A DNA stretch of 64,000 nucleotides from an uncultured Eubacterium sp. (GTDB lineage: Bacteria > Bacillota > Clostridia > Lachnospirales > Lachnospiraceae), in contig CAJOMD010000008.1 of NCBI GenBank assembly GCA_905235555.1, positions 1-64,000 of the forward strand, in the 5' to 3' direction. Both the position numbers and the translations under genes were made by a program. Positions 1 to 64,000 of the stretch are shown piece by piece; position 1 is the stretch's first letter, and the number at the start of each line of letters is the position of its first letter. The notes beneath the pieces are model-generated. The model worked only from the letters and a program-made list of their open reading frames with translations, was not told where the DNA came from and made no database searches.

Positions 1-273
1 AAGTTTGGATTTATAGGATATGATACTGAGAAGGAAGAATTTTATAGCTACGGAAATGAAAAAGTGGATATGAAATCTCACGGCACAGGTGATGTATTTG
101 CCAGCACATTCACAGGCGCACTAGTAAGTGGCAAGTCAGTGTTTGATGCATTAAAAATAGCAGCTGATTTTACGCGAGCTGCTATACTTAACACGTATAA
201 CGATCCAAACTCAGTCACTTATGGAGTGAACTTTGAAAACGAAATACCATTATTGGTAAATTTATTGAACTAA
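1..273 (+). CDS. pdxY: Pyridoxamine/pyridoxal kinase, 3' end only (partial)
   Basis: This is the C-terminal part of a ribokinase-fold vitamin B6 kinase, which phosphorylates pyridoxal or pyridoxamine with ATP in the cofactor salvage pathway. The reading frame is open to the left window edge. It carries the family signature HGTGD, whose Asp is the catalytic base, followed by the usual helix (DVFASTFTGAL) and a C-terminus of YGVNFEN type seen in Firmicute pyridoxamine kinases. The GTG at 64 in the ORF track is an internal codon, not a start. It is the only clear housekeeping gene on the plus strand in the first 7 kb and ends at a strong shared terminator. PdxY versus another PfkB-family kinase cannot be settled from about 90 residues. 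Confidence 0.75.
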   Translation, partial: KFGFIGYDTEKEEFYSYGNEKVDMKSHGTGDVFASTFTGALVSGKSVFDALKIAADFTRAAILNTYNDPNSVTYGVNFENEIPLLVNLLN

Positions 274-286
274 TTCTTATAAACAA

Positions 287-330
287 AAAAGATGGTTCCC
301 AAACGACTTTCTCGCAGGGAACCATCTTTT
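287..330. terminator. Bidirectional rho-independent terminator
   Basis: There is a perfect 14-bp stem, AAAAGATGGTTCCC pairing with GGGAACCATCTTTT, with a 16-nt loop. T-runs on both sides let it serve the plus-strand kinase gene and the minus-strand DUF2752 gene that converge here. Confidence 0.93.
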
Positions 331-747
331 CTATTTTGTTAAATATTTATGTAATCTACCAAAAATGCTATTTTGTGGTTCGAAAACCACCACATTATCA
401 TGCACATAGAACATTCTATATAAATAAACCATTATGAACGCCACTACAGTAACTCCAAGTATAAAGTTGAACACTTTTTTATTAATCTTCTTCCTGAAAA
501 TACCAAGAGGAAGCCAAACAAAAACTAGTGGCCAAAGTGGGTGGTAGTGAAAAGCATCTGTATAATGTAATCTGCTCGCAGACCACAATGCTCTTGTCAT
601 TCCGCATCCCATACATGATATGCCTGTAATATATTTAATTGGACAGCCGTATACTGCATAAAAAACAGACAATAGACACGCTATAATACCAAGAATTATT
701 TTATTTGAATGCTTTTTAACTTTTTTCGCTTTAGTACTCAATTTCAA
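331..747 (-). CDS. DUF2752 family membrane protein
   Basis: This 138-residue protein has about three hydrophobic segments and the DUF2752 hallmark CMGCGMTRA (family pattern CxxCGxTR) near residue 45. The family's function is unknown; the paired cysteines suggest a redox or metal role, which is inference. The start is a TTG at 745-747, preceded by a good SD (GGGAAGGTG). The gene therefore overlaps the last 17 nt of metK, so translation is probably coupled. It ends at the shared terminator. An alternative TTG start lies two codons downstream. Confidence 0.8.
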
Positions 748-1897
748 TTACACCTTCCCAAGGAACGTTGATATCATCTCTACCAAAATGACCATACGCA
801 GCCGTCTGTTTATATATAGGTCTGCGCAAATCTAGCATTTTGATAATTCCATTTGGAGTAAGATCAAAGTTTTTATTAATGATTTCAATTAACTCTTCTT
901 CTGATTTCTTACCTGTTCCAAATGTATCCACTGAAATGGATGTAGGATGAGCCACACCGATAGCATATGAAAGTTGAATCTCGCACTTGTCAGCAAGTCC
1001 TGCTGCTACTATGTTCTTTGCTACATATCTAGCTGCATATGCTGCCGAGCGGTCCACTTTTGTGCAGTCTTTGCCAGAGAAGGCTCCTCCGCCGTGTCTA
1101 GCATATCCGCCGTAAGTATCCACTATTATTTTTCTTCCAGTAAGTCCAGCATCTCCATTAGGTCCACCTATCACGAAACGACCTGTTGGATTAATTAAAA
1201 TTTTTGTGTCATCATCTATCATGCCAGCATCTACCACTTCATCTATCACCTGTTCTTTTATATCCTTGTGAATCTGCTCCTGAGTAACATCCGGATCGTG
1301 CTGAGTAGAAACAACGATAGTGTTAACTCTAACCGGTTTATCGTTCTCGTCATATTCTATAGTCACCTGCGCTTTTCCATCAGGGCGAAGGTATGTGAGA
1401 GTGCCATCCTTTCTAACCTGCGCTAGACGTTTGGTTAGCTTGTGTGCCAAAGAAATAGGATAAGGCATATACTCTTCTGTCTCATTTGTGGCATAACCAA
1501 ACATCATACCCTGATCTCCGGCACCAGTCTCCATATCTTCTTCCTTTTCACCTTCTCTAGTTTCCAGCGCTTTATCCACACCCATTGCAATGTCAGCTGA
1601 TTGCTCATCTAGTGCCACCAACACACCACAAGTATCTGCATCAAAACCAAACTTGGCTCTAGAATATCCGATGTCGCGTATAGTGTCCCTTACCACTTTT
1701 TGGATATCAACATATCCAGTAGTTGAAACCTCTCCCATCACCAAAACTAAACCTGTAGTGATAGAAGTCTCGCAAGCCACACGGCTCTGTGGGTCTTGTC
1801 TCATCAACTCATCCAATATAGCATCAGAGATTTGATCACAGATTTTATCTGGATGTCCTTCTGTTACCGATTCCGATGTAAATAATCTATTACTCAT
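731..1897 (-). CDS. metK: S-adenosylmethionine synthetase
   Basis: MetK makes S-adenosylmethionine from methionine and ATP in the cytoplasm. The 388-residue length is normal for the family. The sequence shows the N-terminal [17 protein letters not shown] motif with the ATP-binding His, the signature [12 protein letters not shown] near residue 127, and the phosphate-binding GGGAFSGKD near residue 270. The ATG is preceded by AAGGAG. Only 40 nt separate it from the leuA-like gene upstream and no SAM riboswitch is visible there. It is therefore probably co-transcribed with the LeuA-AraC gene and followed by DUF2752. Confidence 0.97.
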
Positions 1898-1937
1898 AAT
1901 TGCTCCTTAAAACTTTCTTTTGATATTATAACACCAA

Positions 1938-3926
1938 TTACTTAGAATTTCTAAATTGAACCGGTGTCATGCCATATTTTTTCTTGAAAGTTCTAGTAAA
2001 GTTTTCTGCATTTTGATATCCAACTTCGTGCGCAATAGTTTCCACATTTTTATTTCCGCTCTTAAGCATTGTTCTAGCCTTCTTCATGCGAACATTAGTC
2101 ACTATATCGCCAAATGTCTTACCTGATTTATCTTTAATATATTTTGATAGATAAGTCTTTGTAAGTTTAAACTCGTCAGCTAATTCATCAAGTGTCACCG
2201 ACAAATAATTTGTATTAATGTAGTTTAAAATTTCTGTTAGTCTTTCATCCTGGTCATCTTTATCTTTTAGGGTGACCACATACTGATTAACAGCTGAAGT
2301 CAAAGCATTGATTGATGATTTGATAATATCTTCATCAATGCCTACACCCCAGAACATTGTTCCGTTGCAGCTGATTCCCACATATGAAACAGCCTTAGAT
2401 GAAGACCCACGAGAAAGCGAGTGTTCCTCGTAAAATGAAAGTTCGTAGCTTATATCAAAGAAAGATTTGAATGCGTTACTAACCGCGTCTAATCTTCCGT
2501 TACCTGTGCTCTTGATAACTCTCTTCTTATCTTTGTAAACCATTGTAACATCTGAAGTGATTCCTCTAGTCTGCTTGAAGTGAACTTCGGGCACTGAGAA
2601 AATACTTGTATTGTTCACATACTTATCTTCAAAAATATGATAAATAGTCTCTGGTGAAAGTTCTGCATGTTCTTTGTCGGAGACATCCTTAATCATATAT
2701 CCCACCTCTTCGCGCATCTCCTGCGGAATAGATAGACCATAATTAGTTTTAAGAACATAACTTACGCCGCCCTTACCAGACTGCGAATTAATTCTTATAA
2801 CATCTGAGTCGTAAGTTCTTCCCACATCCACTGGGTCGATAGGAAGATATGGAACATTCCATTTGCCTTCTGGGTCTGCATCACGACATGCCATTCCTTT
2901 GGCGATAGCATCTTGGTGAGAACCTGAGAAAGCTGTGAACACCAAATCACCTGCGTATGGCTGACGAGGGCTAACCTGCATACGAGTAACACGCTCGTAT
3001 AGTTCACAAATCTTAGGCATATCACTAAAGTCTAACTTTGGATCTACGCCGTGTGAGAACATATTCATGGCAAGTGTCACGATATCCACGTTACCTGTAC
3101 GCTCTCCGTTTCCAAAAAGTGTTCCTTCTATTCTGTCTGCTCCAGCAAGCACTGAAAGTTCCGCAGTAGCCACACCACAACCTCTATCGTTGTGAGGGTG
3201 AACTGAAATAGTAACTGCATCCCTGTACTTCAAGTTCTTATGCATATACTCAACCTGTGTTGCGAACACATGTGGCATAGCATTTTCCACTGTGGCTGGA
3301 ATGTTAATGATTACTTTGTTTTCTTTCTTTGGTTTCCAAACATCAAGCACCGCATTACAAACATCTAATGCATAGTCCACTTCTGTTCCAGGAAAACTCT
3401 CTGGTGAATATTCAAATGAGAAGTTTCCATCTACTTCTGAAGCCAACTTATCAAGAAGTTTAGCTCCGTCCACCGCAATCTGCTTAATCTCTTCCTTACT
3501 CTTCTTAAACACCTGCTCTCTTTGAGCAACAGACGTAGAATTGTAAAGATGAATTACTGCGTGCTTCGCACCCTTAACAGCCTCAAATGTTTTCTTTATA
3601 ATATGCTCTCTGGCCTGAGTCAAAACTTGCACAGTCACATCATCAGGGATCATATTTCTATCGATAAGCGCACGCATAAAATCGTACTCTGTCTGAGATG
3701 CTGCTGGAAATCCCACTTCTATTTCCTTGAAACCTATATCAACAAGTAACTGGAAAAATTCCAACTTTTCATCAAGACTCATTGGTTCGATAAGCGCTTG
3801 GTTACCATCGCGCAAATCAACGCTACACCAGATAGGAGCTTCTTCGATATACTCTTTCTTTACCCAATCATAAGTAGTTTCTGGTGGCATGAAATATTGT
3901 CTTTTGTACTTTTTAAAATTCTCCAT
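1938..3926 (-). CDS. leuA: 2-isopropylmalate synthase fused to an AraC-type DNA-binding domain
   Basis: The first ~430 residues are a type-2 2-isopropylmalate synthase, which condenses acetyl-CoA with 2-ketoisovalerate in the first committed step of leucine synthesis. Visible motifs are [11 protein letters not shown] (N-terminal DRDG-type loop) and the metal ligand motif HPHNDRG. A LeuA allosteric-type domain follows (about 440-555). Residues ~560-662 are unmistakably an AraC/XylS double helix-turn-helix ([49 protein letters not shown] ending). Ordinary type-2 LeuA proteins end near residue 560. The reading frame is continuous and the ATG has an AGAGGT SD. The DNA-binding part suggests leucine-responsive control of its own or other genes, which is inference. 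metK lies directly downstream. Confidence 0.95.
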
Positions 3927-3955
3927 AATGTTACCTCTTTCTGCAATATTGTGTT

Positions 3956-3984
3956 AAAATATCCTAGGCACACTTAATTTGCAA
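3956..3984 (-). promoter_or_regulatory. Predicted sigma-A promoter of leuA-araC
   Basis: Read on the minus strand, a -35 box TTGCAA is separated by 17 nt from a -10 box TATTTT, about 30 nt before the leuA start. The rest of the 168-nt gap holds the upstream gene's terminator. I see no T-box or leader-peptide structure. Confidence 0.5.
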
Positions 3985-4035
3985 TAATATTTGTCAGTTA
4001 ATTTGACCTATATTACACATATTTATAACAAATAA

Positions 4036-4071
4036 AATAAGATTAGTCAAGTTTTATTGACTAATCTTATT
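4036..4071 (-). terminator. Rho-independent terminator of the FN3 protein gene
   Basis: A perfect 15-bp AT-rich stem (arm GATTAGTCAA plus flanking AATAA) with a 6-nt loop is followed on the minus strand by TTATTTG. It isolates the secreted-protein gene from leuA. Confidence 0.85.
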
Positions 4072-4094
4072 ATAATTCTATGAATATTTAATTA

Positions 4095-5324
4095 TTATTT
4101 AACTTTGCACTTCTTCTTCGCACTCCATGAACCTGTGTATTCGTCGTTCATGCCTCGAACTCTGAAGTAGTATTTTTTCTTTCTCTTAAGCTTCTTAATT
4201 GTTACTTTATTCTTTGTAGTGTACTTTTTCTTTCCACCCTTGAAGTTTTTCTTGAGTGCGTAATTGTATTGATACTTTGTAGAATTCTCATCTCTACTCC
4301 AAGAAAGAATAACTGATTTTTTAGATTTAGATTTTGCTTTTACGCCAGTGATCTGTTCTGGTTCGTCGTACCATACGGCACCACCGCCGCCACCACCTGA
4401 TCTTCTAGTAGTAGTTTCTACTTGTGGTTCATTCAAGTTACCTTGAATGATATCACAGTTCTCTATATGAACTTTACCACTCCAAACAACTTCCTCATGT
4501 TTAATGATTGGTCCTTCTAACAAGAATGCTCCATACATCATTTCTACCTTAAGGTAATTATTCTTTGTGGAATCCATATCAAAATTAAACTGGAATCTCT
4601 TCTTTTGAGTAGTTATATCAAGATATCTTACAAATAAAATTTTCCCTGTTGAGTTCGTTCCAACAATTTTTGCATACTTATTATCAACTGGCTCATTTCC
4701 ACCTAGTTTTGCCATGTATGCGCCTTCATCTATATATGCATCAAATACCCAAGTGTATGTTCTGTTGCTCTTTAATCCTGTAGCTTTAGTCCAACTTCTA
4801 AGTGTATATGGATTATTGTCCATTAGATATGGAACAAAAGATGTGGTCTCGCCTTGAGGTGTTGTGGTTTCTCCCCACTTAGGTGGATCATCATTAGGTT
4901 CTGTTTCATCTGGAATCCATTTTCCTGACCAACCATTACTCTCAATATCTGCTACATATCCATGTGAAACACCAAACATTGTTAACTGATATGGATCTTC
5001 CACTTGAGGATTAGTAGTAGTGCTACCATGCTCAAAAAAATGGTTTTTATGTGTATAACTTCTTAGAAAATTAGTAGTTCCATCTGGTCCCACTGAATCA
5101 GGGAATTTATCACTGTCATCTGGAAGATATACACCATTAAACGCATTTAATTCCCACTGATTCCATTGATCAGTGGTAACACCTGTCTGCCAGAAAGTCC
5201 AAGGTTCAAGAGTGTACTGTGCTCTATCACCATAGGCAGCATTAACATCTTTAGTGCCTGTAAGCACCAACACCCCTAAAAATAACAAGGAAATTGGGAT
5301 TATTAGTATTGATAATCTCTTCAT
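4095..5324 (-). CDS. Secreted protein with C-terminal lysine-rich FN3-like domain
   Basis: This 409-residue exported protein has a signal peptide (MKRLSILIIP... hydrophobic core, ...VNA cleavage-type end near residue 29). An unrecognised ~270-residue, beta-rich, Trp/Asn-rich ectodomain follows, of the look common in carbohydrate-binding proteins. A poly-glycine hinge (SGGGGGGAV, ~318) leads to a fibronectin-type-III-like domain over the last ~90 residues. That domain is very rich in lysine (e.g. TTKNKVTIKKLKRKKKYYFRVRG). There is no LPXTG motif or membrane anchor. The SD AAAGGAG supports the start. Similar cationic C-termini recur in three other genes of this window. The ligand is unknown. 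Confidence 0.8.
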   Translation of the reverse strand: MKRLSILIIPISLLFLGVLVLTGTKDVNAAYGDRAQYTLEPWTFWQTGVTTDQWNQWELNAFNGVYLPDDSDKFPDSVGPDGTTNFLRSYTHKNHFFEHGSTTTNPQVEDPYQLTMFGVSHGYVADIESNGWSGKWIPDETEPNDDPPKWGETTTPQGETTSFVPYLMDNNPYTLRSWTKATGLKSNRTYTWVFDAYIDEGAYMAKLGGNEPVDNKYAKIVGTNSTGKILFVRYLDITTQKKRFQFNFDMDSTKNNYLKVEMMYGAFLLEGPIIKHEEVVWSGKVHIENCDIIQGNLNEPQVETTTRRSGGGGGGAVWYDEPEQITGVKAKSKSKKSVILSWSRDENSTKYQYNYALKKNFKGGKKKYTTKNKVTIKKLKRKKKYYFRVRGMNDEYTGSWSAKKKCKVK

Positions 5325-5401
5325 TTCGGTCTCCTTTATAAGTTCTTCAAACTATCTATTTTGAAATTGATTATAGTAAATAATTATAATGTAAATATGT
5401 T

Positions 5402-6694
5402 TTATCCAACCTTAAGTCTAAACTTCTGTTCTTCTTCTTCAGAACTAGCTATATCAATAACAGCTCCCAGTCCCTTTAATTTTTCGACGAATCTCTCGTA
5501 ACCTCTCTTGATATAAACAATATCATTTACTGTAGTAAATCCGTTTGCGGCCAGTCCAGCAACAACAAGTGCAGCTCCAGCTCTAAGGTCTGGTGCAGAA
5601 ACTTCTGCTCCCTGCAAACCACCTACTCCGGTGATAAATGCTGCATTTGATTCCACCTTAATAATGGCACCCATTCTATTTAATTCGTCTACATATTTAA
5701 ATCTGTTTTCAAAGATACTCTCTGTAACAGAACTATTTCCATGAGCTAGCGACAATACAGCTGTCATCTGTGGTTGCATATCTGTAGGAAAACCTGGATA
5801 AGGAAGAGTCTTAATCTTTGCTCCTCTTATAAAGTCTCCCGCTTTCACTCTAACCGCATCATCATATTCAATAACTGTACATCCCATCTCAATAAGCTTT
5901 GATGAAATAGACTCCAAGTGTCGTGGAATGACACTTTTAACTAACACTTCTCCACCAGTAGCTGCTGCTGCACACATAAATGTACCAGCCTCAATCTGGT
6001 CTGGAATAGTGCTATAAACTGTACCATGAAGTGATGGTACACCCTGAATTCTAATCTTATCTGTACCAGCACCACGAATGTTTGCGCCCATACTGTTAAG
6101 CATGTTGGCAACGTCTACTATATGTGGTTCCTTCGCACAGTTCTCAATGACAGTTCTTCCTTCCGCCTTAACTGCAGCAAGCATAACATTGATAGTAGCC
6201 CCTACAGAGACTACGTCAAAGAAAATGTGACTTCCAGTAAGTCTGTCAGCCTGAGCATTAACCATACCGTGATCAGTAATGATATCTACTCCCAATGCTC
6301 TAAAACCTTTCAAGTGCTGGTCAATAGGTCTGCTTCCTATAGCACAACCGCCAGGAAGGGCAACCTCAGCCTTGCTCATCTTTCCGAGCAAAGCTCCAAG
6401 CAAATAATAAGAAGCTCTAATTTTTCTCATCTGTTCATAATCAACAACATGAGATTTAATAGTGCTTCCATTTATTGTGACAGTATGTCTGTCAATTCTA
6501 GTAACAGTTGCTCCGATGTTTTCAATAGCATCAATCAATTGATTAATATCACTTACATCAGGTAAATTTTCTATTGTAACGTCTTCGTCTGTCATAATAG
6601 CAGCGGCCAATAAACCAAGCGCAGCGTTCTTTGCTCCGCCCACTTCTACTTCACCACTCAATGGTTTGCCACCTTTAATTACATAACGATCCAT
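5402..6694 (-). CDS. murA: UDP-N-acetylglucosamine 1-carboxyvinyltransferase
   Basis: MurA transfers enolpyruvate from PEP to UDP-GlcNAc, the first committed step of peptidoglycan synthesis. The 430-residue length is standard. The substrate-binding KNAAL near residue 22 and the active-site loop PGGCAIGSRPIDQHLKG, with the fosfomycin-target Cys (~115), are intact. The start has AGGAG. A strong promoter precedes it, and the 5' leader has two small palindromes (separate entry). The FN3-protein gene follows 77 nt downstream with no visible terminator between, so read-through is possible. Confidence 0.97.
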   Translation of the reverse strand: MDRYVIKGGKPLSGEVEVGGAKNAALGLLAAAIMTDEDVTIENLPDVSDINQLIDAIENIGATVTRIDRHTVTINGSTIKSHVVDYEQMRKIRASYYLLGALLGKMSKAEVALPGGCAIGSRPIDQHLKGFRALGVDIITDHGMVNAQADRLTGSHIFFDVVSVGATINVMLAAVKAEGRTVIENCAKEPHIVDVANMLNSMGANIRGAGTDKIRIQGVPSLHGTVYSTIPDQIEAGTFMCAAAATGGEVLVKSVIPRHLESISSKLIEMGCTVIEYDDAVRVKAGDFIRGAKIKTLPYPGFPTDMQPQMTAVLSLAHGNSSVTESIFENRFKYVDELNRMGAIIKVESNAAFITGVGGLQGAEVSAPDLRAGAALVVAGLAANGFTTVNDIVYIKRGYERFVEKLKGLGAVIDIASSEEEEQKFRLKVG

Positions 6695-6721
6695 GTTTAT
6701 CTCCTAAATGCATAAAATGCA

Positions 6722-6739
6722 ATGGATAAAATTATCCAT
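6722..6739 (-). promoter_or_regulatory. Palindrome in the murA leader
   Basis: ATGGATAAAATTATCCAT has 8-bp arms around a 2-nt centre and sits just downstream of the predicted murA transcription start. A second small palindrome (TGCAT TTT ATGCA) follows before the SD. It could be an operator or an mRNA hairpin; no regulator is identified. Confidence 0.45.
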
Positions 6740-6749
6740 AGTCAGAATT

Positions 6750-6778
6750 ATTATAACATCAGCCCCACGAATACTCAA
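6750..6778 (-). promoter_or_regulatory. Predicted sigma-A promoter of murA
   Basis: On the minus strand, TTGAGT is separated by 17 nt from a perfect TATAAT -10 box, about 55 nt upstream of the murA ATG. Confidence 0.75.
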
Positions 6779-6818
6779 TATCTTCTTTCTAGGAGCATTC
6801 ATTTATTTTTTATGTAAA

Positions 6819-7739
6819 CTATTTCTTCTTTTTCTTGTCAACCAGCCTAAATCCTACAAGAGAAACTTTGTCTTTGTCTAAGTCATAAGTCAAAGTCATA
6901 ATAACTTTTCTCTTCCCTTTTTTCTTGAAAATATAACTATTTGAAACAGAGATATCAGTGGCTGATTTATATTTGTAACTATAACTATATATAGAGGTAA
7001 ACTGTTTCTTCTTGGCGTTATACTTAAATTCTTTGTTAATGGAGTTAATCTTAATATCCTTTATGGCATATTTTTTGATTTTTCCATTCTTTGACCCCTT
7101 CGTCAAAACCTTAATATTTTTACTTGCAGCTTTTCTTATAGAATTTTTCACTGCCTTTTTATTTTTGAAAAGAGCAATCACATCATTACATTTTTTATCT
7201 TCATTCCTAATGGCAGTATAGTATCTATTCATTAAAGCATCAGCAGATGCACTGAGAGTATTCCTATACTCATTAGCCATCATCTCTTCGTCTTCATTCA
7301 CCTTGCTCAAATCAACTTGATAAGTTGGATTGAAGAATCCTCGTTTTGAAAAGTAGACTGTGAAGTTCTTCCTTGACTTGGTCTGATCATCCTTACAAAT
7401 CATAGTGATGCACTGTGTTCCATCCTTACTCTCAACTTTGCCTATATCATATGAATCTATCTCATATGTTTGGCGAAGACTCCTCATTTTTTCTATAAAT
7501 TTTTCTTTGCTAATTTTGCTAGTGTCTTTGTCCACCATCTTGTACATAGTGTCATAATCTTGCATTATAAATGCGCGAAGATATTTAGAGCCCTCATTTG
7601 TGGGATTGTTCGCATGTTGATAAACGGCGATTCCCATTCCAATAAGAATGCACGCAGCTATCGCTATTAAAATAATCACAAATGAATAAACTCTAGTCTT
7701 TCTAAATTTAGTAAATTTTTCTTTAAAACTTTCTTTCAT
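6819..7739 (-). CDS. Single-pass membrane protein with NTF2-like extracellular part
   Basis: I do not recognise a named gene. The protein has a short basic cytoplasmic N-terminus, one membrane helix (YSFVIILIAIAACILIGMGIAV), and an exported region. That region begins NEGSKYLRAFIMQDYDTMYKMVD, which resembles the NTF2-like/MecA_N domain found at the base of some penicillin-binding proteins. A second, lysine-rich half follows. Such domains are usually extracytoplasmic and often wall-associated, and murA lies next downstream, so an envelope role is plausible but inferred. The ORF-track start is a TTG. I moved the start to the ATG six codons later because an SD (GAAGGAT) sits 7 nt before it. Confidence 0.65.
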   Translation of the reverse strand: MKESFKEKFTKFRKTRVYSFVIILIAIAACILIGMGIAVYQHANNPTNEGSKYLRAFIMQDYDTMYKMVDKDTSKISKEKFIEKMRSLRQTYEIDSYDIGKVESKDGTQCITMICKDDQTKSRKNFTVYFSKRGFFNPTYQVDLSKVNEDEEMMANEYRNTLSASADALMNRYYTAIRNEDKKCNDVIALFKNKKAVKNSIRKAASKNIKVLTKGSKNGKIKKYAIKDIKINSINKEFKYNAKKKQFTSIYSYSYKYKSATDISVSNSYIFKKKGKRKVIMTLTYDLDKDKVSLVGFRLVDKKKKK

Positions 7740-7864
7740 TATTTTATCCTTCGTCAAATTTCTCTCTGTTTAAAATGTTAACCATATATCTTGATTTTTT
7801 CAAGGCTTTTATTTATCATAATACTGTAAGACAGAACGGGTTATAAAAAATAGAGGATCTTAAA

Positions 7865-8494
7865 ATGACAGAGACTAATAAGGAAATTGCAATTATTGAA
7901 ATGTATATGAAAGATGTGGAAAATATTCCTCAACTTTCAGATGATGAAAAAGAAGATTTAATAATGCGATTAGCTGATGGAGATTCTTCAGTAGTTGAAG
8001 ATTTAGTTAATTCGGAGCTTTTGCATGTTGCTGAAATGGCTCAGAACTATCGCGATAAGGGCGTAACCTTTGGAGATTTGATTCAGGAAGGAAACGTTGC
8101 ACTCACGGAAGTGATTTCCGATTATGATGGAGACGGAGATTCTGAAGCATTTAATAAATTGGTGAATGAAGCTGTGACAGAAGCATTTGAAAATGCCATC
8201 AAAGATCAAGCAGATTCGGATAAGATTAATCAACACTTAGCTGATAAACTTAATCTTTTAGATGACACTACTAAAAAGTTGACTGAAAAACTTGGTAGAG
8301 TACCAGAGGCCAGTGAATTAGCTAAAGAGATGGATATCCCTGAAGAGGAGGTAGATAATCTATTAAAAATATCTTTAGAAGTATTGTCAGTGAATGAAGA
8401 TAGTCATCTAGCAGATGATATTGATTCATCTATAGACGAAACAGAAGAAGATGTATCAGATGAAGATCCATTAGACTGGAGAATTAACGGTTAA
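7865..8494 (+). CDS. Sigma-70-like protein lacking promoter-recognition regions
   Basis: This 209-residue acidic protein aligns by eye with a primary sigma factor. Residues ~12-40 match region 1.2 (IIEMYMKDVENIPQLSDDEKEDL) and ~45-85 match regions 2.1-2.2, including the core-RNA-polymerase-binding DLIQEGNVAL. Residues ~138-185 match region 3 (LTEKLGRVPEASELAKEM, then EDSHLADDI like region 3.2). Where sigma-A has the aromatic/basic -10-melting segment (FSTYATWWIRQAI), this protein has AFNKLVNEAVTEAFENAI. It ends in an acidic tail with no region 4. It could bind core polymerase without reading promoters; that is inference. The SD AGAGG and the hairpin terminator frame it as a single-gene unit. 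Confidence 0.85.
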   Translation: MTETNKEIAIIEMYMKDVENIPQLSDDEKEDLIMRLADGDSSVVEDLVNSELLHVAEMAQNYRDKGVTFGDLIQEGNVALTEVISDYDGDGDSEAFNKLVNEAVTEAFENAIKDQADSDKINQHLADKLNLLDDTTKKLTEKLGRVPEASELAKEMDIPEEEVDNLLKISLEVLSVNEDSHLADDIDSSIDETEEDVSDEDPLDWRING

Positions 8495-8498
8495 ACAT

Positions 8499-8531
8499 AA
8501 AAGTAGCGGTGGAAAAACCACCGCTACTTTT
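8499..8531. terminator. Bidirectional terminator
   Basis: A perfect 14-bp stem (AAAAGTAGCGGTGG / CCACCGCTACTTTT) with an AAAAA loop is flanked by T-runs on both sides. It lies between the plus-strand sigma-like gene and the minus-strand transketolase gene. Confidence 0.95.
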
Positions 8532-8542
8532 TTATTGTGATT

Positions 8543-9481
8543 CTATGCAAATATTTCTTTAATAGTTGAACAAACTCCTTCGCCATCTAGTCTATACTCG
8601 CTTAGGAGTTCAAGGGCCGGCCCTGAGTGTCCATATTCATCATTGATACCAATCTTCGTCTGAACTGTTGGATGATATGAAACTAATACATCAGATACTG
8701 CATCTCCCAAACCACCAATCACTGAATGTTCTTCCACTGTCACTACTCTGCCAGTCTTCTTTGCGCTTTCAATAATAATGTCTTTATCTATAGGCTTAAT
8801 AGTATGAATGTTAATTACTTCGGCGCTGATGCCGTCCTTTAGCAGTTTGTCTGATGCTTCTAGTGCTGACGAAACCATAAGACCTGTAGCAATAATAGTA
8901 ACATCATCACCATCTCTCATTTTCACACCTTTGCCCAACTCAAACTTATATGACTCATCATTTATGATTGGGGCAGCCAATCTACCAAATCTCATATAAA
9001 CTGGACCTTCCATCTCATATGCCGCTTTCACCGCCTGACGTGCTTCTATAGCATCCGATGGATTGATGATAGTCATTCCAGGAATAGTTCTCATTAGTGC
9101 AATATCTTCGTTACACTGGTGAGTGGCTCCGTCTTCTCCCACTGAGATACCAGCGTGTGTGGCACCTATCTTTACATTTAAGTGTGGATATCCGATAGTA
9201 TTTCTAATTTGCTCGTATGCACGCCCTGCTGCAAACATAGCAAATGAACTAGCAAATGGAACTTTACCGCAGGTAGATAAACCGGCTGCTATTCCCATCA
9301 TATTTTGCTCTGCAATACCACAATCTATATGTCTATCAGGAAATTCTTTTTGAAATTTATCAGTCTTTGTAGCGCCCGCCAAATCAGCATCTAACACTAT
9401 TACATCATCATGTTCTTTTGCTAATTCTATTAGCGCATCACCATAAGCTTCTCTGGTAGCAATTCTTATCTCTTCTGACAT
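8543..9481 (-). CDS. Transketolase, C-terminal subunit
   Basis: This is the pyrimidine-binding plus C-terminal half of a split transketolase, which with the N-terminal subunit moves two-carbon units between sugar phosphates in the non-oxidative pentose phosphate pathway. The 312-residue length is typical. It contains DLAGATKTDKF, FPDRHIDCGIAEQNMMGIAAG with the family's catalytic Glu, and a C-terminal swivelling domain (VVTVEEHSVIGGLGDAV). Its ATG overlaps the stop of the N-terminal subunit (TAATG), so the two are translationally coupled in a 1:1 arrangement. A DXS-like function is unlikely, because DXS is a single long chain. Confidence 0.93.
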   Translation of the reverse strand: MSEEIRIATREAYGDALIELAKEHDDVIVLDADLAGATKTDKFQKEFPDRHIDCGIAEQNMMGIAAGLSTCGKVPFASSFAMFAAGRAYEQIRNTIGYPHLNVKIGATHAGISVGEDGATHQCNEDIALMRTIPGMTIINPSDAIEARQAVKAAYEMEGPVYMRFGRLAAPIINDESYKFELGKGVKMRDGDDVTIIATGLMVSSALEASDKLLKDGISAEVINIHTIKPIDKDIIIESAKKTGRVVTVEEHSVIGGLGDAVSDVLVSYHPTVQTKIGINDEYGHSGPALELLSEYRLDGEGVCSTIKEIFA

Positions 9482-10302
9482 TATGCATCACCTCCCTCTA
9501 ATTCATTAAGAGCTTGTTCGCATAATTCATCATTTGGTGCCTTTCCATGCCAACCGGCTTGGTCTTCCATATATGAAACTCCTTTACCTTTTACTGTTTT
9601 CATAATGATAGCAGTTGGCTTTCCTTTTGTATTTTTCGCCTCTTCTAGTGCCGCTTTAATTTCGTCAAAGTCATGACCGTTTATGTCTATCACATAGAAG
9701 TTAAACGCTTCAAACTTTTGCTCGATAGGATATGGTGAGCATACCTCATCCAATGTGCCGTCAATTTGAAGATTATTGTTATCCACTATCGCTACCAAGT
9801 TATCAAGCTTTCTATGACCGGCAAACATTGCTGCTTCCCAAATCTGTCCCTCTTCAATCTCTCCATCACCTAGCAATGCATATGTTCTAAAGGATTTACC
9901 ATCCATCTTTGCAGCAAGCGCCATACCAACTGCAGTAGAAAAGCCTTGTCCTAGTGAACCTGAAGACATATCAACACCCGGAGTGTGTTTCATATCAGGG
10001 TGCCCCTGCAAATATGAATCAGGTTTTCTAAGAGATTCCAAATCTTCCTTTGGAATAAAACCACGCTCCGCCAAAACACCGTAAAGTGCTGGTGCAGTGT
10101 GTCCTTTAGACAAAACAAATCTGTCGCGGTCTGGATTGTCTGGGTTGGCAGGATCAATGTTCATTTCTTCGAAATACAAATATGTAAGCATATCTGTGCA
10201 CGAAAGCGAACCACCTGGGTGCCCTGATTTGGCCGCATGTGTCTGGACGATAATGTCCTTTCTCACTTCATTCGCAATGCTTTGAAGTTTTTCCATTTCC
10301 AT
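9481..10302 (-). CDS. Transketolase, N-terminal subunit
   Basis: This is the thiamine-diphosphate-binding half of the split transketolase. It shows KSGHPGGSLSCTDML at the N-terminus and the ThDP motif GDGEIEEGQIWEAAMFAGH...VDNN around residues 150-180. Its partner follows with a one-base overlap. The SD AGAGG precedes the start; a second ATG two codons later is also possible. It lies 12 nt or less downstream of the TPR/P-loop gene and is the continuation of the dnaX-recR transcript. Confidence 0.93.
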   Translation of the reverse strand: MEMEKLQSIANEVRKDIIVQTHAAKSGHPGGSLSCTDMLTYLYFEEMNIDPANPDNPDRDRFVLSKGHTAPALYGVLAERGFIPKEDLESLRKPDSYLQGHPDMKHTPGVDMSSGSLGQGFSTAVGMALAAKMDGKSFRTYALLGDGEIEEGQIWEAAMFAGHRKLDNLVAIVDNNNLQIDGTLDEVCSPYPIEQKFEAFNFYVIDINGHDFDEIKAALEEAKNTKGKPTAIIMKTVKGKGVSYMEDQAGWHGKAPNDELCEQALNELEGGDA

Positions 10303-10314
10303 CGTATTTCCTCT

Positions 10315-13191
10315 CTACTTTAGACTTATATTGAAATCTGACTCATCTAGTAATTTGAGTCCCTTGTCATCTTTCTTTGATCCAAACAGTTTCTTTCCAA
10401 ATCTATCACTTCTTGCAATAGCTTTATCAATGATTTCTTCCACATCTAGTCTGCCTATGTGAGCACCAAATGCATCATCTATGGATTTAAATAATGCAAG
10501 TTCTGCCACTTCATCCAATTTATACCCTTGAGTCTCTGCATATTCACTTCCATATGCAACCCACTCGCGAATATTATACTGTTTTATTTTTATAACATTA
10601 TTGAATGTTTGTCCAAGACTAACTGTTGATGAAAGAAGATCTTCCATAGGTTCAGTCTCTGCTTCCAAAATGATAATAGAATCTGTATTGTTTGGATATA
10701 GATATTTTACAATTTCTTGTATTGTGGTTTGATGAATTTCATGAGCATTCTCAATAATTAAATCACAACCTTTAATTTGGTTTAGAATGCTAGCGAAGCC
10801 TTTTCTATTTAAAGTACTTGCGCTAATCTTAGCAATCTTTCTATTTCTTCTCTCGCTCTTCTTATTTACAAGTTTAATAATTTCGATAGCCATTGTAGTT
10901 TTGCCTGTCTTCTCATCGCCCATCACAATGACATTAGCATTAATATCTTTTTCTTGCCCTGTGAACTTTTTGATAAGATTATTGCAAACTTTTTTCACTG
11001 CATCTTCTAAGCCTTCTACATTTAAGTAGTTTCCAAATACAGCCATGTCACTATCTTCTACATCAAATTTAACGCGTTCAGTGTTTAGTTCTTTATTCTT
11101 CTCTTTGCTCATCTCATGTTTTAATTCTTTTTTAACTGAAACATCTACCACTTTAGTGGCTCCTAGGTCTTCTGCGTTTTGGTTTAACTCTTCTTTTGGT
11201 TCTTCCTTAGGTTCTACTTTTGGCTCTTCCTTCGATTCCTCTTTTGGCAACTCAGGTTTATTATCTGGGGTTTCACCAGAAATCATATCTATTTGCGCCG
11301 AAGATTCATTGCTCTCTTTTAGAACCTTTTCAATCTTTGGTGCTGGAGTTTCTTCTAGTTCAGGTTTGCTATTGTCCTGAGTAGTATACTCCCCGGACAA
11401 ATCGAACACTGGAACATCCTTTGACTGCTCACTAGTAGGTTTAACTGCCTCATCCAAAACCTTTGCAGCCTGAATAGGTTTCTTGCTTTCTTTTTCTAGT
11501 TCTTCACCATCAGGCATAACCTCAGTAGGCTTATGCATAACATCGCCTATGTCCTTAGTTTCTCCTAAGTCTGCACTATCATTTAATTCTGGTTCAAAAT
11601 CATCTAACTCTCCAGCTTCCACTGGCGCTTTATCAGAATTATCTACTAGGTTACTCTCAATTTCTCTTTCATCATCGGCTTCCCACTTGTTTCCAATTTG
11701 AACTGTGTGGAATTTGCTGTCATCAGTTTTTTCTGCCTCAATTTCTTCTGGTTCTTCTCTTGTATATCTATTTTGAGGTTTTTCAAAGTCCTCAGTATTT
11801 GTTGCAGGTTCTTCAGAAGCTACCCCTTTCGTAACTGGTTCTTCAGAGGCTACTTCCTCCACAGTGGGCTCATCAGAAGTTACTTCCTCCGTAATTGGTT
11901 CTTCTAAAGTTTCATCTTTAGGTTCTTCTTGCTCACTCATAATGCTGTCTACTTCCTCTTTTAGTTCTTCCTCTATTTGATGAGTGTCACTATTTATAGC
12001 ATCTACTGCTTTATTTACAGTATCCGCTCCTAAGATTCCTCTTTCTTGAAGAGACTTGAGCATATCTTCCACATCATCCACGTCCGGCAAAGGTTCCTCT
12101 GCTGGTTTTTCAGAAATATCTGGTATATTCTCTTCTTTCAAAAAATCAGGTTTTTCGTAATTTTGTGTTTCATTTGGCTGTTCATACTTATTATTTGAAG
12201 GTGAGTCATCATTAAAGAAACTCATCTGCTGCGGACCTTCCTCTACAGGCTGAGCAGTCAAAATGTTTTCAGGCTGAATCTTTGGTTCATCAGCCACTTT
12301 AATCTCCGTAATATCAAATGAAGGCTTATACTCGTTTGCAGAATCAGTATTTTGAACTTCTGCCTCAAAGTTTGACTCTCCAAGCGGTTTATCTAAACCT
12401 GGCTTCACTAATTTTTCCTCCCCAAATCCTTCTTCTTTCAAATCAATGCCAAAATGACTTGGCTCTTCTGGTTCCACATATGGAGTACGTTCAGGCTGTT
12501 TTTCCATAATAGTTTCTAATGGACTCTTCGAAACATGAGGTTCACTCTTTGGTTTTTCGACCACTTTTTCCTCCTCCACTGGATCTTCCTTATCTAACAA
12601 CTGCTGCTGAGTAATGTTAAGCGGCTGAATGGTTTTCTTAAGTTCCATAGCCTTTTTAATGTAGCGCCCTTCGGAGAACCAAAGTCCCATCTCATCACAT
12701 AGTTCAACACACTTTGCTGTATCACCAGTTTCTTTATATAGTTTAGCAAGCTCGTAAGCCCACTTTTCTTCCATATCAATATTTACATACTCTTCCAAAA
12801 TCTTGATTAACTCATCTTTTGGCTTGTTTAATGCTTCCGCCATTTTGTATTTTAGTACATAGCGACCAGTATCCTTTGGTGCCATCTCGACAAAGTCTTC
12901 GTAATATTCTTCAGCCTCGTCTATCTCTCCATTATTAATTGAAACAAGACATAATCTGTAAGCCAAGTGTCTTCCAGCCTTTGTATTTTCGTAAGCGTAA
13001 AGAAGAACTTGCTTTGCTAATTCATAATCATTAGATAATTCATATGCATCGGCAATCAAGCAAAGCAGATTGTTGTCTCTGATATGTTTTATATCAAGAG
13101 TGTCTGCAATCTGTACTGCAGTGTCATAATCCCTGTTGTTCATAGCAGTTTTAAATTGTTCAATTTTTCCGTCTTGTTCTACTTTTCCCAT
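10315..13191 (-). CDS. TPR / disordered / P-loop ATPase protein of unknown function
   Basis: This large protein (~958 residues) has three visible parts. Residues ~1-190 are helical TPR-like repeats (DYDTAVQIADTLDI, NDYELAKQVLLYAYENT, GEIDEAEEYYEDFVEM). Residues ~200-700 are a low-complexity, Glu/Pro-rich, probably disordered stretch with short repeats such as EEPVTKGVASEEPAT. The last ~240 residues hold an AAA-like nucleotide-binding domain with Walker A GDEKTGKT (~760) and Walker B-like CDLIIENAH (~810). I cannot assign a function. It sits between recR and the transketolase genes with 12-18 nt gaps. The start was moved to the ATG two codons after the TTG because AGAGGA lies 7 nt before it. 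Confidence 0.85.
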   Translation of the reverse strand: MGKVEQDGKIEQFKTAMNNRDYDTAVQIADTLDIKHIRDNNLLCLIADAYELSNDYELAKQVLLYAYENTKAGRHLAYRLCLVSINNGEIDEAEEYYEDFVEMAPKDTGRYVLKYKMAEALNKPKDELIKILEEYVNIDMEEKWAYELAKLYKETGDTAKCVELCDEMGLWFSEGRYIKKAMELKKTIQPLNITQQQLLDKEDPVEEEKVVEKPKSEPHVSKSPLETIMEKQPERTPYVEPEEPSHFGIDLKEEGFGEEKLVKPGLDKPLGESNFEAEVQNTDSANEYKPSFDITEIKVADEPKIQPENILTAQPVEEGPQQMSFFNDDSPSNNKYEQPNETQNYEKPDFLKEENIPDISEKPAEEPLPDVDDVEDMLKSLQERGILGADTVNKAVDAINSDTHQIEEELKEEVDSIMSEQEEPKDETLEEPITEEVTSDEPTVEEVASEEPVTKGVASEEPATNTEDFEKPQNRYTREEPEEIEAEKTDDSKFHTVQIGNKWEADDEREIESNLVDNSDKAPVEAGELDDFEPELNDSADLGETKDIGDVMHKPTEVMPDGEELEKESKKPIQAAKVLDEAVKPTSEQSKDVPVFDLSGEYTTQDNSKPELEETPAPKIEKVLKESNESSAQIDMISGETPDNKPELPKEESKEEPKVEPKEEPKEELNQNAEDLGATKVVDVSVKKELKHEMSKEKNKELNTERVKFDVEDSDMAVFGNYLNVEGLEDAVKKVCNNLIKKFTGQEKDINANVIVMGDEKTGKTTMAIEIIKLVNKKSERRNRKIAKISASTLNRKGFASILNQIKGCDLIIENAHEIHQTTIQEIVKYLYPNNTDSIIILEAETEPMEDLLSSTVSLGQTFNNVIKIKQYNIREWVAYGSEYAETQGYKLDEVAELALFKSIDDAFGAHIGRLDVEEIIDKAIARSDRFGKKLFGSKKDDKGLKLLDESDFNISLK

Positions 13192-13209
13192 TTTCAATTC
13201 CTCTTAAGA

Positions 13210-13806
13210 TTATATAGTTACACGTCCCTGCAAAGCACGAAGTAATGTCACATTATCAATACACTCTAAATCTCCGCCCACTGGAACACCACTAGCAATT
13301 CTTGAAACCTTTATTCCAAGTGGTTTAACCACCTTACTTATATACATAGCTGTGGCCTCGCCTTCCACACTAGAATTAGTGGCGATAATCACTTCATCCA
13401 CATCGTCCTTCAGGCGTTCGAACAATTCTTTGAGGCGGATGTCATTTTGTGTGATTCCTGCCATTGGGTTAATAGCGCCGTGCAAAACATGGTAAACACC
13501 TTTGTACTCTCCCACGCTCTCATAAGCAGCCATATCCTTTGTAGTTTCAACTACCATAATAGTTTTTTTATCACGTTCGTCACTGCTACAAATAGGACAA
13601 ACCTCCTGGTCTGTCAAAGTTTGGCAACATTTACAAAACTTTACATTCTTCTTTGCCTCCACTAAAGCATTGGCCAAACCATCCACTTCATCTTGTGGCA
13701 TATCCAATATATGAAAAGCAAGTCTGCCCGCAGTTTTAGAACCAACTCCAGGAAGGCTTGATAATTCATCTATTAACTTTGTAATATAACCACTGTAATA
13801 ATCCAC
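13210..13806 (-). CDS. recR: Recombination mediator RecR
   Basis: RecR works with RecF/RecO to load RecA at gaps during recombinational repair. At 198 residues it is full length. An N-terminal helix-hairpin-helix (LPGVGSKTAGRLAFHIL), the four-cysteine zinc finger (CKCCQTLTDQEVCPIC) and a Toprim domain (IMVVETTKDMAAYESVG) are present in the expected order. It lies 9 nt after ybaB, in the classical dnaX-ybaB-recR order. Confidence 0.97.
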   Translation of the reverse strand: MDYYSGYITKLIDELSSLPGVGSKTAGRLAFHILDMPQDEVDGLANALVEAKKNVKFCKCCQTLTDQEVCPICSSDERDKKTIMVVETTKDMAAYESVGEYKGVYHVLHGAINPMAGITQNDIRLKELFERLKDDVDEVIIATNSSVEGEATAMYISKVVKPLGIKVSRIASGVPVGGDLECIDNVTLLRALQGRVTI

Positions 13807-13815
13807 TTTTGCTCC

Positions 13816-14154
13816 TTAGAACAATCCACCCATACCGCCAGTAATTTTAGACATTTCTTCCTGGGTCTGCTCTTCCATCTTTCTGATTGCTTCATTGACA
13901 GCTGCAGTCACCAAATCCTCCAATGTCTCTACATCTTCTGGGTCCACTACATCTGGATCAATTTTAATGCTCTTAATTTCTTTGTTTCCGCCCACAGTCA
14001 CTTCTACAACACCGCCGCCTGCTGATGCTGTGAATTCGCTAGCCTCTAGTTCCTCCTGCGCCTCAGCCATCTGTTGCTGCATCTTCTGAGCTTGTTTCAT
14101 TAAATTTCCCATATTAGATGGCATACCGCCTGGGAATCCACCTTTCTTAGCCAT
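13816..14154 (-). CDS. YbaB/EbfC nucleoid-associated protein
   Basis: This small 112-residue DNA-binding protein of the YbaB family acts as a dimer on the nucleoid. The central helix ([24 protein letters not shown]) and the beta strands [21 protein letters not shown] are typical. The start overlaps the last base of dnaX, and recR follows 9 nt later. The Gly/Met-rich ends are common in the family. Confidence 0.95.
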
Positions 14155-15767
14155 TAAAAATCTTCCTCCTCAATTTCTAAATCTATTTTTGATGAAATAA
14201 TTTGAAAATAGTTTTCGTTTCCGTCTGGTTTCTTTTGAGTCATCTCGACTTGAACATCTTTTTTTATCTGTTCTCTAATGATGGTGTTAATCATATCCAT
14301 CATCTCTATAGTGTTGCACTCTCCAAACATAATGTCGTCAGAATCAAACACGATAAGCAATGTGTCTTCACCTTTTACAGCGAGTGATACCTTTTTAAAG
14401 TTGGCCTTCTCCAAAGGGCTCATATGATTTAGAACCATATTCCAGTTATCAGCCACATACTGAACATCCTCTGGCACAGCCTTATCTATAGGCTCTTCCT
14501 TTGGCGCTTCCTTTGGTTCCTCGTCAAGAATATCTGCCTCCGGCAAAGGATTTCCATTAGTCACCATTTCAGCATTCGCTCTTCTAACTGGAGCAGCATC
14601 CACTTTTATATTTCCACTCTCGATCTTGTTTTCTAAAACCGAAATTCTATTTATCAATGATTCGTAATCGTTCTCCATGGCAGGAGTATTAAGTTTGATA
14701 AGCGCAATCTCAAGTAAAACTCTCTTCTGGTCTGAATACTTAATCTGTGCAGCTGTCTCTGATAGTACTCTGATATATCTCATAACAGATTCATTATCTA
14801 TCATCTCTGATTCCTGCTTAAGTGCTTCTATTCTTTCCATTGGAGCATCTATCACTTCCATAGCATCTTCAGAACCTTTTACAAGCATTAGGTTTCTCAA
14901 ATACCAAATGAAGTCATTTACAAACTGACCAAGCTCACGACCTTGAATGATTACCTCATCCAAAATCTTCATAGTGTTTGCAACATCGCCTTGGATAATG
15001 CATCTAATTAAACGACTAAACACTTCTTGATCTACTGCACCCAAAACCTCAAGCACATTTTCGTATGTGAGCTCTTGGTCTGAGTAAAATGCTATGCACT
15101 GATCAAGCAAACTTAATGCATCACGCATAGAGCCGTCTGCCACTTTTGCAATATAGCGAAGAGCCTTGTCATCCACACTTATGTTTTCTTTATTCATCAA
15201 CTCTTCTAGTCTGTCCACTATAGTCTCAATAGAAATACGTTTGAAATCATATCTCTGACATCTAGAAAGAATAGTGACTGGAATCTTATGAGGCTCTGTA
15301 GTAGCAAGTATAAAAATAACATATGCTGGTGGTTCTTCTAGCGTTTTCAAAAGTGCATTAAACGCTGAAGGGCTCAACATATGTACCTCATCAATAATAT
15401 ATACTGTATATTTACCCACTGTTGGTGAGTATTGAATTTCTTCTATAATCTGGCGGACATTCTCCACTCCATTGTTAGAAGCGGCATCCATCTCGATAAT
15501 GTTAGGTGCACTTCCGCCTTCTGAAGCCTTACATGTTTCACACTCCCCGCAAGGGCTTCCGTCTACTGGATTTTCACAGTTAACTGCGCGCGCCAAAATC
15601 TTAGCCACACTAGTCTTACCAGTTCCTCTAGTACCACAAAAAAGGTATGCGTGTCCTATTCTATCAGAATTAATCTGATTTTTAAGAGTGGTAACTATGT
15701 GGTCCTGGCCTTTGACTTCGTCAAAAGTATTAGGTCTAAATTTTCTATATAAAGCTTGATAAGACAT
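14154..15767 (-). CDS. dnaX: DNA polymerase III subunit gamma/tau
   Basis: DnaX is the clamp-loader ATPase of the replicative polymerase. It starts with the family's [12 protein letters not shown], then Walker [10 protein letters not shown] (~45-53), the zinc cluster [16 protein letters not shown], Walker B IIDEVHML, and the sensor 1/SRC motif [18 protein letters not shown]. The C-terminal third (to 537) is shorter than E. coli tau and fits Firmicute proteins. The SRP RNA gene lies just upstream, and ybaB and recR follow with minimal spacing, a conserved Gram-positive arrangement. Confidence 0.97.
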
Positions 15768-15799
15768 GACGTCCCTTTCCTGGAAAACCTATATAATTA

Positions 15800-16061
15800 T
15801 CGCGCGACTTGCTTTGTGAGTGGATCATAAGCGTTACCTTTACAGCCAACTCGGTCTAGGCTACCTCATGTCACTTAGGATTATCTACTTAGTGCTGCTT
15901 CATTCCTGACCTGACACGGTTCATAGGGTCCTAATGCATGAGACCCAAACGTCAACATCGCTTATAAAGGGCAGCCTTACCATCCAAACCCGAGGCAAAT
16001 CATCACCCCTGCTAAAGCGGGCTTCAGGTATAGGGCTCCGCTACTTCCCCGGCTGCGCGAC
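15800..16061 (-). ncRNA. ffs: Signal recognition particle RNA (large Gram-positive type)
   Basis: Read on the minus strand, this ~262-nt stretch contains the SRP domain IV core GTCAGGTC-A-GGAA-T-GAAGCAGC, the Ffh-binding hairpin. The usual C-G pair closing the GGAA loop is replaced by A-U, a compensatory change that supports a real RNA. The ends pair as TCGCGC (5') with GCGCGA (3'), as expected for the long helix of the large clostridial/bacillar form. It lies between tadA and dnaX, as in Bacillus. Boundaries are judged from the terminal pairing and the -10 box and may be off by a few bases. Confidence 0.93.
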
Positions 16062-16067
16062 ATTTAC

Positions 16068-16073
16068 ATTATA
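16068..16073 (-). promoter_or_regulatory. -10 box of the SRP RNA gene
   Basis: A perfect TATAAT on the minus strand lies 6 nt before the first base of the terminal SRP helix. A -35 box is not convincing (TAGAGT at 17 nt). Confidence 0.65.
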
Positions 16074-16100
16074 AACGATTTAGCCTTAAAACTCTATATG

Positions 16101-16544
16101 TTATCGGAGTTTTTTGAAGAAATTCTTCAAAATTTCACTACATTCTGACTCCAATACACCACTTTCTATCTCTACCTTATGGTTAAACTCGTCCATCTGC
16201 AAAAGATTCATAATAGAACCCGCGCAACCAGCCTTTGGATTCATGCAGCCAATATAAACTTTCTTAATTCTAGCCTGTACTATGGCTCCTGAGCACATCT
16301 GACATGGCTCAGTGGTTACATACATCTCACAATCATCCAAACGCCAGTCTTTTAATTTCTTACTAGCTTTTTTGATAGCATTGAGTTCCGCATGCGACAA
16401 AGTATTTTTATCCTTCATCCTACGGTTATAACCACGCCCAATAATTTTGCCATCTTTCACTATCACACAGCCTATCGGAACTTCATTATTTTTATTTGCT
16501 TTCTCGGCTTCTTTCAAAGCCTCTCTCATATATTGTTCTTTCAT
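16101..16544 (-). CDS. tadA: tRNA adenosine(34) deaminase
   Basis: TadA converts A34 to inosine in the tRNA-Arg(ACG) wobble position. The 147-residue protein shows the zinc/catalytic motif HAELNAI and the second ligand pair PCQMCSGAI, with the typical C-terminal FF(K)KLR ending. Its start codon overlaps the stop of the DUF4143 ATPase gene (TAATG), which is unusual for tadA and suggests the ATPase gene became fused into the transcript. The SRP RNA and dnaX follow downstream in the conserved order. Confidence 0.95.
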   Translation of the reverse strand: MKEQYMREALKEAEKANKNNEVPIGCVIVKDGKIIGRGYNRRMKDKNTLSHAELNAIKKASKKLKDWRLDDCEMYVTTEPCQMCSGAIVQARIKKVYIGCMNPKAGCAGSIMNLLQMDEFNHKVEIESGVLESECSEILKNFFKKLR

Positions 16545-17800
16545 TAAATCATCTCCACTGGAATCGCAATATTATTCTTGTTTAAATATATTGGTTCTTG
16601 ATACATACATATCACCGTTCCTTGCCCCAGTTTTTTATTAGGAACTTTGCTTAAGACATCAAATGCATTTGTCATTTCCAATTTAGGGTTAGCTGACAAT
16701 TTAATCTCTACTGGATAAAGCGTGTCTGCAGTTTCTATTACAATGTCTATTTCCGCTTCTTTGGTAGTTTTCACTCCGTTTTTTTGTCTTCTAATTTTGT
16801 CTTTACCTCTGTAGTATGAGATATACATCCTGTGGTCATAACCTGCATTCGTAAAACTCTTAAGAATCTCTGACACCACAAATGTTTCAAATATTTCTCC
16901 TGCCATATGTCCATTCATTAACATTTCTGGAGTCTGGTGTTTTGTCAAATAGCAAACAAGTCCCGTATCTCTAAAATATATTTTTGGGGTTTTAATAGCT
17001 CTTTTCAAAACTGAATTCGAATATGGTTGCATAATATAAATTAAGTCTGATGCTTCCAGTATAGAAATCCATTCCTTAATAGTTTTTTGCTCAGCTTCTA
17101 CTTGTTCAGCTATATTAGAATAATTGATAATCTGCCCCGTACGCGCCGCTAGTATGGACATAAATTTTGCAAATTTGGTTTTATCTTGCACCTTAGTTAA
17201 ATCATTTACGTCTCTATCAATATATGTAGATATGTATGATTCGTAAAACAATTGCCAATCACAATCCGTCGCAACTAATTCTGGGTAGTTCCCTCTATGT
17301 ATTCTTTCCCAAATATCATCACACTTTTTAAATTTGTTTTTTCGTTTTTGAATAAAATCGTCTGTAGGTATAAAAGGCTCATTAAAAGAATCTCCCAATA
17401 TTTCCCTTAGTGATAGCCCTGACAATCTCAAAATAGCTACTCTGCCTGCAAGTGATTCTGAGACATTTTTCATTAAATGAAATTGTTGCGACCCCGTCAA
17501 AGCGAATAGACCTCTTTCATTAGATTCGTCACATTTGATTTTTATATATGGAAAAAGATCAGTAATATACTGTATTTCATCTAAAATAATTGGTGGTTTA
17601 TTATTCAAAAAGAATAATCCCGGCTCTTCTTTCGCATCATTAAGAGCCAACGGATTGTCAAAAGATATGTATCTGTAACCTTCTGTCATTTGTTGAAGCA
17701 ATGTTGATTTTCCTACTTGTCTTGCGCCAGTTACTAACACTGCCTTAAATTGTTTCATACTTTTATTAAAAGTTTTCTCTATTGCTCGTGAAATGTACAT
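16544..17800 (-). CDS. AAA_14/DUF4143 family ATPase
   Basis: This 418-residue protein combines an N-terminal ATPase (Walker A VTGARQVGKSTLLQQ, Walker B IILDEIQY, near residues 23-80) with a C-terminal DUF4143 domain. The latter contains a PD-(D/E)xK-nuclease-like pattern (EIDIVIETADTLYPVEIKLS, ~345-370). The family is widespread and often patchily distributed. Its function is unproven, with defence or toxin-like roles proposed only by context. It has its own promoter with an inverted repeat, and its stop overlaps the tadA start. The SD AGGAGGG supports the ATG. Confidence 0.88.
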   Translation of the reverse strand: MYISRAIEKTFNKSMKQFKAVLVTGARQVGKSTLLQQMTEGYRYISFDNPLALNDAKEEPGLFFLNNKPPIILDEIQYITDLFPYIKIKCDESNERGLFALTGSQQFHLMKNVSESLAGRVAILRLSGLSLREILGDSFNEPFIPTDDFIQKRKNKFKKCDDIWERIHRGNYPELVATDCDWQLFYESYISTYIDRDVNDLTKVQDKTKFAKFMSILAARTGQIINYSNIAEQVEAEQKTIKEWISILEASDLIYIMQPYSNSVLKRAIKTPKIYFRDTGLVCYLTKHQTPEMLMNGHMAGEIFETFVVSEILKSFTNAGYDHRMYISYYRGKDKIRRQKNGVKTTKEAEIDIVIETADTLYPVEIKLSANPKLEMTNAFDVLSKVPNKKLGQGTVICMYQEPIYLNKNNIAIPVEMI

Positions 17801-17830
17801 ATGTCCCTCCTAATCTACAAATAAACATAT

Positions 17831-17882
17831 AAAAAGTTGCGACTAATTAGGTACTTCTATACTAAATCTATCGCAACTTTTT
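17831..17882. repeat. Inverted repeat flanking the ATPase gene transcription start
   Basis: A perfect 12-bp inverted repeat, AAAAAGTTGCGA and TCGCAACTTTTT, has 28 nt between the arms. One arm lies in the promoter spacer and the other downstream of the predicted start. It can be an operator pair or a leader hairpin. Confidence 0.7.
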
Positions 17883-17887
17883 GTCAA
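17859..17887 (-). promoter_or_regulatory. Predicted sigma-A promoter of the DUF4143 ATPase gene
   Basis: On the minus strand, a perfect -35 TTGACA and a 17-nt spacer precede -10 TAGTAT, about 60 nt before the ATG. Confidence 0.75.
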
Positions 17888-17902
17888 GTTATTTTGTAGA
17901 AA

Positions 17903-18459
17903 CTACTTTAGTAGTTCGTATTTAAATAATTTATCTAATATATGGCTATGATAATAACTCTCCAATTTCTTTTTTAGTGTAACAATATATGTATTCAATA
18001 TTGGATAATCATATACTTTCTTTTCTTGTTTGCCCACTCCTTCCCTATGATATGTATTAAGTTCTTTTACAACCTATAGTACTTATTGTCGACACCTTTA
18101 AACGATATGCATCTATTTGAACTAGATAAACAAGTATAAATCAAACATGCTTTGATTAGAGCTTTACTTTTCTTATATGAATAACCTCCATCTGAACAAT
18201 TATAATAAAAATCTATATCATACCAATTTTTCTGAGGCCACATCTTAGCACACCAAATAACCAACTTTTCTAAATAATTGTCTTTTCTAAGATGGTACCC
18301 AAATGATTGTTCCAGCCCCTTTTTCAAATTTGATCTAACTAGTAAAACATTATTAGGATTAAGAGCAAAATTAATAGTTTCTTTATCATTTTTAAATTTT
18401 CTTAAATCATTATATTCAGAAATATTATTAAATACTTCTTTAACTATCATGTTGTCCAA
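17903..18459 (-). pseudogene. Frameshifted hypothetical gene
   Basis: The ORF track shows only 130 residues (18067-18459), ending ...GVDNKYYRL. Immediately past its stop, another frame continues as coding-like sequence for ~54 codons (VKELNTYHREGVGKQEKKV ... HILDKLFKYELLK) to a TAG at 17903. The two parts look like one ~185-residue protein broken by a frameshift near 18065-18075. I do not recognise the product. It starts 5 nt after the AlbA_2 gene with a poor SD (TTG or the following ATG), so the two probably form one transcript. A sequencing error is an alternative explanation. Confidence 0.6.
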
Positions 18460-18464
18460 TTGAA

Positions 18465-19715
18465 TTATTTTTTATATTTAGTACCTCTTCCATTGCCAAT
18501 AGCTTCTATATATTTATACTCTTTCAAAGAATTAAGAATTCTTATAACCTTGTCTCTACTAAAGCCTGTCTTTTCTGCAATCTCGCTACTTGCAAGCTGT
18601 CTACCGTTGTCAAGAGTGCCATATACTGTCTCCTCGGCTATAGTCATGGATGGTTTATCTGCTAGTACTGGTAAGATTATCATTATTGTACTATCAGTAA
18701 TGTCAAAATAAGGTGAAACTCCTGAATCAGAATATGCATCTACTATTTTTCTAACTCCTGTTCCAAACATTTCGATGTAGCCTAATCTAGAAAAAACACT
18801 TGCCAAGATAGGATTTCTAAATGATGATGATCTATCTTTTAAATAGTCATTTTTAGTAAATCCTTTTGGTAATCCTCCAAAAGAAGTAATCTCGATTCTA
18901 TCATCATACATAGCTATTCTTGTATGACCATTCACATCCCACACTCTATGTATAAGAGCATTAGCAACAGCCTCTCTAAATGCTTCCTCTGGAATTTTTT
19001 CCTTTGTATTCCTGTAAAACCCCTCTACCCTATCAAATTGGTAGTATCTTCTATAAACATCTATAGCCTCATTATACTGGCTAATAATGGACTTGTGCTG
19101 AATGGTTACTCTGTCTAAAATGTCATTAATACTATCTCCGAACCTCGCAATATCTATACCAAAGAATCCATTCTCATCAGATAATAGTTCTGCTGCTAAA
19201 TTAAATCTACCCTTCCTATCATAAAGTCCTAATGTTTTTAAAATATCATCATTAATTTCCTCTATATCCAATTTCTCTTTAAGTTTTCCTTCTAATACTT
19301 TAAAGGTCAGTTTTTCTCGTTTACTAGGAAGTTCCTCATAATTCATATTACTCCCCTCTAAAGCCAGTCTTTTCAACTCAAAAGAATCCACTTCCACAGT
19401 AGATGTTTCATTTCTTATATATGCTTTTCCTTTATACCAATATGGTTTATGGAGTCCTTCTTCCACTTTAAGTGTAATTACTTTCGTTCTTCTATTTACA
19501 TCTAAAGTATATGTAGGTCTAGGATTAAAACTGTCATTAATTTTATTTTCAATCTGAGAACATACTTCATCAGGGTCCTTTACACCCACTTCTTTTCCAT
19601 CATCAGTTATTCCAAACTTAATTTCACCGTCCTCATAATTGGCAAAAGCGCTGACAGTCTTTAAAAATGTGTCTGTCAACGTCTCTTTAAACTCTAAAAC
19701 ATTACTTTCTTTCAT
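18465..19715 (-). CDS. AlbA_2/Schlafen-type ATP-binding protein with winged helix
   Basis: The N-terminus carries an AlbA_2 (Schlafen-like) domain: ESNVLEFKETL, then GEIKFGITDDGKEVG and the R-N-E-T-S-T pattern near residue 120. An HATPase_c_4-type region follows (PEEAFREAVANALIHRVWDV...RIEITSFGGLP), and the C-terminus is a winged helix-turn-helix (SSEIAEKTGFSRDKVIRILNSL). The family is annotated as RecG-like or transcriptional regulators. A DNA- or RNA-directed regulatory or defence role is plausible but unproven. The start was moved 22 codons inward, to the ATG with a strong SD (AAGGAGGG), because the ORF-track start lies inside the promoter. The wHTH and the palindrome upstream suggest autoregulation. 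Confidence 0.85.
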   Translation of the reverse strand: MKESNVLEFKETLTDTFLKTVSAFANYEDGEIKFGITDDGKEVGVKDPDEVCSQIENKINDSFNPRPTYTLDVNRRTKVITLKVEEGLHKPYWYKGKAYIRNETSTVEVDSFELKRLALEGSNMNYEELPSKREKLTFKVLEGKLKEKLDIEEINDDILKTLGLYDRKGRFNLAAELLSDENGFFGIDIARFGDSINDILDRVTIQHKSIISQYNEAIDVYRRYYQFDRVEGFYRNTKEKIPEEAFREAVANALIHRVWDVNGHTRIAMYDDRIEITSFGGLPKGFTKNDYLKDRSSSFRNPILASVFSRLGYIEMFGTGVRKIVDAYSDSGVSPYFDITDSTIMIILPVLADKPSMTIAEETVYGTLDNGRQLASSEIAEKTGFSRDKVIRILNSLKEYKYIEAIGNGRGTKYKK

Positions 19716-19752
19716 ACTTTTTCCCTCCTTGTCGTAATTTTTAGTTATAATT

Positions 19753-19781
19753 AGTGTAGCACTCTTGCAACAAAAATGCAA
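19753..19781 (-). promoter_or_regulatory. Predicted promoter of the AlbA_2 gene
   Basis: On the minus strand, -35 TTGCAT, a 17-nt spacer and -10 TACACT (with an upstream TG dinucleotide) lie ~40 nt before the start. The -35 lies inside the proximal arm of the palindrome. Confidence 0.65.
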
Positions 19782-19801
19782 CGCAAAAATTTGCGTTGCA
19801 T
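19776..19801. promoter_or_regulatory. 26-bp palindromic operator candidate
   Basis: Perfect 12-bp arms ATGCAACGCAAA and TTTGCGTTGCAT around a central AA overlap the -35 box of the AlbA_2 gene. A further TTGCAAC half-site lies next to it. The position fits a repressor site. Confidence 0.75.
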
Positions 19802-19807
19802 TTAGTA

Positions 19808-19911
19808 TTATTGCTCAAAATCAATCAGTTTTACATGATTGTTATCTACAATAACATTCTTTGGCTGAATATCTCTAACTTTTTGAGGACCTTAAACTTG
19901 TTCCCCAGTTT
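19808..19911 (-). pseudogene. Fragment of a protein-kinase-like gene
   Basis: On the minus strand, a 23-codon stretch ends in TAA and reads VRDIQPKNVIVDNNHVKL IDFEQ. This is the catalytic-loop and metal-binding signature of eukaryotic-like kinases (HRDxxPxN...xDF[GE]). Upstream, another frame reads NKFKVLKKL, so the fragment is frameshifted. There is no start codon, and the rest of a kinase is missing. It follows the GH18 stop codon directly. I read it as the decayed 3' end of a kinase gene left after a rearrangement. Confidence 0.55.
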
Positions 19912-21684
19912 TTATTCATTCTCATCAATGATATTCCAAATACTATCTTTCTCTTGGCCTAATGCCCAGTAAGCATTACCACCTAGTTTGTATTTCTTTG
20001 TTAGTTTAAGTCTAGACTTCATAGATGTGGCATCTTCTAGCCAGAGTTCATAAGTGGTAGCACCTTTCTCCCAAGTTGCATAGTTTTGTCCTGTCGTCTT
20101 ATCAAATGTAGGTTTTACTTTTGCATCTTTCCATGCTTTTTCCGCTTTGTTCATAGTAAGTGCTTGCGAATTCAAATAATAATTTCCATCCGCTGCATCT
20201 TCCACAAATGTTCCTTTGTTTGTGCCTTTGCCCTCTGGGGTCATTTCCCAAAGTCTTGTAAAAAATGGAATCCCATTTATAATTCTGTTTGATTCTCCAA
20301 TCTGCTCTATTGAATTGGTAATAGCGTTTTCCATAAATTCTAATGAGGAAACAGATCCTGCCTCATCATCGCCAGCATTATGTTCATCATAGTTCATAAA
20401 GATTACGTAGTCCGCAATCTTGTACTGCTGCTTCCAATCGTAATAAGCAGTATGTCCCATTGCAGCATAGTTATCCACCGACAAAGTAATTCTATTCTTT
20501 CTACACTCTACTGACATTTCTCTTAGGAACTGTAAGTAATCTTTAGCCACAGATTCTGTCACAAACTCAAAGTCAATATTTATTCCGTCCACTCCCAATC
20601 CGTCTATGCTGTCCATCAAACTAGAAATTAATCTCTGTCGTGAACTTGTATGAGTTAGGACATAATGATTAATCTTCTTACTTTTGAAATCATCCAAAAG
20701 CGCCCAAACTTCCATTCCATTTTTGTGAGCAGTCTTGATATAGTCATTATTCGCTCTCGAGACTAGTCCTCCATTTTTACTTTCCATCTCAAACCATGTA
20801 GGAGAAATAACATTTACTCCCTCCACATGTTTGATTTCATATTTAAGGTTTGCGTTTGCTGATTGATTGTAAACCGCATCCCAGACTAAATTCACTCCGT
20901 CTTTAATTAGCTGATGGTTATATGTATCATCATCACTTTTGTAAACAGATGTCAATGTCTGTACATCATCCACATACTTTGTTGGAACAAAACCAATAAG
21001 TCCGCCCACAGCTTTTACTTTGTCCCAGTTTTCACCTTCTTCTATAATCTTAACTTTAGTTCCTTCTTTAAGTTCTTTGACGATGAGATTTTGATAATCA
21101 CCATTTGTTCTCATCTCAATGTCATCATCCAATGTGCCCTCTTTCACTTTTCCAGATTTGTAGTTTAGACTTATGATAGCTGGACATTTTTTCTTAGGCT
21201 CAAATAATTTGTATTCAGCATTGATACAGTCAGTCACAAAATCTAGATTCACATAACAGTTTCCCTTTTCCACAAAAGAAATCTGATAATCTTTTGATTC
21301 TCCATTTGCTAGTTCACTCTTTCCTATTTCAGAGGTTATGACCTCAGTGGCGTTTGTAAACATTACAAGTCCTTCATTTTTATCATAATAAAATCTATCA
21401 TCCACATTGCTTTTTAAACTATCAATATTTACGAAGCAGTCACCATTTTTTACAATGCCATACTCCTCAGCATAGTTATCCTCAAATGCCACCGCTGCCA
21501 CATCTCCTTCGTCGGAAGTAAATTTAACTTCCTTTCCACTGGAATTTTCTTCAGTCAAATTCATATACCAGAAAAGATCCGTGTGACCTTTGTTAGTTTT
21601 CTTAAATAAATCACATCCGGCTATGCCAAAGACCATAGCTAGCGCTAGCAACATTACTATTGTTCTTTTTAAAAATGTTTTCAT
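19912..21684 (-). CDS. GH18-family lipoprotein with SH3-like domain
   Basis: This exported lipoprotein (lipobox GIAGC after a hydrophobic signal, lipidated Cys ~24) has an N-terminal copper-amine-oxidase-like/SH3b portion. That portion includes the SH3-type stretch NGDYQNLIVKELKEGTKVKI...VPTKYVDD (~190-240). A glycoside hydrolase family 18 barrel follows (~265-585), with the catalytic DGINIDFE motif and YDEHNAGD. Such proteins cleave N-acetylglucosamine polymers, and related ones act on spore or cell-wall peptidoglycan. Membrane-anchored cell-wall hydrolysis is the likely role (inference). It has its own promoter and a long structured leader. Confidence 0.88.
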   Translation of the reverse strand: MKTFLKRTIVMLLALAMVFGIAGCDLFKKTNKGHTDLFWYMNLTEENSSGKEVKFTSDEGDVAAVAFEDNYAEEYGIVKNGDCFVNIDSLKSNVDDRFYYDKNEGLVMFTNATEVITSEIGKSELANGESKDYQISFVEKGNCYVNLDFVTDCINAEYKLFEPKKKCPAIISLNYKSGKVKEGTLDDDIEMRTNGDYQNLIVKELKEGTKVKIIEEGENWDKVKAVGGLIGFVPTKYVDDVQTLTSVYKSDDDTYNHQLIKDGVNLVWDAVYNQSANANLKYEIKHVEGVNVISPTWFEMESKNGGLVSRANNDYIKTAHKNGMEVWALLDDFKSKKINHYVLTHTSSRQRLISSLMDSIDGLGVDGINIDFEFVTESVAKDYLQFLREMSVECRKNRITLSVDNYAAMGHTAYYDWKQQYKIADYVIFMNYDEHNAGDDEAGSVSSLEFMENAITNSIEQIGESNRIINGIPFFTRLWEMTPEGKGTNKGTFVEDAADGNYYLNSQALTMNKAEKAWKDAKVKPTFDKTTGQNYATWEKGATTYELWLEDATSMKSRLKLTKKYKLGGNAYWALGQEKDSIWNIIDENE

Positions 21685-21707
21685 ATTTATCCTCCGATAT
21701 TTTTAAA

Positions 21708-21731
21708 GTGCCGGCGCTTTTGCACCGGCAC
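21708..21731 (-). promoter_or_regulatory. GC-rich hairpin in the GH18 gene leader
   Basis: GTGCCGG pairs with CCGGCAC around a short loop at the end of a ~145-nt leader, followed by TTTAAAAATATC and then the SD. The surrounding leader matches no riboswitch class I recognise. It may be an attenuator or an mRNA-stabilising hairpin. Confidence 0.5.
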
Positions 21732-21836
21732 ATACAAGTCGTTAAACTCGCAGGGAACTCTTTTATAGAAGGTCAAGTCCGTAATGTATTAACCCTCTAG
21801 TTGTTGTTCACCTTTAGATCTGTTCTGTTCCGATTC

Positions 21837-21865
21837 ATTATAACATATGTTTTTATTACATACAA
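21837..21865 (-). promoter_or_regulatory. Predicted sigma-A promoter of the GH18 gene
   Basis: On the minus strand, TTGTAT, a 17-nt spacer and a perfect TATAAT place the start ~145 nt before the ATG. Confidence 0.75.
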
Positions 21866-21877
21866 TATGTGATTAAG

Positions 21878-22684
21878 TTATCTATAAATTAAAATGGCAG
21901 TGGCTACTGCCGCATTTAGAGATTCCACTTCCCCTTCCATTGGAATCTTTATTTTTTTATCAGCTAAACTTGCCACTTCATCACTTAAGCCATTCGCCTC
22001 ATTTCCGATTAGAAACGCTCTATCACTTGCTAAATCTACACTCGAAATATCTTCGCCATCCAAATGTGCTGCGTATGTAGTAACACCGCTTGCTTTTATC
22101 TTATTAACTGCTGTGCTCAAATCATCCACTACCACACATGGCACTCTAAAGATTGAGCCCATAGTTGAGCGAATAACTTTCGGATTATAAAGGTCTACTG
22201 TATCTGCGCTCATAACTACTGCACTTATACCAGCACCTTCCCCAGTTCTAATAATAGTTCCAAGGTTTCCTGGATCTTGAATTTTATCTAAAACCACTAT
22301 GCAGCTGTTTTCTTGGTCTCGGTTATTTAACACTTCTTCTAATGTGTACTCAGCCATTTTAACCACAGCTAAAACTCCTTGAGGATTAACTGTGTCAGAT
22401 AATTTCTTAAAAACATTATCTGCTACTATTGTATAGTCCACACGACTAAATAAGTCTGGGATATTGTCATATCTGTTATCAGTCGAACTTTCTTTTTCTA
22501 CATTTATATAAGTGTTCACAAAACTTTCGGACACATAAACAGAATCAATATCCATAGCTGGAATTTCTTTGAAAATTCTAATTCCTTCTACCACGAATAA
22601 GCCCTCAGTTTTTCTCTCCTTGGACTTCTCTCGCAGTTTCACTATTTTCTTGATTTGTTCATTGCTAGTAGATGTGATTATCAT
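21878..22684 (-). CDS. TrmH/SpoU-family RNA 2'-O-methyltransferase
   Basis: This 268-residue SPOUT-class methyltransferase uses SAM to methylate ribose in rRNA or tRNA. It has an N-terminal substrate-binding domain (IKKIVKLREKSKERKTEGLFVVEGIRI) and the trefoil-knot motifs NLGTIIRTGEGAG, VIRSTMGSIFRVP and IGNEANGLSDEV...IPMEGEVESLNAAVA. The target base cannot be deduced. Its ATG overlaps the dnaE TGA (ATGA), so it is translationally coupled to the polymerase gene. Confidence 0.92.
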   Translation of the reverse strand: MIITSTSNEQIKKIVKLREKSKERKTEGLFVVEGIRIFKEIPAMDIDSVYVSESFVNTYINVEKESSTDNRYDNIPDLFSRVDYTIVADNVFKKLSDTVNPQGVLAVVKMAEYTLEEVLNNRDQENSCIVVLDKIQDPGNLGTIIRTGEGAGISAVVMSADTVDLYNPKVIRSTMGSIFRVPCVVVDDLSTAVNKIKASGVTTYAAHLDGEDISSVDLASDRAFLIGNEANGLSDEVASLADKKIKIPMEGEVESLNAAVATAILIYR

Positions 22685-25600
22685 TTCACATTCTCCTCGC
22701 CATATATTTCTTTAAGTTTACTTATAAACTCTGATGAACCATTCACATTGAATTTTGCATCCATCTGTTTTGCTTGTTTTTCTTCTGCCAAGTAAACCAT
22801 CACTATGTCATTTCCATGATTGTCCCAAAGTAAATTTTCAAATTCTTTTTCTTTCTCAAAGTATTCATTCTTATTTTTGAACAATACCCAAATTTTAGAA
22901 GGCATATCATCAAATGAAGAAATGTTATTTGCAATAATTTTACCATCATTGTTTTCTTCTATCTGGGCTTCGCCCGAAACAAAGATTATCTGACCCTCTT
23001 CCATAAGAGTCCTGTACTGCTCGTACTGTCTTGGGAAAACAATTACTTCCACTGTTCCCACCAAATCTTCCAAAGTGACAAATGCCATCTGTTGCCCTTT
23101 CTTGGTGAACTTCTTCGTTAAATTACTAATAATTCCGCCCACAGTCACTTTGCTCTTGTCTTTAACCTTTGGATCTTCGCCCTCCTCAGGCTCGTTAAAG
23201 TCAATTGAAATATTTGTGATGTGACTCTTCCACTTATCTTCTAATTCATCAAGCGGATGTCCACTTACATATATTCCAAGAATTTCTTTTTCAAATTCTA
23301 AAAGTTGTTCTTTACCAAACTCTCCACAGTCTGGCAGTTTAACTTTGTATGCATCTTTAGTTTCATCATCTGCTATATCAAAGAATGAAACTTGGCCTTC
23401 CATAGCAGTCTTGTTTTCTTGAGAAATGCTGTCACAAATATCGTTGTAAACCATCATCATCTGTTTTCTAGTAGCGCCAAATGAATCGAATGCTCCACAT
23501 TTGATAAAGTTTTCAATTGCACGCTTGTTAACTCCATGCTGCATAGTTCTAGAAATGAATTCATCTATATCATTGAACTTTCCGTTTTTCTCGCGCTCTT
23601 CTATAATAGCTGAAATGATAGGACGACCGACACTCTTGATGGCAGTAAGTCCATATCTAATGCTATCACCTGCTGCTGAGAAATCGCTAAAGCCCTCATT
23701 TATATCTGGAGGCAAAATCTCGATTCCCATTGAGCGACATGAGTAAATGTACTCTGCCACTTTGGATGAATTATCCATAACAGATGAAAGCATAGCTGCC
23801 ATAAACTCTGTTGGATAATAGTATTTAAGATATGCTGTCTGATAGGCAACAACCGCATAAGCTGCCGCGTGAGATTTGTTAAACGCATACTTTGCAAAGT
23901 CTGTCATTTCGTCGTAAATCTTGTTTGCGATAGCCTCATCTATTCCGTTATTTACACATCCTTTGACGCCCTCGTCCTCATTACCGTAAACGAAGTTCTG
24001 ACGTTCTTTGTCCATAACTTCCTGCTTCTTCTTACTCATAGCACGGCGAAGCAAATCGCTTCGGCCAAGTGTATAGCCAGCCAAGTCACGTACTATTTGC
24101 ATAACCTGCTCTTGGTAAACGATACAACCGTAAGTAGGCTTAAGGATAGGCTCTAATTCTGGGCAATCGTATGTGACCGCATCCGGATTATTTTTGCCCT
24201 CTTCATATTTCGGAATAAAATCCATAGGGCCTGGGCGATACAACGAAATACCCGCAATCACATCTTCCAAAGTTTCAGGCTTAAGTTCTTTCATAAAACT
24301 CTTCATACCCGCACTCTCTAATTGGAAGATTCCTTCAGTATTTCCTGTTCCGATATAGCCTAGAACTTTCTTATCGTCGTAATCTATTTCTTTTAGGTTT
24401 ACCACATCGCCCTTGTTTTCTTTTATAAGGTCGATTGTATTTTGAATAACTGTTAGGTTTCGAAGACCGAGGAAATCCATTTTCAAAAGTCCAAGTTCTT
24501 CTAGCGTAGTCATAATGTACTGAGTGGTAATGGAACCATCGCTAGCTAGCGACAAAGGAACATACTCATCCACTGGTTTTGCACAGATAACTACACCGGC
24601 TGCGTGCATTGACGCATGGCGTGGAAGTCCCTCTAGTCTCATTGACATATCAATCAAGTATTTGACCTCAGGATCATTTTCGTATTCTACCTTTAGCTCG
24701 TTGCTAGTCTTTAAGGCTTCTGCCAAAGTAATATTAAGTTCATTTGGGATCATCTTTGCGATTTGATCGCATCTGGCATATGGCATATCAAGAACACGCC
24801 CTACATCTCTTACTACACCTTTAGCCTTAAGCGTACCAAACGTAACAATCTGAGCTACATGGTCTTTGCCGTACTTTTGTGCTACATAGTCTATTACTTC
24901 CTGGCGTCTCTCGATACAAAAGTCGATATCAATATCGGGCATTGATACACGCTCTGGATTTAAGAAACGCTCGAATAGCAAGTTGTAACGAACTGGCTCT
25001 ATGTCTGTTATTTCCAAACAGTATGATACGATACTTCCCGCTGCAGAACCACGACCTGGACCTACAGGGATTCCGTTTCTTTTTGCATAATCTATAAAAT
25101 CCCAAACAATCAAGAAATACTCGATGTATCCCATATCCTTGATTGTGTTTAACTCAAAGTTTAATCGCTCTTGAAGTTCTTCTTTTGTGGCATCGCACTT
25201 AGGATCTTCTTCTCCACGCATTATGGGGTATCTTTTCTCAATCCCCTTCTGGCAAAGTTCCTTTAAATATGTCCAAGGAGTGTAACCTTCAGGCACATCA
25301 AAATTAGGAAGCTTTGTAACACCAAACTCAAAGTCCACATTACATCTGTCTGCAATCTTCTGAGTATTCTCGAGTGCCTGTGGCGCATACTTAAACAGCT
25401 CCGCCATCTCCTCGGGACTCTTCAAATAATATTGACCACCCTCGTAGCGCATTCTGTCTTCATCGCTCTTTAGCTTGCCAGTCTGTATGCAAAGCAAAAT
25501 GTCATGTGCTTCCACATCGTCTTTGTATGTGTAGTGAACATCATTGGTGCAAACCAAGTCCACATTTATATCTTTGCTAAGCCTTAGTAACTGCTGATTT

Positions 25601-26157
25601 ACAGTCTGCTGCTCTGGAATTCCGTGATCTTGCATCTCAAGGAAATAGTTACCCTCGCCAAAGATTTTCAAATACTTTTCTGCTGCTTCTTTGCCCGCCT
25701 CGTAATCTTCTCTAGCCAAATGTCTTTGAACTTCACCAGCCAAGCAAGCACTTAGACAAATGATTCCCTCGTGGAACTCTTCTAGCACTTCGTAGTCCAC
25801 TCTAGGCTTGTAATAGAAACCATCCACAAAACCCTTTGATACAATCTTACAAAGATTCTCGTAACCCTTATTGTTTTCTGCAAGCAAAATGAGGTGATAG
25901 TATCTATCCTCACTCTCACCTGCTTCCTTATCAAACCTAGAACCTGGAGCCACATAAACCTCGCAGCCGATAATAGGCTTAATGCCCACATCATTGGCCG
26001 CACGATAAAAATCAATCGCGCCATACATCACACCGTGATCTGTAATGGCAAGACTGTTCATTCCAAGCTCTTTGGCCTGCTTTGTAATCTCTTTAATTTT
26101 ACTTGAGCCGTCCAACAGACTATATTCCGTATGGACATGCAAATGTGTAAAATTCAT
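22681..26157 (-). CDS. dnaE: DNA polymerase III alpha subunit, DnaE type
   Basis: This is a replicative C-family polymerase. At 1158 residues it has an N-terminal PHP domain (HVHTEYSLLDG, ITDHGVMYGA), the catalytic palm motif MPDIDIDFC, finger and clamp-binding regions, and a C-terminal OB-fold (VTVGGIISNLTKKFTKKGQQMAFVTLEDL). The PHP metal residues look intact. In Firmicutes it works alongside PolC. It begins ~20 nt after the terminator of the preceding gene with an AGGGAG SD. I find no separate strong promoter in that gap, so its transcription may rely on read-through. Confidence 0.96.
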   Translation of the reverse strand: MNFTHLHVHTEYSLLDGSSKIKEITKQAKELGMNSLAITDHGVMYGAIDFYRAANDVGIKPIIGCEVYVAPGSRFDKEAGESEDRYYHLILLAENNKGYENLCKIVSKGFVDGFYYKPRVDYEVLEEFHEGIICLSACLAGEVQRHLAREDYEAGKEAAEKYLKIFGEGNYFLEMQDHGIPEQQTVNQQLLRLSKDINVDLVCTNDVHYTYKDDVEAHDILLCIQTGKLKSDEDRMRYEGGQYYLKSPEEMAELFKYAPQALENTQKIADRCNVDFEFGVTKLPNFDVPEGYTPWTYLKELCQKGIEKRYPIMRGEEDPKCDATKEELQERLNFELNTIKDMGYIEYFLIVWDFIDYAKRNGIPVGPGRGSAAGSIVSYCLEITDIEPVRYNLLFERFLNPERVSMPDIDIDFCIERRQEVIDYVAQKYGKDHVAQIVTFGTLKAKGVVRDVGRVLDMPYARCDQIAKMIPNELNITLAEALKTSNELKVEYENDPEVKYLIDMSMRLEGLPRHASMHAAGVVICAKPVDEYVPLSLASDGSITTQYIMTTLEELGLLKMDFLGLRNLTVIQNTIDLIKENKGDVVNLKEIDYDDKKVLGYIGTGNTEGIFQLESAGMKSFMKELKPETLEDVIAGISLYRPGPMDFIPKYEEGKNNPDAVTYDCPELEPILKPTYGCIVYQEQVMQIVRDLAGYTLGRSDLLRRAMSKKKQEVMDKERQNFVYGNEDEGVKGCVNNGIDEAIANKIYDEMTDFAKYAFNKSHAAAYAVVAYQTAYLKYYYPTEFMAAMLSSVMDNSSKVAEYIYSCRSMGIEILPPDINEGFSDFSAAGDSIRYGLTAIKSVGRPIISAIIEEREKNGKFNDIDEFISRTMQHGVNKRAIENFIKCGAFDSFGATRKQMMMVYNDICDSISQENKTAMEGQVSFFDIADDETKDAYKVKLPDCGEFGKEQLLEFEKEILGIYVSGHPLDELEDKWKSHITNISIDFNEPEEGEDPKVKDKSKVTVGGIISNLTKKFTKKGQQMAFVTLEDLVGTVEVIVFPRQYEQYRTLMEEGQIIFVSGEAQIEENNDGKIIANNISSFDDMPSKIWVLFKNKNEYFEKEKEFENLLWDNHGNDIVMVYLAEEKQAKQMDAKFNVNGSSEFISKLKEIYGEENVK

Positions 26158-26170
26158 AAAACTCCCTATT

Positions 26171-26207
26171 GTAAAAAACTTCCGGAAACTAATGATCCCG
26201 GAAGTTT
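26171..26207 (-). terminator. Rho-independent terminator upstream of dnaE
   Basis: A 10-bp stem (AAACTTCCGG / CCGGAAGTTT), 12-nt loop and a T6 tail on the minus strand end the transcript of the 26218-26853 membrane protein gene. Confidence 0.88.
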
Positions 26208-26217
26208 GTACTTTCGA

Positions 26218-26853
26218 TTATCTATTTCTTCGTATCGAAGCCTCCAAAACAAATGCCTCAAAAACAAATATTGCCAACGTTGGTAGTGCGGTAATACAAC
26301 CATATATTAGTGATTCTTTAATATTAGAATCTCTTAACAGTAGCCCATTTGATACTATCTGTCCAACAATAGCTAGCAATAATACTGTCGATAATTTATC
26401 CAAAAATCTCATTAATCCTAACTCTCGTAGGATATACAAACACATAACTATTAGAAGTATAACTTGCGAAATAAAATAAACTAAACAGTTAGCCTTCTGT
26501 GTGCTAGATCTAATAAGGTCTGTAGATGCGAAGATGTAAATACATGCAACTACTTGAATCAAGTTATAAACTGCCATAAATAAATATGCAAACTTGAGTA
26601 GTCCTTTAGATTTTCCTCCAATAAGGTCAATCGCCATAAGAAGTAAGCCTATACAAGCCAACAAGCAGATAACACCCACTGTGATGTGAGATAACTGTCT
26701 TACCTTCTCCACTTTATCTAGCTGATCTCCACCTGTTATTTTCATAATATAGATTGTGCCTGTGCAAGTAGTAGGCTCTTTTGCCATAAAAATAAGTGCA
26801 GCTTCACCTAGAAGTACAAAAAAGTATACAAAAATTGCTCTTACTCTGCTCAT
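26218..26853 (-). CDS. Multi-pass membrane protein of unknown function
   Basis: About six hydrophobic helices in ~211 residues (e.g. FVYFFVLLGEAALIFMA, ITVGVICLLACIGLLLMAIDLI, IFVFEAFVLEAS) indicate an integral membrane protein. I recognise no motif or family. The ORF-track start (MTTRIIC...) lies upstream of the SD. The ATG at 26851-26853 (MSRVRAIF) has GGAGATGATTTT before it and is preferred. It is transcribed from its own promoter after whiA and ends at a strong terminator. Confidence 0.7.
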   Translation of the reverse strand: MSRVRAIFVYFFVLLGEAALIFMAKEPTTCTGTIYIMKITGGDQLDKVEKVRQLSHITVGVICLLACIGLLLMAIDLIGGKSKGLLKFAYLFMAVYNLIQVVACIYIFASTDLIRSSTQKANCLVYFISQVILLIVMCLYILRELGLMRFLDKLSTVLLLAIVGQIVSNGLLLRDSNIKESLIYGCITALPTLAIFVFEAFVLEASIRRNR

Positions 26854-26887
26854 AAAATCATCTCCGATACAAATAATCCTAGTAGTC

Positions 26888-26917
26888 ATTTTACTACACT
26901 ATAACTGCCTTTGTCAA
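26888..26917 (-). promoter_or_regulatory. Predicted promoter of the 26218-26853 membrane protein gene
   Basis: On the minus strand, a perfect TTGACA and an 18-nt spacer precede TAAAAT, ~35 nt before the ATG chosen. Confidence 0.65.
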
Positions 26918-26929
26918 AAGGCTACAAAC

Positions 26930-27880
26930 CTATTTGGAACGCCCTTCAGCCCTTAACTCTTCAGCAATATCACTAATTTTTCTAAGTCTATGATTGACTC
27001 CAGATTTGCCAAGAGGCGGTACCATCATATCACCTATATCCTGCAAAGATGCATCTGGATTTTCCACCCTAATTCTTGCAATTTGTTGCAATTTCTCTGG
27101 TAAGTATGAGAGTCCTACTTCCTTTTCTATATAGTTAATATCCTCAACCATTCTTCTAGATGCATTAACTGTCTTATTAATATTTGCTTGGTCACAGTTC
27201 ATCTGTCTATTTATCTTGTTGGACATCTGTTTGTCTATTTTTACAGTTTCCACTTCTAATAGTGCGATAGGAGCCTCCATAATATTTAGCGCATCTACCA
27301 CTTTCTCGCTATCCTTCAGATAGACAATAAATTTATTCTTTCTATCCAAAGTCTTTGCGTCCACGTCAAAGGACTTTAGAATATCTACTATTTGGTTAGC
27401 CTTGTTCTCATTTGTGCAATTGATTTCAAAGTGATAAGACTTTTTCGGATTGCTAATAGAACCCGCTGCTAGGAATGCTCCTCTTAAATATGCTCTTTTA
27501 CAACAATCTCTTTTTATAATTTCATTTTTGTTTATATTCATCATTTCATTTTGATTATTCATAATTCTGGTCTCATTCAAAACTAAAAGAGCATCTTTAT
27601 TATTATTTATCTCAACTATATATGTTTTTTTTGAGTGAGATAACTGCTTATCTTTTCCCTTAACATCTGTATCTATGTGGAAAGTTCTCCAGAGAAGTTC
27701 TCTGAATTTCTTTGCTGTCACTTCAGTGTCAGTATGAATACTCACTGTATATTTATCATTTTCATCTATCGAAACACTTCCACACATTGAAATGAGGGCA
27801 GCAATCTCTGCTACCCTGCAATGTTTTGCATTACTAATGCGGTCTGCTAATTCTGTTTTTACCTTCGAAGTAAAACTCAT
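26930..27880 (-). CDS. whiA: Sporulation/cell-division regulator WhiA
   Basis: WhiA is a DNA-binding protein with a degenerate LAGLIDADG homing-endonuclease fold and a C-terminal helix-turn-helix. Visible elements are MSFTSKVKTELADRI, the RGAFLAAGSISNPKKSYHFEI segment (LAGLIDADG-like), and the C-terminal LQDIGDMMVPPLGKSGVNHRLRKI HTH. At 316 residues it is full length. It starts 2 nt after rapZ, in the conserved rapZ-whiA pair. In Firmicutes WhiA affects division and nucleoid organisation; direct targets cannot be inferred here. Confidence 0.96.
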   Translation of the reverse strand: MSFTSKVKTELADRISNAKHCRVAEIAALISMCGSVSIDENDKYTVSIHTDTEVTAKKFRELLWRTFHIDTDVKGKDKQLSHSKKTYIVEINNNKDALLVLNETRIMNNQNEMMNINKNEIIKRDCCKRAYLRGAFLAAGSISNPKKSYHFEINCTNENKANQIVDILKSFDVDAKTLDRKNKFIVYLKDSEKVVDALNIMEAPIALLEVETVKIDKQMSNKINRQMNCDQANINKTVNASRRMVEDINYIEKEVGLSYLPEKLQQIARIRVENPDASLQDIGDMMVPPLGKSGVNHRLRKISDIAEELRAEGRSK

Positions 27881-27882
27881 AA

Positions 27883-28743
27883 TTATCTGTCAATATCACG
27901 ATGTGCTTTTCTCAATCCGAAATTGCCCTCTTCTTTAGAAAGTTTTTTGTATAGTTCGTTAGCCACAGTAACTGACCGGTGGTGTCCTCCTGTACAACCT
28001 ATTCCAATAACTAACTGGTTCTTTCCTTCATCAATATAGTTTGGAATTAGGAAATCAACCATATCAAAAAGTTTGTCTATAAATATTTCTGAAACCGGGG
28101 AATTTAGCACGAAATCTTGAACATCTTTATCTTCACCAGTTTTCTTCTTTAACTTTGGTTCGTAATATGGATTTGGTAAGAATCTTACGTCAAACACCAA
28201 ATCACAATCTGCAGGTACACCATACTTAAATCCAAACGACAGTATTGTTACAAATAAATTGCTGTACGCTTTATCTTTGACAAAGATATTTTCTATTTCT
28301 TTGCGCAAATCTCTAATTAGAAGATTGCTTGTATCTATAATATAGTCTGCTTGATCTTTTAGGAAAGCTAACTTTTCTCTCTCCTCTTCTATCTCGTTAT
28401 ACACACTATCCTGATCACCCATTGGATGAGAACGTCTAGTCTCTTTAAAACGCTTAACAAGTGTGTCATTGTTACAATCTAAGAAAAGTATCTCATACTC
28501 TTGATCCTTCTCTTTCAGTTCTTTGAGAACGTCATCCATTTTATCAAGACGAGCGCCACTTCTGATATCAACACCTATTGCCACTTTGTTCTTTTCACTA
28601 TTCTCAGCAAAAACCAAATCTGCAAAACTGTTAATCAATTCAATAGGTAGATTATCTGCACAGTAAAAACCGCTGTCTTCAAATATTTTTAATGCTGAAA
28701 TTTTTCCTGCTCCGGAAATTCCGGTTACAATTACAAAACGCAT
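27883..28743 (-). CDS. rapZ: RapZ/YvcJ nucleotide-binding protein
   Basis: This 286-residue P-loop protein has the conserved RapZ C-terminal domain (IGIGCTGGHHRSVTVANEL). In enterobacteria RapZ adapts RNase E to a small RNA controlling glucosamine-6-phosphate synthase. The Bacillus homologue YvcJ hydrolyses GTP and is poorly understood. The Walker A reads GISGAGKIS, so the Ser/Thr normally after the Lys is Ile (codon ATT) and a Ser follows one place later, which may weaken Mg-nucleotide binding. It sits between murB and whiA in a conserved cluster. Confidence 0.94.
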   Translation of the reverse strand: MRFVIVTGISGAGKISALKIFEDSGFYCADNLPIELINSFADLVFAENSEKNKVAIGVDIRSGARLDKMDDVLKELKEKDQEYEILFLDCNNDTLVKRFKETRRSHPMGDQDSVYNEIEEEREKLAFLKDQADYIIDTSNLLIRDLRKEIENIFVKDKAYSNLFVTILSFGFKYGVPADCDLVFDVRFLPNPYYEPKLKKKTGEDKDVQDFVLNSPVSEIFIDKLFDMVDFLIPNYIDEGKNQLVIGIGCTGGHHRSVTVANELYKKLSKEEGNFGLRKAHRDIDR

Positions 28744-28776
28744 ATTTTACTCCTTGCAATTATGTAAACCAATACT

Positions 28777-29670
28777 TTATCCTATAATTCTAACTTCTGG
28801 CTCCAAGTCCACGTCAAACTCTTTCTTCACCTTGGCCTGCACATCTTTAATAACCTGAATCACTTCTGTAGCTGTAGCATTACCACAGTTTATTACAAAA
28901 CCGCTGTGCTTATCAGACACCATAGCATCGCCCACGCGATAACCTTTCATGCCAGCATCTTGCACTAGCTTTCCTGCAAAGTAACCCTCAGGTCTCTTAA
29001 ATGTAGAGCCAGCACTTGGATACTCAAGTGGCTGACTAGCTTTTCTCTTGCTCATAAGTAGAGCCATCACTTCTGCTATCTCACCCATCACTCCAAGTTC
29101 TAACTTGATACAAGCCTCTAACACTATCATCTTTTCTTTCATAATGCGGCTTGTTCTATAACCCAACTCTAGTTCTTCATTCTCTAGAGTTTTAATTTCA
29201 CCATTTTGATCTATCACCTTCACCCACTTTAGGACATCTTTCATCTCTCCGCCGTAGGCCCCAGCATTCATGACAACTGCACCACCCATATTTCCAGGGA
29301 TACCGTGTGCAAATTCAAAGCCCGCCAAATCATTTTCCATAGCAATAGTGGCTACCTTTGATAGTTTAGCTCCAGCTTCCACTATTATTTCTTCACCGCG
29401 GACATCAATCTCTGAAATCTTTTTATCAACTTCCACTATAGCTCCATCGTAACCTTCATCTTTCACTAACAAGTTACTTCCATTTCCAATAACCATATAT
29501 GGATAGTTCTCACTCCTTAAAACCTCTAGCACTTTCGCTAGTTCGTCGGTGGAATTAGGCGCAATGTAAAGACTGGCATTTCCACCACACTTGAATGTAG
29601 TGTGATTTGCCATGTTCTCATTTTCAAATATGCTGTTTTCACCAACTATCTGTTTTAAAGTGTCAATCAT
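28777..29670 (-). CDS. murB: UDP-N-acetylenolpyruvoylglucosamine reductase
   Basis: MurB is an FAD enzyme that reduces the MurA product to UDP-MurNAc. The 297-residue length fits the type II (Firmicute) form. Visible are NHTTFKCGGNA, the FAD-binding VIGNGSNLLVKDEGYDG, GFEFAHGIPGNMGGAVVMNAGAYGGEM, the active-site serine segment PSAGSTFKRPEGYFAGKLV and the final EPEVRIIG. It lies in the glk-murB-rapZ-whiA chain with an 11-nt gap to glk. This places peptidoglycan precursor synthesis in the same transcript as sugar-kinase genes. Confidence 0.97.
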   Translation of the reverse strand: MIDTLKQIVGENSIFENENMANHTTFKCGGNASLYIAPNSTDELAKVLEVLRSENYPYMVIGNGSNLLVKDEGYDGAIVEVDKKISEIDVRGEEIIVEAGAKLSKVATIAMENDLAGFEFAHGIPGNMGGAVVMNAGAYGGEMKDVLKWVKVIDQNGEIKTLENEELELGYRTSRIMKEKMIVLEACIKLELGVMGEIAEVMALLMSKRKASQPLEYPSAGSTFKRPEGYFAGKLVQDAGMKGYRVGDAMVSDKHSGFVINCGNATATEVIQVIKDVQAKVKKEFDVDLEPEVRIIG

Positions 29671-29680
29671 TTTTATATCC

Positions 29681-30646
29681 TTAATCCAAAATTACTTTTT
29701 CTTCTGATCTAGAAACTAAAGCTGCTGCTCCTATAATTCCTGCATCGTTTCCTAACTCTGCTAGTTTTACTTCTGCGTTACTACAAGGTGCAAAACAACT
29801 TGATCTATAATATCTCTCCACATTATCAATCAAATACTGTCCTGCATTGCTCACTCCTCCGCCAATTACAAAGCACTGAGGATTAACTACACTAGCAATA
29901 ACTGAAAGACCCTTTCCCAGGTATTCCGACATTTCTCTAATCACAGCCTCTGCTGCCACGTCTCCGTCTTTTGCCAAGTTAAATACATCTCTACAAGCAA
30001 GAGGATTCAAATCTCTCATCTTGGTAGGCTCACCGTGAGTCTCCATATATTTCTTTGCAAGTTTAACTACTCCCGTAGCCGAACAATACTGTTCTAGACA
30101 ACCAAATCTTCCACAGTTACAAGACTCAGTCTCATTCTCATTTACTGTGATGTGTCCAATTTCCCCAGCGCCTCCATTAAAGCCTTGAACTATTTTTTTA
30201 TTAATAATCACTCCGCCACCTACGCCAGTGCCCAGAGTAATCATAACGATACTGCTGTATTGCTTTCCTGCGCCCATCCAGTCTTCGCCCAATGCTGCCA
30301 CGTTTGCATCGTTGTCAGCCTTCACTGGAACATCGTGGAATAACTGCGACATTTTTTCTACCACATTGAAAGTGCCCCATCCTAAATTTACACAATTTAG
30401 TACTGTGCCGTTTACAAGCACTGGACCAGGAAGTCCAATTCCCACTCCCTCTATATCATTAGGTTTGAGATTCCACTGTTCTAGTTTTGAATCAAGAGAC
30501 TTACAAATATCTCCCAAAATGTTTTCGCCATTATTACTAGTATCAGTTTCTATCTCCCACTTTTCTACTACCTCGCCAGTAGTTTTAATTAATCCAATTT
30601 TCACTGTGGTTCCGCCCACATCTACTCCAAAACAATACTCTCTCAT
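29681..30646 (-). CDS. glcK: ROK-family glucokinase
   Basis: This ATP-dependent sugar kinase, most likely glucokinase, shows the phosphate-binding FGVDVGGTTVKIGLI, the ROK zinc motif CNCGRFGCLEQYCS (~175-190) and the catalytic segment ADNDANVAALGE. The ORF-track start is 12 codons upstream of the start used here; the ATG at 30644-30646 has a well-placed AGGAG. Next to hprK, it may supply glucose-6-phosphate, which enters carbon catabolite control (inference). The specificity of ROK kinases cannot be fixed from sequence alone. Confidence 0.92.
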   Translation of the reverse strand: MREYCFGVDVGGTTVKIGLIKTTGEVVEKWEIETDTSNNGENILGDICKSLDSKLEQWNLKPNDIEGVGIGLPGPVLVNGTVLNCVNLGWGTFNVVEKMSQLFHDVPVKADNDANVAALGEDWMGAGKQYSSIVMITLGTGVGGGVIINKKIVQGFNGGAGEIGHITVNENETESCNCGRFGCLEQYCSATGVVKLAKKYMETHGEPTKMRDLNPLACRDVFNLAKDGDVAAEAVIREMSEYLGKGLSVIASVVNPQCFVIGGGVSNAGQYLIDNVERYYRSSCFAPCSNAEVKLAELGNDAGIIGAAALVSRSEEKVILD

Positions 30647-30682
30647 CTTAACTCCTAATCCTTTAGTTTTACCACTAAACAA

Positions 30683-31609
30683 TTATTTATCTTCTAAAAA
30701 ACTTTCTTCCACTCTTCTTTCTAATTCTTTGGCTGCATTATATCCAAGCATTTTCTGTCTGTGGTTAACTGAAGCCGACTCTACTATTACAGCCACATTT
30801 CTTCCAGGTCTAATTGGAATATTATAACTTATAACTTGGTTCCCTAAGATATCAATATAATGATCTTCTATCCCCAATCTATCATATTCTTTGCCGCGGT
30901 CCCACTCTTCTAGCTGAATAACCATATCTACATTCGCTGTATCAAGAATACTTTCAACACCAAACAACGCCTTAACATCAATCACTCCAATACCTCGGAG
31001 TTCAATTAAATGCTTTGTCATATCAGGTGATGTGCCAACCAAAGTCTCATCACTCACTTTCTTGACAACAACCACATCGTCACTTACCAATCTGTGACCA
31101 CGCTTTATAAGTTCAAGCGCTGCCTCACTCTTACCAATTCCACTCTCGCCCATAATCAGTACACCTTCGCCGTACACATCCACCAAAACTCCGTGAATAG
31201 TTTTAGATGGAGCAAGTTGAACGTGAAGCCATCTAGTGAGTTCTGCGTCAAACGGTGAAGTAGCCATATGGGTAGTAGCCACTGGCACTCCATACTTAAC
31301 TGCCGCTTCTAATAATTCTTTGTCTGGATGTACTCCTCGACAAATAATAAGGCAAGGAATTCCGCTGCTCATAAGTTTATCGTAAACCCAAACGCGATTT
31401 TTCTTTTCCATATTATTAAGGAATGCACACTCCACATTTCCAATAACCTGAACTCGCTCTTTGTCGAAGTGTTCAAAGAAACCTGCGAGTTGCAAAGCTG
31501 GTCTGTTAACCTCTGGTGTAGAGATTATCACCTCATCAGCATCAATCTCAGGTGTGCAATATTTTAACCCATAATTATTAATAATTTCGCTAAATTTTAT
31601 ATTCTCCAT
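30683..31609 (-). CDS. hprK: HPr kinase/phosphorylase
   Basis: HprK phosphorylates and dephosphorylates Ser46 of HPr, the switch of carbon catabolite repression in Firmicutes. The 308 residues include the Walker A GESGIGKSEAALELI (~155), the RGHRLVSDDVV strand, and the signature LIELRGIGVIDVKALFG (~205). N- and C-terminal domains are of normal length. It is transcribed between uvrC and glcK. Confidence 0.97.
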   Translation of the reverse strand: MENIKFSEIINNYGLKYCTPEIDADEVIISTPEVNRPALQLAGFFEHFDKERVQVIGNVECAFLNNMEKKNRVWVYDKLMSSGIPCLIICRGVHPDKELLEAAVKYGVPVATTHMATSPFDAELTRWLHVQLAPSKTIHGVLVDVYGEGVLIMGESGIGKSEAALELIKRGHRLVSDDVVVVKKVSDETLVGTSPDMTKHLIELRGIGVIDVKALFGVESILDTANVDMVIQLEEWDRGKEYDRLGIEDHYIDILGNQVISYNIPIRPGRNVAVIVESASVNHRQKMLGYNAAKELERRVEESFLEDK

Positions 31610-31659
31610 AACATCCTCCGAATTATAAGAATAATTTTTAACTTATCTTTATTATTCTA

Positions 31660-33510
31660 TCATTTATGAAAATACTCGTAAATATTTTTGGCTACATTTT
31701 CTGTGATGCCATCGGCTTTTGTCAGTTCTTCTATGCTAGCATTCCTTATTCCGTCAATATCTTTAAATGTTTTCATTAAAGCCTTTCTTCTAGTAGGACC
31801 AATGCCCTCTATGTCATCTAGGATAGACTTAATCTCTTTTTTGCCCCTAAGTCTTCTGTGATACTCTATGGCAAATCTGTGAGTCTCATCCTGAATTCTC
31901 GTGATTAGTTTAAACGCTTCGCTTCGTTTGTCAATGTCTATCTCTTCATTGTTATAAAATAGTCCACGAGTGCTGTGTGTATCATCTTTTACCATTCCGC
32001 AAACTGGAATGTCTAGTCCCACTTCCTTTAGTACTTCTAGCGCTATATTTACTTGGCCTTTACCACCGTCCATCAAAAGTAGATCTGGGAATTTGGCAAA
32101 TGAATCCATTTCATCTTTACTCTCTAGACCGTGAGTGAAACGTCTTAGTAAAACTTCATGCATGCTTGCATAATCATCAGGTCCTTGTACTGTCTTAATC
32201 TTAAACTTTCTGTAGTGATTTCTCTTTGGTTTTCCATTTTCATACACTACCATTGATCCCACAGACTCATAGCCGCTGGTATTTGAGATATCGTATGACT
32301 CAATTCTAATTACATCAGTAATACCAATAAGTTCTTCAATCTCTTTAACTGCGCCCACGGTTCTCTTTTCTTCTCTTCTGTATCTCTCTTTGTTTTGTTT
32401 TAGTAAGTTGGCAGCATTTTTCTTGGCTAGCTCAACTAACTTTTCTTTCTTGCCCTTTTTGGGATTTGCAATCTGAACTGTGTAGTTTAGATTTCTTGAT
32501 AGCATCTCACTTATAAGTTCAGGCTCATCCACTTCCTCCTGCACCAAAATCTGATGAGGTATAAAAGGTGTTCCAATGTAATACTGCTTGATAAAGTTTG
32601 TTATTATTTCTTTGCCGTCGTTCTCATCTGTCTTCATATAGAAGTTTTCTCTACCAATCAACTTTCCATTTCTCACAAAGAAAACAACCACCACTGCTTC
32701 GCCGTCTTCATAGGCATAAGCAATAATATCTCTGTCTTCAAACTTATGTGTGACCATCTTTTGATTTCCTGCCACATGATTTATACTGGCAATCAAATCT
32801 CTATATTCTTTGGCAGCCTCAAAATCTTGATTATTTGAGGCCTCCATCATTTTCTCTTCTAATTCGTCTCTCACTTCAGTAAATTTACCGTCTAAAAAGT
32901 CCATGGAATCTTCCACATGCTTTAAGTAATCTTCTTTAGTAATCATACCCTGGCATGCGCCATCACACTGGCCAATATGATAGTAAAGACAAGGTCTACC
33001 GTTAGGTTTAGCTCTTCCTTCTTCTCCTGCTTCTAAAGATTTATTACAGTTTCTGATTTTATACATCTTTTGGAGCAATTCGATAGTATCTCGAACTGCC
33101 AAGCTACTAGTGAAAGGACCATAATATTTATTTTTGTCCTTTTTCATTTTTCTAGAAAGTTTAATTTTAGGAAAGTCCTCGCCCAAAGTCACCTGGATAT
33201 ATGGATAAGTTTTGTCATCCATAAGCATAGTATTGTACTTTGGTCTGTACTCTTTTATAAGATTACATTCTAAAATGAGAGCCTCCAGCTCAGAGTCAGT
33301 GATTATATATTCGAAGGCATCCACATTTGATACCATCGATTTAATCTTTTGACTATGACGGGCTCCCGTTCTAAAGTACGAGCTGACTCGGCGCTTAAGA
33401 TTGATGGCTTTCCCCACATAGATAACATCTGCATGAGAGTTTTTCATCAAATAAACGCCAGGAGTCTGCGGTACTTTTTTAAGTTCTTCCTTTATATCAA
33501 AACTACTCAT
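31660..33510 (-). CDS. uvrC: UvrABC excinuclease subunit C
   Basis: UvrC makes both incisions in nucleotide excision repair. The 616 residues contain the N-terminal GIY-YIG nuclease (PGVYLMKNSHADVIYVGKAINLKRR), a zinc/iron-type cysteine region (CLYYHIGQCDGACQG), a UVR motif (NQDFEAAKEYRDLI), the RNase-H-like second nuclease (LLLMDGGKGQVN) and C-terminal helix-hairpin-helix repeats (IEGIGPTRRKALM). It follows ftsH by 8 nt and precedes hprK. Confidence 0.97.
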   Translation of the reverse strand: MSSFDIKEELKKVPQTPGVYLMKNSHADVIYVGKAINLKRRVSSYFRTGARHSQKIKSMVSNVDAFEYIITDSELEALILECNLIKEYRPKYNTMLMDDKTYPYIQVTLGEDFPKIKLSRKMKKDKNKYYGPFTSSLAVRDTIELLQKMYKIRNCNKSLEAGEEGRAKPNGRPCLYYHIGQCDGACQGMITKEDYLKHVEDSMDFLDGKFTEVRDELEEKMMEASNNQDFEAAKEYRDLIASINHVAGNQKMVTHKFEDRDIIAYAYEDGEAVVVVFFVRNGKLIGRENFYMKTDENDGKEIITNFIKQYYIGTPFIPHQILVQEEVDEPELISEMLSRNLNYTVQIANPKKGKKEKLVELAKKNAANLLKQNKERYRREEKRTVGAVKEIEELIGITDVIRIESYDISNTSGYESVGSMVVYENGKPKRNHYRKFKIKTVQGPDDYASMHEVLLRRFTHGLESKDEMDSFAKFPDLLLMDGGKGQVNIALEVLKEVGLDIPVCGMVKDDTHSTRGLFYNNEEIDIDKRSEAFKLITRIQDETHRFAIEYHRRLRGKKEIKSILDDIEGIGPTRRKALMKTFKDIDGIRNASIEELTKADGITENVAKNIYEYFHK

Positions 33511-33518
33511 ATATAAAT

Positions 33519-35417
33519 TTATTCTGTCTCATCTTCGCTAGTTTCTACATTATTTTCCATTTCTTCTTTTCTATCATCCAAATGGAAAATGTCCATAAAT
33601 TCTTTTCCAGTGATAGTTTCTTTTTCGAATAGATATTCGGCAATCTTATCAAGTTTTTCTCTATTATCGGTTAACAGTTTCTTTGCGTCTTTGTATCTTT
33701 CGGCAAGAAGTTTCTTTACTTCTTCTTCTATCTCTGTAGCAGTTTTATCACTGCAGTTCATTTTAGTGTTTCTTCCAAGATATGGATCTTCAATCTGCTC
33801 TAGGCTCATTAGTCCAAACTTCTCAGACATACCGTACTGTGCAATCATAGAGCGGGCTGTCTCGGTAGCTTTTTCCATATCATTAGAAGCGCCAGTAGTG
33901 ATTGAATTAAATACAATCTCCTCTGCTGCACGACCAGCTAAAAGCATTACTAACTTAGCATCTAACTCATCCTTGCTCATCAAGAACTTTTCTTCCTCAG
34001 GAGCAGCTATAACATAACCTAGAGAACCCATAGTACGAGGAATGATTGTAATCTTTTGAACTGGCTCTGCATCTTTTTGAAGGGCAGATATAAGAGCGTG
34101 TCCCACTTCGTGGTAAGCTACTATCTTCTTCTCTTCCTTGCTTAGGATTCTATCTTTCTTTTCTTTACCGGCTATAACTACTTCCACAGCTTCCATCAAA
34201 TCATCCTGTGAAATAGCTTTTCTGCCTTGCTTAACTGCATTGATAGCTGCCTCGTTCACCATATTTGCTAAATCAGATCCCACAGCACCTGAAGTAATAT
34301 TTGCAATTGCTTCCAAATCTACTGTCTCATCCAACTTCACATTTCTAGAGTGAACTTTCAAGGTTTCTATACGACCTTTAAGGTCTGGTGTGTCCACAAT
34401 AATTCTTCTATCGAAACGTCCAGGTCTAAGTAGCGCTGGATCTAGCACCTCTGGTCTGTTAGTAGCCGCCAGAATTAAGATTCCCTTTGTAGGGTCAAAT
34501 CCATCCATCTCAGCGAGTAATGCGTTAAGAGTTTGTTCTCTCTCATCGTTTCCCCCACCAAATCTAGAATCTCTGCTCTTACCGATAGCGTCAATCTCAT
34601 CGATAAAGATAATACATGGTGCCTGCTGTTCAGCCTGCTTAAACAAATCACGAACACGCGATGCACCAACACCTACAAACATCTCAACAAAGTCTGAACC
34701 ACTTAACGAGAAAAATGGTACGTGAGCTTCGCCGGCCACGGCTCTAGCAAGAAGCGTTTTACCAGTACCAGGAGGGCCTACTAACAATCCACCCTTAGGA
34801 AGCTTAGCACCAATATCTGTGTACTTCCCTGGATTGTGCAAAAAGTCTACCAGTTCCGCCACTGATTCTTTGGCTTCCTTTTGTCCTGCTACATCTTTAA
34901 ATGTAACACCAGTATCTTTTTGCACATAAACTTTGGCATTGGATTTGCCCACGCCAAAGATTCCTCCATTTCCGCCACCTTGACGGCGCATAAGCATAGA
35001 GAATAAGAACCAGAAAAATACCAAAGGTAAAATCCATGTGAGTAAGAATTCTAATATAGCACCTGATGTACTAGCCTGCGCACCTTTGAATTTTACACCT
35101 TTATATGTGGTCTTCAGTTCAGAAATAATATCTGGATCTTTAATGTCTGTAGTCCAATAAGTAACTTTAACTATTTCATTTCCTTTTGACTCAGGAGTGA
35201 TAAGAATTTTGTCTCCGTCAAAGACCACTTCTTTCACTGCTCCTTGATCCAAAAATGAAATGAATTCATTGTATGAAATTTCTTTTTTTGTTAATGAATC
35301 GTAGAAGAAAGATGAAAGTACTGTAAATAGAAGTGCTGCGCCAAGAGCAACTACTATCAGTATTATTTTTCTTTTTCTTTCTTCAGGATCTGGTTTTCTA
35401 TTTTGATTATTGCTCAT
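33519..35417 (-). CDS. ftsH: ATP-dependent zinc metalloprotease FtsH
   Basis: FtsH is a membrane AAA+ protease that degrades damaged membrane proteins and regulators. At 632 residues it has two N-terminal membrane helices ([21 protein letters not shown] and [18 protein letters not shown]), Walker [10 protein letters not shown], Walker [11 protein letters not shown], the SRH region [21 protein letters not shown], and the zinc site [10 protein letters not shown] (commonly HEAGH). The tail is acidic. It is first in the ftsH-uvrC-hprK-glcK-murB-rapZ-whiA chain, driven by an extended -10 promoter. Confidence 0.97.
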
Positions 35418-35476
35418 TTTTCTATTCCTTAATATTTAATAGTGTTAGCTAAAGTTTCCACTTTCGCCAGTTATAG

Positions 35477-35482
35477 ATTATA
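35477..35482 (-). promoter_or_regulatory. Extended -10 promoter of ftsH
   Basis: On the minus strand, TGG TATAAT (TGn extended -10) lies ~60 nt upstream of the ftsH start. There is no convincing -35. Confidence 0.6.
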
Positions 35483-35530
35483 CCATATTACCTTATAAAA
35501 AACACTTAACTATACACTGTTATATCAAAT

Positions 35531-35554
35531 AAAAAGACTGCTTTGCAGCCTTTT
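35531..35554 (-). terminator. Terminator of the nadBC-niaR transcript
   Basis: AAAAG-A-CTGC ttt GCAG-C-CTTTT forms a hairpin with one mismatch. On the minus strand it reads into TTTTTATTT. It separates niaR from ftsH. Confidence 0.75.
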
Positions 35555-35556
35555 CA

Positions 35557-36096
35557 TTAACTCCAAAAATCAACTGGTTCGTAGTCTCTAAGAGCTACTA
35601 AATATCCATTCTTTTGTAGTTCCTCCTGTATTTCGTCTAGCACTTCTTCACTATCGGCTGTCACTGTGTGGTAGTGAAAACCAGATGTTATCATCTCCAG
35701 TGGAAGCGAGATATCTCCGTTTACTTCTTCCACATATCTCTCGGCATCGCGTCTAGATTTTACACTCATATTTACACGAATAACTCCGTACATTTTGTGA
35801 TATACAAACTCATCTTCTATCTTTCCACCGGCATCCACTATTATGTTTAATTCATCAAGCATTTTCTCTGGTTCATGTTTAACCTTAAACACTCTCAAAG
35901 TCTTTTCTTCATTTTGAAGAAGATATCCTTTGTGAGTGGCGATAATATCATGGTTGGCCGCACGAAGAAGAGCGATATCCTGCACCAAAACTTGTCTGGA
36001 GACATTAAAGTTTTTAGCAAACTTGCCACCAGATACTGGTTCATCACTCTCGCGAAGAATTTTTAAGATTTTTTCTCTTCTAATACTTCCGTCCAT
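35557..36096 (-). CDS. niaR: NAD biosynthesis repressor NiaR (HTH_11 + 3H domain)
   Basis: NiaR (YrxA) represses NAD synthesis and niacin uptake genes when nicotinate or nicotinamide is available. The 179-residue protein has an N-terminal winged helix (REKILKILRESDEPVSGGKFAKNFNVSRQVLVQDIALLRAA) and a C-terminal 3H domain with the conserved histidines (VYHKMYGVIRVN, SGFHYHTV). It lies 21 nt after the fused nadB-nadC gene on the same strand, as expected for its own regulon, and a palindrome precedes that operon. Confidence 0.95.
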   Translation of the reverse strand: MDGSIRREKILKILRESDEPVSGGKFAKNFNVSRQVLVQDIALLRAANHDIIATHKGYLLQNEEKTLRVFKVKHEPEKMLDELNIIVDAGGKIEDEFVYHKMYGVIRVNMSVKSRRDAERYVEEVNGDISLPLEMITSGFHYHTVTADSEEVLDEIQEELQKNGYLVALRDYEPVDFWS

Positions 36097-36117
36097 AAAT
36101 GTGTCCTCTTAGAATAT

Positions 36118-36972
36118 CTATACTCTATGTAAGTTCTTCAATGAAATATCAAGACTAGGCGTTGAATGTGTAAGCGCTCCACTTGAAATATAATCTACTC
36201 CCAAATCTAATAATTTCTCAACATTCTCCTTTGTGACATTTCCAGAAACTTCTATCTCTGCCCTTCCGTCAATCACACCTATAGCTTCTTTGATGTGCTC
36301 GTGGTCCATATTGTCTAACATTATAATGTCTGCTCCAGCTTCCACAGCATCTTTTACCATATCAAGACTCTCCACTTCTACTTCTATTTTTCTAACGAAA
36401 GGAGCATAATCTTTTGCAGCCTTTATTGCTTCCTTCACACCACCTGCTGCGCTTATATGGTTATCCTTAAGTAGCACACCATCACTTAAATTATATCTAT
36501 GATTGTGACCACCTCCCACGCGCACTGCATACTTTTCAAAAATACGATTGTTTGGCGTAGTCTTTCTTGTGTCTAGAAGTTTAGTTTTACTTCCCTCCAT
36601 CATCTTTGCAATAGAGCGAGTATATGTGGCAATTCCACTCATTCTCTGAAGATAATTAAGTGCTGTACGCTCGCCAACCAACAGAACTCTGATATCGCCA
36701 CGAACAGATCCAAGTCTCTGACCTTTCTCCACTACATCGCCGTCTTTCACATGAAGATGCACATTTACATTTTCATCTAGCATCTCGAACGCACGTTGAA
36801 ATACTTGAAGTCCACAAATCACACCGTCTTCTTTACAGATAAGTTCCACCTTGCCTGCCACAGCGTTTGGTATAACCGAATTAGTAGTCACGTCCTCACT
36901 TGTGACATCCTCCTTCAAAGCACTTTCGATAAGTGGGTCCACATTCATTTTTAATGTAATTGGATCAAACAT
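36118..36972 (-). other. nadC: Internal translation start for NadC inside the nadB-nadC fusion
   Basis: At the domain junction the minus strand reads AAAAGGAGACAAATATG. This is a canonical SD with ideal spacing before an in-frame ATG (36970-36972) that begins exactly where NadC proteins begin (MFDPITLKMNVDPLIESALKEDV). The downstream 284 codons make a normal-length NadC. The site looks like the retained start of a formerly separate gene. Use in vivo is inference. Confidence 0.6.
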
Positions 36973-38262
36973 ATTTGTCTCCTTTTCATTTTCATCTTCT
37001 ATTTCTTGTAAAATTATTTTCTTGTTATCTTCTTGCCATTTATCAATGTCTTCGTATTCGCTCCAGTCTATTTTGTTGAACTGCTTTGTTTTAACTTCAT
37101 CGTAATGTTTAATCATATCTAGGGCTGCACGCTTTGCGAATACCATACTCTCGAGTAGTGAGTTACTAGCCAGTCTGTTATGGCCATGCACTCCGTTGCA
37201 AGAAGTTTCTCCCACTGCATATAATTGTTCCATTGAACTCTTAGAATTCAGGTCTACTTTTATCCCGCCCATAAAGTAATGTTGTGCTGGAATAATTGGA
37301 ATCATTTGCTCTGGAACATCATAGCCTTGGTCTCTACAATACAGAACAATATTAGGGAAGTGAGTCTCTAATTCTTTTGGTTCAATCGGTTTGAATGATA
37401 GCCAAACATTATCCGCGCCTTCTTTTTCCATCTCTGCAATAATATTTTCAGTAACTATGTCTCTAGGCTTAAGTTCGTTTGTAAAACGCTCGCCCTTATT
37501 ATTATATAGAAGTGCTCCCTCACCTCGAACCGATTCTGAAATCAAGAAGCTTCTGTCTGGATTCTTCTCGATATAGAATGTCGTTGGGTGTGTTTGCACA
37601 TAATTTACATTTTTAACTTTGACACCGTGTCTGATGGCTATAGCCACTCCATCACCTGTTATGTGTTTAAAGTTTGTGGAGTATTTATAGATTCCGCCTA
37701 TTCCACCGCACGCTAACACTGTGTAGTCAGCATAAATAGTATCTAGTCCATCCCCGTTTTTATTTACGATTATTCCAAAGCATCTATTGTCAGAACTTAA
37801 GATGTCCACCATTGTCCAATGCTCTTTTATGGTGATGTTCTTTCTCTTCTTGCACTCCTCGTAAAGGTTAAGCATAATTTCTTTGCCGGTGGCATCTTCA
37901 TGATACAATATTCGCTCATTATGGTGAGCGCCCTCTTTTGTAAATTTAAGATTACCCTTTTCATCGCGTGTAAAATCTACGCCCAATTTAATTAAATCAT
38001 CAATAAGTTCAGGCGATTCTTTTATCATAGTCTCCACTGCTTCTGGCTTATTCATATATCCGCCGGCACGCATTGTATCCTCATAATAACTGTCGAAATC
38101 TTCTTCGTCACGCAGCATACAAATACCACCCTGGGCTAAGTATGAATCGCTACGCTCCACAGTGTCTTTTGTAATAATCAATATTTCTTTGTCTTTGGGA
38201 AGGTTGAGCGCACAATATAGTCCTGCACAACCGCTTCCTACTATAAGTATATCTGTTCTCAT
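36118..38262 (-). CDS. nadB-nadC: NadB-NadC fusion: L-aspartate oxidase + quinolinate phosphoribosyltransferase
   Basis: Residues 1-~420 are L-aspartate oxidase: FAD motif [38 protein letters not shown] and [21 protein letters not shown]. Residues 431-714 are a full-length quinolinate phosphoribosyltransferase: [60 protein letters not shown] and SGNV. The NadB part is shorter than the ~530-residue E. coli enzyme, lacking the C-terminal helical domain. The two activities flank quinolinate synthase in de novo NAD synthesis; nadA is not in this window. Codon 431 is an ATG with its own perfect SD (see 36118-36972), so free NadC may also be made. Confidence 0.95.
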   Translation of the reverse strand: [714 protein letters not shown]

Positions 38263-38292
38263 AATAAATCTTTCTTAAGCGACTTGGGAAGA

Positions 38293-38321
38293 ATTATAGC
38301 ATATTTGCTTTAGTCTGACAA
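38293..38321 (-). promoter_or_regulatory. Predicted sigma-A promoter of nadBC-niaR
   Basis: On the minus strand, TTGTCA, a 17-nt spacer and an extended -10 TGC TATAAT lie ~30 nt before the NadB ATG. Confidence 0.8.
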
Positions 38322-38322
38322 G

Positions 38323-38349
38323 ACAGGTGTAAAGACACTTTACAGTTGT
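38323..38349. promoter_or_regulatory. Putative NiaR operator
   Basis: An imperfect palindrome with core TGTAAAG-ACA-CTTTACA and outer ACA/TGT lies directly upstream of the -35 box of nadBC-niaR. The location next to a NiaR-regulated operon suggests a NiaR site. I cannot check it against a binding model here. Confidence 0.6.
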
Positions 38350-38351
38350 AA

Positions 38352-38378
38352 AAAAAGACTAGGCAACGATTTGCCTAG
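38352..38378 (-). terminator. Rho-independent terminator of the pepD transcript
   Basis: An 8-bp stem CTAGGCAA / TTGCCTAG with a 4-nt loop is followed on the minus strand by TCTTTTTTT. Confidence 0.9.
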
Positions 38379-38389
38379 CCTTATAACTT

Positions 38390-39886
38390 TTATTTTAAAT
38401 TTCCTAACGTTTTTAGAATTAAATCCCAGCACCTCTTCGCCGAAAGGATACTCGCTTTCTCTGAGGTGGTATGAATGTCATCAACTTGTGGACCAAATGA
38501 AATGGCATCTAGTCCTTTTATTTTGTTAGCAAATATGCCACACTCAAGTCCAGCATGAACTGTGCCCACTTTTGCCTCCTTGCCAAACAACTCCTTATAG
38601 CTATTTGACATAACCTTAGTTACCTTAGAATTTTCTATTGGCTCCCATCCAGTATACTGACCGTAAGTTTTTATTTCTCCGCCAAAAATTTCTGTCAAAG
38701 CACGAATCTGCTCTACCACATTCCACTTTGCAGTATCTTTTGTGCTTCTAACTAAGAATTTGAATGTCACTCTGTCATCTTCAGTTCTAACGACACCTAA
38801 ATTGAGTGAAGTCTCGACGCTTTTCATTTTTGCATCATATCTTTGAATGCCATTTGGCATATTTGAAAGAGCAATAATAGTGGAAAGTGTGGAACCATCT
38901 CCTAAGGCTTTCACGTTCTGCTCTCCCACCTCGTTAATAACTAAGTTAGCATTTGGATCTGTATTTTTGTACTCAGCTTTGATCTCTTCAAAAGTTTCTT
39001 TAATTATCTTTACAGTCTCTTCTCTATTTTCTTCTAACACCACAACAGCGGCTTCAGCTTCTGTAGGGATAGCATTATCTGCCACACCACCGTCCACTGT
39101 AATAATTCTCATCCCAACATTCTGGAAACATTTAAGAAGAATTCTTCCCATTGCCACTAAACCATTCATTCTGTACTGATCAATAGCTGTTCCTGAATGT
39201 CCACCAGTCAAACCTTCAATTCTAAACTCTATTACATATGGAGTAATTGGCTCCTTATTTATTGGGAGGTTACACTCCACTATAACTCCACCTGCGCAGC
39301 CCACCACAAATTTACCTTCGTGTTGAGAATCTGCATTAAGCAAAATTTTTCCCTTTAGGTCTGATACATCAAGTTCTGTGGCTCCTATCATTCCTATTTC
39401 TTCATCCATCGTAAAAACGCACTCAAGTGGTGGATGTTTTATTTCATCGCTGTCTAAAATTGCTAGCATATAAGCGACAGCCATTCCATCATCGCCGCCC
39501 AAGGTAGTCCCCTTTGCAGTAACCCATTCGTCATGCTCAAACTCTCCTTTGAGACCTTCAGAATCTGTTGTATCATCTGCTTGAACAATTTCTAAATCAA
39601 TATGATCTTTTTTTAGGTCTTTATTAATATCATCATCTTTTACAGCTACCATATCAATATGACCCTGCAAAATGACTGGCTCTGATTTTTCATAACCATC
39701 TGTCGCATCTTTGAAGACAACAACATTTCCCACTTCATCTTGCCTATGCTTTAAACCACGATCTTTAGCAAACTGTGCCACATAGTCACTTATTTCTTTT
39801 ATGTTTCCCGAACCATGAGGAATGTTACTGATTTCCTCAAAAAATTTCCATACCTCTTTTGGCTCATAACTATCTAATAATCCCAT
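38390..39886 (-). CDS. pepD: Aminoacyl-histidine dipeptidase (PepD, M20 family)
   Basis: This cytoplasmic zinc dipeptidase cleaves Xaa-His and other dipeptides for amino acid recycling. The 498 residues carry the metal ligand motifs QGHIDMVAVKD, LGGDDGMAVAYMLAIL and TMDEEIGMIGA, and the C-terminal HAGLECGIFANKI, in the expected order. It lies 10 nt after the nucleotidyltransferase-family gene and ends at a strong terminator. Confidence 0.95.
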   Translation of the reverse strand: MGLLDSYEPKEVWKFFEEISNIPHGSGNIKEISDYVAQFAKDRGLKHRQDEVGNVVVFKDATDGYEKSEPVILQGHIDMVAVKDDDINKDLKKDHIDLEIVQADDTTDSEGLKGEFEHDEWVTAKGTTLGGDDGMAVAYMLAILDSDEIKHPPLECVFTMDEEIGMIGATELDVSDLKGKILLNADSQHEGKFVVGCAGGVIVECNLPINKEPITPYVIEFRIEGLTGGHSGTAIDQYRMNGLVAMGRILLKCFQNVGMRIITVDGGVADNAIPTEAEAAVVVLEENREETVKIIKETFEEIKAEYKNTDPNANLVINEVGEQNVKALGDGSTLSTIIALSNMPNGIQRYDAKMKSVETSLNLGVVRTEDDRVTFKFLVRSTKDTAKWNVVEQIRALTEIFGGEIKTYGQYTGWEPIENSKVTKVMSNSYKELFGKEAKVGTVHAGLECGIFANKIKGLDAISFGPQVDDIHTTSEKASILSAKRCWDLILKTLGNLK

Positions 39887-39896
39887 ATCAACCTCT

Positions 39897-41012
39897 CTAT
39901 AACTTTTTCATTCCTTCCATTTCTCTTTTCACTTTCCCTCGTTTGGTAAAAACTGCTTTAAACAATCTATGTACCCAGAAGAAAGGAAGTAGCCAGCCAT
40001 GTTTCTTAAGACTTGGATAAATAAACTCCATACGTTCTCTCTCCATAAACATTCTTCTTAGGAAATAACCTTTTTTAGTTTTTACCCCATACTCTTTCTT
40101 GTAATTTTCATACTGGAATTTTTGATATGCTTCAAATGTTCCGTAAGTTCCACTGTCAATCATAAACTTTAAAGATTTTTCTAACTCTTCTGTCATCTTG
40201 CCGTCTTCAAACAATGCTATTGCCAAATCCGTAGCCATCTTTTCAAACTCTACATAATTCATCTTCGGCAAAGTTTCTTTCACATAGTCCCAATCAATCT
40301 GATTTTTAAGTTTAGTCATAATATAGTAGTGATCCACAATACCTCTTATGCCACTTCCACCCATTGAGTAATGTTTCTCAAAATGCAAAAGATGATAGAG
40401 ATAAAAATCAGTCCAAGTCATATGTTTATGGTATGAATTTGATTCATAACTTTCTAATCTTTCCCAAATATCGTCCGTGTACCAGTGGTTCTCCTCTGTA
40501 GGTGGAAGAAGTCTTCTATGATTTTCCACCACTAAATATGGGTCTTTCTTGTACACATCATGACTATCCTCTAGTCCTACATCGTTTGGTTTGTATTGCA
40601 TTTCCTTCATTATAGAATCCATCTCTTCAACTTTATCTGGCTCTATCAAGAAATCTAAATCACCCATCTCTCTATATGTGGTCTTTGGATAAATCTGTTT
40701 TAGGATGTAGCCCTTAAGTGGAAGAATTCCAATTTCCTTCTTGGAAGCTTGCTCCACAATCATCTCGGCTTCTTCTCTTTGGAGAATATCTATTACTTCG
40801 CATCTCTCGTGCCCTCTCATCCATTTAGTTTTATCTTCACCCTCTGGTTTGTTCTGTAATTTTTCCACAGAAAAAAATGCCAACTCTACTACCTGGTGAT
40901 ACTTGGCAAGATCAAATAAATCTTGCCAGCTAATGTCATCTGGTTTTTCCATTGGCATTTCATTTCTTACTGTAGACCTTATTAAGTTTATTAAATAATT
41001 GCTAGTATTCAT
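39897..41012 (-). CDS. Nucleotidyltransferase-fold family protein (NTP_transf_5-like)
   Basis: The 371-residue protein contains LPLKGYILKQIYPKTTYREMGDLDFLIEPDKVEEM, the pattern (KG...R...DxD) of the NTP_transf_5/'uncharacterised nucleotidyltransferase' family that is often linked to surface polysaccharide or peptide modification genes. The exact substrate is unknown. The C-terminus is basic and aromatic (RRMFMERERMEFIYPSLKKHGW). It is in a co-directional run with the CarD, acidic membrane protein and pepD genes, with gaps of 10-12 nt. Confidence 0.75.
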   Translation of the reverse strand: MNTSNYLINLIRSTVRNEMPMEKPDDISWQDLFDLAKYHQVVELAFFSVEKLQNKPEGEDKTKWMRGHERCEVIDILQREEAEMIVEQASKKEIGILPLKGYILKQIYPKTTYREMGDLDFLIEPDKVEEMDSIMKEMQYKPNDVGLEDSHDVYKKDPYLVVENHRRLLPPTEENHWYTDDIWERLESYESNSYHKHMTWTDFYLYHLLHFEKHYSMGGSGIRGIVDHYYIMTKLKNQIDWDYVKETLPKMNYVEFEKMATDLAIALFEDGKMTEELEKSLKFMIDSGTYGTFEAYQKFQYENYKKEYGVKTKKGYFLRRMFMERERMEFIYPSLKKHGWLLPFFWVHRLFKAVFTKRGKVKREMEGMKKL

Positions 41013-41023
41013 AATGTTATCTA

Positions 41024-41587
41024 TTAATTAGTAGGTGGCTCTGGTGCTTCAGTCTGAGGTGGATTTGTCTGTGGAGCCTTTGTCTGTGGCGCCTTTGTCT
41101 GTGGTGCCTTTGTAGGCTTTGGTTTCTTTGTAGTAGGCTTAACTTTTTTCTTTGTAGTCACTACAACAGGTTTTTGAGTATTTCTATTCTCTCTTGATGC
41201 CTCATCTTCCTTTGTCTCAGTCTCGTCCGAAGTCACTTCAGTAACCGCCGTACTCTCGTCTGTAGGTGTTCCAGAAAATGTATTCGATAGAACAACTGCT
41301 GTTATAACTATAGCCATAACAACTACACATGCTATAACAATAGCAATGATATTCATCTTTTTATTTTTACTAGTTTCTTCACGGGCCTCAGCTCTAGCTT
41401 TTCTAGTAGCATCCTCATAACCAGCCTCGTAGTCATCTTCATCCAACTCTATTCTATCTTCTTCCGCATCGTCTTCTACGCCTAAGTCTTCATCCATCTC
41501 TTCAGGAAAATCGAAATCTTCAATCACATCGTCCTCTTCAAAGACGATTTCCTGGGTTGGCTCAAATTTTTCATCATCGTAACTCAT
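41024..41587 (-). CDS. Acidic single-pass membrane protein with Thr/Pro-rich repeat tail
   Basis: No family is recognised. The first ~75 residues are highly acidic (EFDFPEEMDEDLGVEDDAEEDR-like) and presumably cytoplasmic. One membrane helix (IIAIVIACVVVMAIVITAVVL) follows at ~78-100. The remainder is exported, low-complexity and Thr/Pro/Lys-rich, ending in TKAPQ repeats. The look is that of a wall-spanning tether. The gene follows carD by 12 nt. Confidence 0.7.
   Translation of the reverse strand: MSYDDEKFEPTQEIVFEEDDVIEDFDFPEEMDEDLGVEDDAEEDRIELDEDDYEAGYEDATRKARAEAREETSKNKKMNIIAIVIACVVVMAIVITAVVLSNTFSGTPTDESTAVTEVTSDETETKEDEASRENRNTQKPVVVTTKKKVKPTTKKPKPTKAPQTKAPQTKAPQTNPPQTEAPEPPTN
41066..41115. 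repeat. 15-bp tandem repeats encoding T-K-A-P-Q units
   Basis: Three near-identical 15-bp units (GCCTTTGTCTGTGGN on the plus strand) encode consecutive TKAPQ blocks in the tail of the acidic membrane protein. They are prone to copy-number change. Confidence 0.75.
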
Positions 41588-41599
41588 AAATTTCTTCCT

Positions 41600-42094
41600 C
41601 TATTTTATTCTTTCAATAATATAGTCTTCTATCTTATCTAAATCAATTTCTAATGCTATAGAAAACTCATGATTTAAGAAGTCTTTAGCTTCTTTCAAAT
41701 ACCTATCATCGACAAAAGTGTTCCTTTTACCCTGTTTTTCGCGCTCCTTACTACGCACTTGCAAAGTTTTAATAATTTCTGCAAGCTTCAAACAGTCGCA
41801 TGAAGCGATAGCTTCTTTGTATACGACTTCTCTCTGCCTGTCATTTGCGATAAATACAGGCTCCACTTTTTTCATGTCTCGCAATACTTTCCTAGCCTCG
41901 TTTTTTGTCAGGATTGGTCTCAAAACAATTCTGTCATTATCAACTGGGAAGAAAATTTTGCTTTCAGGAGTTTTCACGGGTACCAAAACATAATACTTTT
42001 GGTCTTTGTCTTCCGACATATCAGTGGTGGTGATGTTTTCTACAATACAAACACCACTTCGTCCGTGGACAACATATTCTCCTTTTTTAAACAA
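41600..42094 (-). CDS. CarD family transcriptional regulator
   Basis: The N-terminal CarD/TRCF RNA-polymerase-interacting domain is clear (MFKKGEYVVHGRSGVCIVENI ... YYVLVPVKTPESKIFFPVDN), followed by a helical DNA-contact domain. CarD proteins bind the polymerase beta subunit and stabilise open complexes. At 164 residues it is of usual length. The start is a TTG supported by SD GAAGGTG and by the conserved family N-terminus. The helical part contains KEREKQGKRNTFVDDRYLKEA. Confidence 0.92.
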   Translation of the reverse strand: MFKKGEYVVHGRSGVCIVENITTTDMSEDKDQKYYVLVPVKTPESKIFFPVDNDRIVLRPILTKNEARKVLRDMKKVEPVFIANDRQREVVYKEAIASCDCLKLAEIIKTLQVRSKEREKQGKRNTFVDDRYLKEAKDFLNHEFSIALEIDLDKIEDYIIERIK

Positions 42095-42175
42095 TTAAAA
42101 CACCTTCTTCGTAAAAATGTCCCTTCTAACCACCGTTTTTATTTTATAACTTTCCAGTTAAATTTATCATTTTGT

Positions 42176-42391
42176 TTATCTGAGACGATCTTTCGCGATA
42201 AAGAAAACCATCACTATCGCAAATGCCAAAGGAATATCCATCAGCAAAAACTTTGTTCCTTCGCTAGAATTCGTATCTAACGAGAACATCGTCACCAAAA
42301 CCATAACACCAATCAAAAATGCGATGATAATTGATGCCACTAAAATTATTAATCTATTTCTTCTTTTTCTTTTCTTACTCTTACTAGCCAT
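42176..42391 (-). CDS. Small two-helix membrane protein
   Basis: This 71-residue protein has a strongly basic N-terminus (KSKKRKRRNR) and two hydrophobic helices (LIILVASIIIAFLIGVMVLV and FLLMDIPLAFAIVMVFFIA). I recognise no family. It lies between degV and carD on the same strand, and its codon use looks like that of its neighbours. Confidence 0.6.
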   Translation of the reverse strand: MASKSKKRKRRNRLIILVASIIIAFLIGVMVLVTMFSLDTNSSEGTKFLLMDIPLAFAIVMVFFIAKDRLR

Positions 42392-42426
42392 TACTACTAG
42401 TCACTCCTTCACACAAAATCGAAAAA

Positions 42427-43275
42427 TTATTTTTCGATAAACAAAACTCCCAAAGTATTTGGCCCGCAATGACTACCGATAGTAGTTCCAGCATCAGTCA
42501 CTAAGACTTCGTCAAAATAATCTAAGCTTTTAACATATTCAACTACTGATTCCACTATTCCGTCATTGCAAGGAGTATGTGTAACAAACACTCTATCTTT
42601 CTTGGCATTTCTCATATATGGTTCAAGTTCTTTTACATATTGTAAAATTACTTTCTTGTATGACCCACGATATTTTTTATCAATATCCATCGTTCCATCT
42701 TTAACCACAATCTTTGGTTTAATATTAAGCACACTTCCTATCAAAGCTGTAACTGCGGAACATCTGCCACCTCTTGCTAAATAAACCAATGTATCAATAA
42801 CAAAACTTGCACGTGATTTTGGAATGTACTCATTAATCTGATCTACTATCTCTTTGGCGCTCTTTCCATCTTGGGCCATAATAGCCGCCTCTATAATCAA
42901 AAGCCCAATTCCTGTTGAAAGATTTCTAGAGTCAATTACAAAAACATGGTCATCATATTCCAATTCTTCTGCTGCCATTCTTATAATCTTAAATGTAGAT
43001 GACATTTCACCAGAAATTGTAAAAATAATAACATCATCACCTGATTCCTTGTATGGTTCAATGGCTTTTATCGCATCATCCACAGAACAGGCTGCTGTCT
43101 TGGGCGTAGACTTATGTTCATCAGACCACTTGAATGCATCTTCAATCCTGATTTCTTGTCCATCCTTATACTCTTTATCACCTAAGTGAATATAAAGTGG
43201 AATTACATCAATATCATATTTATCAAGTAGTTCCTCTGTAAGATCACTAGTACTATCTGTTATTATTTTTACCAT
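42427..43275 (-). CDS. DegV family fatty-acid-binding protein
   Basis: DegV/FakB proteins bind a fatty acid and present it to a FakA-type kinase for phosphorylation, feeding exogenous fatty acids into phospholipids. The 282-residue protein begins VKIITDSTSDLTEELLDKYDIDVIPLYI and contains FTISGEMSSTF and the late H-x-G-P-N-T-L-G motif (GSHCGPNTLGVLF). No kinase partner is in the window. Family-level function is well supported; the lipid specificity is not known. Confidence 0.93.
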   Translation of the reverse strand: MVKIITDSTSDLTEELLDKYDIDVIPLYIHLGDKEYKDGQEIRIEDAFKWSDEHKSTPKTAACSVDDAIKAIEPYKESGDDVIIFTISGEMSSTFKIIRMAAEELEYDDHVFVIDSRNLSTGIGLLIIEAAIMAQDGKSAKEIVDQINEYIPKSRASFVIDTLVYLARGGRCSAVTALIGSVLNIKPKIVVKDGTMDIDKKYRGSYKKVILQYVKELEPYMRNAKKDRVFVTHTPCNDGIVESVVEYVKSLDYFDEVLVTDAGTTIGSHCGPNTLGVLFIEK

Positions 43276-43314
43276 TATTATCTCCCAATAACATTAAATA
43301 TTGATTAGAATAAA

Positions 43315-44241
43315 CTATTTTTCATCTTTAACTTCTGTCACATCATATGGGGTAGTCTGATATACGTAGTAATTAATCCAGTTTGTGTAGAATAACTGAC
43401 CTGCTGCCCTCCAATTTACCACCGGCTCCTTTGAAGGGTCATCATCCGGAAAGTAATTAACTGGAATTTCAGGGTTTATACCCTTATTTAAATCTCTAAA
43501 ATATTCTTTCTTCAAAGTATCAATGTCATATTCAAAATGACAAAATACATAAAATTGTCTACTATCTACTGTTTTAACAATAGTAACTCCAGTATCATCA
43601 CCCTCAGCCATTAGTTCTAAACGTGGTTCCGCCAAAATATCTTCTTTTTTAATTCCTATCTCTCTAGATTGGGGTGCCAAGAACACATCATCAAATCCCC
43701 TAAACAATGGAGAGTTTTTATTAAGTAGTTTGTGTTCAAAAACGCCCGAAATCTTTTTATCGTAAAATTCTTTTTTTATTCCGTAATGATAATATAGTCC
43801 AGCAAATGCCGCCCAGCACAAATATAGTGTAGAGTGAACGTGCTTTTTAGACCACTCCATAATGTCGGCCAATTCTGCCCAGTACTCTACGTCCTCATAA
43901 TCCACAAATGCAAGTGGTGCACCTGTAATAATAAGTCCATCAAAGTATCTGTCTTTGATATTTTCATATGTGGTGTACATCTCATCTAGATAACTAGAAT
44001 CTGTATGAGTAGCCTGATATGTGGCAGTCTGCAAAAACTCAACTTCTATCTGAAGTGGAGTGTTTGATAGTTTTCTAAGGATTTGTGTCTCAGTAGTTTG
44101 CTTATCAGGCATCAAATTAAGAACCAGAACCTTCAAAGGTCTGATATCCTGAGTTATAGCTCTCTTTTCGGTCATAACGAATATATTTTCGTTTTCTAAT
44201 ACTTGTGTAGCAGCCAAATCCTGCTTTATTTTAATAGGCAT
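43315..44241 (-). CDS. metA: Homoserine O-acyltransferase (MetA)
   Basis: MetA acylates homoserine in the first dedicated step of methionine synthesis. The 308-residue protein has the catalytic Cys in YLCWAAFAGLYYHYG (~142) and the H-x-E motif (CHFEYD). At position 111, where Glu marks acetyl-CoA users and Gly succinyl-CoA users, it has Ala (ITGAPLAFVDYED). The acyl donor is therefore uncertain, with a small residue favouring succinyl-CoA. It lies downstream of cinA with a hairpin-rich gap and no SAM riboswitch. Confidence 0.94.
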   Translation of the reverse strand: MPIKIKQDLAATQVLENENIFVMTEKRAITQDIRPLKVLVLNLMPDKQTTETQILRKLSNTPLQIEVEFLQTATYQATHTDSSYLDEMYTTYENIKDRYFDGLIITGAPLAFVDYEDVEYWAELADIMEWSKKHVHSTLYLCWAAFAGLYYHYGIKKEFYDKKISGVFEHKLLNKNSPLFRGFDDVFLAPQSREIGIKKEDILAEPRLELMAEGDDTGVTIVKTVDSRQFYVFCHFEYDIDTLKKEYFRDLNKGINPEIPVNYFPDDDPSKEPVVNWRAAGQLFYTNWINYYVYQTTPYDVTEVKDEK

Positions 44242-44285
44242 AATAACTCCTATCTAAATCCCATATTTGTTCTTAATTCTAACAT

Positions 44286-44308
44286 AAAAAATCTGTTTTT
44301 TCTACAGA
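44286..44308 (-). terminator. Weak hairpin terminator between cinA and metA
   Basis: TCTGT pairs with ACAGA and is followed by T6 on the minus strand. A larger imperfect hairpin (GATGATTTGAAAA / TTTTCAAACCATC) lies just upstream at 44315-44358. They may partly separate cinA from metA. Confidence 0.45.
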
Positions 44309-44365
44309 ATCTGAGATGGTTTGAAAAGGCTGCGAAATGAGACTTTTTTCAAATCATCCTAAATT

Positions 44366-44836
44366 TTATAGAAATTCTATGAGTTTTTCTGCAAGAAGTT
44401 TAGTGCTTTGTTCTCGCATTTCGATTCTGCTCAAAGAAGGATCTAAATGGAAGGTGTGGGTCCAAAGTTTACCATCTATATAAATACCTACGCACACTGT
44501 ACCTACTGGTTTTTCTTTTGTGCCACCTGTAGGACCAGCCACTCCAGAAAAACTTACTCCCACATTGGAGTTTGTCTCTTTAGCTATGCCCTCTGCCATC
44601 TCTCCTGCCACTTGTTCACTCACCGCACCAAACTTATCCAATGTATCTTGTGACACTCTGGCATACTTTTTTTTAGCATCATTGGAATATGTAACTACTG
44701 ATGCATTTAAAACCTTGGATGCATCAGGCACATCTACTATGTGCGCTGCAAAAAGACCTCCCGTGCAACTTTCCGCACTGGCAATTGTCTTTTGTTTTTC
44801 TATTAATACACTTACTAGTTCTTCAAAAATATTCAT
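44366..44836 (-). CDS. CinA C-terminal domain protein (nicotinamide mononucleotide amidase type)
   Basis: This stand-alone 156-residue CinA_C/PncC protein converts NMN to nicotinate mononucleotide in the NMN deamidation and recycling route. It shows TIASAESCTGGLFAAHIVDVPDASKVLNASVVTYS and GVAGPTGGTKEKPVGTVCVGI, typical of the active domain. Recycling of NMN links it in function to the NAD genes at 35.5-38.3 kb, although it is not adjacent to them. Confidence 0.92.
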   Translation of the reverse strand: MNIFEELVSVLIEKQKTIASAESCTGGLFAAHIVDVPDASKVLNASVVTYSNDAKKKYARVSQDTLDKFGAVSEQVAGEMAEGIAKETNSNVGVSFSGVAGPTGGTKEKPVGTVCVGIYIDGKLWTHTFHLDPSLSRIEMREQSTKLLAEKLIEFL

Positions 44837-44876
44837 GTTTTCGAAACCTTTTCTTTTAAAAAAATCTTAAATATAT

Positions 44877-44882
44877 TATACT
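44877..44882 (+). promoter_or_regulatory. -10 box of the EamA transporter gene, implying a leaderless mRNA
   Basis: TATACT is followed by 7 nt and then the start ATG, so transcription should begin at or next to the start codon. There is no SD. The -35 is poor. Confidence 0.45.
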
Positions 44883-44889
44883 TTATTCA

Positions 44890-45840
44890 ATGGAAAAATT
44901 GAAGAAAACTAAAATTAGAAATTCAGGACTGCTTTTGATTACCGCATTTATTTGGGGTATAGCTTTTGTTGCACAACTATCCGGCGGAAATACCGTAGGT
45001 CCTTTTACATTTAACGCTATCAGATCTTTGCTAGGGTGTCTTGCTCTAGTTCCAGTACTTTTAGTCGTGGACAAACTAGGACTTACACGCGGCGTGCCAA
45101 AGACAAATAAAGAAAAGAGAACTTTGATAGTGGGTGGAATACTGTGCGGACTTGCTCTTTGTCTAGCAAGCAATGTTCAACAAGTCGGATTGCTTTTAGG
45201 GCAATCAGCAGGTAAAGCAGGTTTTCTAACCACACTTTATATATTGATAGTTCCAATACTTGGAATATTCTTTAAAAGGAAATGTAGATGGAATGTTTGG
45301 GTGGGTGTAGTAATAGCCTTAGTTGGAATGTACTTGCTTTGCTTTAAAGGATCACTCTCATCATTTAAATTGGGAGACGGACTCTTGCTACTCACATCAC
45401 TACTATTTTCATTCCATATTTTAATAATCGATTACTACACTCCAAAAGTGGACGGAGTTAGAATGTCCATCATACAACTAGCAGTATGCGGAATAGTTAC
45501 GTTAATTCCAATGTACTTTTATGATATTCAAGTGCAAGCAGGAAGCTTCGCCAAATGGTTAGAACCTTTAACACAATTTGAATCCTGGATTCCAATCTTG
45601 TATGCTGGAATCCTATCATCGGGCGTAGCCTACACACTGCAGATAATAGGACAAAACAAACTAAACCCAACCGTAGCCTCACTAATCATGAGCTTAGAGT
45701 CCGTGTTTAGTGTAATAGCAGGCTGGGTGATCTTGGGCGACAAACTAACCCCACGAGAATTGCTGGGCTGCGGCTTAATCTTTACAGCCGTGTGCATCGC
45801 ACAGATGAGATTTTCAATAAATAAAAAGGAGTTTTCATAA
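44890..45840 (+). CDS. EamA/DMT family transporter
   Basis: This 316-residue integral membrane protein has ten hydrophobic helices in two EamA repeats (e.g. SGLLLITAFIWGIAFVAQL, GKAGFLTTLYILIVPILGIFF, VASLIMSLESVFSVIAGWVILGDKLTPRELLGC), the drug/metabolite exporter fold. The substrate is unknown. No SD precedes the start, and the -10 box is so close that the mRNA may be leaderless. It is the only plus-strand gene in the right half of the window. Its stop codon lies inside the loop of a bidirectional terminator. Confidence 0.92.
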   Translation: MEKLKKTKIRNSGLLLITAFIWGIAFVAQLSGGNTVGPFTFNAIRSLLGCLALVPVLLVVDKLGLTRGVPKTNKEKRTLIVGGILCGLALCLASNVQQVGLLLGQSAGKAGFLTTLYILIVPILGIFFKRKCRWNVWVGVVIALVGMYLLCFKGSLSSFKLGDGLLLLTSLLFSFHILIIDYYTPKVDGVRMSIIQLAVCGIVTLIPMYFYDIQVQAGSFAKWLEPLTQFESWIPILYAGILSSGVAYTLQIIGQNKLNPTVASLIMSLESVFSVIAGWVILGDKLTPRELLGCGLIFTAVCIAQMRFSINKKEFS

Positions 45841-45855
45841 AGAAAACTCCTTTTT
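45823..45855. terminator. Bidirectional terminator overlapping the EamA stop codon
   Basis: A perfect 14-bp stem (AAAAAGGAGTTTTC / GAAAACTCCTTTTT) carries the TAA stop in its 5-nt loop. It serves both the transporter and the convergent ABC operon. Confidence 0.93.
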
Positions 45856-45858
45856 GAT

Positions 45859-46650
45859 TTAGTTTGTATTTACAGACTTTAGGAAGCTCTGTGTTCGAGG
45901 GTTTTTGGGATGATTGAAAATCTCATCTGGTGTGCCCTCTTCGGCGATGATGCCATCAGCCATAAACAACACTCTGTCTGCCACTTCTCTAGCAAATCCC
46001 ATCTCATGTGTTACACAAAGCATTGTCATACCTTCCTTAGCCAAAGATTTCATAACTTCTAGCACGTCTCCTACCAACTCAGGATCAAGAGCTGATGTAG
46101 GCTCATCAAACAACATAATTTCTGGTTCCATGGCAAGCGCTCTAGCTATAGCCACACGCTGCTGTTGTCCACCAGAAAGTCTGCTTGGATATTCATTAGC
46201 CTTTTCAGAAAGCCCAACTCTTTTTAATAATTCAATGGCTTTCTTATTAGCATCTTCCTTCTTCACGTTCTTAACAGTGATAGGCGCAATCATAAGATTT
46301 TCTAAAACTGTTTTGTGTGGAAAAAGATTAAAACTCTGGAAACACATTCCCATTTCAAGCAAAAGTTTTTTATACTTATCTTTACTGATGCGCTCCACTG
46401 TTTTATTGTGCTCTCTATGTAGGAATAAATCTCCATTAATGAAAATCTTTCCACTTGTGATTGTTTCCAACTGGTTAAGCGAGCGAAGATAAGTGGATTT
46501 GCCGGCACCTGATGGCCCAATAATACAAATCACTTCACCCTTTTTAACTTGGAGGTTGATATCTTTTAAAACTTCGTTACTTCCAAATTTCTTTCTAACG
46601 TGTTCAGTTTCTAGAATAAAATTGCTGTTATCTTTACTAATATTACTCAT
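45859..46650 (-). CDS. Polar amino acid ABC transporter ATPase
   Basis: The ATPase subunit of a GlnQ/HisP-type importer has Walker [11 protein letters not shown]-loop [16 protein letters not shown], signature [16 protein letters not shown], Walker [15 protein letters not shown] and switch His CVTHEMGFA. The start at the third Met of the ORF track is best placed from AGGAGG (7 nt). It is the last gene of the SBP-permease-ATPase operon. Confidence 0.95.
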
Positions 46651-46661
46651 CATCACACCTC

Positions 46662-47702
46662 CTATTCATATACCGAGAATTTCTTCTCGACCTTATTAAA
46701 TATATATGTGAAGAATGCAGTGATTATTAGATAAATAACCAAGGCTGGCACAAATACCAAATATGATCCTTCAGCTGTCATGATAGTTTTTGAGATAGTT
46801 GTAATATCCATCAAAGAAATAGCGAATATTAATGAAACATCTTTCAAAATCATAATAAACTCGTTACAGATAGGTGGAACCATTCTTCTGATAGACTGAG
46901 GAATGATAATCTTTCTCATTGTCTGTCCATAGCTCATTCCAAGAGCTTTGGCTGCTTCGCTTTGTCCTTTATCGATAGACTGAATGGCCGCACGCACAAT
47001 CTCGGCACAATACGCACCAGAGTTTAGGGCAAAAGCGATTAAAGCTGCCACGAACGCTCCTTTGTACACAGCTTCTGGATCTCCAGGGAACAAACTCTTC
47101 CATGCAAATCCACAAACGCCAGGAACTGTAAAGTAAACAACAAACAACTGAATCAAAAGTGGTGTTCCTCTAAAGAAGAAAATGTATGCGCTAGATATAT
47201 TTCTAAGTATTGGATTCTTGGCAATCTTTCCAAGAGCCAAAATGATACCTAGGAATACACCAAGTATAATCGACAATACAGTAAGCAAGATAGTGAGTTT
47301 AGCACCGTGCATTAGGTTCTCTCCCACACCTAGCATTCTGTATGTGTAGTTAACCATTTGACCAGTAGTCTCCCATGCGCCCTTTTCAGCATTATGAATC
47401 TGCCCGGCAAATCCTACATACTTTTCTGTTACACCATTTGCTCCAGATGTAGAAAAAGAAATATAGTTTATAACAATCATATTGTTATAAGTAATTGTGA
47501 CTCTCTTTCTATCTAGAGTTTGATCTTTCTCAATTAATCTTTGCATTTGCGGAGAAGCCTTAGTTTCCATCTCCGCTTGGCTAGGTTTCATAAAAGCTAA
47601 AACAGTACAAGCAATCAATGCCAGCAAAACAATGATTGTTGTGACTTTAGTTTTTACTTGCCAATTTTTAATGCTTATTACACTTTTTAACCAATTCTTC
47701 AT
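46662..47702 (-). CDS. Polar amino acid ABC transporter permease
   Basis: The HisM/GlnP-type permease fold (residues ~130-346) has five membrane helices and the EAA-like loop [24 protein letters not shown]. The protein is longer than the usual ~220 residues. It has an N-terminal membrane helix plus a ~90-residue exported-looking segment ([23 protein letters not shown]...) with no recognisable domain. It follows the binding-protein gene across an intercistronic hairpin. The ligand is likely a polar amino acid. Confidence 0.9.
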
Positions 47703-47721
47703 AATTCTCTCTATTCTATTA

Positions 47722-47756
47722 CTGCTGACAAACCAAGATTTTTGATCTGTCAGCAG
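47722..47756 (-). promoter_or_regulatory. Intercistronic hairpin between binding protein and permease genes
   Basis: CTGCTGACA pairs with TGTCAGCAG over a 17-nt loop, with no T-run. Such hairpins often stabilise the upstream binding-protein mRNA, so the binding protein is made in excess. Confidence 0.65.
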
Positions 47757-47785
47757 TTAATAATTTTTAAGTATTAATTTAATAA

Positions 47786-48625
47786 TTATTTAGCCTGTTT
47801 GAACCAGAAATCGTAAGAATCGTCAATTTCACCCTTAGCTTTCATATCTTTAAGTGCAAGGTTGATAGCCTTCTGAAGAGCTACATTTTTCTTGCCCATA
47901 GCTATACCAAACTGTTCTGGTTCTGAATTATCTTTCCAAGCAATTTTGAAGTTTTTGTTCTTAGCAACCTGTCCGTCAGCAACTGTACTATCTACAAGCA
48001 CTGCATCCACTTCTCCATTCTTTAGTTGCTCGAAGCAGTTAGTAACTTTTTCACTCTTGATATATTTAGCCTTCTTCAAAGTCTTAGTTCCAATAAGGTC
48101 ATCCATCATTTCCATAGATGTTGTGCCTTCTTGAAGTGCGATTGTTAAACCTTCTAGGTCTGTAAATGCACCAATCTTAGCTTTGCTATCACTGTTTACA
48201 ACTACTGCTTGATAATTGTCAATGTAAGGATCTGAGAAAAGCATAGTTTTCTTTCTTTCCTTAGTGATGGTAATAGCTGAACATACCACATCGTAGTTCT
48301 TATCAATACCTTTAAAAATACCATCAAAGCCTGTGTTTACAAAATTAGCCTTTAGGCCTAATCTCTTTGCAACACCTGAAATAATATCAATATCATATCC
48401 TTCTGGAGTTTTACCATCTTCTGCAAATTGTTCAAATGGTGGATATCCAATTTCAACACCAATGTTTAGAGTTCCTTTTTCAAGGGTCTTAACTCCATCT
48501 GTGTTAACAGTAGCTACTTCTTCCTTTTTAGCTGTAGTAGCATCTTCTTTATTAGAAGATCCACATGCTGTAAAAACTGTTACAGCCATAACTAATGTTA
48601 GGGCTAATGCTAATATTTTTTTCAT
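47786..48625 (-). CDS. Polar amino acid ABC transporter substrate-binding lipoprotein
   Basis: The extracellular binding protein has a lipobox (VFTACGSS, Cys ~21), the PBP2 fold start KGTLNIGVEIGYPPFEQFAEDGKTPEGYDIDI, and the ligand-binding patterns FVNTGFDGIFKGI and ALQEGTTSMEMM. At 279 residues it is typical. The leader carries a terminator-like hairpin directly after the promoter, suggesting controlled expression of the whole operon. The ligand cannot be named. Confidence 0.94.
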   Translation of the reverse strand: MKKILALALTLVMAVTVFTACGSSNKEDATTAKKEEVATVNTDGVKTLEKGTLNIGVEIGYPPFEQFAEDGKTPEGYDIDIISGVAKRLGLKANFVNTGFDGIFKGIDKNYDVVCSAITITKERKKTMLFSDPYIDNYQAVVVNSDSKAKIGAFTDLEGLTIALQEGTTSMEMMDDLIGTKTLKKAKYIKSEKVTNCFEQLKNGEVDAVLVDSTVADGQVAKNKNFKIAWKDNSEPEQFGIAMGKKNVALQKAINLALKDMKAKGEIDDSYDFWFKQAK

Positions 48626-48645
48626 TATAATTTTCCTCCTCTAAC

Positions 48646-48683
48646 GAAAAAATGAGCCATGGATAAAACGTTCCACCGCTCAT
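48646..48683 (-). terminator. Terminator-like hairpin in the 5' leader of the transporter operon (attenuator candidate)
   Basis: On the minus strand, ATGAGC...TGGA pairs with TCCA...GCTCAT around an 8-nt loop, then TTTTTTC. It lies between the predicted promoter and the SD of the binding-protein gene, so full-length transcription would require read-through or antitermination. Confidence 0.65.
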
Positions 48684-48697
48684 CACATTGTAATATA

Positions 48698-48726
48698 AAT
48701 ATACATCAAAATGTATAATAATTCAA
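48698..48726 (-). promoter_or_regulatory. Predicted promoter of the amino acid transporter operon
   Basis: On the minus strand, TTGAAT, a 17-nt spacer and TATATT. Just upstream a perfect 10-bp inverted repeat (AATGCTTTAT / ATAAAGCATT, 48725-48748) touches the -35 box and could be an operator. Confidence 0.6.
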
Positions 48727-48787
48727 TGCTTTATCTCAATAAAGCATTGTTCACAAAGCAAAAGAACAAAGAACTCATTCACACAAA

Positions 48788-48839
48788 AAAATAACAGCGC
48801 AGTCACTAGAAAAGTCGTTCCTACATCTGTTATTTTTCT
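48788..48839 (-). terminator. Terminator of the phospholipid operon
   Basis: On the minus strand, an AAAAATAACAG arm pairs with CTGTTATTTTTTT across a ~25-nt loop, ending in a T-run downstream of psd. Confidence 0.7.
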
Positions 48840-48872
48840 GTGTAATATATACTATTTCATTATGATAAGACA

Positions 48873-49670
48873 TTAATTTATTCTTTGGCCGTATTTGACC
48901 TTTACTTCTTCGTCGTGTTCTGGGATGTTTAAAACACCCTTTTTGGTTAAAATAACAATAGTCGAACCACCGTAATGGAACATTCCTTTTTCATCTCCTT
49001 TATACACGGGTCCTTCTGTTTTATGGTTCTCTATTTTACCAATCATCAAAGCTCCCACTTCCACTTGAGCTATAGTGTCAAAGTTATTAGTCTTAATCAA
49101 AGTGACAGATCTAGCATTTTGTATAAATACAGGATATTTTTCTAATGCAATAGGACGTACTGTGTGCAGTTTACCCTTCACATTTAGTAGAGACTGGATA
49201 TGTCCATCTGCTGAGTATCCATATCTATGATAATCATCCACACAAAGTCTAAATACTAAAGCTTTGCCTCCGGCAAATTCGCTATAATATTTTTCATCCA
49301 TCAAAAGACTTTCCACTGTATAATGACTTCCCTTAATTTCAAATGAAGTGTCTTCCTTAATGTCATAAACCGAAAGTCTACCATCGCATGGTGATATGAA
49401 AGCATCTTCATCTTTGTCTATAGGACGGCATTCACTTCTAATTCTTCTAGTAAAGAAGTAATCGAAACTTTCCCACTTCTCTATATGGTATTCATCCATA
49501 TTTATATTGTTCTTCTCGATGAACTTATTTATATGGCGAACACTTCCTTTGGAATTCATATAAGCCCCACCAATTTTAGAAATGATGGGGCTTGTTACAA
49601 CCTTTAGAAGTACCCTTCCAGGTACGGTATGATATAAAAATCTTAATACTTTTGATTCTCTGTAATCCAT
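48873..49670 (-). CDS. psd: Phosphatidylserine decarboxylase
   Basis: Psd converts phosphatidylserine to phosphatidylethanolamine at the membrane. The 265-residue proenzyme has the DYFFTRRIR region, SPCDGRLSVYDI, the DDYHRYGYSADG active-site segment and the self-cleavage triad GGST near the C-terminus (FHYGGSTIVIL, family LGST/GGST). Cleavage would give the beta and pyruvoyl-alpha chains. It is last in a lipid operon and follows pssA by 12 nt. Confidence 0.95.
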   Translation of the reverse strand: MDYRESKVLRFLYHTVPGRVLLKVVTSPIISKIGGAYMNSKGSVRHINKFIEKNNINMDEYHIEKWESFDYFFTRRIRSECRPIDKDEDAFISPCDGRLSVYDIKEDTSFEIKGSHYTVESLLMDEKYYSEFAGGKALVFRLCVDDYHRYGYSADGHIQSLLNVKGKLHTVRPIALEKYPVFIQNARSVTLIKTNNFDTIAQVEVGALMIGKIENHKTEGPVYKGDEKGMFHYGGSTIVILTKKGVLNIPEHDEEVKVKYGQRIN

Positions 49671-49682
49671 ATTTAACTACTG

Positions 49683-50438
49683 TCACCTAAAGAATTTTAA
49701 AACTGCATTTATGAGTGACCAAACATCTTTTTGTAGACTAGTAAAGAATAACATTATTATAAACTCTACTACACCAAATGCTACCATAATATAAATCATT
49801 ACATTGCTTGGCTTTGTAATCTTGAACCTTGCCACAAATAGTATTCCTACTATAATTAACAAAACAAAATACAAATGCGAAATATCATATTTCCAAATAT
49901 CAGCTATTGCATATCTTAAAATTAAAAATGATGGGAAAATAAGTGCTGTACTAGTAACTGGAAGTCCGAAATAATACTTCTTTCTATCCATATTTTCATT
50001 CTGTGTATCTTCACATGTCACATTGAAATATGCAAGTCTAATAAGTGCTGCCAAGACAAATAAAACACAGATGATATAGATAACCCAAATAGGAATATTT
50101 CCAATCCAAGGGTCATCTCCGAAACCAAAAAGTTTCTTTTCGTATCCTGCATTTGATTTGTTGTAAAGCGCCATTCCCAAACAAACAGGAAGCACACCAA
50201 ATGCTATCAAGTCTGAGAGAGAATCTATCTGAACTCCAAAATCCTTTTGAAGTTTTGTTCTGTTTTTCTTTGTGCGGGCCACTTTGCCGTCGAATGTATC
50301 ACATAGACCACAAAATAGTAAGAACACCATACCAATGTAGGGATGCCCTGGATTGGTAAGTGTCACAAAAATACCTGTACTTGCCGAAAGTACAGAGATA
50401 TAAGTCAATATTACGGTGTAATCATAAATGCCTAACAT
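49683..50438 (-). CDS. pssA: CDP-diacylglycerol-serine O-phosphatidyltransferase
   Basis: This integral membrane CDP-alcohol phosphatidyltransferase makes phosphatidylserine from CDP-diacylglycerol and serine. The class signature is complete: LCDTFDGKVAR ... GVQIDSLSDLIAFGV (DxxDGxxAR...GxxxDxxxD). There are about seven membrane helices in 251 residues. It overlaps the upstream flippase-like gene by one base and feeds its product to Psd. Confidence 0.95.
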   Translation of the reverse strand: MLGIYDYTVILTYISVLSASTGIFVTLTNPGHPYIGMVFLLFCGLCDTFDGKVARTKKNRTKLQKDFGVQIDSLSDLIAFGVLPVCLGMALYNKSNAGYEKKLFGFGDDPWIGNIPIWVIYIICVLFVLAALIRLAYFNVTCEDTQNENMDRKKYYFGLPVTSTALIFPSFLILRYAIADIWKYDISHLYFVLLIIVGILFVARFKITKPSNVMIYIMVAFGVVEFIIMLFFTSLQKDVWSLINAVLKFFR

Positions 50439-51481
50439 TATTTTTTCTTTCCTCTAAAGTTATAAATACTATATGCTGTCAAAGTGAATATTCCACATAC
50501 TAAAACACATACATAGAATGAAATTCCTCTACTTACTAATTCTACACTAACAGGGTCTTTTAGTAAATCGGCAAAACCATCTACATACAAATAGTCTGCC
50601 GCACCAATAGCTCCTGGAATAGGAACTGCATTAGAGCCTAATGCTACGAATCCCTGCACTGAGAATGCTTTAAGTATATCTTTATGTCCTTCAGTCCATC
50701 CTTGAACTCCTAAGAATACAAATACCGAAATCAGTATTTGAGATGTCCTTTGTAGGAAGTTGCACAAGAACGCCTTAGACAAAGTAGCTTTGTTCTTCAA
50801 AATCAAGTCAGCACACTCTTTGTATTGCACTTCCATATCATCAAGTTTCTTTAACTTCTTGTCCATATTTTTAACTACGTGGAGTTTCTTAGCAAATCTA
50901 AGAAGTCCATTAGCTATAGTCTTTACAATAGCTGATTTATACACAAGTAAAATAAACACTAGCATTAAAACAAGTTGTGTGATTAATCCAATAGCAATTA
51001 ATGTTAAAGAAACCGGACCAAACTCTCCCAAAACTGAAGGATAGAGAATTAGGCAAAGCAAACTTAATATTAAGACAGATGCGATATAGAATATTAAATT
51101 TAATAAAAGCGCTATAGTAGAAACTGCCGCTGGCACTTTATCTTTATACATAAAGTAAAGTGATGCAGGCTGTCCACCTGTGGCTGATGGCGTGATTGCT
51201 GAAAAATAAACATCAGGAGCGGCATAGAACCATCCTCTTTTGGGTTTCCTCTTGTAGCCAAAAACTCTCAATATAATAACAATAGCGAAGCCTTCAAAGA
51301 AGACAAACCCTAGCATTCCAAGAAACGCCAAAACAATCCATACAGGATTCATGTTAGATAAAATGGCGCCAAAACTTTCAAGCGAGAAAGACTTGGTCTG
51401 AGTGACCATAACATAGACTGTAAGAGCAGCCAATACTACGAACACTAACATATATATTATTGTTTTCTTTGAATTCTTCAT
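50438..51481 (-). CDS. YbhN/LPG-synthase-type membrane protein (flippase-like)
   Basis: The 347-residue protein has about eight membrane helices and the PF03706-like features of the lysylphosphatidylglycerol synthase membrane domain (VFFEGFAIVIILRVFGYKRK, FSAITPSATGGQPASLYFMYK, PIPGAIGAADY). It lacks a cytoplasmic aminoacyltransferase domain, so it is more likely a lipid flippase or transporter component than an LPG synthase. One-base overlaps on both sides tie it to the PAP2 and pssA genes. Confidence 0.88.
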   Translation of the reverse strand: MKNSKKTIIYMLVFVVLAALTVYVMVTQTKSFSLESFGAILSNMNPVWIVLAFLGMLGFVFFEGFAIVIILRVFGYKRKPKRGWFYAAPDVYFSAITPSATGGQPASLYFMYKDKVPAAVSTIALLLNLIFYIASVLILSLLCLILYPSVLGEFGPVSLTLIAIGLITQLVLMLVFILLVYKSAIVKTIANGLLRFAKKLHVVKNMDKKLKKLDDMEVQYKECADLILKNKATLSKAFLCNFLQRTSQILISVFVFLGVQGWTEGHKDILKAFSVQGFVALGSNAVPIPGAIGAADYLYVDGFADLLKDPVSVELVSRGISFYVCVLVCGIFTLTAYSIYNFRGKKK

Positions 51482-52194
51482 TATTCCTCTTTATCTTTAC
51501 CACTTAATTTGCGTTCTAACGTAAAGAACACTCTACCTAAATTATATTTCTTTGCGAGGAATAATGCAATCTCTACTACTACTATTCCGCCAATAACGTC
51601 TATTATTACATGTTGTTTTACAAATAATACACTCGCAAAAATAAGTATCGCTGATATAAACATAAATATCTTATATTTAACTCCGCCATGTTTCAAACTG
51701 AATGATGCTCTAAATACAAACCAGCTTTCCAAACAGTGAATAGACGGGAATAAGTTATTTGGTTCGTCAAAACTGTATACAAAACGACAAAGCCATCCAA
51801 TAAATCCGTGTTGTATTTGACTGCTAAATTCAGGGGCATGTTGTGGATCAATCATCATTGTTGGATATACAAAGAAACAAACAAGAACAAGTGTCTTTGC
51901 TATAATTTCTGCTGTAAACATATTATAGCAAATTTTTCTATCTTCCCTTGCAATCATAACATATCCGATGCCCCAAATTGGAAATGCTAACACATATATA
52001 ACCATCCACCATGGACAAAAAGGAATCATCTTATCTATTTTCGAATATATATCATGATGATATAAATATCTAGTAAGAGGTCTAGTACCTGTAAATACAA
52101 GGACGTTATATGAAAGTGCAATTACAATCGGCACTAATCCATAAAATGGTACAAGATTAAATATTTTTTTGTTCCAGTCTAATTTCTTCAGCAT
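51481..52194 (-). CDS. PAP2-family membrane phosphatase
   Basis: This 237-residue membrane protein with about six helices ends with a PAP2-like active-site pattern: NLFPSIHCLESW (PSxH-type) and a later FVKQHVIIDVIGGIVV (SxxxxxH..D-type). These enzymes dephosphorylate lipid phosphates such as phosphatidate. The cluster with glycerophosphodiesterase and PS/PE genes suggests lipid remodelling (inference). It starts 11 nt after the GDPD gene and overlaps the next gene by one base. Confidence 0.88.
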   Translation of the reverse strand: MLKKLDWNKKIFNLVPFYGLVPIVIALSYNVLVFTGTRPLTRYLYHHDIYSKIDKMIPFCPWWMVIYVLAFPIWGIGYVMIAREDRKICYNMFTAEIIAKTLVLVCFFVYPTMMIDPQHAPEFSSQIQHGFIGWLCRFVYSFDEPNNLFPSIHCLESWFVFRASFSLKHGGVKYKIFMFISAILIFASVLFVKQHVIIDVIGGIVVVEIALFLAKKYNLGRVFFTLERKLSGKDKEE

Positions 52195-52204
52195 GTTTTA
52201 GCTT

Positions 52205-54025
52205 CTATTCCTTAACTTTCTTCTTTGCTTTCTTCCCTTTTTTGTAAACTACCTTGCTGTATGCGCCATAATATATTTTGCTGCCAACCTTTAAGTATCC
52301 TCTTACTTTTGCGTAGTAAGTTTTCTTTTTGTTTAGTTTCCTTATAATCACAAAACCTTTTTTGGTTCTTGTTGATTTAACTTTTACGCCCTTTGTAAAT
52401 TTCTTATCAGTGGCTATTTTCACGTTGTAGCCTGTTACTCTAGGAAGTCTTCCGAATGCTACTGAAATAGTCTTTTTCTTCTTCGAGCGTCCCATTCTTA
52501 TAGCCTTTTCTGTGGCAGGTTTAGTGTAGGTAGTCTTTCCTGTACAAGGACTCGATTTATAAGTTTTCTTATTATAAGTCAAATATGTTTTAACTCTAAA
52601 TCTATGCTTGGTAGCAGTTTTTAGTTTCTTAAATTTGAATTTCTTAATTACTCCATCTTTAGTAGAACTTGTATTTTTTATAGTCTTAACACATTTGTAT
52701 TTCTTTGTCTTATAATTGTACTGATAAACTTTGTATCCAGTTACATCTGTATTAGTAGTCCATTTGTATTTAAGACTTGTTGCATAGTTTTTGTCCACTG
52801 CAAAATTTTTAACCTTAGGCATATTAATAGTAAATGTCTTATCTTTTTCACCACTTATATTTCTAAGAAAAGTAGCTGTGGCTGTAGCTGTGCCAGGATA
52901 TTTGTTGTTTGAATAACTTGTCTCATAGCACAAGCCTTCTAACAATTCCTCACCCTCATAAGTTATGGTAAAAGTAGGTTTCTTTCTTGCATTTGTAAAT
53001 GTGTAACTAGTCTTAGATAGTTTATAAGTAAAATCACTCTTCGAGTACTGATGCTTCATCAAACTCACCGACATACTACCTGGTGTTATATCATTGGTTG
53101 TGAATGATCTAACTCCCATTTTATAATATGTACCCATCATTACTCGGCTATCTAAAGCATAAGTTCCCAATTTGAATCCTTCATCTAATGCTGCTTGCAT
53201 TTCAGATTCATCTGTAGTGTTTGTAGTTCCTCTAAAGATTACTGTACTAATATTTGCATGCCACTTATCTCTAAGCGAAATGGCATAATCTAAGTATTTC
53301 TCTTCTAAAATCTCAGCCAAGTAACAAATTTTAATATTTGTATGATTTCTTATTGCGTTATAAAGATTTGAGTAATAGAAAGAAATGAATGTAATATCAT
53401 CCTCTAGTCCAGCTTCTATCAATGGCTCAACCACTTCTTCCTCTATGTGTGTTTTCTCATCATCCTCTAATTTTTTTAATTCAATTCGCCAGTCTACATC
53501 ATAGCCTTGTTGTTTACAACTCTTCATGTATGAAATAAGTTCTTGCAAAGAAACAACTTTCACATTTTTGTATAGACCAATATTATTTCCTTCTTTATAG
53601 TTGTATTTTTTTATTTCATCTAAATACATGTTTTGTATTTTTTTATCAACGCCACAAAGTCTTTTCAAACTTTCGTCATGACTAATAACCCAGTCCGCTG
53701 TTCCATCTGCTTTTTCCTTACATCTTCTAATGTCTAACTCGATATGTTTGAAGCCTGCCTGTACAGCCTTTTGGAATGCGGGCATTGAGTTTTCAGGTGC
53801 CACTCCAGAATAACCTCTGTGCGCCACTAATTCATATTCATCTGGATCCACAGGTACGGGCTCAGTAGTCTCTTGCTCTTGTGCATGGGTCTCAACCTGC
53901 TCTGCATTAGTTTCTGTCTCATCTGCCTTAGTATTTTTAGGCAAAACAAAAGCACTCATCATAGTAATAATGAGTGTCATAACAATTAGTACTGATATTT
54001 GTTGTAGGCTTTCTTTTCTAAACAT
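52205..54025 (-). CDS. Exported glycerophosphodiester phosphodiesterase with lysine-rich FN3 tail
   Basis: After an N-terminal membrane/signal segment (ISVLIVMTLIITMMSAFVLP), residues ~70-310 form a GDPD TIM barrel. Catalytic motifs are VAHRGYSGVAPENSMPAF, HIELDIRRC and VISHDESLKRLCG; it hydrolyses glycerophosphodiesters. The C-terminal ~200 residues are two fibronectin-type-III-like domains, extremely rich in Lys (KKKKTISVAFGRLPRVTGYNVKI...), like those of other secreted proteins here. The ORF-track start is rejected because the -10 box TATAAT abuts it. The ATG eight codons later is used. It heads the phospholipid operon. Confidence 0.88.
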   Translation of the reverse strand: MFRKESLQQISVLIVMTLIITMMSAFVLPKNTKADETETNAEQVETHAQEQETTEPVPVDPDEYELVAHRGYSGVAPENSMPAFQKAVQAGFKHIELDIRRCKEKADGTADWVISHDESLKRLCGVDKKIQNMYLDEIKKYNYKEGNNIGLYKNVKVVSLQELISYMKSCKQQGYDVDWRIELKKLEDDEKTHIEEEVVEPLIEAGLEDDITFISFYYSNLYNAIRNHTNIKICYLAEILEEKYLDYAISLRDKWHANISTVIFRGTTNTTDESEMQAALDEGFKLGTYALDSRVMMGTYYKMGVRSFTTNDITPGSMSVSLMKHQYSKSDFTYKLSKTSYTFTNARKKPTFTITYEGEELLEGLCYETSYSNNKYPGTATATATFLRNISGEKDKTFTINMPKVKNFAVDKNYATSLKYKWTTNTDVTGYKVYQYNYKTKKYKCVKTIKNTSSTKDGVIKKFKFKKLKTATKHRFRVKTYLTYNKKTYKSSPCTGKTTYTKPATEKAIRMGRSKKKKTISVAFGRLPRVTGYNVKIATDKKFTKGVKVKSTRTKKGFVIIRKLNKKKTYYAKVRGYLKVGSKIYYGAYSKVVYKKGKKAKKKVKE

Positions 54026-54049
54026 AATTATTTCCACGCAACCTTTCAT

Positions 54050-54055
54050 ATTATA
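54050..54055 (-). promoter_or_regulatory. -10 box of the phospholipid operon
   Basis: TATAAT with TG upstream (TGTTATAAT) lies on the minus strand. The -35 is weak. Confidence 0.55.
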
Positions 54056-54069
54056 ACATAAACATTAAT

Positions 54070-54094
54070 TTTTACCATATTTTAAAAGGTAAAA
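54070..54094. promoter_or_regulatory. Inverted repeat upstream of the phospholipid operon
   Basis: TTTTACC and GGTAAAA arms separated by 11 nt cover the -35 area of the GDPD gene. This is an operator candidate; the regulator is unknown. Confidence 0.45.
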
Positions 54095-54105
54095 TTGATG
54101 TAAAT

Positions 54106-54137
54106 AAAAACAGTGCTACCTAACGGTAACACTGTCT
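54106..54137 (-). terminator. Terminator of the purine operon
   Basis: ACAGTG-c-TACC pairs with GGTA-a-CACTGT. The minus strand continues TTTTTATTT. Confidence 0.88.
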
Positions 54138-54176
54138 TTATATTCTCATTTTAGAGCATGTATTAGTTTTTCACTC

Positions 54177-55352
54177 TTAGTGATGGAATAGACGAAGTCC
54201 TGTAAAGCTCATAACCATGTCATATTTGTCGCAGGCATCTATTACATCCTGGTCTCTAATTGATCCGCCTGGCTGAGCTACATATTTAACGCCACTCTTC
54301 TTGGCTCTCTCTATATTATCTGAGAATGGGAAGAACGCATCTGAACCTAGTGTGATGCCTTCAGCCTGTGATAACCACTCTTCCTTCTCTTCTTTAGTGA
54401 ATACTGGAGGTTTCTCTGTAAATACTCTCTCCCACTCACCATCTTTTAGCACATCCATATATTCTTCACCTATGTATAGGTCAATTGCATTATCTCTCTC
54501 TGCACGCTTGATGTCATCTCTAAATGGAAGGTTAAGTACCTGTGGAGACTGACGAAGTAGCCAATTATCGGCTTTTTGTCCAGCAAGTCTCACGCAGTGG
54601 ATTCTTGACTGTTGTCCAGCTCCCACACCAATAGCCTGTCCATTCTTAACAAAACAAACTGAATTAGATTGTGTATATTTAAGTGTAATCATTGAAATTG
54701 CCATATCAATCTTTGCCTGCTCCGATAGGTCTTTGTTCTTTGTTACAACATTTGCAAAAAATTCGTCATCTATGTTTAACTCATTTCTACCTTGCTCAAA
54801 GCTGATACCAAACACTTCTTTTGTCTCAATCTCTTCTGGCTCGTAGTTTGGATCAATTTCGATGATAGCGTATGAACCTTTCTTCTTACCCTTTAGCATC
54901 TCTAATGCTTCTGGCTCGTATCCCGGTGCAATAATACCGTCTGAGAATTCTCTTTTGATAATACTGGCCGTTGAAACATCACACACATCAGATAGTGCAA
55001 TAAAGTCACCATATGATGACATTCTGTCAGCACCTCTTGCTCTAGCATAAGCGCAAGCTAGTGGTGATAGTTCACCTAGATCATCCACCCAATAAATCTT
55101 TGACTCGATTTCTGAAAGTGGCTGACCAACTGCTGCTCCCGCCGGAGACACGTGCTTGAATGATGTGGCTGCAGGCATGCCTGTAGCCTTCTTAAGTTCT
55201 CTTACTAACTGCCATCCATTGAATGCATCTAGGAAGTTTATATATCCTGGCTTACCATTTAAAACTTTGATTGGAAGTTCTCCTTCCTTCATATAGATTC
55301 TAGATGGCTTCTGGTTTGGATTACATCCATACTTTAATTCTAATTCTTTCAT
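54177..55352 (-). CDS. Stand-alone AICAR formyltransferase
   Basis: The 391-residue protein matches the C-terminal AICAR transformylase domain of PurH and lacks the N-terminal IMP cyclohydrolase domain. Markers are ELELKYGCNPNQKPSR, ATSFKHVSPAGAAVG, the LKYTQSNSVCFVKNGQAIGVGAGQQSRIHC segment (catalytic Lys-His region), GSDAFFPFSDNI and VAQPGGSIRDQDVI. It formylates AICAR with 10-formyl-THF. The missing cyclohydrolase step is supplied by the PurO-like gene directly upstream, behind the ZTP riboswitch. The two enzymes complete IMP synthesis. Confidence 0.93.
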   Translation of the reverse strand: MKELELKYGCNPNQKPSRIYMKEGELPIKVLNGKPGYINFLDAFNGWQLVRELKKATGMPAATSFKHVSPAGAAVGQPLSEIESKIYWVDDLGELSPLACAYARARGADRMSSYGDFIALSDVCDVSTASIIKREFSDGIIAPGYEPEALEMLKGKKKGSYAIIEIDPNYEPEEIETKEVFGISFEQGRNELNIDDEFFANVVTKNKDLSEQAKIDMAISMITLKYTQSNSVCFVKNGQAIGVGAGQQSRIHCVRLAGQKADNWLLRQSPQVLNLPFRDDIKRAERDNAIDLYIGEEYMDVLKDGEWERVFTEKPPVFTKEEKEEWLSQAEGITLGSDAFFPFSDNIERAKKSGVKYVAQPGGSIRDQDVIDACDKYDMVMSFTGLRLFHH

Positions 55353-55430
55353 TATTTTCCCTCTCTTTATTTAATAGTTATTACGCACTTTTATGTTTGC
55401 TTTTAATGTTTTTTTACAATTATTATTTGT

Positions 55431-56171
55431 TTACTGATTCTTATTAACAATCTTTGTCTCGTACTCGCCAGTCTCTATGTCGATGTATCTAACAAACAAA
55501 CTTACCTTATTTTCGCCGTTTAGGTTATTCCAAAGCTTCTGTGTAAATTCATCAATGTCATCCAGCATTTCCACTAGCGTAGGTTCTCCCTCAAAACTAG
55601 GAAGTGGATTTCCATCATGCTTATAAGTATGAATAAATCTACCCTCACCTGCCACTGGTTTATCGTAACTGAATGTGTATCTATTACAGCAATCTGGATT
55701 TCCATTGTCGCTCTTTAGGATAGACATTTCATATGAGAATTTGTCATCTGCCACATGCATAACACCTGAAATTCTTGGTGTGTAGTTAGGAGCGTCTGGC
55801 TCAAACTCACGCGTTCTTAGTGCCTCTTCAAATGTTTTTCCAGCTCTAGTCAAATCGTAAACTGTATCAGTCTGATCCCCGTTTGTAACGATAGTATCAA
55901 ATCCACTACCATTCTTACCTTCCATCTTTTCGTGCGGAAGTACGTGAACTGGTGAGTAAATAATCAAACTAGGATCTTCCAATTTTGCTGGGTCAAAGGC
56001 TTCAGTTCTAATACCTTCTCCTTCTTCCACAAAAATTCTGTTTCTAGAATTTTCACTTCTTCCCATAATAAAATATCCAGCGATAGCCTTTGTGCCATCT
56101 GGTGAAGTACCAATCACTATACCTCTTCCTGGATACTCGTTGTTTGCAACTTCGTCAAATAATGATTTCAT
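55431..56171 (-). CDS. PurO-type IMP cyclohydrolase
   Basis: The protein matches the archaeal PurO-like IMP cyclohydrolase family, not the PurH type: NNEYPGRGIVIGTSPDG near the start, GYFIMGRSENSRNR, FDTIVTNGDQTDTVYD and YTPRISGVMH. It closes the ring of FAICAR to IMP. The ORF-track start (305 residues) runs through the riboswitch and is rejected. The ATG 59 codons later (MKSLFDEV) has a strong SD (GGAGGG) 7 nt before it, giving 246 residues. It precedes the AICAR formyltransferase gene by 78 nt. Confidence 0.9.
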   Translation of the reverse strand: MKSLFDEVANNEYPGRGIVIGTSPDGTKAIAGYFIMGRSENSRNRIFVEEGEGIRTEAFDPAKLEDPSLIIYSPVHVLPHEKMEGKNGSGFDTIVTNGDQTDTVYDLTRAGKTFEEALRTREFEPDAPNYTPRISGVMHVADDKFSYEMSILKSDNGNPDCCNRYTFSYDKPVAGEGRFIHTYKHDGNPLPSFEGEPTLVEMLDDIDEFTQKLWNNLNGENKVSLFVRYIDIETGEYETKIVNKNQ

Positions 56172-56194
56172 ATTTTCCCTCCAAATTTGCGCAG

Positions 56195-56245
56195 AAAAAG
56201 ACCGCCCGGGCTTTTTCTCCTTCTTTCTTCTCTGCCCAGGCGGTC
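56195..56245 (-). terminator. Intrinsic terminator of the ZTP riboswitch expression platform
   Basis: GACCGCCTGGGC, the 3' part of the aptamer, pairs with GCCCGGGCGGTC and is followed by TTTTT. Ligand binding to the aptamer would occupy the CCGCC used in the pseudoknot and prevent terminator formation. Confidence 0.88.
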
Positions 56246-56306
56246 GACTTCGTTTTCCCGTGCTCCCTCGTGGTTTTTCTCCACTTATCCGCCAGTCGCA
56301 CGGAAC
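56233..56306 (-). promoter_or_regulatory. ZTP (pfl) riboswitch
   Basis: On the minus strand the aptamer core shows the pfl hallmarks: GTGCGACTGGCGG, a stem with GTGG...CCAC, GAGGGAGCAC, and the closing CCGCCTGGGCA that forms the pseudoknot. ZTP/ZMP riboswitches sense the alarmone formed when 10-formyl-THF is short, and turn on purine and one-carbon genes. Here it precedes PurO and AICAR formyltransferase, the steps around ZMP itself. The overlap with the terminator gives an ON switch. Confidence 0.93.
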
Positions 56307-56319
56307 TCTTTGTACTTTT

Positions 56320-56348
56320 ATAATACATAACTTTACCCAAAAATACAA
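56320..56348 (-). promoter_or_regulatory. Predicted promoter of the ZTP-controlled purine operon
   Basis: On the minus strand, TTGTAT, a 17-nt spacer and TATTAT (overlapping TATAAA), ~14 nt before the aptamer. Confidence 0.65.
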
Positions 56349-56416
56349 GCAAAATTATTAAATTTTAGGTGCAAATTTTTCACTAAAAAATAGGCACTTT
56401 TTTAGAGTTACTTTCT

Positions 56417-57040
56417 CTATTCTTCACCCTCATATATTGGTTCAAAATCTTCCTTTGGATGTCCGCACATTGGACATTTGTAGTCGTCTGGAAGTTCCTC
56501 TCCTTTATATACATAACCACAAATCTTGCACTTCCAAGCCACTATCTTTTTGTCTTTCTTAATCTCTGGTTTAGGTTTAACGTTAGCATGATAGTCTGCG
56601 TATGTAAGTGGTGCGTTATCGCTTAATACTTTCATATCATCTAATTCCGCAATAAACATAGTATGACTTCCAAGATCCATACTGTCCACTACCTTTCCAC
56701 TAAGCACAGCACAAGCCTGATATCCAAGATAAGGATTTCCATTTACATCAAGTTGAGGGGTGAGCGATTCAAATTTATTTACATCTCTACCAGACTGAAA
56801 GCCAAAATGACTAATGGTTTCAAATGTACAAGTCTGGTCCAAAAGTGTAAGTGCAAAACTTCCACTCTCCTTAATCAATTCGCAAGTGTAATTTGCATTT
56901 ATACAACAAATCGCAATTCTGTCAGGATTAGATGCCACTTGCATTGCTGTGTTTGTAATACATGCATTCATCTTATCCCCTGCTGTAGTTCCAAGGACAA
57001 ATACTCCATATGATAATTTATATAATGCTTTACTATCCAT
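56417..57040 (-). CDS. Flavin reductase-rubredoxin fusion
   Basis: An N-terminal FMN-binding flavin-reductase domain (~1-160; LSYGVFVLGTTAGDKMNACITNTAMQVASNPDRIAIC) is fused to a C-terminal rubredoxin (CKICGYVYKGEELPDDYKCPMCG) with all four iron ligands. This is a high-molecular-weight rubredoxin layout. Such proteins in anaerobes pass electrons from NAD(P)H to oxygen- or peroxide-reducing flavoproteins; here that role is inferred. The ORF-track start (TTG) contains the SD, and the ATG six codons later is used (GGAGGAATAAAG before it). Confidence 0.92.
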   Translation of the reverse strand: MDSKALYKLSYGVFVLGTTAGDKMNACITNTAMQVASNPDRIAICCINANYTCELIKESGSFALTLLDQTCTFETISHFGFQSGRDVNKFESLTPQLDVNGNPYLGYQACAVLSGKVVDSMDLGSHTMFIAELDDMKVLSDNAPLTYADYHANVKPKPEIKKDKKIVAWKCKICGYVYKGEELPDDYKCPMCGHPKEDFEPIYEGEE

Positions 57041-57100
57041 CTTTATTCCTCCGTTCAATTCTTTTCTCCATTATAACATATTGTAAGAAATAAAAAATAA

Positions 57101-57134
57101 CAAGAATGCAAACGATTGTTAGCACGCATTCTTG
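57101..57134 (-). terminator. Terminator after the VWA gene
   Basis: CAAGAATGC / GCATTCTTG stem directly after the stop codon, with TTATTTTTTATTT following on the minus strand. Confidence 0.88.
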
Positions 57135-58340
57135 CTATTTTTTATCCCCCATCAATTGTTTGATTCCTCTCTTCAATCCGTCCACAGTTAATGGATACAT
57201 ATCAATCTGTTCTCTTATTAATCTCTCGGACTCCATCCAGTAGGATGTACTTGATAAATCGCCGTGGAAGGATGGATTTAACCAAATGGTATTTGGATAT
57301 CTTTGCTTAAACCACTTAATCCACTCGTGACCTGACAGACCATTGTTTGGTCCAGAATAGTTTCCGTTCTTATCTAAAAATTCTTCTGGTGCCATTCCGG
57401 CATCTCCCACTATTATAACTTTGTAATCTTTGCCATAGTTTTTGAAAGCCCATGTGGTATCTATCCAATCTCCGCTTATGCACTCAGGACTCTTGTAGAG
57501 TTTTGCGTAAATACAGTTGTGAAAATAGTAAGTCTTAACATCCTTGAAATGATTAGCCTTATCCACCGCTTGAAAAAGTTCATTACAAAGCGATGAGTAT
57601 GGATACATTGAACCACCGCTGTCAAACAAAAGCATAAGTTTGACTGAATTTTTTCTAGGCTGTTCAAACTCTAGTTTCAAATATCCACCTTGATTACAAG
57701 TGGAATCCACTGTTTTATCTATATCGAGTTCCGTCTTAGGAAGATCCATCTTTCGTGAATACTGTTTAAGTTGTCTGAATGCCACCTGAAACTGTCTCAT
57801 TGTAAGTTTTTTGTCCTGTCTAAAGTCTTTGTATCTGCGCTCTCCTAAAACGGCAAAGGCTGTCTTCATTCCAGCCTTATCACCTAACTGAATACCGCCA
57901 GCCACATGACCGTTCTTACCAAACTCTGAACCACCGCCTGTTCCTATCCAGTAATTTCCACCATTGTGCTCTGTATGCTGCTCGCCTACACGCTCTCTAA
58001 ACATTCGGTGCACTTCTTTTGCCTCGCGCTTGGTACGCATATCACGATACATCTCTGGGTCTGTCATCTTTGCGTCTTTTTCATCATTGTGGAGCCATTT
58101 GTTTATCTCGTCTAAATTTATTTTGTTTTCTTTTATGTTTTTAAAATACTCTAAAAATGCGCTGTCTAACTTATCATAATCCGCTTCAGATTTTATAAGG
58201 ACCGCGCGGCAAAGATAATAAAAGTCTGTAAAATTAGAATGCGCAAGATCTTGGTCTAGCGCATCCATAAGACTCAACCACTCAGTAGTTGAGACATTTA
58301 TTCCATTATCTTTTAGTGTATAGAAAAAACCTGAAAACAT
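57135..58340 (-). CDS. VWA domain protein, CoxE/YeiS-like
   Basis: The 401-residue protein has a C-terminal von Willebrand A fold with a MIDAS-like LLFDSGGSMYPYSS (DxGxS pattern), and an N-terminal region typical of the VWA partners of MoxR ATPases (FYTLKDNGINVSTTEWLSLMDALDQ). It lies 12 nt after the MoxR gene on the same strand. MoxR-VWA pairs act in assembly or metal-insertion chaperoning of other proteins. The client is not evident. Confidence 0.88.
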   Translation of the reverse strand: MFSGFFYTLKDNGINVSTTEWLSLMDALDQDLAHSNFTDFYYLCRAVLIKSEADYDKLDSAFLEYFKNIKENKINLDEINKWLHNDEKDAKMTDPEMYRDMRTKREAKEVHRMFRERVGEQHTEHNGGNYWIGTGGGSEFGKNGHVAGGIQLGDKAGMKTAFAVLGERRYKDFRQDKKLTMRQFQVAFRQLKQYSRKMDLPKTELDIDKTVDSTCNQGGYLKLEFEQPRKNSVKLMLLFDSGGSMYPYSSLCNELFQAVDKANHFKDVKTYYFHNCIYAKLYKSPECISGDWIDTTWAFKNYGKDYKVIIVGDAGMAPEEFLDKNGNYSGPNNGLSGHEWIKWFKQRYPNTIWLNPSFHGDLSSTSYWMESERLIREQIDMYPLTVDGLKRGIKQLMGDKK

Positions 58341-58352
58341 TTAATACTCTTT

Positions 58353-59168
58353 CTATTCGTTCATTTCTTTGACGAGTGCTTGGTCTTCATCCTTCTTAAT
58401 TAGGACACCTAAGAACGGGAGCTCTTGCTGAATCTTATCCGGGTCACAGCCACCCACCATCAATGCTCGTAGCCAATCTATAAGTTCAGATGTGCTAGGT
58501 TTCTTTCTGACATCTCTAATACCTCTAATCCAATAGAAAGTCTCCATCGCTTTTTCTAGCAAATGATCTTCTAGATTTTCGAAATGTGAGTGAACAATCT
58601 GACTCATCATATCTTTGTCTGGGAATTCTATATAGAAGAAAATACATCTACGTAGGAACGCGTCAGGCAGTTCCTTCTCTGCATTTGATGTAATGATAAC
58701 TATAGGGCGCTGCTTAGCCTTTACAGTCTCTTTAGTTTCGTGAATATAAAATTCCATCTGGTCTAACTCCCAAAGTAAATCGTTAGGAAATTCCAAATCA
58801 GCTTTATCAATCTCATCAATAAGTAGAACAACCTGTTCTTCCTGTTTAAAAGCCTCACCCAGTTTCCCAAGTTTAATATAGTGACCAATGTCATCTACGC
58901 TCTCCCCGCCAAACTGGCTATCATATAGTCTTTGAACAGTATCATAAACATAAAGACCATCTTGAGCCTTTGTAGTTGATTTAATGTTCCAAATATATAA
59001 ATCTTTGTCCAGCGCTTTTGCTACAGCATCAGCTAGCATAGTTTTACCAGTACCAGGCTCGCCCTTAATTAAAAGTGGCTTTTCAAGATGCGTAGCCACA
59101 TCTACTGCCGCCATTAGCTCATCACTAGCAATATATGTATCAGTTCCTATAAACTTTGTCTTACCCAT
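58353..59168 (-). CDS. MoxR-family AAA+ ATPase
   Basis: This 271-residue AAA+ protein has Walker A IKGEPGTGKTMLADAVA, Walker B VVLLIDEIDKADLEFPNDLL, sensor 1 VIITSNAEKELPDAFLRRC and the MoxR-type FYIEFPDKD insertion. The ORF-track start was moved seven codons inward, to the ATG behind GGAGGATAAAT. It works with the adjacent VWA protein. No substrate enzyme cluster (oxidoreductase, dehydrogenase) is nearby. Confidence 0.93.
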   Translation of the reverse strand: MGKTKFIGTDTYIASDELMAAVDVATHLEKPLLIKGEPGTGKTMLADAVAKALDKDLYIWNIKSTTKAQDGLYVYDTVQRLYDSQFGGESVDDIGHYIKLGKLGEAFKQEEQVVLLIDEIDKADLEFPNDLLWELDQMEFYIHETKETVKAKQRPIVIITSNAEKELPDAFLRRCIFFYIEFPDKDMMSQIVHSHFENLEDHLLEKAMETFYWIRGIRDVRKKPSTSELIDWLRALMVGGCDPDKIQQELPFLGVLIKKDEDQALVKEMNE

Positions 59169-59216
59169 ATTTATCCTCCGTACATTCACTGCTATAAGTA
59201 TAACATATTTAAAAGA

Positions 59217-59242
59217 GCAGTTGCATTTTACTTTGCAACTGC
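59217..59242 (-). terminator. Hairpin terminator upstream of the MoxR gene
   Basis: GCAGTTGCA pairs with TGCAACTGC, and the minus strand continues TCTTTTAAA. It lies second in a series of hairpins after the surface-protein gene. Confidence 0.6.
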
Positions 59243-59253
59243 CCTTATACTAT

Positions 59254-59287
59254 AAAGGACCCTCAGACATAACATCTGAGGGCCTTT
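59254..59287 (-). terminator. Terminator after the surface-repeat gene
   Basis: AAAGG-a-CCCTCAGA pairs with TCTGAGGGCCTTT, with one bulge. It is the main terminator between the 3.3-kb surface-protein gene and moxR. A smaller hairpin (GCAAAGCAT / ATGCTTTG) lies closer to the stop codon at ~59311-59330. Confidence 0.82.
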
Positions 59288-59355
59288 ATTGTAAGAATTA
59301 TTTCGAACTACAAAGCATTATGCTTTGCATCAATTTAACTCTTAAACTCATTTAA

Positions 59356-62300
59356 TTATTTTTTCTTAGATTTCTTTACTCCACTCCAAGTACCAAATCC
59401 AGCTGTGTTCCAAGCTCTAGCTCTTACGTAAACAGTCTTCTTACCTTTGAGCTTCTTAGATTTGATAGTAACTTTTAGTTTAGTAACCATCTTCTTAACT
59501 AACGCTTTCTTATTCTTCTTAGCGTTCTTCTTAGTCTTGTAAACAACTACCTGATACTTAGTAGCACCAGTTACTTTCTTAAGTGTTACCTTAATCTTCT
59601 TAGCTGATTTTTTCTTCTTAACAGCTTTCTTAACTGAAGCCTTACCAGGTTTTGCAACTGCAGGAGCCTTTGTAGTAACAGGTGTTACTGTTGGCTTCTG
59701 AGTAGGAGCCTGTGTAGGAGCTTCTGTAGTAGGTTCAGTTCCCTTCTTAACAGTTACTGTAAGTTCTTTACCAGTGGTCTTCTGTGCACCAATAGTTGCA
59801 ATAACCTTAACTGTGTGCTCACCATCTGACAAGATACCTGTATTATATGTTCTCTCATTACCCCTAACAGTTCCAACCTTGTTTCCATCTACATAAATTT
59901 CAAATGAACCTGGGTTGTTAACTGTACCATATATAGTACCTGCAGTCTGCTCCCATGATAGAGCCACTTGACCATTAGTCTGTGGTGTTGCTTCAAACGC
60001 TGATATTTCAGGCACCTGAGTAATAGGATCACCAAAATCTACTGCTGAAATATTAATAATTGTAGTTGGATCTAATACATCAAGATTAAACTGTACATTA
60101 TCTGCACCAGTATTTGAATAAGGTTTTGAAAGTTGTGGAATTACATATGTGTATTCTCCCTTATAAATAGGAATAATGTAATCATTATTGTCTATTGTTA
60201 CAAGGATTCCTCTTTCATTACCACTACCATCAAGACCGAAGCAATCTTCTGAACTCTTAATCTTAATACCTACAGAATAATTCTGACCTTGAACTAGTTT
60301 TCCTTCTGTATACTTATTAAGGATAGCTCTCATAGATCTAGCACCAAACCATCCTGATGTACTGTATGCATAGATAGTAGTATCACCCATAGCTGTTGGT
60401 GTATCTACGCTATTTGCATAGAACATTTTGCCCCATGATTCTGTTTCTGCATTAAAGTTAGCGAATAGTGTCCAAGCGCCTACCTTCGTAGCTGCGTTAT
60501 TTGGAACATCTACCCATGTAGGGTCATCTTGATTCTTAATAAATTCTATCCTCTTAATTCTTAGAGTAGCGTTCTTTGTGAACATATCCAATACAAGTCT
60601 TAAATCATCACTATTCTTCTGGTATACGAATTCTTTTGTTTCAAGAACATAATCTTCACCGTCTGGTAATTCCTCGAATTCATATTCCTTAGTTTGGTCT
60701 ACAACAAGTTTAATAGCATTTCTGCCTTCTTCATCATCACCAGTACCATCTTTATCTTTCTGTTCTTTTGTTCTGTCCGCATTAATTACAACTCTTACTT
60801 TGTACCTATTAGCTTCATTCATGTTTTCTGCAGCCAAACCTGGGAAGTCAACAACACTAGCTGGGTTGTTTGTTACATACCAACCAGATGTGGATCTAGT
60901 CTTAATTTGTACTTTAGAGAAATCATCTGTAACAGCTGGGTTATCATACTTATATGATGTTTTACCCCATGAACCTTCTTGAACAGTCTCACCCATTCTA
61001 GCGTATAATTCCATGCCAGTACTTCCGATTGCGGTATATTTTTTGTTTGGAATTGGCTCCCATCCGTCATTAACTGGCTCAAATGTTAAACTTTCGAAAG
61101 TCAAAATAGTATCTGGTTCCACCTGATCTAGGTTGATAACAACATCGTTAGGTTTCTCTGGCTTCTGAGACTCAAATGTAAATTCATCTAGTGTAATAGT
61201 CTTGTGTTCTGCCACTTCAAGTGGGAATGTAATGTTAGTATTATCAATACTTAATAATACTGTCTTAGGATCACCTGAGTCATCAATACCTGTAGCCTTA
61301 TTTGAAGTATAAGTTAATACAGGTTTATATGTACGGCCTACTTCTAGACCAGCATCTTCTAGATAATTTGGTAGCATAGCTAATGTAGCCCACGCATTGT
61401 GCCATCCTGATGATGAACGAACCTTAATCTGTGTATCTGCCATACTTTCTGCAGGCTGTGCTGTCTTATATGACAAAGCACCCCACTGTCCTTCTTCCAC
61501 TGTTTCGCCAGTACGAGCAAATAGTTGCCACTTACCAGTGTTTACTGTAGCTTCATTAGGAACTTTAGTCCAATCTTTATCTACTGCTTCAAAACTTACT
61601 TCTGTAAATGTAAGCTCAGTATTTTTTTCTACGCAGTCTAATTCAAAATCAACATCAGGCTTAGCTGAGTTGTATTTGAAAGCCTGTTCTGGATCAGTTA
61701 CTGTAAATACATTTTCTTCTCCAGGTTCAGCTGTTATAGGAAATTCATATGTCTTTCCACTGATAATAACCATAACTGTCTGCAACTTACCATGATCATC
61801 TTCAGTAGTCTTCTTGTTTGATATTACCTTGATAGTAGGCATATATTTATCGCCTGAAGCAAGACCAATCTGTCCATCAACTTCTGCAGTTTCACAGTAA
61901 TTCTTTAATGAAGCTGATACTGACCAAGCATCGTGGAATCCTGAAACACTAGTTACTTTAATAGTAGTGTCATTTAAATCTGTTCCACCATTGTTCTTAT
62001 ACTTCATTTTTCCGTATAGTGTGTATTTTGGGCTGAACATAGCATTAAGTGTAAATGCTCCAGCTTTAACAAATACTGGGTCTTTATCAGGATCAGTATT
62101 TGTAACTGGTGTCCATCCGTCATCATTCAAATTAAATTCTACTGCACTAACAGTAATTTCTGTGTTTTTAGGGAATATTCCATAGTAGAATGACACGTCC
62201 TCAGTGCTAGCAAATGCATCATGGTCAAAAGTAGCTACAGTGATAGTCTGCGCACTATTAGAACCAGTAACTTCTTTTCTATACTCCTGACCTTCAATAT

Positions 62301-62685
62301 TAGCAATAAGTGTACCACTATTCTGTACCTTAATGGTTACATCACAGTTATATCTCTTATCTGCATCCATCTTGTTTGCTGAATAATTTTTTAGTCTAGC
62401 ACCTAGACCATATTCAACATCATTCCAATCTCCATTTGGGCTGTTAGTTAATGTAACTGTAGTATCACCCAAAGCGCTTCCAGTTGAAGTGTATTCCATA
62501 GTAGCATATGAGCACCATCCATCGTTACCATTGTATAGCTGCCATGCGCCAACGTTTGTCCACTCAGCTGTTGGAAGTGTCTGACCTGCGTCAACTTTCG
62601 TTGGAGTGAATGCCATACATGTAGTAACCATAGCGATTGCACATACTACAGAAACAACTCTTCTTAAAAGTTTTGCCATTTTCAT
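59356..62685 (-). CDS. Large secreted repeat protein with C-terminal lysine-rich FN3 domain
   Basis: This 1109-residue protein starts with a signal peptide (LLRRVVSVVCAIAMVTTCMAF). Five tandem modules of ~165-185 residues follow over residues ~38-885. Each shows a pattern like W-x-x-VPN ... GxWxLFA ... WGxMxY ... DTTI ... SGW-x-x-A ... LxNY ... IDNxxYxFPI ... VxFxLDxxxxxTxL. The look is of beta-sandwich carbohydrate-binding modules, but I do not recognise a named family. An Ig/FN3-like domain (886-985), a TEAPTQAPTQKPT linker and a highly cationic FN3-like domain (~1013-1109) complete it. There is no sortase motif. The neighbour at 62899 is a paralogue. Likely an exopolymer- or wall-binding surface protein (inference). 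Confidence 0.85.
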   Translation of the reverse strand: MKMAKLLRRVVSVVCAIAMVTTCMAFTPTKVDAGQTLPTAEWTNVGAWQLYNGNDGWCSYATMEYTSTGSALGDTTVTLTNSPNGDWNDVEYGLGARLKNYSANKMDADKRYNCDVTIKVQNSGTLIANIEGQEYRKEVTGSNSAQTITVATFDHDAFASTEDVSFYYGIFPKNTEITVSAVEFNLNDDGWTPVTNTDPDKDPVFVKAGAFTLNAMFSPKYTLYGKMKYKNNGGTDLNDTTIKVTSVSGFHDAWSVSASLKNYCETAEVDGQIGLASGDKYMPTIKVISNKKTTEDDHGKLQTVMVIISGKTYEFPITAEPGEENVFTVTDPEQAFKYNSAKPDVDFELDCVEKNTELTFTEVSFEAVDKDWTKVPNEATVNTGKWQLFARTGETVEEGQWGALSYKTAQPAESMADTQIKVRSSSGWHNAWATLAMLPNYLEDAGLEVGRTYKPVLTYTSNKATGIDDSGDPKTVLLSIDNTNITFPLEVAEHKTITLDEFTFESQKPEKPNDVVINLDQVEPDTILTFESLTFEPVNDGWEPIPNKKYTAIGSTGMELYARMGETVQEGSWGKTSYKYDNPAVTDDFSKVQIKTRSTSGWYVTNNPASVVDFPGLAAENMNEANRYKVRVVINADRTKEQKDKDGTGDDEEGRNAIKLVVDQTKEYEFEELPDGEDYVLETKEFVYQKNSDDLRLVLDMFTKNATLRIKRIEFIKNQDDPTWVDVPNNAATKVGAWTLFANFNAETESWGKMFYANSVDTPTAMGDTTIYAYSTSGWFGARSMRAILNKYTEGKLVQGQNYSVGIKIKSSEDCFGLDGSGNERGILVTIDNNDYIIPIYKGEYTYVIPQLSKPYSNTGADNVQFNLDVLDPTTIINISAVDFGDPITQVPEISAFEATPQTNGQVALSWEQTAGTIYGTVNNPGSFEIYVDGNKVGTVRGNERTYNTGILSDGEHTVKVIATIGAQKTTGKELTVTVKKGTEPTTEAPTQAPTQKPTVTPVTTKAPAVAKPGKASVKKAVKKKKSAKKIKVTLKKVTGATKYQVVVYKTKKNAKKNKKALVKKMVTKLKVTIKSKKLKGKKTVYVRARAWNTAGFGTWSGVKKSKKK
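59956..62568 (-). repeat. Five protein-level tandem modules in the surface protein
   Basis: The modules are divergent at DNA level but share aligned motifs (GAWQL/GAFTL/GKWQL/STGMEL/GAWTL starts; SxSGW or SVSGF cores; FELD/INLD/FNLD strand before the module end). This suggests old internal duplication. Confidence 0.7.
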
Positions 62686-62752
62686 TTTCCTCCTCTTTCT
62701 TCGAAATAACTTTTACATAAAGCACATTTCTGAACAATGCACTAGTATCATT

Positions 62753-62780
62753 ATTATAACAGTATTTCATTTTTTATCAA
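62753..62780 (-). promoter_or_regulatory. Predicted promoter of the surface-repeat gene
   Basis: On the minus strand, TTGATA, a 16-nt spacer and TGT TATAAT, ~70 nt upstream of the ATG. Confidence 0.7.
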
Positions 62781-62800
62781 GCAAAAGATGATAAAAAATG
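62768..62800. promoter_or_regulatory. 12-bp inverted repeat over the -35 box
   Basis: CATTTTTTATCA and TGATAAAAAATG, 9 nt apart, cover the -35 element of the surface-repeat gene. This is a repressor-site candidate. Confidence 0.55.
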
Positions 62801-62850
62801 AGGGACATAATAAAAAAATATAACTACTATAAAATCAGTAATAAAACAAT

Positions 62851-62886
62851 AAAAAAGCGACTACTAGGAATAATTCCTGTAGTCGC
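62851..62886 (-). terminator. Terminator of the partial surface-protein gene
   Basis: The stem GCGACTAC / GTAGTCGC continues through AGGAAT / ATTCCT with one bulge and is followed by TTTTTT on the minus strand. Confidence 0.92.
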
Positions 62887-62898
62887 TCTGAGTGGTTT

Positions 62899-64000
62899 TT
62901 ACTTTTTAGTTTTTCTCTTCTTAATAGCACTCCATTTGCCAAATACTTTGATGCCATTTCCATCTAGTACATAAGCTCTAGCTTTAACATAAAGTTTTTT
63001 CTTTTTCTTTAACTTCTTAGACTTAAGAGTAACTTTAAGTTTTTTCGTATATTTTTTAGTTAATGCCTTTTTGTTCTTTTTAGCATTCTTCTTACTCTTG
63101 TAAACTGCTACTTGGTAACCTTTAGCTCCCTTGACCTTTTTAAGTTTAACTTTAAGTTTCTTTGCAGATCTCTTCTTCTTGTAAACTTTTTTAATCTTAG
63201 CCTTGCCAGGAGCCTTAACTGTAGTGGTTTCTGCCTGCTTAGTTGTAACTTCGCTTGGTTGCTGACCTGAAGCAGTCTCTGCTGTTGGTGCCTGTGTAGT
63301 GTCTCCTGTAGGAGCCTGTGTAGTAGGCTGTGTTGGAGATTGTGTAGTAGGCGCCTTAGTAGTAGTTGGAGCTGTTGGGTCAATTATCTCAATACTACTA
63401 AATGAAACCTTTGAACCTTTTAACAATTGATCAAAGTCAAATGCTAAGTTTTTATTAGTTCCTGTATATGTAAACTCTTTTTCAAATGTCTGTATTCCTG
63501 TGGCTGGATTAGGAACATTGAAATCATAATCCTTGTTGTCAATTGTCATTCTCAACTGTTTAGCATATTCAGGATTCTTATCAGCCGGTGCTACACTAGA
63601 TTCATCAATGTTCATCTTTACAGTTATTTTGTATGTTTTTCCTACAGTCAATGAGTCTAGATAATTATTTAATGTCGCTCTAACGGATCTAGCAGCAAAC
63701 CAACCTGACACGCTCTTCAAAGTCATCTTCACGCTAGATATATTAGCCGGATCACCCGTCACTTCATATCTCATAGCACCATATTTATCCTGAGTGGAAT
63801 CTGTAATTGCATATAATGTCCAAGGTGTGCCATCAGGTTTGAAGGCTATACCATTTGGAATATCTTGAGAATCATCATCTGGTCCCACAAATTCTATCTT
63901 TTGAATATTTAAAATTGCCTTTGGTGAAACCATATCTAGTTCAAATTCTACATCGTTTGTCTTTGTGTTATCATATGTCATTCTATTTCCACAAATTTCA
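62899..64000 (-). CDS. Secreted repeat protein paralogue, 5' end beyond the window (partial)
   Basis: The reading frame continues past the window edge (codons before the ORF-track Met read EICGNR), so the 5' part, with signal peptide and further modules, is missing. The visible part holds the end of one module and a full module like those of the 59356 gene (TPWTLYAITDSTQDKYGAMRY ... SVSGWFAARSVRATLNNYL). A long Thr/Pro/Gln linker (APTTQSPTQPTTQAPTGD) and a lysine-rich FN3-like C-terminus (KLKVKLKKVKGAKGYQVAVYK) follow. The two genes probably arose by tandem duplication and have separate terminators. Confidence 0.85.
   Translation of the reverse strand, partial: EICGNRMTYDNTKTNDVEFELDMVSPKAILNIQKIEFVGPDDDSQDIPNGIAFKPDGTPWTLYAITDSTQDKYGAMRYEVTGDPANISSVKMTLKSVSGWFAARSVRATLNNYLDSLTVGKTYKITVKMNIDESSVAPADKNPEYAKQLRMTIDNKDYDFNVPNPATGIQTFEKEFTYTGTNKNLAFDFDQLLKGSKVSFSSIEIIDPTAPTTTKAPTTQSPTQPTTQAPTGDTTQAPTAETASGQQPSEVTTKQAETTTVKAPGKAKIKKVYKKKRSAKKLKVKLKKVKGAKGYQVAVYKSKKNAKKNKKALTKKYTKKLKVTLKSKKLKKKKKLYVKARAYVLDGNGIKVFGKWSAIKKRKTKK

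Follow-up and report, generated by a model that had tools for sequence, protein, structure and literature searches.

The closest described systems are three AAA+ ATPases of a single clade: CbbX, the activase of red-type Rubisco; SpoVK, the chaperone of MurG in sporulation; and EccA, the ATPase of type VII secretion systems (T7SS; TIGR03922). EccA joins a TPR to a CbbX-type AAA+ domain, in that order (PMC10659427). SpoVK is confined to sporulating Firmicutes, and disruption of its Walker A, its Walker B, or its arginine finger impairs sporulation in the way that a deletion does (PMC10659427).

The window analyzed here (the whole stretch of DNA under study, 64,000 nucleotides from an uncultured Eubacterium sp. 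of the Lachnospiraceae) encodes a protein of 958 amino acids that is a new, family-wide relative of these AAA+ chaperones, one whose motor is lost and which has acquired a long linker bearing motifs. Its features and those of its neighbors lie at the following positions of the window.

10315..13191, minus strand: whole ORF, 958 aa, comprising TPR, acidic disordered linker, and pseudo-AAA+ domain (ORF translation and orthologs)
12574..13191, minus strand: residues 1-206, an alpha-solenoid of TPR type and the best-conserved region (Pfam, alignment, AlphaFold, Foldseek)
11074..12573, minus strand: residues 207-706, acidic disordered linker (composition and conservation profile)
12205..12231, minus strand: residues 321-329, QQMSFFNDD, sliding-clamp-like peptide, an unproven lead (invariant run QMSFFNDD within the genus)
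11986..12078, minus strand: residues 372-402 around DMLKSLQERGILGADTVNKAVDAIN, divergent motif B (conserved linear motif, bridged by loci L118 and L057)
10318..11070, minus strand: residues 708-958, CbbX/SpoVK/EccA-clade AAA+ domain in degenerate form (PDB profile, NCBIfam, AlphaFold, Foldseek)
10897..10920, minus strand: residues 758-765, Walker A GDEKTGKT, intact in the window's genus (sequence and alignment)
10744..10761, minus strand: residues 811-816, LIIENA at the Walker-B position, with D changed to E and the catalytic E to N (alignment)
13210..15767, minus strand: recR, ybaB, and dnaX, upstream and co-directional (Pfam and ORF reading)
8543..10302, minus strand: transketolase halves tktN and tktC, downstream (followed by the terminator-like hairpin at 8499-8531)

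An earlier note on this DNA had described a TPR end, a disordered stretch of some 500 residues, and a P-loop domain, and all three are indeed present. Because the same three parts recur in orthologs of nearly every genus of the family, the architecture is, judged by this comparison of sequences, not a product of chance. The intergenic gaps of about 12 nt reported in the same place are likewise borne out: 12 nt separate the end of the ORF from tktN, and 12 nt separate recR from an alternative TTG start at 13197, which would add two residues, the spacing being 18 nt when counted from the ATG at 13191 on which the length of 958 residues is based. The genes follow one another on one strand in the order dnaX, ybaB, recR, the 958-aa ORF, tktN, and tktC, and no hairpin-plus-T site in the region is stronger than the hairpin directly beyond tktC.

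To establish how widely the gene occurs, we searched 120 genomes of the same GTDB family, one per genus. The protein is present in 119 of these Lachnospiraceae genera and in all 101 genomes of good quality (completeness of 90% or more, contamination of 5% or less); the single genome lacking it is 67% complete. Searches outside the family used the TPR-domain profile at a threshold of 1e-8 in order, class, and phylum samples, which overlap. In the order sample the profile matches all 22 Lachnospiraceae members and 2 of the 174 others; among non-family genomes it matches 1 of 281 in the class sample and 0 of 345 in the phylum sample. The gene is near-universal in, and restricted to, the Lachnospiraceae. 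Nearly all of the approximately 115 loci that we read encode the TPR domain, the linker, and a full or partial C-terminal domain, most exceptions being cut by contig ends. An apparent gene split at locus L115 was rejected as a frameshift, and a 2473-aa ORF at locus L184 was set aside since it runs across unknown (N) sequence. A literature search covering the gene, Lachnospiraceae signature proteins, and pseudo-AAA+ adaptors found nothing on this protein, and a PADLOC scan assigned it to no defense family.

The N-terminal domain consists of tandem helix-turn-helix TPR repeats, as seen in a Pfam TPR_8 match above cut-off (E = 7e-6), in an AlphaFold model of 12 helices with a pLDDT of 93.7, and in the TPR matches that Foldseek returns for this model. 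Its identity to other genera, the window's own clade excluded, is about 33-47%, and an alignment of 42 sequences contains 15 invariant columns, E147, C165, and K185 among them. Within KCVELCDE, C161 and C165 stand four residues apart, the former nearly invariant across these 42 sequences. Against the PDB, the TPR profile retrieves generic TPRs, with no EccA chain among the best 60 of 75 matches.

Over both the AAA+ core and the lid, significant similarity in profile and fold (PDB, NCBIfam, and Foldseek) places the C-terminal domain, by descent, in the CbbX/SpoVK/EccA clade of AAA+ proteins. In the PDB, a profile built from 38 members finds CbbX at 2.7e-16 and EccA1 at 7.5e-10. An NCBIfam scan of the 38 members returns, as distant relatives, SpoVK (TIGR02881) for 38 of 38, CbbX for 37, and EccA for 31; the window protein's own SpoVK and CbbX scores fall far below the cut-offs of those models, the equivalog cut-off of CbbX included. 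The AlphaFold model of the domain, which like that of the TPR domain represents a single domain free of oligomers and ligands, is folded over 250 residues (pLDDT 87), and its best Foldseek match is CbbX, in a loose superposition (TM about 0.55). Neither Pfam nor NCBIfam has a model that scores above its own cut-off on this domain, and whole-protein searches of Pfam, NCBIfam, and the PDB yield only the TPR and weak SpoVK/CbbX matches. Present in every good-quality genome sampled from one of the dominant families in the guts of humans and ruminants, almost absent elsewhere, and ending in a domain with no passing model, the protein is a prime candidate for family-specific biology.

Closer examination of the conserved motifs sets this domain apart from its relatives. 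The stretch containing pore loop 1 is deleted in all 47 domains aligned to CbbX. Among 89 domains, the catalytic glutamate of Walker B is present in 7, the window having asparagine; the preceding aspartate position is a nearly invariant glutamate; and the tyrosine of the sensor-1 GY occurs in none. Arginine occupies the first finger position in 10 of the 89 and the second, last position in 5, while the asparagine four residues before the first finger is kept in 39. Walker A (GxxxxGK[ST]) is complete in 51 of the 89, the window included, and even a lenient set of Walker A, the Walker-B glutamate, and one arginine is kept by only two members. On a tree of the TPR domain, loss of Walker A calls for at least three changes and is found in three groups, one of which has replaced the P-loop outright. 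Because the gene is kept everywhere while these motifs are discarded, dependence on ATP-driven remodeling or threading appears unlikely.

These results modify the earlier account of the C-terminus on three points. GDEKTGKT does belong to the C-terminal domain, but it opens that domain, about 200 residues before the end of the protein. The NTPase is doubtful: the AAA+ fold is there, but the motifs for hydrolysis and threading are gone family-wide and Walker A is eroded in about 40% of members. Finally, clear homology of the domain to a characterized ATPase family with a known job was to count against the earlier reading, and it does so in part: such a family is now identified, but its job has probably not been passed on, given the loss of the motor parts.

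Each known relative shares some elements with the protein and differs in others. Like EccA, the protein has a TPR at its N-terminus and, after it, a CbbX-clade AAA+ domain; unlike EccA, it lacks the catalytic motifs and the pore loop, carries a long acidic linker between the domains, and has no tie to a T7SS. No T7SS genes were recognized among the typed neighbors, and a search of 31 family genomes finds EssC above cut-off in only 11, the window's genome not being one of these. CbbX, the best profile and fold match, keeps its motor motifs and possesses neither a TPR nor a long linker. SpoVK belongs to the same AAA+ clade but needs Walker A, Walker B, and the arginine finger, most of which are missing here (PMC10659427).

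Two of the only three out-of-family proteins that match the TPR profile at 1e-8 in our samples, those of loci L179 and L181, also resemble the family protein. Their TPRs match the family profile at 2.5e-10 and 2.6e-15 and precede CbbX-type domains with AAA_lid_6, but the proteins contain two or four AAA+ domains, the majority of which have intact motifs, and no long acidic linker. Because they join a similar TPR to mostly intact CbbX-type domains, descent of the family protein from an EccA-type TPR-AAA+ remodeler is plausible; because the similarity of the TPRs is modest and TPRs readily give matches, this is an ancestry that we infer.

The same tandem proteins, together with the domain order shared with EccA (PMC10659427) and the intact Walker A of the window, are what an active EccA- or CbbX-like remodeling ATPase would lead one to expect, in which the TPR would recruit a client, an AAA+ ring would remodel it, and the linker would be a passive tether. 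We nonetheless regard such an enzyme as unlikely, given the deleted pore loop, the lost catalytic glutamate, GY, and arginine finger, the whole subclades that keep the gene but lose Walker A, and the precedent of SpoVK, in which motif disruptions act like deletion (PMC10659427).

We favor instead, with a probability of roughly 0.6, a Lachnospiraceae-specific cytosolic scaffold or adaptor with a pseudo-AAA+ domain over an energy-using NTPase. In such a scaffold the N-terminal solenoid would bind one conserved partner, the long acidic linker would give reach and display short binding motifs, and the C-terminal domain, formerly a CbbX/SpoVK/EccA-type module, would serve as a folded binding or oligomerizing platform and not as a motor. 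Since the window's genus keeps Walker A, binding of nucleotide without turnover is possible there; because more than half of the family also has the motif intact, selection for nucleotide binding probably persists in some lineages, where the ligand might be structural or act as a switch. Against the scaffold stand this retention of Walker A, the nearly invariant glutamate at the Walker-B aspartate position, and a possible non-canonical hydrolysis by the C-terminal domain. The bolder proposal that the protein is a family-defining hub, an obligate core scaffold in which a captured AAA+ remodeler had its motor disabled and a motif-bearing acidic linker inserted, and which organizes an essential process managed in another way by other Clostridia, seems to us doubtful, with some chance of being right. 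In either event the family offers a clean case of an AAA+ machine that has kept its fold and shed its motor, and the intact relatives available for comparison make the role of the pseudo-AAA+ domain directly testable.

Two variant loci, from two genera, fit modules that work as binding parts. At locus L126 (5826-6629) a 267-aa version consists of the TPR domain and a short tail only, and at locus L178 (2283-7888) the two halves are adjacent, separate genes 44 nt apart, one encoding a TPR-acidic protein and the other a protein rich in Ala and Lys that ends in a pseudo-AAA+ domain. A 567-aa ORF lying 3 nt after the TPR-only gene of L126 looks like a DHH-family protein (manganese pyrophosphatase-like), its typed homolog beside the gene at locus L168 being one.

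The linker of the window protein spans 500 residues, of which 28% are aspartate or glutamate (20% glutamate), with a net charge of -0.17 per residue. It and the linkers of all 89 orthologs measured fall on the disordered side of the charge-hydropathy line, and across the family the linker is acidic in every member while its length ranges from 106 to 1220 aa around a median of 470. Two folded ends joined by an acidic linker of variable length lend support to the tether proposed in the earlier note. Two motifs recur in these linkers, in more than 20 to 30 genera: motif A, YNT[IV]NLQkEL, in at least 23 of 96 linkers and motif B, QITGQ[ML]SI.DILAEWE, in at least 34 of 96, both by strict pattern. 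Outside the family protein, motif B was found in none of 25 genomes searched, bar one marginal match at E = 0.1. Profiles of the two motifs find nothing credible in the PDB, where motif A retrieves designed coiled coils and motif B retrieves FlgG at 0.29. Both look like candidate docking motifs. The divergent motif B of the window connects to the form of other clades through loci L118 and L057.

Long, acidic, variable in length, conserved in composition, and studded with short motifs, such a linker might also drive clustering or localization and so make the protein a condensate or polar scaffold. A strongly acidic chain may, however, repel itself instead of condensing, and we hold this proposal to be very unlikely.

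One further stretch of the window linker, QMSFF, resembles sliding-clamp-binding peptides. It belongs to QMSFFNDD, one of 11 runs that are invariant in this linker within the window's genus. Only there does the clamp-like form occur; the related motif B elsewhere, GQ[ML]SI.DI, lacks the aromatic position. Sliding-clamp binding, suggested by motif resemblance, is kept as a minor lead only.

The gene neighborhood varies across the family. Within three genes upstream, recR or dnaX occurs at 26 loci, and because these represent several deep clades the linkage to recR may be ancestral; in most genera the gene is located away from recR. A replication or repair factor working with dnaX and recR, and held on the sliding clamp through QMSFF, would account for this linkage and for the invariance of the peptide within the genus. 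The position of the gene away from recR in most genera, the restriction of the clamp-like form to a single genus, and the ten other invariant runs of that genus's linker make such a factor highly improbable.

Immediately adjacent to the gene, glgB or glgP is found at 48 loci and a HAD-IIB phosphatase at 10, and tkt adjoins it in the window's clade and part of the clade with JetABC, whose genes lie within three genes upstream of the TPR gene at 12 loci. Together with the ability of its relative CbbX to activate a sugar-phosphate enzyme (PMC10659427), these adjacencies could point to a dedicated chaperone or organizer of glycogen or sugar-phosphate enzymes (GlgB, GlgP, transketolase, and HAD phosphatase). 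Yet different enzymes adjoin the gene in different clades, rsmA, cvpA, and a DHH-protein gene are also recurrent neighbors, and adjacency can be inherited once per clade, which leaves the organizer rather improbable. The suggestion that position hints at a role in DNA or central metabolism is thus unsupported. We rejected assignment of function by neighborhood: neighbors change from clade to clade while the gene is kept, so position cannot identify function, and the scaffold or adaptor is the reading that we retain.

Several neighbors were also noted. At locus L063 (1502-8224) and about 11 others, the Wadjet type III genes JetA, JetB, and JetC directly precede the TPR gene and, wherever recR can be seen, separate the two; among the neighbors inspected, none was recognized as JetD. 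Adjoining tadA in the window is an AAA_14/DUF4143 ATPase (16544-17800, minus strand). On the strand opposite the dnaX-recR-tkt run, the window encodes a sigma-70-like protein (7865-8494, plus strand) in which regions 2 and 3, and not region 4, are recognized; 209 aa long in the window's genus, it is kept beside the operon, with equivalents at loci L032-L038, L040, and L046.
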